A stretch of DNA of 38,936 nucleotides from Candidatus Fimicola merdigallinarum (lineage in GTDB: Bacteria; Bacillota; Clostridia; Lachnospirales; Anaerotignaceae), in NCBI GenBank assembly GCA_017694425.1, contig JADIMX010000052.1:1-38936 (forward strand). Reading direction: 5' to 3'. Positions within the stretch are counted from its first letter, which is position 1, and each line of letters starts with the position of its first letter. The position numbers and the translations under genes are program-made. Positions 1 through 38,936 of the stretch are shown here, one piece after another. A model generated the notes under the pieces. It was not told where the DNA came from and ran no database searches. It was given only the letters and a program-made list of their open reading frames with translations.

Positions 1-94
1 TATGTGCACCTCACCGTAGCTTTTCGCAGCTTATCACGTCCTTCATCGGCTCCTAGTGCCAAGGCATTCACCCTGTGCTCTTTATTGCTTGACC
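1..94 (-). rRNA. 23S ribosomal RNA, 5' end only (partial)
   Basis: Read on the minus strand, the first 94 bases match the start of bacterial 23S rRNA, including the conserved stretches TGCCTTGGCACTAGGAGCC and GATGAAGGACGTGATAAGC. The mature 5' end is placed near base 94 (GGTCAAGC) by comparison with the E. coli 23S start. The gene runs off the left end of the window, as expected when a short-read assembly breaks in a multicopy rRNA gene. Bases 95-283 form an AT-rich leader containing the ACCTTGAAAACTGAATA string common in Firmicute 16S-23S spacers, but no tRNA and no 16S 3' end lie upstream. Confidence 0.96.
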
Positions 95-289
95 TTTTAG
101 TCTATGCTTGAATGTAGTAGCGATACTACAATTGTAAGAATTATCTAATTAAATAAATCTTTACTGCATGTTAAATCTTAATAGAATTTGTTTTCTCGAT
201 TTAATTGACTCTTTTTTACAATATTCAGTTTTCAAGGTACAGTTTGTTATTTTTATCTTTCAGTTGTGCTCTCGCTCAACTGCTTAGAT

Positions 290-318
290 ATATTATCACG
301 TAAAAAAAATATTGTCAA
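290..318 (-). promoter_or_regulatory. Strong rRNA-type promoter upstream of 23S
   Basis: On the minus strand, TTGACA (313-318) is followed by a 17-base spacer and TAATAT (290-295). Long A and T tracts at about 319-360 sit where an UP element would be. The predicted start is near base 283, so the leader to mature 23S would be about 190 nt. It begins with a small hairpin, CAGTTG...CAACTG, at 261-282. The promoter lies between the cvpA terminator and the 23S gene, so 23S appears to be transcribed from here. Confidence 0.7.
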
Positions 319-378
319 CAACTTTTTAAAAAAAATTTTTATTTTTTTCAAAAAATATTTAAAAACCTTGATTTTTCA

Positions 379-410
379 ATAAAAAATACTGTGACGAAAT
401 TCGTCACAGT
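379..410 (-). terminator. Rho-independent terminator of cvpA
   Basis: A perfect 11-bp inverted repeat with a one-base centre (388-410) is followed on the minus strand by ATTTTTTATT. It begins 6 bases after the cvpA stop codon and separates that gene from the rRNA promoter. Confidence 0.9.
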
Positions 411-415
411 ACCCA

Positions 416-1105
416 TTAACCAAAAATTCTAAGTATCATAAATAACAAAATATTGTTTTCATACATAAAATTTGCAATTTTGGAGCTTTCCAAAAGATTG
501 AAAAAAACTTTAAATGATGGATTAAAGTAAAAGAAAGTTAACCCTATGCCAATAACCCATATTATAACAGACCCCTGTAAAACTCCTAACAAAAGACCAA
601 CAAATCTATCTAAAGCACCTACAACCGGTATCTTTTTAACTGTACTTATAATTTTTATAGCTATTTTTACAGCAATAGATGTAACTACAAATATTATAAT
701 AACAGAAAGTATATTTATAAGCATATTGGCAATAAGCCCTGTTATATAATCCTCTATTCCTGTAGCATCAATAATATTATATATTACCGGATTATTATTT
801 TCTAAAAGACTATTTTTTAAAAAATCTGGCAAATTCATATTGTTTATAATTTCAGTTTGAGTATGAAGTGCCGTATCCGATATTAAATTTTTTATATTAA
901 GAAAACTTCCAATACTACTTTTTAAGTTTCCGTACAAGTTTGTACTTCTTATAAATCCACTTAAAACAGGTTGAAACATATAGGTAGATATAAGAGCCAC
1001 AACCGACGGTAGAAAACTTAAAAATGACATTATAAGCCCACTTCTGTATGATTTTATTGCAAAAAATAAAATTATACAAATTACAATAATATCAAGAACA
1101 TTCAT
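416..1105 (-). CDS. cvpA: CvpA family membrane protein
   Basis: A 229-residue integral membrane protein with the CvpA layout: an N-terminal hydrophobic segment followed by Tyr-Arg-Ser-Gly-Leu (residues 20-24), further hydrophobic segments near 30-45 and 130-155, and a Gly-rich one near 165-195. CvpA was named for a role in colicin V production in E. coli; in Firmicutes its role is unclear, with envelope maintenance usually proposed. It starts 20 bases after the DUF5711 gene, probably in one operon. An AAAGAGG ribosome site precedes the ATG. The family call is firm; the function is unknown. Confidence 0.85.
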   Translation of the reverse strand: MNVLDIIVICIILFFAIKSYRSGLIMSFLSFLPSVVALISTYMFQPVLSGFIRSTNLYGNLKSSIGSFLNIKNLISDTALHTQTEIINNMNLPDFLKNSLLENNNPVIYNIIDATGIEDYITGLIANMLINILSVIIIFVVTSIAVKIAIKIISTVKKIPVVGALDRFVGLLLGVLQGSVIIWVIGIGLTFFYFNPSFKVFFNLLESSKIANFMYENNILLFMILRIFG

Positions 1106-1124
1106 CTAAATTCCTCTTTCTAAA

Positions 1125-2582
1125 CTACTGTGCATTTTCAGATGGTGTTTCGGCTTGGCTGTCATCTGTGCTATTTGTATTTTCTACATTTTCACTATTT
1201 TCAGCCTCTCCATTTTCCAAAACCTCATTATTCTGATTTTCAACATTAGTTTCTTCTGTAGTTTCATTATTTTCTGTATCATTTTTATAATCTTTTAAAG
1301 AAACAGGCACATAGTTTTTAATATCTACATACTGTACATAGTTTCTAGTAACATAAAGCACATTATTCTTATCCATAGGTATTATATCCTTAATATCCTG
1401 AGTTGCCCTATGTTCCCAAACTAAGCCACCATTTTTCTTCACAAGTTTAAACTTTTTACCATTTCCAACAACTGTGCCTTGACTGTATGATTTAAGATAA
1501 GTTATCTGTCCACCACTTTCAAAAGTTCCGGCTTCCTTACCATTTGTATTAAGAAATACCACAGTCCCGTTTCTATATCCGTCTTTACCGTCCATAGAAT
1601 CGCCACAACCTAAGGCTATATAACTTCCAGCCGAAAGACTTATGTACTCAAGTTTATTATTAAGTTTATATGACCAAACCTCTTTAGCTGTACTATCCAT
1701 AGCAAAGACACTAGAATCTGTAATCGCTACAATATTATTGCCGTCAACATATGACAAATAGCCTATATACTCACCTTCTTTAGATATAGCACCAAACATT
1801 CCGTCTATATAATCGCCACCATTTTCACTTACATAAAAGAATACTACCTTTGAAACAGCCTCTATATCCGTTGTATCCACATATCCAACAGCAAAAACAT
1901 TGTTATCCTCTGATATATCAAGGCACATAGGGAATACATTTTTAGTAGCCTCAACTCTTTCAGCTACAACCTCACCTTCAGAATTTATTATCTTTATGAT
2001 ATAACTGCTTGAGCCATTCATAAGAACACCCATAAATCCATTTTTGTTTATGGAAACTTTAGCAATAGGATAGTCCATAGAAAGGTCGTAAACTTTTCCA
2101 TTAGAATTATACATTTTAACTGTTCTACCCATAATATCAGCAACAGCTACATAATCCCCCTCGACAATAACGCTAGGAGATGCCATTGTAAATGTATCGT
2201 TCCATTTTTCCTTACCCATTTCAGTATAAAACTTTATACCGTCTTTTGTGCAATGTAAAAATCCACCACCGAAACTATTAAAAATACTTTTAGTATCACT
2301 ACCAAAAGTCATATAATCACTTTCTTTGGCAGTTTTTCCACCCTCATCAACTATATCATTCTCAACATTTTCTTCACTATATTTTTGCTTTTCAATTATA
2401 TTCTTCACTATCTGATTACCGTAATACGTATCATACATAACAATAGATACAACGAAAGCAATTAAAAGAAAAAGAAGCATAAAAGACGGTTTTTTATAGA
2501 AAGGCTTTTTACTTCTAGACGGGGTATTGCTGTTAGGTTCTTTGTATACCTCATCTTCAAACTCCAAATCGTCGTTTTTCAC
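1125..2582 (-). CDS. DUF5711 family membrane-anchored beta-propeller-like protein
   Basis: A 485-residue protein: a short charged cytoplasmic N-terminus, one membrane anchor at residues 34-50, then a large extracytoplasmic region with repeating beta-strand blocks and Trp motifs (VWSYKL, LVWEH) as in PQQ-like propellers, and an acidic Asn/Glu-rich low-complexity tail from about 430. This matches the DUF5711 proteins that sit beside cvpA in Clostridia. The start is GTG (2580-2582), set by a GGAGG site 7 bases upstream at 2590-2594. The molecular role is unknown; the propeller assignment is an inference from sequence rhythm. Confidence 0.75.
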   Translation of the reverse strand: MKNDDLEFEDEVYKEPNSNTPSRSKKPFYKKPSFMLLFLLIAFVVSIVMYDTYYGNQIVKNIIEKQKYSEENVENDIVDEGGKTAKESDYMTFGSDTKSIFNSFGGGFLHCTKDGIKFYTEMGKEKWNDTFTMASPSVIVEGDYVAVADIMGRTVKMYNSNGKVYDLSMDYPIAKVSINKNGFMGVLMNGSSSYIIKIINSEGEVVAERVEATKNVFPMCLDISEDNNVFAVGYVDTTDIEAVSKVVFFYVSENGGDYIDGMFGAISKEGEYIGYLSYVDGNNIVAITDSSVFAMDSTAKEVWSYKLNNKLEYISLSAGSYIALGCGDSMDGKDGYRNGTVVFLNTNGKEAGTFESGGQITYLKSYSQGTVVGNGKKFKLVKKNGGLVWEHRATQDIKDIIPMDKNNVLYVTRNYVQYVDIKNYVPVSLKDYKNDTENNETTEETNVENQNNEVLENGEAENSENVENTNSTDDSQAETPSENAQ

Positions 2583-2622
2583 AGATTTTCCTCCATTCCA
2601 AAATAATCTAATTATAAACTAA

Positions 2623-2651
2623 ATAATACTATATAGGAAAATCAAATGCAA
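2623..2651 (-). promoter_or_regulatory. Promoter for DUF5711-cvpA
   Basis: TTGCAT (2646-2651), a 17-base spacer and TATTAT (2623-2628) lie on the minus strand between ykvI and the DUF5711 gene, predicting a leader of about 35 nt. Confidence 0.5.
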
Positions 2652-2666
2652 ATAGCCTTTTAATAT

Positions 2667-3695
2667 TTAATAATTTTTTAAAGTATATATTATTACAAAA
2701 ATTATCATAAAAATACCTATAACGCCAAAATAAGAATATAAACTACCTACAACCACAGAAAAATCTGCATATGTAAATATAATTCCAAACAAGGATAAAA
2801 AGAAACTTAAAACACATCTATTTATTGATAACTTGTTTGACATTCTCTCTACAAAAGCATATCCGTTACCTAAAGCAGTAGATATTATAGCACACCAAAT
2901 CACAACAAAATACATAGCTTTTATGTAGTTTTCAGAATTTTTAAGTATACTAAGTAAAGGTAACTCCACCCCCGAAGCAATATCACTATATATAAATAGG
3001 ACTGCACCAGTAAATATGCCGATAACACCCATACCCATTCCACCTAATATGCCACCAAAAAATGTTTTTTCATTTTTCATAATAATATCGTTAGAAGAAG
3101 TCAAAGACGCTATTCCTGTTATGATGTTATAAGAAGAATATACAAGTGCAGAAAAAAGCCATTTATAATCAGAATTTTCCATAATACCATACATAAAAAC
3201 CATTTTATCCTTAGAAATAAAAATATATATGCAAACAATGATACTTAGAAATAGTATTATCGGTGAAAGTATGCCATTTACAACACCTACACCAGACGAG
3301 CCAAAACAGAAAACTATAAAACAGAGTATAAAAAGTATTATAGAGCCATAAATTCTACAAAGACCTAGTCCCTCCTCCATAAACCCACCGGAGGCAGAGT
3401 ACATAGCCATAAACAAAACTACTGTAAATACTGCTGATATTAAATCAAAAACTTTGCCAAAAAATCTTCCCGATATTTTTGTAAAAAATATTTCAGAGCT
3501 TTTTATGTTATTATCATATATTATTTTTACAGTAGCACCGCCTACAATAGAAAATATAAGACCCGAAAACACCATTCCAAAAATCCACTTTTCACCGTAC
3601 ACCGTAAAAAAACTTAGTATCTCTTGACCAGATGCAAAACCTGCACCTATTATTATACCCATATATATTCCTGCAATTTTAAGTATTTCAACCAT
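2667..3695 (-). CDS. ykvI: YkvI-type membrane transporter
   Basis: A 342-residue protein with about ten hydrophobic segments. The N-terminal motif GIIIGAGFASGQE (about residues 13-25) is characteristic of YkvI-family proteins, which belong to the LeuT-fold transporter superfamily and are sometimes annotated as branched-chain amino acid transport-like. The substrate is not known. The ATG at 3695 is set by a GGGGGAGG ribosome site seven T's upstream. That site lies in the 3' arm of a terminator-like hairpin (3699-3733) immediately after glgA. The family is likely; specific substrates are not supported. Confidence 0.75.
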   Translation of the reverse strand: MVEILKIAGIYMGIIIGAGFASGQEILSFFTVYGEKWIFGMVFSGLIFSIVGGATVKIIYDNNIKSSEIFFTKISGRFFGKVFDLISAVFTVVLFMAMYSASGGFMEEGLGLCRIYGSIILFILCFIVFCFGSSGVGVVNGILSPIILFLSIIVCIYIFISKDKMVFMYGIMENSDYKWLFSALVYSSYNIITGIASLTSSNDIIMKNEKTFFGGILGGMGMGVIGIFTGAVLFIYSDIASGVELPLLSILKNSENYIKAMYFVVIWCAIISTALGNGYAFVERMSNKLSINRCVLSFFLSLFGIIFTYADFSVVVGSLYSYFGVIGIFMIIFVIIYTLKNY

Positions 3696-3733
3696 AAAAA
3701 AACCTCCCCCATAAAATATATGAGAAAGGTTTT
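3696..3733 (-). terminator. Terminator-like hairpin after glgA, containing the ykvI ribosome site
   Basis: On the minus-strand RNA, arm 3722-3733 (AAAACCTTTCTC) pairs with arm 3699-3710 (GGGGGAGGTTTT) over 12 positions, three of them G-U. The loop is 11 nt and a T7 tract (3696-3702) ends at the ykvI ATG. It has the form of a glgA terminator but also holds the ykvI Shine-Dalgarno sequence in a stem. Confidence 0.6.
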
Positions 3734-3741
3734 ATACTTAT

Positions 3742-5184
3742 TTATTGATTTTTAATACTTTCATAAAGCTCAACGTATTTTTTAGCTGAGTTCTCCCAAG
3801 AGTAATTACAATTCATAGCATTTTTAACTACTGTATTCCATTCATCACTACCCATACGGTAAACCTTTAAGGCCTCTCTTATTGCCCAAAGTAGTCCATT
3901 ACCGTCATAAGTTTCAAAAACAAAACCGTTACCCTCTTTTGTTTCTGTATTGTAGTGGAAAACTGTATCGGCAAGTCCACCAGTTTTTCTGACAATAGGA
4001 ACAGTTCCGTATCTTAAGCTAAACATCTGACCTAAGCCACAAGGCTCAAATAAAGATGGCATAAGGAACATATCACTTGAGGCATATATTCTCTGAGCAA
4101 GGTTTCCGTCAAACATTATGTTTGCACTGACTTTCCCTTTGTACTTATGTTCAAAAAATCTAAACATATGCTCATATCTTGCCTCACCAGTACCTAAAAC
4201 TACAAACTGTACATCTTCATTCATAAGCTCGTCAAAAATCTGTGCCACAAGGTCAAGACCTTTTTGGTCTGCAAGTCTTGATATTATGCTTATAATAGGA
4301 ACATCTCTTTCTTCTAATCCAAGTTCTTTTTGAAGTTCCCTCTTGTTTTCTTTCTTTATATCAAGGGAATTTACATCAAAGTTTTTAAAAAGTCTACTGT
4401 CTGTAGCCGGATTATTTTCATTAAAATCGATACCATTTATTATTCCACAAAGGTTATCTCTCTTAAATCTTAAAACACCGTCCATACCGTAACCATACTG
4501 TTCAGTCTGTATCTCATCAGCATAAGTATTACTTACAGTGCTTATCTTATCGGCATACATAAGACCAGCTTTCATATAGCTGACATTTCCGTAAAACTCA
4601 ATATTTCCATTTGTAAAACAGTAGTCCGGAACGTCTAAAAGGTCCATTGTTTCCCTACCGAAGTTACCCTGATACTGAAGATTGTGTATAGTATAAAGTG
4701 TTTTTATATTTGAATAATATATAAATTTTCTGTAAGTTTCTTTTAAAAATAAACAAAGTGGACCTGTCTGCCAGTCGTTACAATGTATAATATCAGGATA
4801 GAAATCTATAAAAGAAAGCATATCTAAAGTGGCTTTACTAAAGAAAGCAAAACGCTCATTATCATCACCATAGCCATAAAGACCGTCACGATAAAAATAA
4901 TAGTCATTCTCTATAAAATAAACAGGAAATTCTGTTTCTTTAAGAAGAACACCTACTTTTTGATTACGCCAAGAAAGATTAGTATTGAAACTACCAAGAT
5001 ATTTTACATCATTAAAATACTCTGTCTTAATAGTTTTATATTTTGGGAGTACCACCCTAACATCAACGCCAAGCTTTTTAAGTGCCTTTGGAAGTGAGCC
5101 TGCTACATCTCCAAGACCTCCGCTTTTTGCATATGGTGCAACTTCAGATGACACAATAAGTACTTTTAATTTTTTGTCTTCCAA
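3742..5184 (-). CDS. glgA: Glycogen synthase (ADP-glucose type, GT5)
   Basis: Transfers glucose from ADP-glucose to a growing alpha-1,4-glucan. The KSGGLGDV motif that binds ADP-glucose lies near residue 20, and the C-terminal half carries the GT-B donor site with FEPCGLGQ. The length, about 480 residues, is normal. There is no ATG: TTG codons at 5190 and 5184 are both in frame. The ribosome site AAGGGGTG (5192-5199) is only one base from the first but seven from the second, so 5184 (480 residues) is preferred. The gene appears monocistronic; the matching phosphorylase is near 28-30.5 kb and no glgC or glgB is in the window. Confidence 0.93.
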   Translation of the reverse strand: MEDKKLKVLIVSSEVAPYAKSGGLGDVAGSLPKALKKLGVDVRVVLPKYKTIKTEYFNDVKYLGSFNTNLSWRNQKVGVLLKETEFPVYFIENDYYFYRDGLYGYGDDNERFAFFSKATLDMLSFIDFYPDIIHCNDWQTGPLCLFLKETYRKFIYYSNIKTLYTIHNLQYQGNFGRETMDLLDVPDYCFTNGNIEFYGNVSYMKAGLMYADKISTVSNTYADEIQTEQYGYGMDGVLRFKRDNLCGIINGIDFNENNPATDSRLFKNFDVNSLDIKKENKRELQKELGLEERDVPIISIISRLADQKGLDLVAQIFDELMNEDVQFVVLGTGEARYEHMFRFFEHKYKGKVSANIMFDGNLAQRIYASSDMFLMPSLFEPCGLGQMFSLRYGTVPIVRKTGGLADTVFHYNTETKEGNGFVFETYDGNGLLWAIREALKVYRMGSDEWNTVVKNAMNCNYSWENSAKKYVELYESIKNQ

Positions 5185-5246
5185 TTCCAAACACCCCTTA
5201 TCATTTTAAAAAAATCCTTCCCTATAAATAAAAATACCCTATAATT

Positions 5247-5275
5247 ATAATACTATTAAAATCTATCTATATCAA
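5247..5275 (-). promoter_or_regulatory. Promoter for glgA
   Basis: TTGATA (5270-5275), a 17-base spacer and TATTAT (5247-5252) on the minus strand. An overlapping TATAAT three bases further on is an alternative -10. The intergenic region 5191-5382 is divergent with pepF. Confidence 0.55.
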
Positions 5276-5346
5276 GAAAATAAATTTATATTTTTGCATA
5301 AAAGTGCTAAAATAATGTTTGTCATTACCATAAAAATATTATTAAA

Positions 5347-5355
5347 TGGTATAAT
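5347..5355 (+). promoter_or_regulatory. Extended -10 promoter for pepF
   Basis: TGGTATAAT is a perfect extended -10 about 28 bases before the pepF ATG. No good -35 lies at the expected distance, which is typical of extended -10 promoters. The ribosome site AAAGGAGG follows. Confidence 0.5.
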
Positions 5356-5382
5356 ATATTAAAAACCAAAGGAGGTAAAAAT

Positions 5383-7182
5383 ATGAAAAATATACCACTT
5401 AGAAACGAAATAGACAATAAATATAAATGGAATCTTGAAGATATATATTCTTCCATAGATGAATTTGAAAAAGCCTTTAACGAAACCTTAAATTCTCTTG
5501 ATATTTTAGAAAGTTTTAAAGGTACTTTAAAAAATTCATCAGAAAACCTTTTAAACTGTCTTAAAGAATGTGACAAAATAGGTCTTTTGCTAGATAAAAT
5601 ATACGTTTACGCAAATATGAAGTTTCACGAAGATAGCACAGTATCAGAAAGTCAAAGTTTATCTAACAAAGCTGAAACTCTCCTTACAGAGTATCTTTTT
5701 GTAACTGCCTTTATAACTCCAGAGATAATTGAGATTCCTGAAGAAACTTTAAAAGAATTTCTAGAGGAAAATCAGGCATTAAGAGTATATACCCATTATT
5801 TAGAAAATATTCAGCGAGAAAAGAAACATATACTATCAGAAAAAGAAGAAAAAATATTATCAAAGTTTTCTCAAATATCTAGAAGTCCACAGAATATATT
5901 CACTATGCTTAACGAGGCAGATATGACTTTCGGTGATGTAGAAAACGAAAATGGCGAAAAGGTTCAGCTTACAAAAGGAAGATACGTTTCATTTTTAGAA
6001 AGTAAAAACAGAAATGTACGAGAAAATGCTTTTAACACTCTTTACGAAGCCTACTTAGCTCACAAAAACACTATTGCCAGCACATATTACGGTAATGTTC
6101 AGGCTGATGTTACTACATCTGAAATAAGAGGATATAATTCATCTTTAGAAATGGCTCTTTCTGATGATAATATACCTGTATCTGTATATGATAATCTTAT
6201 AGAAACTGTAAGAAACCATCTTCCACTTCTCCACAGATATGTTTCTTTAAGAAAGAAAATACTAGGTGTAGAAAATCTTCATATGTACGACCTTTACGTG
6301 CCTTTAACTCCTAACTTCGATATGAAAGTTAGCTACGAGGAAGCAAAGGAAATAGTAAAAGAAGGACTTAAACCTTTAGGCGAAGATTATATAGAAAACT
6401 TAGAAAAAGGCTTTAACAGTGGTTGGATAGATGTATATGAAAATAAAGGCAAGCGTGGTGGTGCTTATTCTTGGGGAACATACGCCGTACACCCATATGT
6501 ACTTTTAAATCATCAAGACAATATAAACAGTACATTTACTCTTGCTCACGAAATGGGTCACGCACTCCACAGCTACTACACTTGGGAGAAACAGCCTTAC
6601 ATCTATTCAGGTCATAAAATATTTGTGGCAGAGGTTGCCTCCACTTGTAACGAGGTTCTTTTAATTAAACATCTTTTAAATAAAACTGATGATATAGAAT
6701 TTAAAAAGTATCTTGTAAACTATTTCTTAGAACAGTTTAGAGGAACATTCTTCCGTCAGACAATGTTTGCAGAATTTGAAAAAATAGCCCACGAAATGGT
6801 TAAAAACGGCGAGCCTTTAACAGCCGAAAACCTTTCTAGCATATACCATAAACTTAACGAGGACTATTTTGGTAACGATATTATAATAGATGAAAAAATA
6901 GATATTGAGTGGGCAAGAATACCTCACTTTTACAATTCATTCTATGTGTATCAGTACGCAACAGGTTATAGCTCAGCTATAGCTTTAGCAAACAAAATAT
7001 TAACTGAGGGCGAAAGTGCAGTTGAAAAATATAAAGATTTCTTAAGAAAAGGAAATTCCGAGTATTCAATAGACCTTTTAAAAGGTGCTGGTGTGGATAT
7101 GACTACAAAAGAGCCTTTAGAAAGTGCTATGACTGTATTTGAAGAACTTTTAGACGAAATGGAAAAACTTTTTTTAAAATAA
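5383..7182 (+). CDS. pepF: Oligoendopeptidase F (M3B zinc metallopeptidase)
   Basis: A 599-residue cytoplasmic peptidase that cleaves short peptides. The zinc site is intact: HEMGH at residues 389-393 supplies two histidines and the catalytic glutamate, and Glu417 is in place as the third ligand. The N-terminal half has the helical layout of PepF, and the length fits the family (about 600). The ATG follows a strong AAAGGAGG site. The gene stands alone; no terminator is visible before the S-box promoter, which begins 5 bases after the stop. The exact peptide preference cannot be read from sequence. Confidence 0.95.
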   Translation: MKNIPLRNEIDNKYKWNLEDIYSSIDEFEKAFNETLNSLDILESFKGTLKNSSENLLNCLKECDKIGLLLDKIYVYANMKFHEDSTVSESQSLSNKAETLLTEYLFVTAFITPEIIEIPEETLKEFLEENQALRVYTHYLENIQREKKHILSEKEEKILSKFSQISRSPQNIFTMLNEADMTFGDVENENGEKVQLTKGRYVSFLESKNRNVRENAFNTLYEAYLAHKNTIASTYYGNVQADVTTSEIRGYNSSLEMALSDDNIPVSVYDNLIETVRNHLPLLHRYVSLRKKILGVENLHMYDLYVPLTPNFDMKVSYEEAKEIVKEGLKPLGEDYIENLEKGFNSGWIDVYENKGKRGGAYSWGTYAVHPYVLLNHQDNINSTFTLAHEMGHALHSYYTWEKQPYIYSGHKIFVAEVASTCNEVLLIKHLLNKTDDIEFKKYLVNYFLEQFRGTFFRQTMFAEFEKIAHEMVKNGEPLTAENLSSIYHKLNEDYFGNDIIIDEKIDIEWARIPHFYNSFYVYQYATGYSSAIALANKILTEGESAVEKYKDFLRKGNSEYSIDLLKGAGVDMTTKEPLESAMTVFEELLDEMEKLFLK

Positions 7183-7186
7183 ATAT

Positions 7187-7215
7187 TTGACAAAACAAAT
7201 TTAGTATAGTATTCT
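7187..7215 (+). promoter_or_regulatory. Promoter for the S-box leader
   Basis: TTGACA (7187-7192), a 17-base spacer and TATTCT (7210-7215), giving a start near 7222 just before the riboswitch aptamer. Confidence 0.6.
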
Positions 7216-7248
7216 TTTTAAATAACTGAATAAATAATTTTGCTTTTT

Positions 7249-7352
7249 TCTTATTAAGAGAGGTGGAGGGAAATGGCCCAGCGAAGCCTCGGCAACTTTC
7301 ATTAAATGAAAAAGTGCCAAATCCATCAGGCTACTTTGTCTGAAAAATAAGA
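7249..7352 (+). ncRNA. SAM-I (S-box) riboswitch aptamer
   Basis: The region carries the conserved S-box core: AAGAGAGGTGGAGGGA, then GGCCC, GAAGCCTCGGCAAC and AAGTGCCAAATCC, closed by a P1 helix between 7249-7255 and 7346-7352. S-boxes bind S-adenosylmethionine. Bound SAM stabilises P1 and lets the terminator at 7377-7411 form, switching off the gene downstream. The promoter ahead and the terminator behind make this a transcriptional OFF switch for the NhaC/MetT-type gene. Confidence 0.95.
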
Positions 7353-7376
7353 TATTGCTGTATGTTTGTACACTAT

Positions 7377-7416
7377 ATTCCCGCCTATTCTTAATACGAA
7401 AAAGCGGGAATTTTTT
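7377..7416 (+). terminator. Expression-platform terminator of the S-box
   Basis: The 8-bp stem ATTCCCGC / GCGGGAAT (7377-7384 and 7404-7411) is followed by a T tract. It lies between the aptamer and the transporter gene, where the SAM-dependent terminator is expected. Confidence 0.9.
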
Positions 7417-7448
7417 ATTTAAAATTTATATTTTTAGGAGGATAACAT

Positions 7449-8759
7449 ATGAAAAAGGGAAATCCATTAGCACTTCTTCCCATATTAGTATTTCTTGTGC
7501 TTTTTGCCTATGTAGGAATAGTTGCAAAGGACTTTTATAGTATGCCTGCCATAGTAGGATTTATAATAGCACTTATTGTAGCTTTTCTTCAGAATAGAAA
7601 ATACAGCTTTAATGAAAAAATATCTATTGTAGCAAAGGGTGCAGGTGACGAAAATATTATAACAATGTGCCTTATATTCATACTTGCAGGTGCATTTTCC
7701 GGCTCGGTTAAAGCAGCCGGTGGTGTTGAAAGTACAGTAGCTTTCGGTCTTTCAATATTGCCATCAAAAATAGCAGTTGTAGGTATCTTCGTAATAGGTT
7801 GCTTTATATCTGTTTCAATGGGTACAAGTGTAGGAACGGTAACAGCACTTACACCTATCGCCGTTGGTATTGCAGAAAAAACAGGTCTTGGCATACCAAT
7901 ATGTGTCGGTTCAGTTGTATGTGGTGCTATGTTCGGCGATAATCTTTCAATGATAAGTGACACTACAATAGCAGCAGTAAGAACACAGGGCTGTGAGATG
8001 AAAGATAAGTTTAAACAGAACTTCTTTATAGTTTTACCAGCAGCTATAGTTACAATAGTACTTCTTTTTGTTTCAACAAAAACAACTGATTACAACGTAT
8101 CAGACCTTGACTATGAATTAATAAAAATAGTTCCTTACCTTGTTGTACTTATAGGTGCTTTAGCAGGTCTTAACGTGTTTATAGTACTTATACTCGGAAC
8201 TGTAATATCTCTTATTGTCGGTGTAATTTCAGGAACATTCACAATGATAGAAATGTTTAAAGTAGTTGGTGACGGTGTTACAAGTATGTATGATATAACT
8301 GTAATATCCATAGTCGTTGCCGGTGTTATAGCCCTTGTAAAAGAAAATGGTGGTATAGACTTTATACTCAGCTTTATAAAATCAAAAATTAAAACTCAAA
8401 AAGGTGCAGAGCTTGGTATTGCCGGTCTTGCCTCATTAGTAGACGTGTGTACAGCTAACAACACAATAGCTATTGTAATTGCCGGACCTATTGCAAAAGA
8501 AATATCAACAGAATTTGACGTTTCACCAAAAACAACAGCGTCACTTCTCGATATATTTACATCAGTATGGCAAGGAATTATACCATACGGTGCACAACTT
8601 TTAACCGCGTCTAGCCTTGCAGTAAGTGCACAGACAATAAAAGAGGCTATTCCAGTAAGTCCTTTTGATATAATGCCATACCTTTACTACCCTGTACTTA
8701 TGGCTGTATCAGCAATTATATATATAATATTCATTAAAGAAAACAAGAAAAAAGCGTAA
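7449..8759 (+). CDS. metT: NhaC-superfamily transporter, probable methionine transporter (MetT-like)
   Basis: A 436-residue membrane protein with about eleven hydrophobic segments and the NhaC/Na+:H+ antiporter superfamily pattern, including SMGTSVGTVTAL (about residues 119-130) and GDNLSMISDTT (about 163-173). NhaC-type proteins behind S-boxes were proposed by comparative genomics to import methionine (MetT). The SAM-I riboswitch directly upstream makes a methionine-related substrate much more likely than sodium/proton exchange. The ATG follows TAGGAGG. The name rests on regulatory context; transport is not shown. Confidence 0.82.
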   Translation: MKKGNPLALLPILVFLVLFAYVGIVAKDFYSMPAIVGFIIALIVAFLQNRKYSFNEKISIVAKGAGDENIITMCLIFILAGAFSGSVKAAGGVESTVAFGLSILPSKIAVVGIFVIGCFISVSMGTSVGTVTALTPIAVGIAEKTGLGIPICVGSVVCGAMFGDNLSMISDTTIAAVRTQGCEMKDKFKQNFFIVLPAAIVTIVLLFVSTKTTDYNVSDLDYELIKIVPYLVVLIGALAGLNVFIVLILGTVISLIVGVISGTFTMIEMFKVVGDGVTSMYDITVISIVVAGVIALVKENGGIDFILSFIKSKIKTQKGAELGIAGLASLVDVCTANNTIAIVIAGPIAKEISTEFDVSPKTTASLLDIFTSVWQGIIPYGAQLLTASSLAVSAQTIKEAIPVSPFDIMPYLYYPVLMAVSAIIYIIFIKENKKKA

Positions 8760-8778
8760 CGAAAGTTATGCTTTTTTT
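8748..8778 (+). terminator. Terminator of metT
   Basis: The hairpin GCGTAAC-GAAA-GTTATGC (one G-U) is flanked by A and T tracts. It overlaps the stop codon of the transporter. Confidence 0.85.
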
Positions 8779-8781
8779 ATT

Positions 8782-8810
8782 TTAACTGTATATTTTCCCA
8801 AAATTATAAT
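8782..8810 (+). promoter_or_regulatory. Promoter for the cis-prenyltransferase gene
   Basis: TTAACT (8782-8787), a 17-base spacer and perfect TATAAT (8805-8810), giving a short leader before an AAGGGAG ribosome site. Confidence 0.55.
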
Positions 8811-8843
8811 AATAATCTTAATAAAAAAGAAGGGAGAAATACA

Positions 8844-9464
8844 ATGAGAATACCTAAGCATATAGGAATTATACCAGACGGAAACAGAAGATGGGCATTA
8901 AGCAAGGGATACGAGAAAAAAGACGGTTACGAAAGTGGTCTTCCCGTAGGATTAGAACTTTTTAAAATATGTAAAGAGTTAGGAATAAAGGAAATAACAT
9001 ATTACGGTTTTACTGTGGATAATGCAAAAAGACCAAAGGAACAAAGACTAGCCTTTACAAAGGCCTGTGTTGATGCAGTTGAAATGATTTCAAAAGAAGA
9101 TGCTGACTTACTTGTACTGGGAAATGATAAGTCAAAAGTTTTCCCTAAAGAGCTTTCACCTTACACCGAGAGAAGAACTTTCGGAAATGGTGGCATAAAA
9201 GTAAATTTTCTTGTAAATTACAGTTGGGAATGGGACTTAGGTTTATCTGACAAAATCCCACAACCTCTAAAATCTAGTGATGTTTCAAGGGTAGACCTTG
9301 TAGTCCGTTGGGGTGGAAGAAAACGTCTTTCCGGCTTTTTACCTATACAGACCGTATACTCTGACTTTTATTTCATAGATGATTACTGGCCTGACTTTAA
9401 AAAACAGCATATTTTAGATGCTTTAGAGTGGTACAATCATCAAGATATAACTCTAGGAGGTTAA
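8844..9464 (+). CDS. Divergent undecaprenyl diphosphate synthase-family protein
   Basis: A 206-residue cis-prenyltransferase relative. The N-terminal HIGIIPDGNRRWA (residues 6-18) retains the catalytic Asp-Gly-Asn, GFTVDNAKRP (55-64) aligns with the usual AFSTENWKRP, and the C-terminal block from Asp151 ends in YWPDF. It is shorter than canonical UppS (about 245-250) and differs at key places: Thr-Val-Asp-Asn instead of Ser-Thr-Glu-Asn, Trp156 in the RTGG motif, and Asp174 where UppS has a metal-linked Glu. It may make a different chain length or no longer be a housekeeping UppS. It is not next to the usual cdsA/frr/ispC genes. Confidence 0.8.
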   Translation: MRIPKHIGIIPDGNRRWALSKGYEKKDGYESGLPVGLELFKICKELGIKEITYYGFTVDNAKRPKEQRLAFTKACVDAVEMISKEDADLLVLGNDKSKVFPKELSPYTERRTFGNGGIKVNFLVNYSWEWDLGLSDKIPQPLKSSDVSRVDLVVRWGGRKRLSGFLPIQTVYSDFYFIDDYWPDFKKQHILDALEWYNHQDITLGG

Positions 9465-9520
9465 TACTTGTAATTTTAAGCTCTAAATACTCATATATTT
9501 TCTAAAAAAGGAGTTTTTAA

Positions 9521-9988
9521 ATGAACATAAAATTTAAACCTTTAGCAATAAGTATACTTATAGCATTAGGTGTCGGTGGTTTATCCGGTTTTCTCACTAT
9601 GGGCAATATGGATATTTACGGAAATATAAATAAACCTCCCCTATCCCCTCCACCTATTGTATTCCCTATTGTGTGGACAATTCTTTTTATATTAATGGGA
9701 ATATCAGCCTACTTAATCTATGAATCAAACTCAAACTTAAAAGGGAAAGCACTAGCCATATACGGGTTACAGCTTGTAGTAAATTTCTTCTGGCCTATAA
9801 TTTTCTTTAATGGTCAAAAATTTTTACTAGCTTTTGTTTGGCTTTTACTTCTTGTTGCATTAATAATAGAAACAATACTTATATTTAAAGATATAAACAA
9901 AAAAGCCAGTCTACTTTTGATACCTTATCTTTTATGGTCAATATTTGCAACCTACTTGAATTTAGGTGTATATCTATTAAATAGATAA
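9521..9988 (+). CDS. tspO: TspO/MBR family membrane protein
   Basis: 155 residues with five hydrophobic segments and the TspO signature PPLSPPPIVFPIVWTILF (about residues 38-55). The family binds porphyrins and other hydrophobic ligands and is linked to tetrapyrrole or stress responses in bacteria; its role here is unknown. An AAAAGGAG site precedes the ATG. It lies 56 bases after the prenyltransferase and could share its transcript, although a weak promoter of its own cannot be excluded. Confidence 0.9.
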   Translation: MNIKFKPLAISILIALGVGGLSGFLTMGNMDIYGNINKPPLSPPPIVFPIVWTILFILMGISAYLIYESNSNLKGKALAIYGLQLVVNFFWPIIFFNGQKFLLAFVWLLLLVALIIETILIFKDINKKASLLLIPYLLWSIFATYLNLGVYLLNR

Positions 9989-10015
9989 AAAAGCAACCCT
10001 TTGGGTTGCTTTTTT
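9987..10015. terminator. Bidirectional terminator between tspO and the JAMM-LysM gene
   Basis: A perfect 13-bp inverted repeat (AAAAAAGCAACCC / GGGTTGCTTTTTT) with a 3-nt loop sits at the convergent junction and overlaps both stop codons. Confidence 0.95.
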
Positions 10016-11207
10016 ATGGAAGAACTATCTTTTTGCCTACAATTATTTTATTAGGATTACTCATACCGTTTGCCTCCATAATCTCATCAACCATAGAAGC
10101 ATCACCATAAAATTTAGCACTTATATAACTTAAACTATCACCTGCACGAACTACATATGTTTTAGGCTTTTCATCTTCAACAGCCATAGTCTTAACTGTA
10201 TCTTCTTCAACTTTTTCCTCGCTTACTGATAAACTTTCTACATTTTTAGAAGTATTTTCAGATACACTTGTACTCTGTGACGCAAAAACAGATTGAACAT
10301 TGTTATTTTGCAACTGCTCAGATATATCAGTATACTTAGTTTGAACGGAAACAACCTCAGTTTCAAGCCTATTTATTCTTTTGCTACTATTTATCAGACC
10401 TAAACCCATAAGAAAGCAGAAAAAACACAGCATACCACAAACACTAGCCAAAGCTCTATATCTAGCCTTATTTCTTTTAGCTACTTTCTCCTCTCTCTCC
10501 TTTAAAACCGAACGTATCTTTTTAGCTGCATCAATTCTATCATTATATTCTTGTCGTGTTTTAGACATATCACTACCTAACTCTATCTCAAAACCTAAAC
10601 TTTCTTTAGGCTTAGAAACGCTATTTTCAATCATATACTCCTGCATTTCCCTATTTTTATCATAGTATATGAAATACCCCATAACCTCACGCATACTATT
10701 TTTAGAATCATTAAGGGCAAACATCTTATCCATTTTATCATCTGCATCTACAACAAAAAGCTGATAGTATGTTTCAGGGAAATATTTTTTATGTATTTCC
10801 TCATCTTTTGCTGTCAAAAGTCCACCGTAACCCGACATAGTATGTACCCAACCTACAATCTCATAATCCCTAAAATAAATCTTCATTTGGTCGTTTACAT
10901 ACTCCCAAGTTTCATCAGTAAACACTTCACAACCATTTTCATTTTCGCTATACTTTCCTTGTATAGCACCACTTATTATGACTACTTCGCTGTCGTCATA
11001 TGTAAAATGCTTACCTACCAAAACCCCTAGTTTACTGCTTCCCTCATTAGCCCTTGCATACTGATAAATATATGTATAAACATAATCCTCCATATACACC
11101 TTTGTTCTGCTATCAATACGGCCTATCTGACGTATATTTGACGGAAATTCAAAACCCTCTTTCTCGTTACTATATATACCAGAGCCTTCGCCAAACTTGT
11201 AATCCAT
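10014..11207 (-). CDS. Membrane LysM protein with N-terminal JAMM/MPN-like domain
   Basis: 397 residues. The N-terminal part (about 25-190) resembles a JAB1/MPN domain: it has IVGWVHTMSGYGGLLTAKD (117-135), with His122 and Asp135 spaced as in JAMM metalloproteases but Met124 where the second histidine should be. A basic linker, one membrane segment (252-273), a coiled-coil-like stretch (275-300), a Ser/Val/Glu-rich linker and a C-terminal LysM domain (350-396) follow. The likely topology is MPN domain inside and LysM outside. An in-frame upstream start exists, but the ribosome site AGGAGG (11215-11220) selects the ATG at 11205-11207. Function unknown. Confidence 0.75.
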   Translation of the reverse strand: MDYKFGEGSGIYSNEKEGFEFPSNIRQIGRIDSRTKVYMEDYVYTYIYQYARANEGSSKLGVLVGKHFTYDDSEVVIISGAIQGKYSENENGCEVFTDETWEYVNDQMKIYFRDYEIVGWVHTMSGYGGLLTAKDEEIHKKYFPETYYQLFVVDADDKMDKMFALNDSKNSMREVMGYFIYYDKNREMQEYMIENSVSKPKESLGFEIELGSDMSKTRQEYNDRIDAAKKIRSVLKEREEKVAKRNKARYRALASVCGMLCFFCFLMGLGLINSSKRINRLETEVVSVQTKYTDISEQLQNNNVQSVFASQSTSVSENTSKNVESLSVSEEKVEEDTVKTMAVEDEKPKTYVVRAGDSLSYISAKFYGDASMVDEIMEANGMSNPNKIIVGKKIVLP

Positions 11208-11321
11208 TATACTTCCTCCTTTGTTCGTTTTACTTAATATAGCATTAAAGGAGAAAATAATTTGTAAAAATATGTAAGCAGTTATTTTTTTATTACACAA
11301 AAATTATTGTATTTTACGACA

Positions 11322-11346
11322 AAAAAAGAGATGCTTTCGCATCTCT
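11322..11346 (-). terminator. Terminator of the EIIC-like gene
   Basis: The stem AGAGATGC / GCATCTCT (11327-11334, 11339-11346) with a 4-nt loop is followed by T7 on the minus strand. The hairpin overlaps the TAG stop codon. Confidence 0.92.
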
Positions 11347-12415
11347 AAATATCTAACTTCATATCGCCATATTTTATATAACCTTTTTTACGCATAAATT
11401 CAGATATTAAAAGGGTAAGTATAGCCGGAAGTATAAAGTGAAGAAGAATTATTTCGCCTAATAAAACTAAGCTCCCTCTACTACCTGCCATAGTCTGCCA
11501 CGTCATAATCTGACCTACAAGACCACTTGTACCCATTCCTCCACCGGCTGGATTATTTTCCATTTTAAACACAACTGTACCTAAAGGACCTAAAATAGCA
11601 CTAGCCAAAGTTGGTGGTACCCATATAAGCGGATTTTTAACTATATTAGGTACTTGAAGCATAGATGTACCTATTCCCTGAGATATAAGACCGTCCCACT
11701 TATTCTCTCTAAAACTTGCAACAGCAAAGCCTACCATCTGTGTTGAACAACCTATAGTAGACGCCCCTGCTGGAAGTCCGGAAAGACCAAGTATTATAGA
11801 TATTCCCGCCGAACTTATAGGAAGTGTTAAAATCATTCCCATAACAACTGATATTACTATACCCATAATAAAAGGCTGTAGCTCTGTGGCAATATTTATC
11901 ATTTGACCAAGCCATATCATACCATTAGAAAGTGGTACACCGATTAAAGAACCTACTAAAGCACCGAATAATATAGTAACCATAGGTGTAACTATAATAT
12001 CCACCTTAGTTTTGCCGGAAATAAGTCGCCCAAGCTCTACCCCAAAAATAACAGCTATAAATGCACAAAGTGGGTCACCTGAACCACTAATAACAATAGC
12101 ACCTGCCTCATTGAAAAGTGTACCCTTTGAAAAAGCAGAGGCATTTGCACCTATAAAACCTGTAACAGCAGATGAAAATATAACAAGACGTGGTGCGTCC
12201 ATAGAATGTGCAACACCTATACCAATAGCACTACCTGTACATATAGTCGCCAAGTTTCCAATAGCAATTATAAATTCACCTACATTGCCACCTACAATAG
12301 AACCTATCTGTTTTACTATAAGCCCTACTATAAGCGTACAGAAAAGCCCTAAAGCCATACCATTAAGACCTTTTATAAAATACCTATCTAAAATTTTTCG
12401 CCATATATGTGACAT
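11345..12415 (-). CDS. PTS EIIC-like membrane protein (PfoR family), probable NiaR target
   Basis: 356 residues, about ten hydrophobic segments and several Gly-rich loops (for example NPAGGGMGTSGLVGQ near 285-300), matching the PTS_EIIC_2/PfoR family (COG3641). Members are annotated as sugar-PTS IIC components or as PfoR-type regulators. No EIIA or EIIB domain is fused or adjacent, so sugar phosphotransfer is doubtful. It follows niaR and has its own promoter with a palindrome at the start site, which suggests niacin-linked control and perhaps niacin or precursor transport. The ribosome site is GGGGGAG. Substrate unproven. Confidence 0.72.
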   Translation of the reverse strand: MSHIWRKILDRYFIKGLNGMALGLFCTLIVGLIVKQIGSIVGGNVGEFIIAIGNLATICTGSAIGIGVAHSMDAPRLVIFSSAVTGFIGANASAFSKGTLFNEAGAIVISGSGDPLCAFIAVIFGVELGRLISGKTKVDIIVTPMVTILFGALVGSLIGVPLSNGMIWLGQMINIATELQPFIMGIVISVVMGMILTLPISSAGISIILGLSGLPAGASTIGCSTQMVGFAVASFRENKWDGLISQGIGTSMLQVPNIVKNPLIWVPPTLASAILGPLGTVVFKMENNPAGGGMGTSGLVGQIMTWQTMAGSRGSLVLLGEIILLHFILPAILTLLISEFMRKKGYIKYGDMKLDI

Positions 12416-12439
12416 ACAACTCCCCCATTATGTATATTT

Positions 12440-12455
12440 AGGTGTATATACACCT
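12440..12455. promoter_or_regulatory. Perfect 16-bp palindrome, candidate NiaR operator
   Basis: AGGTGTATATACACCT is perfectly symmetrical and begins at the predicted transcription start of the EIIC-like gene, where a bound repressor would block initiation. The adjacent niaR gene makes NiaR the obvious candidate. No copy was seen in front of niaR itself. Confidence 0.6.
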
Positions 12456-12462
12456 TGAGAGT

Positions 12463-12491
12463 ATATTATCACATCATTTATAAGAAATCAA
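12463..12491 (-). promoter_or_regulatory. Promoter of the EIIC-like gene
   Basis: TTGATT (12486-12491, inside the end of niaR), a 17-base spacer and TAATAT (12463-12468). The predicted start near 12456 abuts the palindrome at 12440-12455. Confidence 0.6.
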
Positions 12492-12992
12492 GTACCCAAT
12501 TTCTTTTAATTTTTCACAAATCTCATCTAAAGTTTTAACATCATCAGCAGATATTATATGAGTATGAACTCCCTTTGTAAGCTCAAGTAAAGGCATACAG
12601 CCAGTTTCTGAAACCTTGCTCATAAATTCCTTTACATCTTTTCTGCTTTTAATGTAAAGACTTTCACCAACATTACCATATAACGGGTGATTAACTGTTG
12701 TCTTTAAAAGTTTCCCTCCAAAGTCAACAATTATATTCATTTCTCTTTCTATATCATCACTTTTATGACAAACACATATTTCTCTTTCAAAACCCTCTTT
12801 TTTTGCGTTTTCATATATATAGCCCTTAGCTGTAGATATTATACTGTTTCCACAAGCCTTTATAATACCTATATCCTTAACTATAATCTGTCTAGTAACA
12901 CCAAACTTTTGGGCGAGACTTTTCCCTGTAACAGGACTATCACTACTTTTCAATATTTTTAATATTTCTCTTTGTCTATAATCACTAGTCAT
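12474..12992 (-). CDS. niaR: Niacin-responsive transcriptional repressor NiaR
   Basis: 172 residues: an N-terminal HTH_11 winged helix (about 5-55, with RQREILKILK and the recognition region VTRQIIVKDI) and a C-terminal 3H domain, with histidines in NHPLYG and GVHTHI at positions used for metal and nicotinate sensing. NiaR (YrxA) represses NAD synthesis and niacin uptake genes when niacin is available. The ATG at 12992 follows AAAGGAGGG; a longer reading frame upstream lacks support. An extended -10 (TGTTATAAT) lies at 13020-13028. No nad or pnc genes are nearby; the EIIC-like gene is the likely local target. Confidence 0.88.
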   Translation of the reverse strand: MTSDYRQREILKILKSSDSPVTGKSLAQKFGVTRQIIVKDIGIIKACGNSIISTAKGYIYENAKKEGFEREICVCHKSDDIEREMNIIVDFGGKLLKTTVNHPLYGNVGESLYIKSRKDVKEFMSKVSETGCMPLLELTKGVHTHIISADDVKTLDEICEKLKEIGYLISYK

Positions 12993-13033
12993 AAAAAACC
13001 CTCCTTTCAAATCAACTAGATTATAACATAAAC

Positions 13034-13068
13034 AAAATAAAATCACGATTAAATCGTGATTTTATTTT
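13034..13068. terminator. Terminator of the COG2509 flavoprotein gene
   Basis: A perfect 17-bp inverted repeat (13034-13050 and 13052-13068, one-base centre) overlaps the stop codon. A/T-rich arms on both sides would let it stop transcription in either direction. Confidence 0.9.
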
Positions 13069-14648
13069 TATTCAACATATTTATTAAATATCTTTTCAGC
13101 AACTATTATACCGTCTACACTGGCAGAAACTATACCACCAGCATATCCAGCACCCTCACCACAAGGGTATAAGCCTTTTAAATTAACGCTTTCATAAGTT
13201 TCTCTATCTCTAAGTATTCTTACCGGTGATGAGCTTCTAGTTTCCACAGCTGTCATAAGAGCATCATCTCTATCAAAGCCTTTAAGCCTTTTACCCATTT
13301 CAGGTAATGCCTCCCTCATAGCCTCCACTATAAACTCAGGCAATACATTCTCAAGGTTAACAAACTTTACATCTGGCTTATAGCTGTTTTTAACCTCTCC
13401 AAACTCTTTATCTTCATAACCCTTAATAAAAGAGCCTACAGTCTGTACCGGTGCAGAGTAATTTTCACCACCATAAATAAAGGCTTTTTTCTCAAGCTCT
13501 CTTTGCATATGCATTCCTGCCAAAGTATGGTCACTTCCAAAATCTTCAGGGTATATCTGTACAAGCAACGCACTATTGGCATTTTCCTTATCTCGTGCAT
13601 ACTCACTCATACCATTTGTTACAACCATTCCCGACTCACTAGAAGATGCCACAACAGTTCCACCTGGACACATACAGAATGTATAAACTCCTCTGCCTTT
13701 TTTTGTTGTGTAAGTAAGTCTATAATCGGCAGTAGGTAGTTTTTTGTAGGCATTACCATACTGGGAAAAATCTATCATAGACTGTGGGTGTTCAATTCTA
13801 ACTCCCATAGCAAAAGGCTTCTGCTCCATTTCTATACCCTTTTCGTATATCTTTTCAAAGGTATCTCTGGCACTGTGACCAATAGATAAAACTGCATCAC
13901 TACATTCAATTATATCTCCATTTTCAAGAACCACACCTGTAAGACTTCCATTTTCTGATAAAAAGTCAACAACCTTTCTCCCGAAGTGTATTTCTCCACC
14001 AAGCTCAATTATACTGTTTCTAAGATTTTTAACTACAGTTTTTAATATATCTGTGCCTATATGTGGTTTCTGCTCATACATTATCTCGCTAGGAGCACCA
14101 AACCTTTCTAACTCCTGTAATACTTTTCTACATCTCAAATCCTTTATTCTAGTTGTAAGTTTACCGTCAGAAAATGTTCCAGCTCCACCCTCACCAAACT
14201 GAACATTACACTCTTTATCAAGTTTACCCTCTTTCCAAAACTTATTTACAGCCTCTGTTCTTTTATCAACATCTTGACCTCTCTCTATAACAATAGGCTT
14301 AAGCCCCATTTGTGCAAGTAAAAGTGCTGAAAACATTCCCGCCGGTCCAAAGCCTATTACAACCGGTCTTTTATCTATTTTACACTCACCCTTAGGAAAT
14401 TTATATTCCATATCAGGGGCTAGGGATAAATCTTTATTTCTATTAATATTAATCCTTTTTTCATTTTTAACATTAACATCTACAACGTAAACGTAATGTA
14501 TATTATCCTTTTTTCTAGCGTCAAGAGAACGTCTAAATATATTGTAGGATAAAATATCATCATAAGATACACCTATTTTTTTAGCACAAGCCGATTTTAT
14601 ATCAATATTTTCAAAAATACCAATCTTTATATTAGAAATTCTTATCAT
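13068..14648 (-). CDS. FAD-dependent dehydrogenase, COG2509 family
   Basis: 526 residues. An N-terminal domain of about 90 residues precedes a Rossmann FAD site (VVIGFGPAGMFSALLLAQ, near 97-114), then GEGGAGTFSDGKL (about 152-164) and a C-terminal FAD-contact block (GLYPCGEGAGYAGGI, about 491-505). This order defines the uncharacterised COG2509 flavoproteins, common in Clostridia. The physiological substrate is not established. The ribosome site AAGGTGA precedes the ATG. The gene is divergent from the nitroreductase. Confidence 0.85.
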   Translation of the reverse strand: MIRISNIKIGIFENIDIKSACAKKIGVSYDDILSYNIFRRSLDARKKDNIHYVYVVDVNVKNEKRININRNKDLSLAPDMEYKFPKGECKIDKRPVVIGFGPAGMFSALLLAQMGLKPIVIERGQDVDKRTEAVNKFWKEGKLDKECNVQFGEGGAGTFSDGKLTTRIKDLRCRKVLQELERFGAPSEIMYEQKPHIGTDILKTVVKNLRNSIIELGGEIHFGRKVVDFLSENGSLTGVVLENGDIIECSDAVLSIGHSARDTFEKIYEKGIEMEQKPFAMGVRIEHPQSMIDFSQYGNAYKKLPTADYRLTYTTKKGRGVYTFCMCPGGTVVASSSESGMVVTNGMSEYARDKENANSALLVQIYPEDFGSDHTLAGMHMQRELEKKAFIYGGENYSAPVQTVGSFIKGYEDKEFGEVKNSYKPDVKFVNLENVLPEFIVEAMREALPEMGKRLKGFDRDDALMTAVETRSSSPVRILRDRETYESVNLKGLYPCGEGAGYAGGIVSASVDGIIVAEKIFNKYVE

Positions 14649-14699
14649 AAATTCACCTTATTTTCTATAATAATATGTACATTTGTACACTATAAATGT

Positions 14700-14705
14700 T
14701 ATAAT
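14700..14705 (+). promoter_or_regulatory. -10 element, possible promoter for the nitroreductase gene
   Basis: TATAAT at 14700-14705 has TGTACA 18 bases upstream (14676-14681), which could serve as a weak -35. That TGTACA is half of an inverted repeat (14676-14689). The resulting leader would be about 130 nt with no obvious hairpin. Confidence 0.35.
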
Positions 14706-14839
14706 ATATCTTGTTGGCATTTATTTCAATAAATTAAAATGCCTAATTTCTCAATAATTATACTTGACCCAAAATTTTTTATCAACTATAAACGGTTAAT
14801 GTAGAGAAATAATATAAACTATTATAAGGAGTGTATACT

Positions 14840-15700
14840 ATGGATTACAAAAAACTTATCGAAGAAACATACTCTGTAAGAGATTACAGCGACAAACCAG
14901 TTTCTGAAAAATTAAAAAATGAGCTTTTAGGATATTTCCCTAGCTCCAAAACTCTTATGGACAACATAAAAGTAGAAATGAAAATCGTTGAAAATGCAGA
15001 TGTATTTGAGAAACTTAACGGAAAAGCTGGCTACAACGGAATTATGATAAACGCTCCACACTATATTGTAATATATTCTGAAGTGGCAGATAACTATATT
15101 GAAAACAGTGGCTATAAAGCATCTGATATTATATTAAAAGCAACTGACTTAGGTCTTAACACTTGCTTTATAACAATGGGTGATAGAGATGAAGTATCAA
15201 AAATATTAAACACACCTACTGGAATGGAAGTAACAGCCTTAGTTGCATTAGGATACAAAGATAACGAGGCTAAAGTTGTATTAAACGATACTAAAGTTGG
15301 TGGAAACTACTCAAAAGCTGATGTTGTAATTGAGGAAGTTGCACCTTCATACAGAAAAGACCTTGATGAGCTTGTTTTCTCAGAAAAATTCGGAAATAGT
15401 GCATCAGTAGATGAGCTTTTAACTTTAGGAATTTTAGAACCCCTTAGAACAGTTTTATTTGCTCCTTCAGCTTTAAATTCACAACCTTGGAGATTTGTAT
15501 TAAAAAATGGTAAGGTATTTATAGCTATCGAGGATACAAAAACATCAGAATATGATGAAAAAATATCTCTCGGAGCGCTTATGCACTACTTCCAGTCAGT
15601 ATTTGAAGAAGACTTCTTCGGTTTAAAATGGACATTTGATGTAGAAAATGCTCCTGAAGTTCCTGAAAACTTCAAAGTAGCAGTTACTTGCTCAATGTAA
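14840..15700 (+). CDS. Nitroreductase family protein (TM1586-like)
   Basis: 286 residues, with the FMN-binding YSVRDY (about residues 11-16) near the N-terminus and APSALNSQPWRF (about 210-221) in the second half. The two-part layout fits the single-chain TM1586-type nitroreductases (PF14512), where one polypeptide mimics the usual dimer. Such enzymes reduce nitro or quinone compounds with NAD(P)H, but natural substrates are rarely known. A GTG lies in frame at 14831, inside the AAGGAG ribosome site (14826-14831); the ATG at 14840 is the supported start. Confidence 0.85.
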   Translation: MDYKKLIEETYSVRDYSDKPVSEKLKNELLGYFPSSKTLMDNIKVEMKIVENADVFEKLNGKAGYNGIMINAPHYIVIYSEVADNYIENSGYKASDIILKATDLGLNTCFITMGDRDEVSKILNTPTGMEVTALVALGYKDNEAKVVLNDTKVGGNYSKADVVIEEVAPSYRKDLDELVFSEKFGNSASVDELLTLGILEPLRTVLFAPSALNSQPWRFVLKNGKVFIAIEDTKTSEYDEKISLGALMHYFQSVFEEDFFGLKWTFDVENAPEVPENFKVAVTCSM

Positions 15701-15708
15701 TTAATAAT

Positions 15709-15738
15709 GCAGGGTACAATGTACTCTGCTTTTTTTTA
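15709..15738 (+). terminator. Terminator of the nitroreductase gene
   Basis: A 10-bp stem with one G-U pair (15709-15718, 15720-15729) is followed by a run of T. Confidence 0.9.
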
Positions 15739-15799
15739 TTTGTTGAAAGAAAATTTTCATTTTGTTAGTAAAAAGTTAAGTCTTTGTTCATAATTTATA

Positions 15800-15827
15800 C
15801 ATATTTGGTATGTATACTCTAAATATG
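15800..15827. promoter_or_regulatory. Inverted repeat over a TATACT -10, possible operator
   Basis: CATATTT (15800-15806) and AAATATG (15821-15827) flank TATACT at 15813-15818. No convincing sigma-A -35 is seen, so the promoter may need an activator or another sigma factor. Confidence 0.35.
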
Positions 15828-15897
15828 CAGAAGACATAAGGCGAAGCCTTCTTCAGCTGGTAGTCTGAATTTTTCGCCCCTGAGAAACAGACTACCA
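15827..15897 (+). ncRNA. Structured RNA leader with two abutting hairpins (unidentified)
   Basis: Hairpin A (15827-15857) has AAGGC-GAA-GCCTT at the tip, a 4-nt bulge, a GAAG/CTTC stem, an A-A mismatch and a GC/GC base. Hairpin B starts at the next base with a perfect 10-bp stem (TGGTAGTCTG / CAGACTACCA, 15858-15867 and 15888-15897), a 20-nt loop and a possible inner TTTC/GAAA stem. A C-run, then A and T tracts, lead to the ribosome site of the small protein gene. No T tract follows hairpin B, so it is not a standard terminator. I do not recognise a known riboswitch class. Confidence 0.5.
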
Positions 15898-15929
15898 CCC
15901 CCCATAAAAAAATTTTTAAGGTGATTAAA

Positions 15930-16139
15930 ATGGAGAAAACAAATTCAAATACAAATGTTTCATACAACGAAGAAAGCGAAATATTAGATGTAGCAAACGG
16001 CGATATAATAGATATGAGCCAAAAAACTTCGGTAAAAGTTAAAGAAAATTATAAAAAGAAAACTGCTATAAAGTTAATCGGTGCATTTATATTTGCAATG
16101 TTTTCACTTTTTATATACCTTTTCTCAAAAAAGAGATAA
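15930..16139 (+). CDS. Small tail-anchored membrane protein, unknown
   Basis: 69 residues: a polar, acidic N-terminal half (to about 30), a basic stretch with KKK (42-44), one hydrophobic segment (about 46-66) and a final KKR. This looks like a C-terminally anchored small protein. The ATG at 15930 is chosen because AAGGTGAT lies at the right distance; an in-frame ATT three codons earlier is unlikely. It is the only gene on its transcript, between a structured leader and a hairpin-rich 3' region. No family was recognised. Confidence 0.65.
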   Translation: MEKTNSNTNVSYNEESEILDVANGDIIDMSQKTSVKVKENYKKKTAIKLIGAFIFAMFSLFIYLFSKKR

Positions 16140-16153
16140 CATAGAAATCCGGC

Positions 16154-16222
16154 AGTAAACTTTTATACAGAAAAGTTTACTTTAATATAGATATAGAGCA
16201 GTATAGATTACCTGCTAATATA
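16154..16222 (+). other. 3' region with two hairpins before the terminator
   Basis: A perfect 11-bp stem, AGTAAACTTTT / AAAAGTTTACT (16154-16164, 16171-16181), and then a short AGCAG / CTGCT stem follow the small protein gene. Neither is followed by a clear T tract. They could stabilise the transcript or be part of a small RNA. Confidence 0.35.
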
Positions 16223-16237
16223 ACCCTCCTTTTTTTT

Positions 16238-16266
16238 CGACGGAATAAATTTCCGTCGTTTTTTTA
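16238..16266 (+). terminator. Terminator of the small-protein unit
   Basis: The 8-bp stem CGACGGAA / TTCCGTCG (16238-16245, 16251-16258) is followed by a T tract. Confidence 0.92.
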
Positions 16267-16275
16267 TGATATAAT
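16267..16275 (+). promoter_or_regulatory. Extended -10 promoter for pyrimidine-nucleoside phosphorylase
   Basis: TGATATAAT is a perfect extended -10 just after the preceding terminator and about 30 bases before the ATG. No -35 is apparent. Confidence 0.45.
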
Positions 16276-16305
16276 GTATAAAATAATCTTACAGGGAGTG
16301 ATACT

Positions 16306-17610
16306 ATGAAGATATTAGACCTAATTATTAAAAAACGTGACGGATACAAGCTTTCAAAAGAAGAGATAGATTTTTTCATAAAAGGTGTTACTGATGGCTC
16401 TATACCCGACTATCAAACATCAGCTATGCTTATGGCAATATACTTTAACGGACTAGACTCAGACGAAACAACAGACTTAACACTAGCTATGGCTAACTCA
16501 GGAAAAATATTCGACCTTTCTTCAGTTTCAGGAATAAAAGTTGACAAACACTCTACAGGAGGAGTTGCCGACACAACAACACTTATTCTAGCCCCACTTA
16601 TAGCATCTTTAGGACTACCAGTAATAAAAATGAGTGGCAAAGGCTTAGGATTTTCGGGGGGAACTCAAGATAAATTAAACTCCATACCAAATTTCAATGT
16701 TGATATAGATGAAAACCACGCCATAGAATATGCTAAAAAAAGTAATATAGTTCTTATGAGCCAAAACAAAGATTTAACACCGGCAGATAAAAAATTATAT
16801 GAACTTAGAGATGTTACAGGCACAGTTGAAAGTCTGCCTTTAATAGCATCAAGTATTATGTCTAAAAAGATTTCTGCTGGAGCAGATGCCATAGTATTAG
16901 ATGTAAAGTGTGGTAGTGGTGCTTTTATGAAAAATTATGATAATGCAAAAGCATTGGCAGAAATAATGGTATCAATAGGCAAAAAATGTGGTAGAAATGT
17001 TTGTGCAGTTATAACTGATATGTCACAGCCACTAGGCAATTATATAGGAAATTCATTAGAAGTTATAGAGGCAATAGAAGTTTTAAAGGGTAATGTTAAA
17101 GGCGACCTTTTAGATGTTACACTTGAGCTTGGTGCAAATATGCTTATTCTAGGCAAAAAAGCAACTACAAAAGAGGAAGCCTTAAAAATGTTACAGGAAA
17201 ATATAGCTAACAAAAAAGCCTTAGAAAAATTTAGAGAGCTTATAATACAGCAACAGGGAAATCCTGATATAATAGACGATTACTCCCTACTTCCACAGAC
17301 TAAAGAAAGTTTTGATATAATAAGCGAAAAAGACGGTTATGTATTTGAAACTAAGGCATCTCTTATTGGTCGTGGTAGTGTTGAAACTGGTGCAGGTAGA
17401 ACATATAAAGAACAGGAGCTTGACTACGGTGCAGGCATTATAATAAAAAAACGTATAGGCGATAGGGTTAAAAAAGGTGATGTTTTAGCCACAATATACT
17501 CTAGCACAGAGGAAAAATGTATTTTAGCATCAAAATTTGTTTCAGAAGCAATAGAAATAAAAAGCGAAAAGCCTAATAAACCTAAACTTATATTAGACAC
17601 AATAGCTTAA
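16306..17610 (+). CDS. pdp: Pyrimidine-nucleoside (thymidine) phosphorylase
   Basis: 434 residues, the normal length for the family. It splits thymidine, uridine or deoxyuridine with phosphate, giving the base and (deoxy)ribose-1-phosphate in nucleoside salvage. KHSTGG (81-86) forms the phosphate-binding loop, SGKGLGFSGGTQDKL is present, and SQNKDLTPADKKLYELRD carries the family signature. The C-terminal domain has GRGSVETGAG and an acidic hammerhead-like end. Whether it is specific for thymidine (DeoA) or broad (Pdp) cannot be decided; broad specificity is usual in Firmicutes. The ribosome site is AGGGAGTGAT. A small zinc-ribbon gene follows at 12 bases. Confidence 0.93.
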   Translation: MKILDLIIKKRDGYKLSKEEIDFFIKGVTDGSIPDYQTSAMLMAIYFNGLDSDETTDLTLAMANSGKIFDLSSVSGIKVDKHSTGGVADTTTLILAPLIASLGLPVIKMSGKGLGFSGGTQDKLNSIPNFNVDIDENHAIEYAKKSNIVLMSQNKDLTPADKKLYELRDVTGTVESLPLIASSIMSKKISAGADAIVLDVKCGSGAFMKNYDNAKALAEIMVSIGKKCGRNVCAVITDMSQPLGNYIGNSLEVIEAIEVLKGNVKGDLLDVTLELGANMLILGKKATTKEEALKMLQENIANKKALEKFRELIIQQQGNPDIIDDYSLLPQTKESFDIISEKDGYVFETKASLIGRGSVETGAGRTYKEQELDYGAGIIIKKRIGDRVKKGDVLATIYSSTEEKCILASKFVSEAIEIKSEKPNKPKLILDTIA

Positions 17611-17621
17611 TGAGGTAAAAT

Positions 17622-17864
17622 ATGAATAATGTACAAAAACTTAATATAATAAGAATAGCATCAATTTTTCTTATACTATCCGGTTTATATAATATTGCAT
17701 TTAAAGATAAATCATTTTTCGGAATTGTATTTATTTTATTTGGCATAATATCCATAAGAAAATTTGTTGTATGCCCTAGCTGTAATAAATCTATTCCTAT
17801 TACTTTAAAATTATCTGATAATTCAGTCTGCCCCAAATGTAACAATAGATTAGACATACATTAA
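17622..17864 (+). CDS. Small membrane protein with C-terminal zinc ribbon, unknown
   Basis: 80 residues: two hydrophobic segments (about 8-26 and 31-46) followed by a four-cysteine zinc ribbon, CPSC (51-54) and CPKC (70-73). The ATG is preceded by TGAGGT at 12 bases after the phosphorylase stop, so the two are probably co-transcribed. The ribbon should lie in the cytoplasm if both segments span the membrane. No known family was recognised, and the link to nucleoside salvage is by position only. Confidence 0.7.
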   Translation: MNNVQKLNIIRIASIFLILSGLYNIAFKDKSFFGIVFILFGIISIRKFVVCPSCNKSIPITLKLSDNSVCPKCNNRLDIH

Positions 17865-17917
17865 GTTTTTATCAACATACTTAATTTTATAATCCACAGA
17901 AGTATAACTTTATCAAC

Positions 17918-17952
17918 ATAAAAGTCAGTCATAGCCTATGACTGACTTTTAT
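17918..17952. terminator. Convergent bidirectional terminator
   Basis: A perfect 17-bp inverted repeat with a one-base centre (17918-17934, 17936-17952) lies between the zinc-ribbon gene and the lipoprotein gene. It overlaps the stop codon of the latter. Confidence 0.95.
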
Positions 17953-18326
17953 CTCCTAACATTTTTAATCATATCAACAATATCATTTTTCGTTGTAATA
18001 GAAATGTTCCCTGCCCATCTATCACACTTTTCTGTTTCTTTTTTGACCAAAAACTTTATAGTGTCTATATCCTCTTTATCCTCAACACTTGTTTCTATGC
18101 CTATAACAATGTTATCCCCTGAAGCTATAACCCAAGCATTATCAACCCCATTAATCTTACAAATACACTCTTTTATAGCCATTTCCCTCTCATCATCACT
18201 CATAATAAGCTCATCTTCTTTTGTACGACCCATAGTTATTATACCGTCATCAGTATTTTCGCCACTTTCACAACCGGTTATGACAAAAAATGATAAAAAC
18301 AGTATAAAACATATTTTTTTCAACAT
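17949..18326 (-). CDS. YhcN/YlaJ-like sporulation lipoprotein
   Basis: 125 residues with a lipoprotein signal: basic start, hydrophobic core and lipobox VITGC with Cys19. The mature part has alternating beta and helix segments with CICKINGVDNAWVIASGDNIVIGI and a C-terminal helix, the pattern of the YhcN/YlaJ spore lipoprotein family. Such proteins are made in sporulating cells and associate with the spore. The start at 18326 follows AAAGGAGGG; the longer frame lacks a site. The family call is by pattern only. Confidence 0.7.
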   Translation of the reverse strand: MLKKICFILFLSFFVITGCESGENTDDGIITMGRTKEDELIMSDDEREMAIKECICKINGVDNAWVIASGDNIVIGIETSVEDKEDIDTIKFLVKKETEKCDRWAGNISITTKNDIVDMIKNVRR

Positions 18327-18398
18327 AATAAACCCTCCTTTAATAATATTATTCCTAAGTGCCATACTTTTATAGCTGTAAAAAATTAATTAGGTGGT

Positions 18399-18404
18399 TA
18401 TAAT
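18399..18404 (+). promoter_or_regulatory. -10 element for the 58-aa membrane peptide
   Basis: A perfect TATAAT lies 35 bases before the ATG. The -35 at the normal distance (CTGTAA) is weak. Confidence 0.35.
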
Positions 18405-18438
18405 ATAAATATAAAATTTAATAGGAGGTAGAAAAAAT

Positions 18439-18615
18439 ATGTATGAAAATAATAGAAAACATTACAGAGTAAATCAAACTACATTAAAAGGAACTCCACA
18501 AAAAGGTATGTATATGACAAAAAAACAACAATCAGATATGTTTATTATGGGCTTATTTTTAGCTACACTATCTTTAGTAGTATCTGTAATAACAGCAATA
18601 AGGGTATCAAAATAA
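18439..18615 (+). CDS. 58-residue single-span membrane peptide, unknown
   Basis: The frame opens at ATG 18439, 9 bases after AGGAGG, and ends at TAA 18613-18615. The product has a polar basic N-terminal half (MYENNRKHYR...) and one hydrophobic segment (about 33-54), ending in RVSK. A -10 upstream and a strong terminator immediately after support a real, independent gene. No family was recognised; it could be a sporulation or stress small protein, but nothing in the sequence shows that. Confidence 0.7.
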   Translation: MYENNRKHYRVNQTTLKGTPQKGMYMTKKQQSDMFIMGLFLATLSLVVSVITAIRVSK

Positions 18616-18643
18616 AAAAGGCATAGCGTAAGCTATGCCTTTT
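18616..18643. terminator. Bidirectional terminator before HPr
   Basis: A perfect 12-bp stem, AAAAGGCATAGC / GCTATGCCTTTT, with a GTAA loop between the membrane peptide (plus) and HPr (minus). Confidence 0.95.
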
Positions 18644-18659
18644 ACATACAACTTAAAAA

Positions 18660-18920
18660 TCAGTCTTTAAGTTCTTTGATGAAGTTTACGATTTCTGGTA
18701 AAGCTACTGCTTCTTCTTCACCATCACAGATAACTTCTACTTCTGTACCACTTTTTGCACCAAGTGCAAGAAGGCTTATGATACTAGCACAGTTAGCACT
18801 CTTATCTCCAGCTTTAAGAGTTACTGTACATTTGAATTTTTTTGTAAAGTTTAAAAGATTTGATGCAGGACGTGCGTGAATTCCTGTTGGATTAGTTATA
18901 ACAACTTTCTCTGATACCAT
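18660..18920 (-). CDS. ptsH: HPr family phosphocarrier protein
   Basis: 86 residues, full length for HPr. His15 in GIHARPAS is the residue phosphorylated by enzyme I, and Ser46 sits in the position phosphorylated by HPr kinase in Firmicutes. HPr passes phosphate to sugar PTS enzymes and, as P-Ser-HPr, co-represses with CcpA. The surrounding residues (CASIIS) differ from the usual KSIMG, so it could be a Crh-like or paralogous form, but the presence of His15 favours a true phosphocarrier. Enzyme I is not in the window. Confidence 0.93.
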   Translation of the reverse strand: MVSEKVVITNPTGIHARPASNLLNFTKKFKCTVTLKAGDKSANCASIISLLALGAKSGTEVEVICDGEEEAVALPEIVNFIKELKD

Positions 18921-18986
18921 TTTTTACCCTCTCCTTAAAATTAATTTGTTTATTAAACTATTTTACAATCCCAGTAAAACAATTTC

Positions 18987-19015
18987 ATTTTACAACTTTT
19001 ATAAAAAAAAATCAA
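18987..19015 (-). promoter_or_regulatory. Promoter for HPr
   Basis: TTGATT (19010-19015), a 17-base spacer and TAAAAT (18987-18992) on the minus strand, giving a leader of about 60 nt. Confidence 0.5.
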
Positions 19016-19060
19016 TATTTAGAATAATATTCCCAAAAATAAAATATTTATTCTTATTTT

Positions 19061-19089
19061 AAAATGCACCTAAAAAATAGGTGCATTTT
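19061..19089. terminator. Terminator of the flavodiiron gene
   Basis: The 11-bp stem AAAATGCACCT / AGGTGCATTTT with a 7-nt loop lies downstream of the flavodiiron stop codon on the minus strand. Confidence 0.9.
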
Positions 19090-19105
19090 TATTTATAAAA
19101 ATTTA

Positions 19106-21631
19106 TTAGCTAAAGAATTCAGCAAAGCTTAAGCCTTTTTCAATAGCCTCTGTAAGTTTAACAAGAGCTTTTGTATCTCCGATTAATATACCGCCACAGA
19201 TACGGTTATTTACGAAGTAATATTTTTCGTAAGAACCTTTAACAGCATCATTAAACTCAGCTGTTTTGTATCTAAGGTTTTTATTTGAACCGTTATCTCC
19301 TATTGAGAATACAGATGTATCCATACCGTTAAATGAAAGTGATGGAGTAATATTTGAATACTCAGCCTCATCACCTGTTGCAACAGCACCAGCAACTTTA
19401 CCCATTTCAAGAGCCTCTGACCAAACAGCATAGTTTACACCCTCGAACTGTGCACAGTCACCACAAGCATAGATATCTTCAACATTTGTTCTCATCTGGC
19501 TGTCAACAACAATAGCTCTATCTACTTCGATACCAGCTTCTTTAGCAACGTTAACACTTGCTCTTACACCACTAGAAACAATAACAAGGTCAGCATCTAT
19601 AACTTCGCCTGTTGCAAGTTTAACACCAGTTGCTTTGTCGCTACCTTCGATACATTCAATAGATGCTCCAAGTTTAACATCAATGCCAACTTTTTCAATT
19701 TTTGAAAGAAGTATTTCAGATGCTTTTTCATCTAACTGTCTTGGCATAATTCTGTCAGCAATTTCTATAACTGTAACTTTAGTTTTTGATTTGCTGATTT
19801 CCCAAGCTGCCTCAAGACCTAAAACGCCACCACCGATAACAACAACATTTTTGATATCTTTAAGCATATCCTGTACTTTGTTTGCATCAGAAAGTCTTCT
19901 TATCGCAATAACATTTTCTTTATCAGCACCAGCTATTGGTGGAATAAAGCAGTCAGCACCACAAGCGTAAATAAGCTTGTCATATTTTAAAGCAAAGTTA
20001 CCGTTTGCAATAACCTCTTTATTCTTTGTATCAATCTTTTCAACAGCTTTTCCTGTTACAACATTTATGTTGTTTTCTTCATACCATTTCTTATCGTAAA
20101 CGGCAATCTGGTCAGCTGTAAAGCCTGCAAGAAGAGATTTTGTAAGCATTGGTCTATTGTATGTAAGGTATTCTTCATTTGTAACCATAACAATAGAACA
20201 AGTTTTATTTCTAGCCCTTATTGCCTCGGCGGCAGAAAGTCCGGCTATACCGTTACCAATAATAAGGAATTTTTCATCTGTATTGTTTGTATATGTGATG
20301 TCTTCAGCATCAACCTCTATAAAGTTTTCTCTACCTACACCACAAACTGGACAGATATCTTTAGAAGAATCGAATATAGCACCACAAACAACACATTTAA
20401 CAAGCTGACGAGCACCTGATTTTCTTGGGTTTTCTTTCTTTAAGAGTACACAACCAAAGTTATAACCGTATTCATAAGCTTCCTGAAGCTCTGTTTCACT
20501 TGGTTTAAATCTTACTCTAAATCCGTCAAGAACTTTCATCTTAAGCTGTTTAAGTCTTTCTGTAAGGTGAGGAACAGCCTCTCCACTCCAACCGTAGCTA
20601 CCGAAAGCAGCTGCAACTTTTCCACCGTGAGTAACACCGAAAATAGATGTTGTAAGGTCCCAAATAGGTTTTAATGCAGCACCTACAATTGTAGGAGAAC
20701 CAAGAAGAATACCGTCAGCATATCCAAGCTCTGTTAAAACTTCATTCTGGTCAGCTGTAACCATATCATATGCTTTTACATCAATATCTCCACTATCTTT
20801 AATACCTTTAGCAATAGCCTCTCCAAGCTCTTTAGTGTATCCATAAGCACTTACATAAGGCATAACAACTGTTTTCTTTGCGTTAGGATTTACAACTGTA
20901 CACCATTTTCTGTAAGTTTCTTTAATTTCATCTATACGGCAATCTAAAACAGGACCGTGACCTACACAAATCATATCAACATCAAGGTCATTTATTCTAT
21001 TAAGAGCCTTTAACATAAATGGTTTGAAAGGTCCGATAATATTATCGAAGTAGTATTTTAATGCTCTTTCGTATCCATCATTATCTGTAACTTTGCTTAA
21101 AAGGATATCGTCAAAGCTGTAGTGTGAACCAAATGAGTCACAAGTAAAGAGAACTTTATCCTCTTTAACATATGTGTACATTGAGTCTGGCCAATGGAGG
21201 TTTGGAAGAAGCATAAAGCTAAGTGTCTTATCTCCAAGTGAAAGTGTATCGTTTTCTTTTACAGCAATGCTGTAGAAATCTTTGTTTATAATATTTTTTA
21301 AGAAACCGATAGCACAAGCTGTACCAACAACTTTGATGTTAGGGTTTAACTCAATAAGTTTTTCGATACTTCCTGCGTGGTCAGGCTCTGTATGGTTCAT
21401 TACTATGTAATCAATATCTTTTATATCAACAATTGACTGTAAAGCGTCAATGTATTCATCAAAAAATTTAAGTTTTGCAGTTTCAAAAAGTGCAGTTTTT
21501 TCACTACCTTTAAGTATGTATGAGTTGTATGTTGTTCCGAATTCTGTTTCCATTACAATGTCAAATACTCTAAGGTCGCGGTCAAGAACTCCAGTCCAGT
21601 AAAGACCATTTTTAAGTTCAAGTGTCTTCAT
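19106..21631 (-). CDS. Multidomain flavodiiron protein (FDP-rubredoxin-NADH:rubredoxin reductase)
   Basis: About 841 residues in four parts: a metallo-beta-lactamase diiron domain (1-250) with HTEPDH and the downstream His, Asp and His ligands; a flavodoxin FMN domain (about 255-395); a short-spaced rubredoxin (CVVCG and CPVCG only ten residues apart); and a two-dinucleotide flavoprotein reductase (from about 450) with IIGNGIAGLSAAEA and VVIGGGVLGLEAA. This is the class F architecture described in Clostridioides difficile, an NADH:oxygen oxidoreductase making water, so it can detoxify O2 in one chain. The ATG at 21643 abuts the AAGGAG site; the next ATG (21631) is preferred although its spacing is long. 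Confidence 0.93.
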   Translation of the reverse strand: MKTLELKNGLYWTGVLDRDLRVFDIVMETEFGTTYNSYILKGSEKTALFETAKLKFFDEYIDALQSIVDIKDIDYIVMNHTEPDHAGSIEKLIELNPNIKVVGTACAIGFLKNIINKDFYSIAVKENDTLSLGDKTLSFMLLPNLHWPDSMYTYVKEDKVLFTCDSFGSHYSFDDILLSKVTDNDGYERALKYYFDNIIGPFKPFMLKALNRINDLDVDMICVGHGPVLDCRIDEIKETYRKWCTVVNPNAKKTVVMPYVSAYGYTKELGEAIAKGIKDSGDIDVKAYDMVTADQNEVLTELGYADGILLGSPTIVGAALKPIWDLTTSIFGVTHGGKVAAAFGSYGWSGEAVPHLTERLKQLKMKVLDGFRVRFKPSETELQEAYEYGYNFGCVLLKKENPRKSGARQLVKCVVCGAIFDSSKDICPVCGVGRENFIEVDAEDITYTNNTDEKFLIIGNGIAGLSAAEAIRARNKTCSIVMVTNEEYLTYNRPMLTKSLLAGFTADQIAVYDKKWYEENNINVVTGKAVEKIDTKNKEVIANGNFALKYDKLIYACGADCFIPPIAGADKENVIAIRRLSDANKVQDMLKDIKNVVVIGGGVLGLEAAWEISKSKTKVTVIEIADRIMPRQLDEKASEILLSKIEKVGIDVKLGASIECIEGSDKATGVKLATGEVIDADLVIVSSGVRASVNVAKEAGIEVDRAIVVDSQMRTNVEDIYACGDCAQFEGVNYAVWSEALEMGKVAGAVATGDEAEYSNITPSLSFNGMDTSVFSIGDNGSNKNLRYKTAEFNDAVKGSYEKYYFVNNRICGGILIGDTKALVKLTEAIEKGLSFAEFFS

Positions 21632-21688
21632 CTTGCTAAACATCTCCTTATAAACATATTATTTTTAAATTTGACCAATTTTATCTTG

Positions 21689-21717
21689 ATTATACCACAT
21701 TGTTTAAAAAAAAACAA
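21689..21717 (-). promoter_or_regulatory. Promoter for the flavodiiron gene
   Basis: TTGTTT (21712-21717), a 17-base spacer and a perfect TATAAT (21689-21694) on the minus strand. Confidence 0.65.
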
Positions 21718-21731
21718 TCTATATTTTACTA

Positions 21732-21775
21732 ATTGAGAAAAAATGAACATTCTTTTTTCGACTTTTTTTCTCAAT
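21732..21775. repeat. Inverted repeat in the flavodiiron-ychF intergenic region
   Basis: 12-base arms ATTGAGAAAAAA (21732-21743) and TTTTTTCTCAAT (21764-21775) are separated by 20 bases, just upstream of the flavodiiron -35. It could be a regulator site or a hairpin. The rest of the 21644-22005 gap holds the two divergent promoters and the ychF leader, with no gene. Confidence 0.45.
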
Positions 21776-21862
21776 GCTAAAAAATAGAAAAAATGTCTTT
21801 TATATTATTATACACCTACATAAACACAAGTAAAAGACTTTTATATAAATCATCAGTTTTAA

Positions 21863-21891
21863 TTGAAAATATAGTATTATTATGCTATACT
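21863..21891 (+). promoter_or_regulatory. Promoter for ychF
   Basis: TTGAAA (21863-21868), a 17-base spacer and TATACT (21886-21891) with an upstream TG making an extended -10. The leader is about 108 nt and includes a weak CAGAAAA/TTTTCTG hairpin. Confidence 0.6.
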
Positions 21892-22005
21892 TTATAGTTG
21901 ATTTAGGCTATAAAAAGCTACTGTAATGACGAAAAATAAACACAACTAAAATATAGAGAAAGGCAGAAAATTTAATATAAACTTTTCTGAATAGGTAAAA
22001 ATAAA

Positions 22006-23103
22006 ATGAAATTAGGAATTGTAGGACTTCCAAACGTGGGAAAAAGTACATTATTCAATTCTATGACTGTTGGTAAAGCAGAGGCTGCCAACTACCCATT
22101 CTGTACAATCGACCCTAACGTAGGTATTGTTACTGTGCCAGATGAAAGACTTAACAATCTTTCAAAAATATATGATTCTAAAAAAATAATACCTGCTGTA
22201 ATTGAATTCGTTGACATTGCCGGACTTGTTAGAGGTGCTAGTAAAGGCGAGGGCTTAGGAAACAAATTCTTATCCCACATTAGAGAGGTAGACGCTATTG
22301 TTCACGTTGTACGTTGTTTCGAGGACACAAACGTTGTTCACGTTGACGGAAGTGTTGACCCAATAAGAGATATTGAAACTATAAATCTTGAGCTTATATT
22401 CTCAGATATCGAGCTTTTAGAAAGAAGAATAGCTAAAACAACTAAAATGGCTAAAGCTGATAAATCTTTACAGAAAGAGCTTGTTATTCTTGAAGAGCTT
22501 AAAAAAGCCCTTGAAGATGGAAAATGTGCAAGAGCAGTTGACTTTGGCAACGATGATGACAATGCCTTTGTAGATAGCCTTACACTTCTTACAAGAAAGC
22601 CAGTTCTTTATGCTGCAAACGTAGTTGAAGAAGACCTTGCCGATGACGGACAGTCAAACGATTATGTGGCTAAAGTTCGTGAGTTTGCAAAAAATGAAGG
22701 TTCAGAAGTTTTCGTTCTCTGTGCTAAAATAGAAGAAGAGATATCTGACCTTGACGAAGAGGATAAAAAAGAGTTCCTTGCTGATTTAGGTGTTTCATCA
22801 AGTGGTCTTGATAGACTTATATCTGCAAGTTACAAACTTTTAGGACTTATAAGCTACATTACAAGTGGACAGGAAGAAACAAGAGCTTGGACTATTAAAA
22901 ATGGTACAAAAGCTCCACAGGCAGCGGGAAAAATCCACTCTGACTTTGAAAGAGGGTTTATTCGTGCAGAGGTTGTTTCATATGATGACCTTGTTCGTTT
23001 AGGCTCATACAACCTTGCTAGAGAACAGGGGCTTGTTCGCTCAGAGGGTAAAGAGTACGTTGTTAAAGACGGTGACGTTATACTCTTTAGATTTAACGTA
23101 TAA
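22006..23103 (+). CDS. ychF: Redox-regulated ATPase YchF (Obg-family)
   Basis: 365 residues, the standard length. The P-loop GLPNVGKST (residues 7-15) is followed by switch motifs DIAGLVRGASKGEGLGNKF, and the G4 position reads NVVEE rather than NKxD, the change that makes YchF prefer ATP. The C-terminal TGS domain (from about 280) includes AWTIKNGTKAPQAAGKIHSDFERGF in segments. YchF binds the large ribosomal subunit and is linked to stress responses. The ribosome site is weak (AGGT at the expected distance). The gene is monocistronic. Confidence 0.97.
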   Translation: MKLGIVGLPNVGKSTLFNSMTVGKAEAANYPFCTIDPNVGIVTVPDERLNNLSKIYDSKKIIPAVIEFVDIAGLVRGASKGEGLGNKFLSHIREVDAIVHVVRCFEDTNVVHVDGSVDPIRDIETINLELIFSDIELLERRIAKTTKMAKADKSLQKELVILEELKKALEDGKCARAVDFGNDDDNAFVDSLTLLTRKPVLYAANVVEEDLADDGQSNDYVAKVREFAKNEGSEVFVLCAKIEEEISDLDEEDKKEFLADLGVSSSGLDRLISASYKLLGLISYITSGQEETRAWTIKNGTKAPQAAGKIHSDFERGFIRAEVVSYDDLVRLGSYNLAREQGLVRSEGKEYVVKDGDVILFRFNV

Positions 23104-23122
23104 TAAAATTATTTAAAATATT

Positions 23123-23164
23123 AGGGATAGTAGTTATTTTAAAAATTTCTACTATCCCTTTTTA
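23123..23164. terminator. Convergent terminator between ychF and the LacI gene
   Basis: The 11-bp stem AGGGATAGTAG / CTACTATCCCT (23123-23133, 23149-23159) with a 15-nt loop and a T tract on the plus strand. Confidence 0.88.
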
Positions 23165-23167
23165 TAT

Positions 23168-24193
23168 TTATATAGCCGGAGATGACTCTCTAACTATAAG
23201 ATTTGTATCTAAAAGTATATGTTTTTTCTCATCTTCAATATTGTGTTCAAGTATTTCAGAAATAAGTTTTATACATTGGCTTCCCATTTCCTCAATAGGC
23301 ATATCAACAACTGTTATAGACGGTGTAAAGTGTTCCGAAAAATCCTTAGGACCTATACCAACAGAAACTATCTCGCAATCATTAGGTACATTAATACCAT
23401 TTCTATTAAAACAGTGCATAAGCCCCTGTGCCATAACATCAGAATCCACGAATATCCCCTTAGGTATATTGCCTTTATTTAAGAAATATTCACCTGCCTT
23501 AACTCCACCAGAAAGAGAGTTTTCAACTCTAACTACATTCTCCTTAGAGATATCTACCCCTCTTTTCTTAAAGGTTTCAAAAAAGCTCAAACCTCTCTCT
23601 TTCATACCGTAAAATGCTTCATTTCCACCTTGCACTACCATTCCAATATCTCTTAAGCCTCTGCTAAGCATATGATTTGCAACAGTTTCACCAGCCTTTT
23701 TATTATCAATGCAAACTGTGTGGTAATTGTTAAACTGTCTATTTACAATTATAGCCGGAATAGGTAACTGATTTTCATTTAAAAATTCCCTATCCGAAAC
23801 ATTTATATTAGCTATTAAAACGGCATTGTATGTACTCATACTTTTAAGAGCCTTTTCATTTTTAAGATTATTACTTTCAAATGGGCATATAACGGTTGTT
23901 ACCGGTAACTTTGACTTTAAAATTTCATTCTGTATACCATTTATAAATCTTGCTAAAAAACCTGTTGTAAAGTCTAATGCCCAGTATATACCTATAGTAT
24001 ACTTTTCCTCCTCGTTACTCCTAAGCTTTCTAGCAGAAACACTAGGATTATAGTTAAGCTCTTTTATAGCTTCAAGAACTTTTTTCTCCGTCTTAGTAGA
24101 AATCTTTCTCGCCCTAGCCTGACCATTAAGTATTATTGAAACTGTGGAAACCGAAACACCCGAAAGCCTTGCCACGTCTTTAATTGTTGCCAT
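23168..24193 (-). CDS. LacI family transcriptional regulator
   Basis: 341 residues. The N-terminal LacI helix-turn-helix and hinge (ATIKDVARLSGVSVSTVS and NYNPSVSARKL, about residues 2-58) are followed by a periplasmic-binding-protein-like effector domain. Such regulators sense sugars or nucleosides. The ligand cannot be told: no sugar operon is beside it, only ychF and lepB. The ribosome site GGGGG precedes the ATG. A 22-bp palindrome overlapping its own -10 may serve autoregulation. Confidence 0.93.
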   Translation of the reverse strand: MATIKDVARLSGVSVSTVSIILNGQARARKISTKTEKKVLEAIKELNYNPSVSARKLRSNEEEKYTIGIYWALDFTTGFLARFINGIQNEILKSKLPVTTVICPFESNNLKNEKALKSMSTYNAVLIANINVSDREFLNENQLPIPAIIVNRQFNNYHTVCIDNKKAGETVANHMLSRGLRDIGMVVQGGNEAFYGMKERGLSFFETFKKRGVDISKENVVRVENSLSGGVKAGEYFLNKGNIPKGIFVDSDVMAQGLMHCFNRNGINVPNDCEIVSVGIGPKDFSEHFTPSITVVDMPIEEMGSQCIKLISEILEHNIEDEKKHILLDTNLIVRESSPAI

Positions 24194-24214
24194 TTTTAAT
24201 CCCCCTATTATTGT

Positions 24215-24245
24215 ATATATTAATAAATTAATATATCTTTGTCAA
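24215..24245 (-). promoter_or_regulatory. Promoter of the LacI gene with overlapping palindrome
   Basis: TTGACA (24240-24245), a 17-base spacer and TAATAT (24217-24222) on the minus strand. The inverted repeat ATATATTAAT-AA-ATTAATATAT (24215-24236) covers the spacer and -10. It lacks the central CG usual in LacI operators. Confidence 0.6.
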
Positions 24246-24314
24246 ATAACTGTGCATAAGGACTAAAGGATAAAATTTACATATGTAAAAAATACTGTTT
24301 TTTGTTATATAGTC

Positions 24315-24342
24315 TTGTTTTTTCCACAAAAATCTCTATACT
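24315..24342 (+). promoter_or_regulatory. Promoter for lepB
   Basis: TTGTTT (24315-24320), a 16-base spacer and TATACT (24337-24342), about 30 bases before the ATG. Confidence 0.5.
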
Positions 24343-24373
24343 TTAATATATACAATGGTCGGCAGGTGATAGT

Positions 24374-24868
24374 ATGAAATTTAAAGAGTGGAGAGATTCA
24401 ATTTTTGAAGCTTTACTAATAATTTTATTACTTTTTCTATTTTGCTGGCCTGTGAGAATAAATGGCATCTCTATGGAAAACTCACTTCACGCCAAAGATA
24501 CCATAGCAATTTCAAGAGTATTAAAGTATACAGGAGCTATAAAAAAAGGTGATATAGTAGTTTTTTCTGAAACTATTGAAGGCGATAAAAAACACCTCAT
24601 AAAAAGAGTAATAGCAACAGAAGGCGATACAGTAAGGATAAAAGACGGAAATGTCTATGTAAACTCAGAAATGCTTTCTGAAGACTATGCATTAGGCTCA
24701 ACAATGGGTAATTTTAGAGTTGTTGTGCCAGAAGACCATTATTTTGTTATGGGTGATAACAGAGAGCATAGTATTGATAGCAGGCAACTAGGCACAATAG
24801 CAAAAAAGGATATTGTAGGTAAAGCTTTTCTAAAGATACTTCCTATTAAAGATATACAGCTATATTAA
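24374..24868 (+). CDS. lepB: Signal peptidase I
   Basis: 164 residues, typical for short Gram-positive type I signal peptidases. One N-terminal membrane anchor (about 10-27) places the catalytic domain outside. The Ser-Lys dyad is present: Ser33 in GISMENSL and Lys77 in LIKRVI. The box GDNREHSIDSRQLG is intact. The enzyme removes signal peptides from secreted proteins. The ribosome site is AGGTGAT. A terminator-like hairpin lies between it and sipL, so it need not be co-expressed with that gene. Confidence 0.95.
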   Translation: MKFKEWRDSIFEALLIILLLFLFCWPVRINGISMENSLHAKDTIAISRVLKYTGAIKKGDIVVFSETIEGDKKHLIKRVIATEGDTVRIKDGNVYVNSEMLSEDYALGSTMGNFRVVVPEDHYFVMGDNREHSIDSRQLGTIAKKDIVGKAFLKILPIKDIQLY

Positions 24869-24872
24869 AATT

Positions 24873-24902
24873 GTATATTTTAAAAATTTTCATTCATAAA
24901 AA
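24873..24902 (+). promoter_or_regulatory. Possible sigma-E promoter for sipL
   Basis: GTATATT (24873-24879) and CATAAAAA (24895-24902), 15 bases apart, resemble the sigma-E -35 (kmATAtt) and -10 (CATAcamT). A start near 24909 would fall at the end of the 5' arm of the hairpin that hides the sipL ribosome site. Confidence 0.4.
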
Positions 24903-24952
24903 ACCTCTTTTCAAACTATATTTTTATATATAGGAAAAAAGGAGGTTTTTTT
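24898..24952 (+). terminator. Terminator-like hairpin containing the sipL ribosome site
   Basis: Arms 24898-24911 (AAAAAACCTCTTTT) and 24938-24951 (AAAGGAGGTTTTTT) pair over 14 positions with one G-U. A T7 tract (24946-24952) runs to the sipL ATG. The loop itself holds a CTATAT/ATATAG stem. The 3' arm includes GGAGG, the sipL Shine-Dalgarno sequence. Confidence 0.6.
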
Positions 24953-26533
24953 ATGTCCATTGACGCCAACAAAACAAATATAATTATAGAAACTATGGGA
25001 AATGAAAGAACAACGCAGATTATGGCAGAAGGTGATGCCATAGTACCAGACATAAAGCCTGATATTAATAAAATACTAAATGTATCTTGTAGGGTTAATA
25101 AAACTGATGAAAAAATATCCGATAATCGAGTATTTTTTAGTGGCGAAGCCCTATGCTCCATACTTTATATGGGAAAAACTGATGATATAAATATATATTC
25201 TATGACTGCCACAATACCTTTTGACGACGTAATCCCTCTACCTGAAAGCGACAAAAATTTTACAACAAAACTTAAATTTAATGTGGAAAGCATAAACAAC
25301 AAAGTTGTAAACGATAGAAAGATAAATATTCGCTGTGGTATAACAGTAAAGGCAGAAACAGTATTTACTGAAAATATGGATATTGTAAAAAGTATAGACA
25401 ACCAAGATACTGTTATGGTTAAAGAAAAAATTCTTAATATTTGCCAAAGTATAGACAGAAAAAACGACTTGATAAATATAAACGAAGTTTTATCTTTGCC
25501 ATCAGGTAAACCGAATATAGATACTATAATTGAATCTAACTGCTACATAGGTGATAGGGAAATACGAGCCTTTGACGGAAAAGTCAATATAAAAGGTACT
25601 GCCTATATAACTGTTATCTACAAGTCAGAAAGTGATGACCTTATTTTAGAAACAGCCTTTTTTGAATTACCGTTTAACTTTATGGAGGATTTGAGAGGCT
25701 GTAGCGAAGATATGTATGTGGACCTAGATATGGATATAAGCCAAATAAACTGTAAGCCTGAAATTGACGAGGACGGCGAGGAAAGAAATATAAATGTGGA
25801 TATGTCCCTAGACCTTAGCGTATGCGTATATGAAAACAATATTATAGAAGTGGCAGACGATATTTATAGCTTAAAAGAAAATATTGAACCTTTAAAAGTA
25901 TCAATAGAATATCCTTGTTTTATTATGAAAAATAGCACAAAAGCATCATTTAAAGATACTGTTGTTGCTGATAGCAAATATCCAGATATGCTTAGAGTAC
26001 AAAATGTATATTCTAAAATGGATATAACCGACAAAAAACACTTACCTAACGAAAATAAAATTACTCTTGAAGGTGTTATAAGTGGAAGTATACTATACAC
26101 AGCTCAAAGCGACAGCGAGCCTGTATGTGTTATACCATACAACATACCATTCTCTCAGGATATAGAGATTAAGCCAAGCAACGAAAATATGTTTTTCAAC
26201 ATAAACGGTTATATAGATGATGTATCCTTCGATATGATGTCCGAACGTGAAACAGAGCTTAAAGTAACTTGTATATTTGATGTTACAGCCTTTGAAAAGC
26301 TTAAAACTGATGTTATAACTGATGTAAGTGTAAATGAAAATATTAAAGAAAATGATACAGCGGGAATTATAATCTATATAGTTCAAAAAGGCGATACTCT
26401 TTGGGATATAGCAAAAAGATATCACACAACTATAGATGATATTGCAACTTTAAACGATATAGAAAACCCTGATAAAATTATGGTCGGGGAAAAACTACTT
26501 ATATTAAAATCTTCAAATAAAAATATAGCATAA
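24953..26533 (+). CDS. sipL: DUF3794 (SPOCS)-LysM protein, SipL-like spore morphogenesis protein
   Basis: 526 residues: repeated beta-rich DUF3794/SPOCS modules (roughly 5-140, 150-290 and 320-450) and one C-terminal LysM domain (about 475-519, with QKGDTLWDIAKRYH). This is the architecture of C. difficile SipL, whose LysM domain binds SpoIVA so that the coat attaches to the forespore. There is no signal peptide, consistent with action in the mother cell cytoplasm. The ribosome site GGAGG precedes the ATG by seven T's. A possible sigma-E promoter fits mother-cell expression. SPOCS-LysM paralogues exist, so orthology is likely but not certain. Confidence 0.82.
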   Translation: MSIDANKTNIIIETMGNERTTQIMAEGDAIVPDIKPDINKILNVSCRVNKTDEKISDNRVFFSGEALCSILYMGKTDDINIYSMTATIPFDDVIPLPESDKNFTTKLKFNVESINNKVVNDRKINIRCGITVKAETVFTENMDIVKSIDNQDTVMVKEKILNICQSIDRKNDLININEVLSLPSGKPNIDTIIESNCYIGDREIRAFDGKVNIKGTAYITVIYKSESDDLILETAFFELPFNFMEDLRGCSEDMYVDLDMDISQINCKPEIDEDGEERNINVDMSLDLSVCVYENNIIEVADDIYSLKENIEPLKVSIEYPCFIMKNSTKASFKDTVVADSKYPDMLRVQNVYSKMDITDKKHLPNENKITLEGVISGSILYTAQSDSEPVCVIPYNIPFSQDIEIKPSNENMFFNINGYIDDVSFDMMSERETELKVTCIFDVTAFEKLKTDVITDVSVNENIKENDTAGIIIYIVQKGDTLWDIAKRYHTTIDDIATLNDIENPDKIMVGEKLLILKSSNKNIA

Positions 26534-26538
26534 ATTTT

Positions 26539-26567
26539 ACCCACTGGAACTCCAGTGGGTATTTTTT
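26539..26567 (+). terminator. Terminator of sipL, convergent with murA
   Basis: The 10-bp stem ACCCACTGGA / TCCAGTGGGT with a 2-base centre (26539-26560) is followed by ATTTTTT on the plus strand. Confidence 0.92.
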
Positions 26568-27825
26568 AGTCTACTCTCTCTATCAACGCACCTAAGCCTT
26601 TTAACTTTTCTTCGATATTATAATACCCTCTCTCGATATTGTATATATCGCTTATTCTCGTTTCCCCCTCAGACACAAGACCTAAAAGTATAAGCCCTGC
26701 ACCTCCTCTAAGGTCTGTGGCTCTAACCTCTGCACCGGTAAGTTTCTCCACACCCTCTATAACGGCACTTCTGCTATCTATTCTGATATCAGCACCCATT
26801 CTAACCATTTCACCGGCGTGTATAAATCTATTTTCAAATATAGTTTCCGTTATGGTGCTTGTACCACTTATAACAGCTAAAAGGCTCATAAACTGGGCTT
26901 GCATATCCGTTGGAAATCCTGGAAAAGGCATAGTTTTTATGTTTACAGGTTTAAGTTTATCTTTAACAAAAACCCTAATTTTATTACCGCCCAAATCCTC
27001 AACACATACATTACTTTCACATAGCTTAGCCGTAACAGGCTTTAAGTGTTCAGCTATAACATTTTCAAGGATAATATCCCCACCGGTAATAGCTGATGCC
27101 ACCATAAAAGTACCTGCCTCTATTCTATCCGGCATAACCTTATGCTTTACCCCTGAAAGTTTTTTTGCTCCCTGTATTTTTATAGTATCCGTTCCTGCTC
27201 CTTGTATTTTTACTCCCATTTTACTTAGAAACTTGGCAAGGTCGCAAATTTCAGGCTCTGCTGAGGCATTTTCTATAACCGTTGTATCCTCCAAAAGAGC
27301 TGAGGCAAGCATTATATTTTCCGTAGCTCCCACACTGGGAAAGTCCAAATATACCTTACCACCACATATACTAGAGCCGTCAGCAAAAACAAAACCTTTC
27401 TCCTGCTCTATACTAACACCCATAGACTGAAAGCCTTTTAAATGCAAGTCCACCGGTCTGCTACCTATTGGACAGCCACCCGGCATAGGAATTTTAGCCT
27501 TTCCTATTCGCCCTATTAAAGCACCCATAACTATAAAGGAGGCTCTGAGTTTTCCTGCGTCCTCGCTTTCCTCCTCAAATGACACTATATCCTTGCAACA
27601 TACGGATATTTTCTCTTTTTTAACGTCATAATTAACCGTAGCACCTAGCTTTTTAAGTATATCTATCATAACCATAACATCATTTAAAGGTGGTACAGAT
27701 GATATAATACACTCCTCCTCTGTAAGAATACAGCCGGCCAGTATAGGTAAAACTGAATTTTTAGCACCACTTATTTTTACACTCCCCGATAAAGCAGGAC
27801 TTTTTGACACAACAAAAACAGACAT
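26566..27825 (-). CDS. murA: UDP-N-acetylglucosamine 1-carboxyvinyltransferase
   Basis: 419 residues, normal for MurA, which transfers enolpyruvate from PEP to UDP-GlcNAc in the first committed step of peptidoglycan synthesis. The active-site loop has Cys118 in PGGCPIGSRPVDLH; Lys22-Asn23 and the late DLRGGAGLI block are also present. Cys rather than Asp at 118 is the fosfomycin-sensitive form. Firmicutes often carry two copies (MurA and MurZ), and this may be either. The start follows GGGAGG. No partner mur genes are adjacent. Confidence 0.95.
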   Translation of the reverse strand: MSVFVVSKSPALSGSVKISGAKNSVLPILAGCILTEEECIISSVPPLNDVMVMIDILKKLGATVNYDVKKEKISVCCKDIVSFEEESEDAGKLRASFIVMGALIGRIGKAKIPMPGGCPIGSRPVDLHLKGFQSMGVSIEQEKGFVFADGSSICGGKVYLDFPSVGATENIMLASALLEDTTVIENASAEPEICDLAKFLSKMGVKIQGAGTDTIKIQGAKKLSGVKHKVMPDRIEAGTFMVASAITGGDIILENVIAEHLKPVTAKLCESNVCVEDLGGNKIRVFVKDKLKPVNIKTMPFPGFPTDMQAQFMSLLAVISGTSTITETIFENRFIHAGEMVRMGADIRIDSRSAVIEGVEKLTGAEVRATDLRGGAGLILLGLVSEGETRISDIYNIERGYYNIEEKLKGLGALIERVD

Positions 27826-27911
27826 AATAACCTCCCTTTTAAAAATTAGCTTTTTGTTATTATGCCCGTAAAATCTATATATAATTAAAAAAATTTATAA
27901 AAATAAAAAAA

Positions 27912-27983
27912 GTTTCCTATGGGAATCGAACCCACAGCCTTTCGGTCCGGAGCCGAACGCTCTATCCATTGAGCTAAGGAAAC
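27912..27983 (-). tRNA. tRNA-Arg (anticodon CCG)
   Basis: Minus-strand cloverleaf: acceptor GTTTCCT/AGGAAAC, D-arm AGCTCAATGGATAGAGC, anticodon stem TTCGG/CCGAA holding CTCCGGA with anticodon CCG, and a T-arm with GGTTCGATTCC (one G-U). It is 72 nt long, without an encoded CCA. The next base, which would be the discriminator, is T, followed at once by a T-run that can end transcription. Confidence 0.95.
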
Positions 27984-27993
27984 ATTAAGTATA

Positions 27994-28022
27994 ATTTTAC
28001 ATTCTATTCTTATTTATGTCAA
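27994..28022 (-). promoter_or_regulatory. Promoter for tRNA-Arg
   Basis: A perfect TTGACA (28017-28022), a 17-base spacer and TAAAAT (27994-27999), so transcription should begin only a few bases before the mature tRNA. Confidence 0.75.
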
Positions 28023-28055
28023 ATAAAATAGGGCAACTAAATTTTTAGTCACCCT
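28022..28055 (-). terminator. Terminator of glgP
   Basis: On the minus strand, a 12-bp stem with two G-U pairs (28030-28041 and 28044-28055) is followed by ATTTTATTT. Confidence 0.85.
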
Positions 28056-28071
28056 AAAATAATTTTTTTAA

Positions 28072-30525
28072 TTACATTTCAATGTGTATTGGTTTGATGT
28101 CCCATATTTCCTCAGCGTACTGTTTAATAGTTCTATCGCTTGAGAATTTACCACTCTTAGCAGTATTAATAATAGCCATCTTAGCCCATTTTTCTTTATC
28201 TTTATAAGCCTTGTCAACTTCGTTCTGTATTCTTACATAATCCTCAAAGTCCGCAAGAACAAAGTACTCATCAGCTCTATTGCCATTGCCGTTTAATAAT
28301 GAGTCATATAAATCTCTGAAAAGATTAGGGTCTTCAGGTGAGAATGTTCCGTTTATAAGCTCATTTAACACAATTCTTGCGTCCTGATTCATATTGTAAA
28401 TTGACCAAGGGTCGTAAGAATTATCTTTATATTTAGCGATAACCTCCTCTGATGACATACCGAATATGAATATGTTATCTTTTCCTACTTCCTCAAATAT
28501 CTCAACATTAGCACCGTCCATAGTACCAACAGTTAAAGCACCGTTAAGCATAAACTTCATATTACCTGTACCAGAAGCCTCTTTACTTGCAGTTGAAATC
28601 TGCTCACTAATATCAGCAGCAGGTATAAGTTTTTCTGCAAGAGAAACGCTGTAATTCTCCATAAATACAACTTTAATTTTTCCGTTTATAGACTCGTCAT
28701 TGTTTATAACGTCAGCAACAGAATTTATAAGTTTTATTATAAGTTTAGCTCTCTTATAACTAGCTGCTGCCTTAGCTCCAAATATAAATGTTCTTGGAGT
28801 AATGTCAAGTGACGGATTTAATTTTAACTGATTATAAAGATGTATTATATGTAATACATTTAAAAGCTGTCTTTTGTACTCGTGAAGACGTTTAATCTGT
28901 ATATCAAATATAGAGTCAGGATTAATTTCAATACCCTTTCTCTCTTTTATGAATTTAGCAAGTAAAACTTTGTTTTCTCTCTTTATATCCATAAATCTTT
29001 TCTGGAAGTATTTATCATCAGCATATTTAAGTATGCCTTCAAGGTCAGTAAGCTCTTTAACCCAACCGTCGCCAATTTTCTCTGTAACGAGTTTAGCAAG
29101 TTTTGGATTAGCGTGTAAAAGCCATCTTCTCTGTGTTATACCATTTGTTTTATTATTAAATTTTTCAGGATATATTTCATAGAAATCTTTAAGCTCCTGA
29201 TTTTTAAGTATTTCTGTATGAAGTTTAGCAACCCCATTTACAGAGTGACTTCCAACAATAGCTAAGTAAGCCATTCTAATCTCACCATCAGCTATTATAG
29301 CCATTTTTCTAATTTTTTCGTGGTCGTTACCGAAACGCTCAATTAAAGCTGCACAGTAACGTTTGTTAATCTCCTCAATAATCTGATAAATACGAGGAAG
29401 AAGTCTTGAGAAAAGGTCAAGTGGCCATTTTTCTAAAGCTTCAGACATAATTGTATGGTTTGTGTATGCACATACTTTTCTTGTAATATCCCAAGCTTCA
29501 TTCCAAGGCACGTCGTTTTCGTCAACAAGAACTCTCATAAGCTCTGCAACTGCAACTGTTGGGTGTGTGTCGTTAAGCTGGAATGCAACTTTTTCTGGGA
29601 GTAAGCTAAAGTCAGAGTGTTTTTCTTTAAATCTTTCAATAACTCTCTGTACTGTTGCTGAAATAAAGAAATACTGCTGTTTAAGACGAAGCTCTTTACC
29701 TGAGTAATTATCGTCAGCAGGGTAAAGTACCTCTGTAAGTGTACTTGCAAGATTCTTTTCTGCCACAGCCTGCTCGTGCATACCTTCATTAAATTTTTTA
29801 AGGTCAAACTCATTCTTTGGTTTTGCGTCCCAAAGTCTAAGTGTATTTACTGTATTATTGTCATAGCCTATAACAGGGTAGTCATAAGGTACAGCTATAA
29901 CTGATTGATAGTTTTCTTGAACAAAACGGTATCCACCGTCTTCTTTTGGCACAGCCCTTACATTGCCACCAAACTTAACTTCAACAGCATATTCATTACG
30001 TCTTACAGACCAAGGGTCGCCATTTTCAAGCCAGTTGTCCGGCACTTCTACCTGATAACCGTTTTCTATTCTCTGTTCAAAAATTCCATAGTGGTAACGG
30101 ATACCACAACCGTAAGCTGGAAGTTCAAGAGTTGAAAGAGAATCTAAAAAACAAGCAGCAAGTCGTCCAAGTCCACCATTTCCAAGTCCTGGGTCACGTT
30201 CTGTCTCTTCTATATCATTGTAGTCAATTCCAAGCTCAGAGAAAGCCTCTCTTATCTCGCTGTCAAGCATAAGATTTATTACACTGTTTCCAAAAAATCT
30301 ACCCATAAGAAATTCCATTGAAAGATAGTAAACAACCTTAACATCTTTCTCGTAATATTCGTTGTGTGTCTTAAGCCACTTATCTGTTATAACATCACGA
30401 ATAGCAAAAACTCCTGCCTGATAAATCTCCTCTTTTGAAGCAGTATCAATAGTTTTTCTATAAAGATTTTTTACGTTGTCAACAATAAGACCTTTCAATT
30501 CATCTTTGCTAATGTTATAATTCAT
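28072..30525 (-). CDS. glgP: Glycogen/alpha-glucan phosphorylase
   Basis: 817 residues, the full length for GT35 phosphorylases. It releases glucose-1-phosphate from alpha-1,4-glucan ends. Lys657 in SGTGNMKFMLNGALT binds pyridoxal phosphate. The N-terminal half has YLSMEFLMGR and GNGGLGRLAACFLDS. The enzyme degrades the polymer that GlgA makes. The ATG follows a G6 ribosome site 5 bases away. The gene is monocistronic between its own promoter and terminator. Specificity for glycogen or maltodextrin is not determined. Confidence 0.96.
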   Translation of the reverse strand: MNYNISKDELKGLIVDNVKNLYRKTIDTASKEEIYQAGVFAIRDVITDKWLKTHNEYYEKDVKVVYYLSMEFLMGRFFGNSVINLMLDSEIREAFSELGIDYNDIEETERDPGLGNGGLGRLAACFLDSLSTLELPAYGCGIRYHYGIFEQRIENGYQVEVPDNWLENGDPWSVRRNEYAVEVKFGGNVRAVPKEDGGYRFVQENYQSVIAVPYDYPVIGYDNNTVNTLRLWDAKPKNEFDLKKFNEGMHEQAVAEKNLASTLTEVLYPADDNYSGKELRLKQQYFFISATVQRVIERFKEKHSDFSLLPEKVAFQLNDTHPTVAVAELMRVLVDENDVPWNEAWDITRKVCAYTNHTIMSEALEKWPLDLFSRLLPRIYQIIEEINKRYCAALIERFGNDHEKIRKMAIIADGEIRMAYLAIVGSHSVNGVAKLHTEILKNQELKDFYEIYPEKFNNKTNGITQRRWLLHANPKLAKLVTEKIGDGWVKELTDLEGILKYADDKYFQKRFMDIKRENKVLLAKFIKERKGIEINPDSIFDIQIKRLHEYKRQLLNVLHIIHLYNQLKLNPSLDITPRTFIFGAKAAASYKRAKLIIKLINSVADVINNDESINGKIKVVFMENYSVSLAEKLIPAADISEQISTASKEASGTGNMKFMLNGALTVGTMDGANVEIFEEVGKDNIFIFGMSSEEVIAKYKDNSYDPWSIYNMNQDARIVLNELINGTFSPEDPNLFRDLYDSLLNGNGNRADEYFVLADFEDYVRIQNEVDKAYKDKEKWAKMAIINTAKSGKFSSDRTIKQYAEEIWDIKPIHIEM

Positions 30526-30608
30526 AGCAGTCCCCCCAATAAAAAATAATATTGTAGATTTTAGTAAATTGAGCTAAGAAAAGCATAACCCAACTTTTCT
30601 TTAACCTT

Positions 30609-30638
30609 AATATAACACACCTTAATCAATATTTGCAA
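30609..30638 (-). promoter_or_regulatory. Promoter for glgP
   Basis: TTGCAA (30633-30638), an 18-base spacer and TATATT (30609-30614). A second possible promoter lies upstream: TTGACA (30669-30674) then ATAATT. The leader has an AGAAAAG/CTTTTCT hairpin. The rest of the 30526-30843 gap shows no gene. Confidence 0.5.
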
Positions 30639-30843
30639 ACCAATTAATTATTACAAATGACAATAAGATGTCAAAATTTAGTAAAAAATATAACCAAATA
30701 TTAATTATTGAATTTTACAACTAGACATCTACTATTTTTTAAGTAATACTACACAAAAAACCACCTGTAAATTAATACAATATAACCAATATATGGTATT
30801 GTTTTATAGCTGAGGGTCAAAAAAATCTGCATAATAAATACTG

Positions 30844-31473
30844 CTATACATTTATACTAAATATTACCACACCACAAATGAAGCCAAAAATTACTGCAAA
30901 ACTTATAAAAATATCTTTAAAATTTCTCATATTCTCGGGCAAAACTTCTCGGCAAATTACATACAGTATAACTCCACCTCCAAGTGCAAATATAAATTCG
31001 GCAATTTTTTCATATCCAAACTTAAGATATATACCTAAAACTCCACTTAACGAAACTATAATTGATAACAAAATCCCATAGAAAATATTACTATAATCCA
31101 AAACGCCTAAAATATACATAGCTGTAACTATACTTGAAGATATAAAAAAATTCTCCCTATCAAAAAATATGGCACTTAAAATAAGTCCCATACAGAAACA
31201 ATGTAACACATTAAAAAATTTATTATCAGCATATTTTTCAAATATAGTAGAAAATATTAAGCCGGAAAATACAAATACAACTGCATAAAAAATCCCACCA
31301 CTATAAAATACATCAGATAAAAAACCAAAACACATAAAGGATAAAAGACTACCGCCCCAAAACCCGAATATCATTCTATATACAAAATTTTTATTGCAGT
31401 ATAGATTAAAAATAACTCCAAATACAGAACCAAATATAAATACACAAAAGGCAAATATAAGTATTTCGCTCAA
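30844..31473 (-). CDS. ZIP-like membrane protein with altered metal-site motifs
   Basis: About 209 residues with seven or eight hydrophobic segments. The ZIP family layout is visible: an early GFWGGSLLSF segment, a middle LHCFCMGLI segment where ZIPs have HNxPEG, and FALGGGVILYVICREVLPE matching the TM5-like motif. Of the usual metal ligands in the middle motif only the His remains (Asn and Glu are replaced), so zinc transport is uncertain. A GTG at 31482 lies within the ribosome site GGTGAT, so TTG at 31473 is the preferred start. It sits after prfA, where Clostridia often carry a ZIP gene. Confidence 0.6.
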   Translation of the reverse strand: MSEILIFAFCVFIFGSVFGVIFNLYCNKNFVYRMIFGFWGGSLLSFMCFGFLSDVFYSGGIFYAVVFVFSGLIFSTIFEKYADNKFFNVLHCFCMGLILSAIFFDRENFFISSSIVTAMYILGVLDYSNIFYGILLSIIVSLSGVLGIYLKFGYEKIAEFIFALGGGVILYVICREVLPENMRNFKDIFISFAVIFGFICGVVIFSINV

Positions 31474-31520
31474 AAAAATCACCCCATATAAAATACATTA
31501 CTGTACATTATATGAGGTGA
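31472..31520 (-). terminator. Terminator of prfA, containing the zip ribosome site
   Basis: Arm 31508-31520 (TCACCTCATATAA) pairs with arm 31479-31491 (TTATATGGGGTGA) over 13 positions with one G-U. T7 (31472-31478) follows. The 3' arm holds GGGGTGA, the ribosome site of the ZIP-like gene, and the T7 tract supplies the first two bases of its TTG start codon. Confidence 0.75.
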
Positions 31521-31538
31521 TTTATAAAAATAAGAATA

Positions 31539-32612
31539 TTATTCTTCTTCGTTATTTCCCATTCTTTCTGCTCTATCTGTTGTTATAAGTGTATCCATAA
31601 TCTCGTCAAGGTCACCGTCAAGAACAGCCTCTAATCTGTGAAGTGTAAGACCTACTCTGTGGTCTGTAACTCTACCCTGTGGGTAGTTGTAAGTTCTTAT
31701 ACGCTCATTTCTGTTACCAGTTCCAACCTGAGCTTTTCTATCGGCAGATATTTCTGCGTCGTGTTTCGCCTGCTCCATTTCATATATTCTAGCATAAAGT
31801 ACTTTTAAAGCCTGCTCCTTATTTTTAAGCTGTGACTTCTCGTTCTGACAAGAAACAACTATTCCAGTAGGTATATGAGTAACTCGAACAGCAGAGTCTG
31901 TTGTATTTACACACTGACCACCGTTACCAGAAGCTCTAAACACGTCTATTCTAACATCATTCATATTAATGTTTACATCAACTTCTTCAGCCTCAGGTAA
32001 AACAGCAACTGTAACTGTTGATGTGTGTATTCTGCCACCACTTTCAGTTACCGGTATTCTCTGAACTCTGTGAACACCACTTTCAAATTTAAGGCGGGAA
32101 TATGCTCCCGAACCTTTTATCATAAATGATATTTCCTTAAATCCTCCAATGTCGTTTTCGTTTGTATTCATTATTTCAACTTTCCACTTCTGTCTTTCTG
32201 CATATCTTGAATACATTCTGAAAAGTGTTCCAGCAAAGAGGGCTGCCTCATCTCCACCAGCACCACCTCTTATTTCCACAATAACATTTTTTTCATCATT
32301 AGGGTCTTTCGGTATAAGAAGTATTGTAAGCTCACTTTTTATTTTCTCAAGCTTATCCTTATTTTCAGAAAGCTCCTCTTTAACCATTTCCCTAAAGTCA
32401 TCATCTAACTTATCATTTAACATCTCAAGAGCATCTTCTATCTCCTTTGATGTAGTTCTATACTCTCTATACTTCTCAACGATAGGAGTCATATCGCTGT
32501 ACTCCTTCATCATTTTTCGCCATTCATCTTGGTTGGCAATAATATCAGGGTCATTTATGCTTTCCCCTAAATTTTCATACTTACTCTCTATTTCTTGTAA
32601 ACGGTCTAACAT
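31539..32612 (-). CDS. prfA: Peptide chain release factor 1
   Basis: 357 residues, normal for RF1. GGQ at 231-233 is the peptidyl-tRNA hydrolysis motif, and the PVT tripeptide (187-189, in [10 protein letters not shown]) is the RF1-type anticodon-like element for UAA and UAG. PrmC, which methylates the GGQ glutamine, is encoded immediately upstream, with 15 bases between the genes. The ribosome site AGAGGTGA precedes the ATG. This is the last gene of the operon before a strong terminator. Confidence 0.97.
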
Positions 32613-32627
32613 AACTCACCTCTTTAA

Positions 32628-33473
32628 TTACTTTTTTACTCCTGTGACAACTCTATCAAGACCAGCCAAATCCTTTATTATGCGTACGTCAGAAAATCCC
32701 TCATTTAAAAGGATATCCCTTACTTCCTCCCCTTGGTCATAGCCTATTTCAAAAAATATACTTCCCTTTTCATTTAAATAATTCTTTGCTTCATTAGATA
32801 TTTTTCGGTAGAAATAAAGTCCGTCACTGCCACCGTCTAAGGCATTATAGGGTTCATTATCCCTAACTTCACGCATAAGACCTTTTATAACATCTGTTTT
32901 TATATATGGTGGATTTGAAACGATAGCATCAAATTTTTCATCTATATTTTCAAAACAATCACTTAAAACAAAATTAATTTTTTCAGAAACACCATTTTTA
33001 TAAGCATTTCTCTTAGCTGTTTCAATAGCTCCCTGACTTATATCTACAGCAACACCCGTAGCACCTGTATAACGTGCAAGGCTTATGGCAATACAGCCTG
33101 AGCCTGTTCCTATATCTATAAAAGTTTTTGTACCATTCTTTTCAAAACTTTCAATAGCTGTTTCAACTAAAATTTCGGTATCATTTCTCGGTATAAGTGT
33201 AAATGGGTTCACCTCAAAATCAAGGGACATAAACTCACAACTGCCTAATATATACTGAGTTGGAACACCGCTACTTCTCTTTTCAACTAATTCTTTAAAT
33301 GAGGAAAACTCACTATCAGAAAGCTTTCTATCCATATCAATAAAAAGTTTAACCCTAGAAATATCAAGAACTTTCATCATAAAAAGCTCTGCATCTAAGG
33401 AATAACTTTCACACTCACTATTTTTAAGCAATTTCTTTGCCCATAAAAGTGCTGTTTCAACAGTATTACTCAT
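32628..33473 (-). CDS. prmC: Release factor glutamine methyltransferase
   Basis: 281 residues. The SAM-binding DIGTGSG (120-126) and catalytic NPPY (187-190) motifs are intact, and the N-terminal helical domain that holds the release factor is present. It methylates the glutamine of the GGQ motif in RF1 and RF2. Its start overlaps the end of the DUF1385 gene by 8 bases, showing translational coupling, and prfA follows directly. Confidence 0.96.
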   Translation of the reverse strand: MSNTVETALLWAKKLLKNSECESYSLDAELFMMKVLDISRVKLFIDMDRKLSDSEFSSFKELVEKRSSGVPTQYILGSCEFMSLDFEVNPFTLIPRNDTEILVETAIESFEKNGTKTFIDIGTGSGCIAISLARYTGATGVAVDISQGAIETAKRNAYKNGVSEKINFVLSDCFENIDEKFDAIVSNPPYIKTDVIKGLMREVRDNEPYNALDGGSDGLYFYRKISNEAKNYLNEKGSIFFEIGYDQGEEVRDILLNEGFSDVRIIKDLAGLDRVVTGVKK

Positions 33474-34383
33474 TTGGTTCTTCCTCCAAAACTGTTTTCA
33501 TAGCAGATATAGCTGTTTCAATTTGACTACCGTCTGGCTCTGCTGTTGTAAGTTTCTGAAGACAAAGCCCAGGGTAACTTATAGCTTTTACAAAAACCGA
33601 ATTGCTTCTACCTGCCCAACGTAAAACCTCATAGGAAACGCCGGCAACCACAGGCACGAGAAGTATTCTTGAAACAAATCTAAGCCATATAACATCTGTT
33701 CTTACAAAGAAGAATATAACCATACTTATAAGCATAACGAGGAAAAGAAAGCTAGTACCACATCTCTTGTGAAGTCTTGTATGTTTCATAACATTTTCAA
33801 TAGTAAGCTCCTCGCCACTTTCATAGCAGTTTATAGTTTTATGCTCTGCCCCGTGATACTGAAAAACTCTCTGTATATCTTTCATTCTTGAAATAAGGAA
33901 AAGATAAACAAGAAATATTCCAATTCTTATAAAGCCCTCAACTATACCTAAAGCCCAAGTATCAACGTACTTTCTAAAAAATCCCCCTAAGAAAACAGGA
34001 AGGAGAAAGAAAAGAGCTATTGCTACAACCATTGATATAGTAACACTTATATAGATTATATAGTCGTTAAGTTTATCCCCTGCTTTATCCATAATAAACT
34101 TTTCAAACTTTGAAGGCTCGCCCTCGTCCTCTGTAATTTCTCCGGCAATTTCAGCACTTCGCATAAGTATTTTTGTACCGGTAACAAGAGAGTCTACAAA
34201 AGCACCTACCCCTCTAAATATAGGGAGTTTGAATATTTTATATTTATTTGAAAGGTCCTTTACATCGCTTTTTTCTGTGGTTATGCCACCTTCAGGATTT
34301 CTAACAGACATAGCATAAATTTTCTTGCCACGCATCATAACTCCCTCAATAACAGCCTGACCACCTATATTAGTCTTTCTCAT
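33466..34383 (-). CDS. DUF1385 family membrane protein
   Basis: 305 residues. The conserved GGQAVIEGVMMRG opens the protein, and a second family block, QYHGAEHKTINCYE, lies in the middle, with four or more hydrophobic segments between about 95 and 255. DUF1385 proteins are of unknown function and sit next to rpmE and prmC-prfA in many Clostridia. A GTG at 34392 is part of the ribosome site (AGAGGTGAT), so the ATG at 34383 is used. It overlaps prmC by 8 bases. Confidence 0.9.
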   Translation of the reverse strand: MRKTNIGGQAVIEGVMMRGKKIYAMSVRNPEGGITTEKSDVKDLSNKYKIFKLPIFRGVGAFVDSLVTGTKILMRSAEIAGEITEDEGEPSKFEKFIMDKAGDKLNDYIIYISVTISMVVAIALFFLLPVFLGGFFRKYVDTWALGIVEGFIRIGIFLVYLFLISRMKDIQRVFQYHGAEHKTINCYESGEELTIENVMKHTRLHKRCGTSFLFLVMLISMVIFFFVRTDVIWLRFVSRILLVPVVAGVSYEVLRWAGRSNSVFVKAISYPGLCLQKLTTAEPDGSQIETAISAMKTVLEEEPNE

Positions 34384-34419
34384 AAATATCACCTCTTTTT
34401 ATAAAAGATTTTTAATAGA

Positions 34420-34447
34420 AAAAAAGGGTCGGTAAAACCAACCCTTT
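34420..34447 (-). terminator. Terminator after rpmE
   Basis: An 11-bp stem (AAAGGGTTGGT / ACCGACCCTTT, one G-U) is followed by a T tract on the minus strand. It separates rpmE from DUF1385, so the downstream genes rely on read-through or another promoter. Confidence 0.92.
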
Positions 34448-34458
34448 GAATTACATTA

Positions 34459-34662
34459 TTATTTTCTGCCGTATTTTTTGTTGAATTTTTCAACTCTACC
34501 GCCAGCCTCAAGAAGAAGTTTCTGGCTACCTGTGTAGAATGGGTGGCATTTTGAACAAACCTCAACTCTGATTTCCTCTTTTGTTGAACCTGTTACGAAC
34601 TCATTACCACAGTTACATTTTACTTTAATCTGATGATACTCTGGATGTATTCCTTCTCTCAT
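34459..34662 (-). CDS. rpmE: Ribosomal protein bL31
   Basis: 67 residues of the zinc-binding L31 type, with Cys16, Cys18, Cys36 and Cys39 all present. It bridges the two ribosomal subunits. The ATG at 34662 follows GAGAGGTGA; a GTG at 34671 lies inside that site and is not the start. It has its own promoter at 34722-34750 and its own terminator. Confidence 0.97.
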
Positions 34663-34721
34663 TTCTTTCACCTCTCTCTGTTGATCAATAATTCCATTGA
34701 TTATTTAAAGACAACACTAGT

Positions 34722-34750
34722 ATTGTACCATATTTATACCATTTTTGCAA
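34722..34750 (-). promoter_or_regulatory. Promoter for rpmE
   Basis: TTGCAA (34745-34750), a 17-base spacer and TACAAT (34722-34727) with an upstream TG (extended -10). It lies just after the rho stop codon. Confidence 0.7.
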
Positions 34751-34756
34751 CACGTT

Positions 34757-36244
34757 TTATTCTTTTAAATTAGTATTTTTTATAAGAGGCACAATATCTA
34801 CAAATTCATCATTAGACTTAGTTTTTGCCATCTGTTCTAATATAATAGGAGTCATCTCCGCACTTGATGAATTTCCAATAAGTTTTCTAAGTATATAGAC
34901 ACTTTCCATTTCCTTTTTAGATAAAAGTTTATCCTCTCGTCTAGTACCGGATTTATTAATATCTATGGCTGGGAAAATACGTCTTTCGGAAAGTTTTCTA
35001 TCAAGTACAAGCTCCATATTACCTGTACCTTTAAATTCTTCAAATATAACTTCGTCCATTTTACTACCTGTATCAACAAGAGCTGTTGCAAGTATAGTAA
35101 GACTTCCACCGTTTTCAATATTTCTAGCAGCACCGAAAAATCTCTTAGGCATATATAAAGCCGCTGGGTCAAGACCACCAGAAAGAGTTCTTCCACTTGG
35201 TGGTATTGTAAGGTTATAGGCTCTAGCCAAACGTGTAATACTATCTAAAAGTATTACAAGGTCCTTGCCCTGCTCCACAAGACGTTTTGCTCTCTCGAGA
35301 ACCATTTCGGAAACTCTCTTGTGGTGTTCCGGCTGTTCATCAAAAGTTGAGTATACAATCTCAACATTTTCACCCTCAATAGAACGCTGAATATCTGTAA
35401 CTTCCTCAGGTCGTTCATCAATTAAAAGTACAATAAGGTTTATCTCCTTATGATTTTTAGTTATGGCATTTGCCATTTTTGTTAAAAGCATAGTCTTACC
35501 AACCTTAGGTGGGGCAACTATCATACCTCTCTGACCTTTGCCTATAGGTGCCATAAGGTCTATTATTCTAGTGGAAAGCTCATTTCTATCTGTTTCAAGT
35601 GTAAGTCTATCTGTTGGATATATAGGTGTCAATTCCTCGAAATTCGGTCTTTTAGATGCTTTTTCCGGCTCATCACCATTAACTGTTTTAACGTATAATA
35701 AAGCATTAAACTTTTCATTTTCCTTAGCTATTCTTATATTTCCCTTTACACAGTCACCTGTTTTTAAGTTAAATCGTCTTATCTGTGAAGGTGAAATATA
35801 TATATCGTTAGCACCCGGTAGGAAGTTTTCTGTTCTTAAAAAACCATAGCCATCAGCCATAACTTCAAGAATACCCTCGCCCATATTTCCGTCATCTATC
35901 ATCTGCTGAACTTCCTGCTGTTTCTGTTCTACGCTCTGGTAATCGTTATTTCGTCTTTCTCTGTATGACTGTCTATTCTCAGTATTTAATTCCTCTTTAG
36001 GCTCTTCCTGTCTTTCCTTAAGTTTAAAACCGTATGTTGTAACAACGGGCTTGTCGCCATTATTAAATTCTTTTCTAGGCTTAGAATCTACTTTTTCTTT
36101 TTTTTCATTACTACTACTATTCTGCAATTCAACAATTTTGTCTATAAGCTCTTTTTTTCTTAAAATAGTTATAGACTTTATACCCATTTCTTTTGCAATA
36201 GCTCTAAGCTCCTGCAAATTTTTACTTTCTAAAGAATTATCCAT
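34757..36244 (-). CDS. rho: Transcription termination factor Rho
   Basis: 495 residues: a SAP-like Rho N-terminal domain (about 4-42), a charged low-complexity insert (about 45-120, rich in Glu, Lys, Asn and Arg), the cold-shock RNA-binding domain (about 122-188) and the hexameric ATPase with P-loop APPKVGKT (244-251). It loads on unstructured RNA and removes RNA polymerase. The insert makes it longer than E. coli Rho (419), as in many Clostridia. AGGAGG precedes the ATG by 4 bases. It follows the LysM gene by 22 bases in one operon. Confidence 0.97.
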
Positions 36245-36265
36245 AACTCCTCCTAAAATTAAAAT

Positions 36266-37306
36266 TTATCTAGGTATTTTAAGAGTCTGACCTATCTGAA
36301 GACTTGAGCTTTCAGTAAGACCATTAGCCTCTAAAATTCTTGTATACTGAGAAAAATCTCCATAAATTTTTGTCGCTATAGAGCCAAAATTATCTCCTTC
36401 AACAACTGTATATGTATCAAATTCGCCTGTTGATACGTCAGAACTTTCATTTTTATTATCATTAGTTGAAGTTTCTCCACCAGTTTTGCCGTAAAGCTGT
36501 TCTTCTAATGAAAGGATTTTCATTTTTAATTCCTCATTCTGCTCCTGAACATTAGACATTCTGTTAATCTCTTCATTAGCCTTATTAAGTTTACCGCTTA
36601 AAGTAACAGTTTTAAAAGCAAAGAATACGAAAAGAATAATAAAAACTAACCCACCTACCATAACAAACTTTTCTTTTGATGGTAAATTTATTTTTTCATC
36701 ATCTTGGAAATCACTTATTTTATAAAGGTCATCTATACTTGAATTAGGTAAAGGCTCGGCAAAGTCTTTTATATCCTCTTTTTTAGATGATTTTTTCTTA
36801 TTAAATTTTGGTAGGGATTTAGGTTTTAAAGACTTGATATTCTTTTTATTTTTCTTTTCAGCTTCAATAGGCTTTTCTTGAACTACTGTTTTTGGTGAGG
36901 GCTTAATTTTAACAGTCTGTATACGTTCATAATTATAGTCGTCACTGTCTATTTTATTACTGTTATTATCAATTTTATTCTTATTTTTATTTACATTTTT
37001 CTTTTTAGAGTTTTTCTTAGAAGAGCTGTGGTTAACAGTATTTTCTTTAACATCAACTCCAAAGTCCTCGCTCAATTCTTTTTTTATCTGCTCACTTCTA
37101 GCCTTCTTAACTGCTTCAACTTCAGAAATTTCCCTTTTTCTGGTTCTATATAAGGCTGAATCAGAGTCTAAGTCCTTGCCTCTTAAAGGGTGGGTTTCCA
37201 TAAGTATATCTTTAACTTCTTCCGGAAAATCGTTATATAACTCATCATAATATGCAGTATCGTCAAGGTTTTTAGTACTGTCACCCTTATTTTCGTTATT
37301 CGGCAT
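36266..37306 (-). CDS. Membrane-anchored LysM protein with basic cytoplasmic region
   Basis: 346 residues: a long charged N-terminal region (about 1-200, Lys/Asn/Ser-rich from 95 onward), one membrane segment (about 210-232), a coiled-coil-like stretch (about 235-265), a polar linker and a C-terminal LysM domain (about 300-345). The likely topology puts the basic part in the cytoplasm and LysM outside, to bind peptidoglycan. The ATG at 37306 follows AGGAGG; an upstream in-frame GTG overlaps that site. It is the first gene of the rho operon, with a strong promoter. Its role is unknown. Confidence 0.75.
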   Translation of the reverse strand: MPNNENKGDSTKNLDDTAYYDELYNDFPEEVKDILMETHPLRGKDLDSDSALYRTRKREISEVEAVKKARSEQIKKELSEDFGVDVKENTVNHSSSKKNSKKKNVNKNKNKIDNNSNKIDSDDYNYERIQTVKIKPSPKTVVQEKPIEAEKKNKKNIKSLKPKSLPKFNKKKSSKKEDIKDFAEPLPNSSIDDLYKISDFQDDEKINLPSKEKFVMVGGLVFIILFVFFAFKTVTLSGKLNKANEEINRMSNVQEQNEELKMKILSLEEQLYGKTGGETSTNDNKNESSDVSTGEFDTYTVVEGDNFGSIATKIYGDFSQYTRILEANGLTESSSLQIGQTLKIPR

Positions 37307-37402
37307 AATACTCCTCCTATTCACAACAATAAAAATACTTGCAAAAATTCATTACATAATAAAAAAAGTATTACCTTACAAAAAAATAATACTATTTATA
37401 TT

Positions 37403-37431
37403 ATTTTAACCTTACAAAAGAGATGTGTCAA
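37403..37431 (-). promoter_or_regulatory. Promoter of the LysM-rho operon
   Basis: A perfect TTGACA (37426-37431), a 17-base spacer and TAAAAT (37403-37408), with a leader of about 90 nt. The 10-base string TTTGTAAGGT occurs in the spacer and again 36 bases downstream. Confidence 0.75.
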
Positions 37432-37561
37432 ACAATATGTATTATTATTAATAAAAATTTAATTTATAATAATAGCCCTTATATAGCTTTTTCTTGTTAT
37501 AAGCCCCTAGTAATACTTAATGGTATGAAAATTACACTAATATTTCATCATCTTTAATGAC

Positions 37562-37607
37562 AAAACCTCCTATAAATTTATTTTTGTACTATATCATAGG
37601 AGGTTTT
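37562..37607. terminator. Orphan hairpin with AGGAGG arm
   Basis: A perfect 12-bp inverted repeat, AAAACCTCCTAT / ATAGGAGGTTTT (37562-37573, 37596-37607), with short T runs on both sides, between rplL and the LysM-rho promoter. It may be a backup terminator. The rest of the 37325-37726 gap contains the operon promoter and AT-rich DNA, with no gene seen. Confidence 0.5.
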
Positions 37608-37662
37608 TACTTCTATATAAGAATTATATAAGAATTTTCACCTAATAACCTATTTGGCGACA

Positions 37663-37690
37663 ATAAAAAAACCACTCATAAAGAGTGGTT
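37663..37690 (-). terminator. Terminator of rplJ-rplL
   Basis: The 8-bp stem AACCACTC / GAGTGGTT (37670-37677, 37683-37690) is followed by a T tract on the minus strand, 37 bases after the rplL stop codon. Confidence 0.93.
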
Positions 37691-37726
37691 AATTTTTTGG
37701 TGTAAAAATTCAAGCTATTGTAAAAA

Positions 37727-38101
37727 TTACTTAAGTGTAACTTTAGCGCCAACTTCTTCAAGTTTAGCTTTGATAGCTTCAGCTTCTTCTTTAGAAGCAC
37801 CTTCTTTAAGAAGTTTAGGAGCACCGTCAACAACTTCTTTAGCTTCTTTAAGACCAAGACCTGTAGCTTCTCTTACAACTTTGATTACTTTGATTTTTTC
37901 TGAACCAACTTCTGTTAATTCAACGTCGAATTCTGTTTTTTCTTCAGCTGCTGCTGCACCGCCACCAGCTGCTACTACTGCAACACCTGCTGCTGCTGAT
38001 ACACCGAATTCTTCCTCTGCTGCTTTTACTAAATCGTTAAGCTCGATAACTGTGAGCTCTTTTACTGCATCAATGATTTCCTGGATTGATAATTTTGCCA
38101 T
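37727..38101 (-). CDS. rplL: Ribosomal protein bL12 (L7/L12)
   Basis: 124 residues: an N-terminal dimerisation helix (about 5-30), an Ala/Gly-rich flexible hinge (about 33-52), and the C-terminal factor-binding domain with the conserved [18 protein letters not shown] region. It forms the stalk that recruits translation GTPases with L10. It follows rplJ by 64 bases under the same promoter. The AGGTG ribosome site lies before the ATG. Confidence 0.98.
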
Positions 38102-38165
38102 TATAAAGCACCTCCGAAATATTTTTTAAATAGTAATTAAATTAAATTCTAAATTAAAGTTATTA

Positions 38166-38654
38166 TTACTCAGCTTTGCTTTCAGCAATCTGGTTAATAA
38201 CACGAGCAAATGTAGACATTGGGCTCTTGAAGCTTCCAAGTAATTTTGAAAGAAGAACGTCTCTTGATGGGATTTCAGCGATAACTTTCATTCCCTCAGC
38301 ATCATATACTGTGTTTTCAACAACACCAGCTTTGAACTCTAATGCTTTAAAGTTTTTAGCTTCTTTGCTGATAACACTTGGGCCAGCAGTTGCGTCTTCA
38401 TAGCTGAATGCAACAGCACTTGGTCCTTCTAAGTATGGAGCTAATCCTTCAAACTGTGTTCCCTGAATAGCGAAGTTTACCATAGTGTTTTTGTAAACTT
38501 TGTACTCAACACCTGCTTCTCTTAATTTTTTTCTGAGAACTGTGTCCTGCTCAACTGTTAATCCTCTTGGGTCAACTAAAACTACAGAAGTAGCTTTTTC
38601 AAGTTTTTCCTTAATTTCATTAACAACAACTTGTTTCTGTGCGATTTTTGCCAT
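38166..38654 (-). CDS. rplJ: Ribosomal protein uL10
   Basis: 162 residues, with an N-terminal rRNA-binding domain (VVLVDPRGLTVEQ, about 24-36, and KVYKNTMVNFAI, about 53-64) and the C-terminal helix to which L7/L12 dimers bind. The L10-L12 complex also represses its own operon through the leader upstream. The ribosome site AAGGAGGTG precedes the ATG. L1 and L11 genes, usually upstream, lie beyond the contig end. Confidence 0.98.
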   Translation of the reverse strand: MAKIAQKQVVVNEIKEKLEKATSVVLVDPRGLTVEQDTVLRKKLREAGVEYKVYKNTMVNFAIQGTQFEGLAPYLEGPSAVAFSYEDATAGPSVISKEAKNFKALEFKAGVVENTVYDAEGMKVIAEIPSRDVLLSKLLGSFKSPMSTFARVINQIAESKAE

Positions 38655-38693
38655 TCTTTACACCTCCTTGTAAATATAAATGAAATTTGCCGT

Positions 38694-38726
38694 AAAAAAA
38701 CCTCTTATGTCCATAGACAAAGAGGT
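38694..38726 (-). terminator. Attenuator hairpin in the rplJ leader
   Basis: The stem ACCTCTT / AAGAGGT with an inner TGTC/GACA stem (38700-38726) is followed by T7 (38694-38700). It lies between the L10 leader and the rplJ ribosome site. Confidence 0.85.
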
Positions 38727-38824
38727 ATAATCTCTAATTTATAAAGAACTTCCTCGGCAGGCAATTAAAAATTTTACCCATAAAACTGGACCTGCTGTCT
38801 ACGGCTGTATTCATTTCAAACAAC
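38727..38824 (-). ncRNA. L10 ribosomal protein leader
   Basis: On the minus strand, AGACAGCAGG and then TTGCCTGCCGAGG match the conserved halves of the Firmicute L10 leader, which binds the L10-L12 complex and closes by CAGG/CCTG pairing. Followed by an attenuator hairpin, it is the expected feedback control of rplJL. Confidence 0.85.
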
Positions 38825-38830
38825 TACCTT

Positions 38831-38859
38831 AGTATACATTAAAAAAAGCCATATGTCAA
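38831..38859 (-). promoter_or_regulatory. Promoter of rplJL
   Basis: A perfect TTGACA (38854-38859), a 17-base spacer and TATACT (38831-38836), with a start near 38824 at the beginning of the L10 leader. The operon can thus be expressed separately from rplK-rplA. Confidence 0.85.
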
Positions 38860-38901
38860 CAGATTTTAATATTTTTTATTAAAAAATACTAGGTAAAATA
38901 T

Positions 38902-38936
38902 CTGTCTCTTATACACATCTGACGCTGCCGACGAGC
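38902..38936. other. Nextera transposase adapter (sequencing artefact)
   Basis: Bases 38902-38920 equal the 19-base Tn5 mosaic end in the read-through direction, and 38921-38934 equal the following Nextera read-1 adapter bases. The last two bases would be the start of an index. True genomic sequence ends at 38901. Confidence 0.97.

Follow-up and report, generated by a model that had tools for sequence, protein, structure and literature searches.

A contig end in Candidatus Fimicola merdigallinarum very probably marks the start of a stand-alone 23S rRNA unit inherited from an ancestral operon split

The stretch of DNA analysed here, called the window, comprises 38,936 bases, and its first positions hold the beginning of a 23S rRNA gene that runs into the contig end. 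Read on the minus strand, this gene is preceded by a leader, a promoter and a block of protein-coding genes:

1-94, minus strand: first 94 nt of a 23S rRNA gene, truncated by the contig end (Rfam RF02541, 64 bits, E 6e-17, model positions 1-94)
114-129, minus strand: hairpin GTAGTATCGCTACTAC, shortly 5′ of the 23S, read directly from the sequences and found ahead of the 23S in most relatives
217-243, minus strand: boxA-like element and 5′ arm of the 23S-flanking stem, ACTGTACCTTGAAAACTGAATATTGTA, which pairs with the 3′ flank of the 23S in the same-genus genome G001; the arms covary between species
261-282, minus strand: leader hairpin CAGTTG...CAACTG, immediately 3′ of the promoter
290-318, minus strand: promoter TTGACA-17-TAATAT with a TG upstream of the -10, from a promoter scan
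319-383, minus strand: A/T tracts resembling an UP element, upstream of the promoter
384-414, minus strand: intrinsic terminator of cvpA, a 14-pair stem followed by a T tract
416-1105, minus strand: cvpA (Colicin V production protein family; PF02674, E 1.3e-19), upstream neighbour of the solitary 23S
1125-2582, minus strand: gene for a DUF5711 protein (PF18975), a conserved neighbour found beside the solitary 23S unit in 17 relatives
3742-5190, minus strand: glgA (starch/glycogen synthase; PF08323), a conserved neighbour whose order is kept in G001, G024, G029, G031, G023 and others

The promoter ends 195 bases ahead of the 23S start. The initial annotation had described a TTGACA-17-TAATAT promoter about 195 bases before the mature 23S end, with A/T tracts like those of an UP element and, directly upstream, a protein gene with its own terminator. 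The promoter scan (318-290), the CvpA open reading frame (1105-416) and the terminator (414-384) place all of these parts correctly, and tracts similar to those seen here occur in relatives. Its statement that no 16S gene lies upstream also holds, as the Rfam scan found none in the 38,936 bases of the window. The visible fragment is identical to the 23S of G001 at 92 of 94 positions. Two ordinary regulatory RNAs are also present in the window, a SAM riboswitch (7248-7353, plus strand) and a ribosomal protein L10 leader (38686-38822, minus strand).

The source draft (1.80 Mb, 168 contigs) yielded no 16S, no second 23S at the cut-offs used and no contig with tRNA-Tyr; because it holds no further rRNA, the question was settled on relatives. 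This fragmentation, together with a contig that terminates inside a repeated gene, speaks for an assembly artefact, either the jump between a 16S leader and a 16S-23S spacer through shared sequence that the initial annotation raised as a possibility, or one from such a leader into the repeated 23S. The same junction, with its parts in the same order, was nevertheless observed in independent assemblies of many species, single-contig genomes among them. The promoter with CCTTGAAAACTGAATA 25-270 nt downstream occurs in 31 of the 58 genomes of the family, which represent at least 11 of its 17 genera, and a unit made of promoter, short leader and 23S, without a 16S, is present in each of the four single-contig genomes. 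Upstream of it lies a block of genes that is itself conserved. CvpA is directly upstream in 18 of the 24 loci with a readable upstream open reading frame on the same strand and is nearby, though not the nearest frame called, in three more (G005, G014 and G023); glgA and the DUF5711 gene usually stand behind it, an order kept in many loci. The address beside cvpA is not universal, since other genes precede the 23S unit in G002, G003 and G007, and in G002, which belongs to the same genus as the source organism, the promoter and 23S leader follow a sugar-permease gene on a contig that stops about 40 nt before the 23S. Species with different upstream genes thus show the junction between promoter and 23S as well. 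Further, the 16S leaders of the family carry an arm of their own, with about 14 nt in common with the 23S leader, and because the arms differ, the shared sequence is too short for a k-mer jump. An assembly jump is extremely unlikely in the light of these data, and the odd contig end is real biology rather than an assembly error.

In G001, both arrangements are found on one contig. The right end of C67 reads glgA, a permease-like gene, the DUF5711 gene, cvpA, terminator, promoter, tRNA-Ala(UGC), leader and 23S, of which 79 nt are visible before the contig ends (L024). The left end carries a linked operon (L023) with 16S, 5S, tRNA-Ile, tRNA-Ala, 23S, 5S and seven tRNAs. Several leader/spacer positions differ between L024 and L023, which shows that two distinct loci are involved rather than a duplicate assembly of one. 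Several linked operons (L023, 147-264; L057, L062, L063, L065, L066 and L068) contain an additional 5S, located between 16S and 23S ahead of tRNA-Ile and tRNA-Ala.

At the level of the order, the exact pattern of promoter, 25-55 nt and 23S-leader element was matched in 39 of 392 genomes, and the same pattern read backwards was matched in none of the 392. A promoter arising by chance is ruled out by this control together with the conservation described below. In genomes from other families, the leader element mostly stands ahead of a 16S, or the contigs stop short of either gene, so these hits are not evidence of split operons, with the exception of G101. The position of the element before 16S genes would be expected of a general arm and antitermination signal. 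The exception, a genome of a sister family (f17), contains a promoter-16S unit plus a promoter-23S-5S unit, the latter at a different place and not beside cvpA. Because this genome lies outside the family and carries its unit elsewhere, the splitting may predate the family or may have occurred repeatedly. As separate observations, a promoter with an rRNA-type leader element, CTTTGAAAACTGAATA, was seen before a gene resembling rny (RNase Y) in G028 (L143, 1125) and G014 (L147, 1058), two further species of the family contain a sequence matching this arrangement (G022:C19:1769 and G027:C91:75422), and, in a different family within the order, short genes of phage-like appearance follow the same promoter and leader element (L140, 549, in G294; L141, 569, in G099).

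Alignment of 18 loci, from as many species, revealed a drifting spacer but conserved TTGACA, TG and TA..AT (-10) positions. No strong promoter comparable to that of the solitary 23S was found in the 16S-23S spacers of linked operons. Immediately downstream of the promoter, a hairpin folds in nearly all of 32 loci despite differing stem sequences. That the 23S is transcribed mostly by read-through from the cvpA operon, with the promoter in a secondary role, could be argued from cvpA being co-directional and close (97 bases). The 14-pair terminator stands between them, however, rRNA requires a very high output, and the promoter persists where the upstream gene changes (G002, G003, G007), all of which makes read-through a very improbable main source of the 23S.

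Downstream in the leader, CCTTGAAAACTGAATA... pairs with TATTCAGTTTTGAGG..., which is located 3′ of the 23S. Complementary 5′ and 3′ flanks of the 23S are present in G001, G024, G031, G023, G029 and G101, and the outer stem changes on both sides (ATTG/CAAT in G001, CAAGA/TCTTG in G024, GAGAG/CTCTC in G101). The calculated energies of the flanking stem range from -33.6 to -41.0 kcal/mol, against a mean of -6.8 and a minimum of -16.0 for shuffled sequences; the 5′ arm of the window, whose own 3′ flank lies off the contig, gives -33.6 kcal/mol when combined with the 3′ arm of G001. RNase III and Mini-III take part in rRNA maturation in Firmicutes, from which it is inferred that the stem is the cleavage site, and the precursor 23S would be excised at this flanking helix by enzymes of the RNase III type. 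Because elements for initiation, leader and processing stem are all present, the solitary 23S unit has what it needs and, judged from its sequence, looks self-sufficient and functional.

A second strong promoter, of the TTGACA-17-TATAAT type, was noted between the 23S and the 5S/tRNA genes in G001, G031 and G023 and was not found there in G024 or G029. It lies at 3550-3580 in L023 and just after the 23S in L059, L060, L065 and L075, and occurs both in linked operons and in the solitary operon of G031.

The single-contig genomes also show where the missing 16S resides. They contain 16S and 23S genes in equal numbers (4/4 in G023, 7/7 in G024, 6/6 in G029 and 5/5 in G031), the 16S count resting on a search that scored five candidates in each genome and, for the rest, on the scanning of loci. 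Each has one 23S without an upstream 16S (L064, L061, L067 and L059) and exactly one 16S without a downstream 23S, the remaining operons being linked. In all four, the solitary 16S lies in the order sirtuin-like deacetylase gene (so named on its sequence rather than on a domain search), promoter, leader, 16S, tRNA-Tyr(GTA) and terminator. Many drafts, G001 and G002 among them, again show the 3′ end of the 16S joined to tRNA-Tyr, in most cases at a contig end. The reading in the initial annotation of a 23S with its own rRNA-type promoter and no 16S is thereby borne out, with the same order of cvpA, promoter and 23S and the 16S elsewhere. It is also refined: the genomes of the relatives are mixed, with most operons linked and one split. 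Linked copies accompany the split one in G001 (L023), G023, G024, G029 and G031, and no rRNA other than that of the window appears in the source draft.

The solitary genes are intact and nearly identical to their linked counterparts, at 99.4-100% for the 23S in four genomes (two compared at full length and two over at least 2519 nt) and 99.3-100% for the 16S. The view that the split copy is a dead remnant, with a decaying 23S or a promoter present by chance, can draw on the fact that rRNA fragments may survive rearrangement and that only 94 nt of the window copy are visible. The identity of the solitary 23S to linked copies and a promoter kept in 18 species and absent from linked spacers contradict it, and it is very unlikely.

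Very probably, the contig end holds the beginning of a stand-alone 23S(-5S) transcription unit that derives from a split ancestral to the family, both halves of the split having been kept by descent. The finding of one 16S without 23S and one 23S without 16S in each single-contig genome, all others being linked, argues that one operon was split long ago and its halves inherited. The split would have taken place in the ancestor of the family (Lachnospirales, Clostridia), after which the 23S half would have settled with its own promoter behind glgA-DUF5711-cvpA, and the 16S half, also with its own promoter, behind the sirtuin gene and ahead of tRNA-Tyr and a terminator. In the 23S half, a strong promoter of the sigma-A type, with an extended -10 and A/T-rich upstream DNA, would start a leader RNA that contains a small hairpin as well as the 5′ arm of the stem around the 23S, followed by the 23S; this promoter is predicted to fire. 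Both halves would have been inherited at largely fixed loci beside ordinary linked operons and in equal numbers, so that the 16S:23S gene dosage stays 1:1. Linked operons and the 16S-tRNA-Tyr half are missing from the draft of the source organism but probably exist in that organism as well. That the split is maintained as a regulatory arrangement, in which 16S-tRNA-Tyr and 23S are tuned separately, for example to growth or starvation signals, at a dosage of 1:1, is a rather unlikely addition to this descent from a split operon.

In this group of Clostridia, a single split operon persists alongside several linked ones, and its 23S unit extends over at least 11 genera. Having its own promoter, leader and neighbours, the split offers a clear-cut setting in which to ask whether co-transcription of 16S and 23S is required. 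On the practical side, 16S-ITS-23S amplicons overlook one copy per genome, and contig ends with a promoter-23S junction in such bins are real, which makes trimming them as chimeras unnecessary.

Most associations of unlinked rRNA genes reported so far are with symbionts and reduced genomes (PMC7761764). By the definition of Brewer et al. (2020), as given in PMC7761764 and PMC8178347, mixed genomes are those in which some 16S and 23S genes lie more than 1500 bp apart, and 270 such genomes were counted among 15,521 complete ones (PMC7761764). The 23S of the window exceeds this distance, with no 16S in the 38.8 kb upstream of it, and the same holds for the solitary 23S genes of the single-contig genomes. 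The initial annotation considered unlinked genes to be outside the norm in Clostridia; this stands in a refined form, as PMC8178347 already reports Cellulosilyticum lentocellum DSM 5427 as mixed and Cellulosilyticum sp. WCF-2 as having unlinked rRNA genes. The announcement of the 3.1 Mb genome of Clostridium (Anaerotignum) propionicum DSM 1682 gives '7 rRNA operons' and mentions no split (PMC4832176), and the portion available for Anaeropeptidivorans aminofermentans M3/9T, assembled from PacBio and Illumina data, gives five operons, again with no mention of a split (PMC9682168). No report of Anaerotignum with unlinked rRNA was found in the literature covered, most subscription papers and the tables of Brewer et al. 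being outside its scope. In conclusion, the mixture of linked and unlinked rRNA genes is already known, and the present case is a new and unusually conserved one, in a lineage for which no report was found. It resembles Cellulosilyticum in being a case of mixed or unlinked rRNA genes in Clostridia of the Lachnospiraceae group, and differs in that promoter, neighbours and conservation, as given here for the unit of the family, are not described in the available text of PMC8178347. Likewise, it agrees with the mixed genomes of Brewer et al. (2020), as presented in PMC7761764, in having some 16S and 23S genes linked and others more than 1500 bp apart, and it departs from mixed genomes in general in having a single split pair per single-contig genome, with each half at an address conserved across genera.
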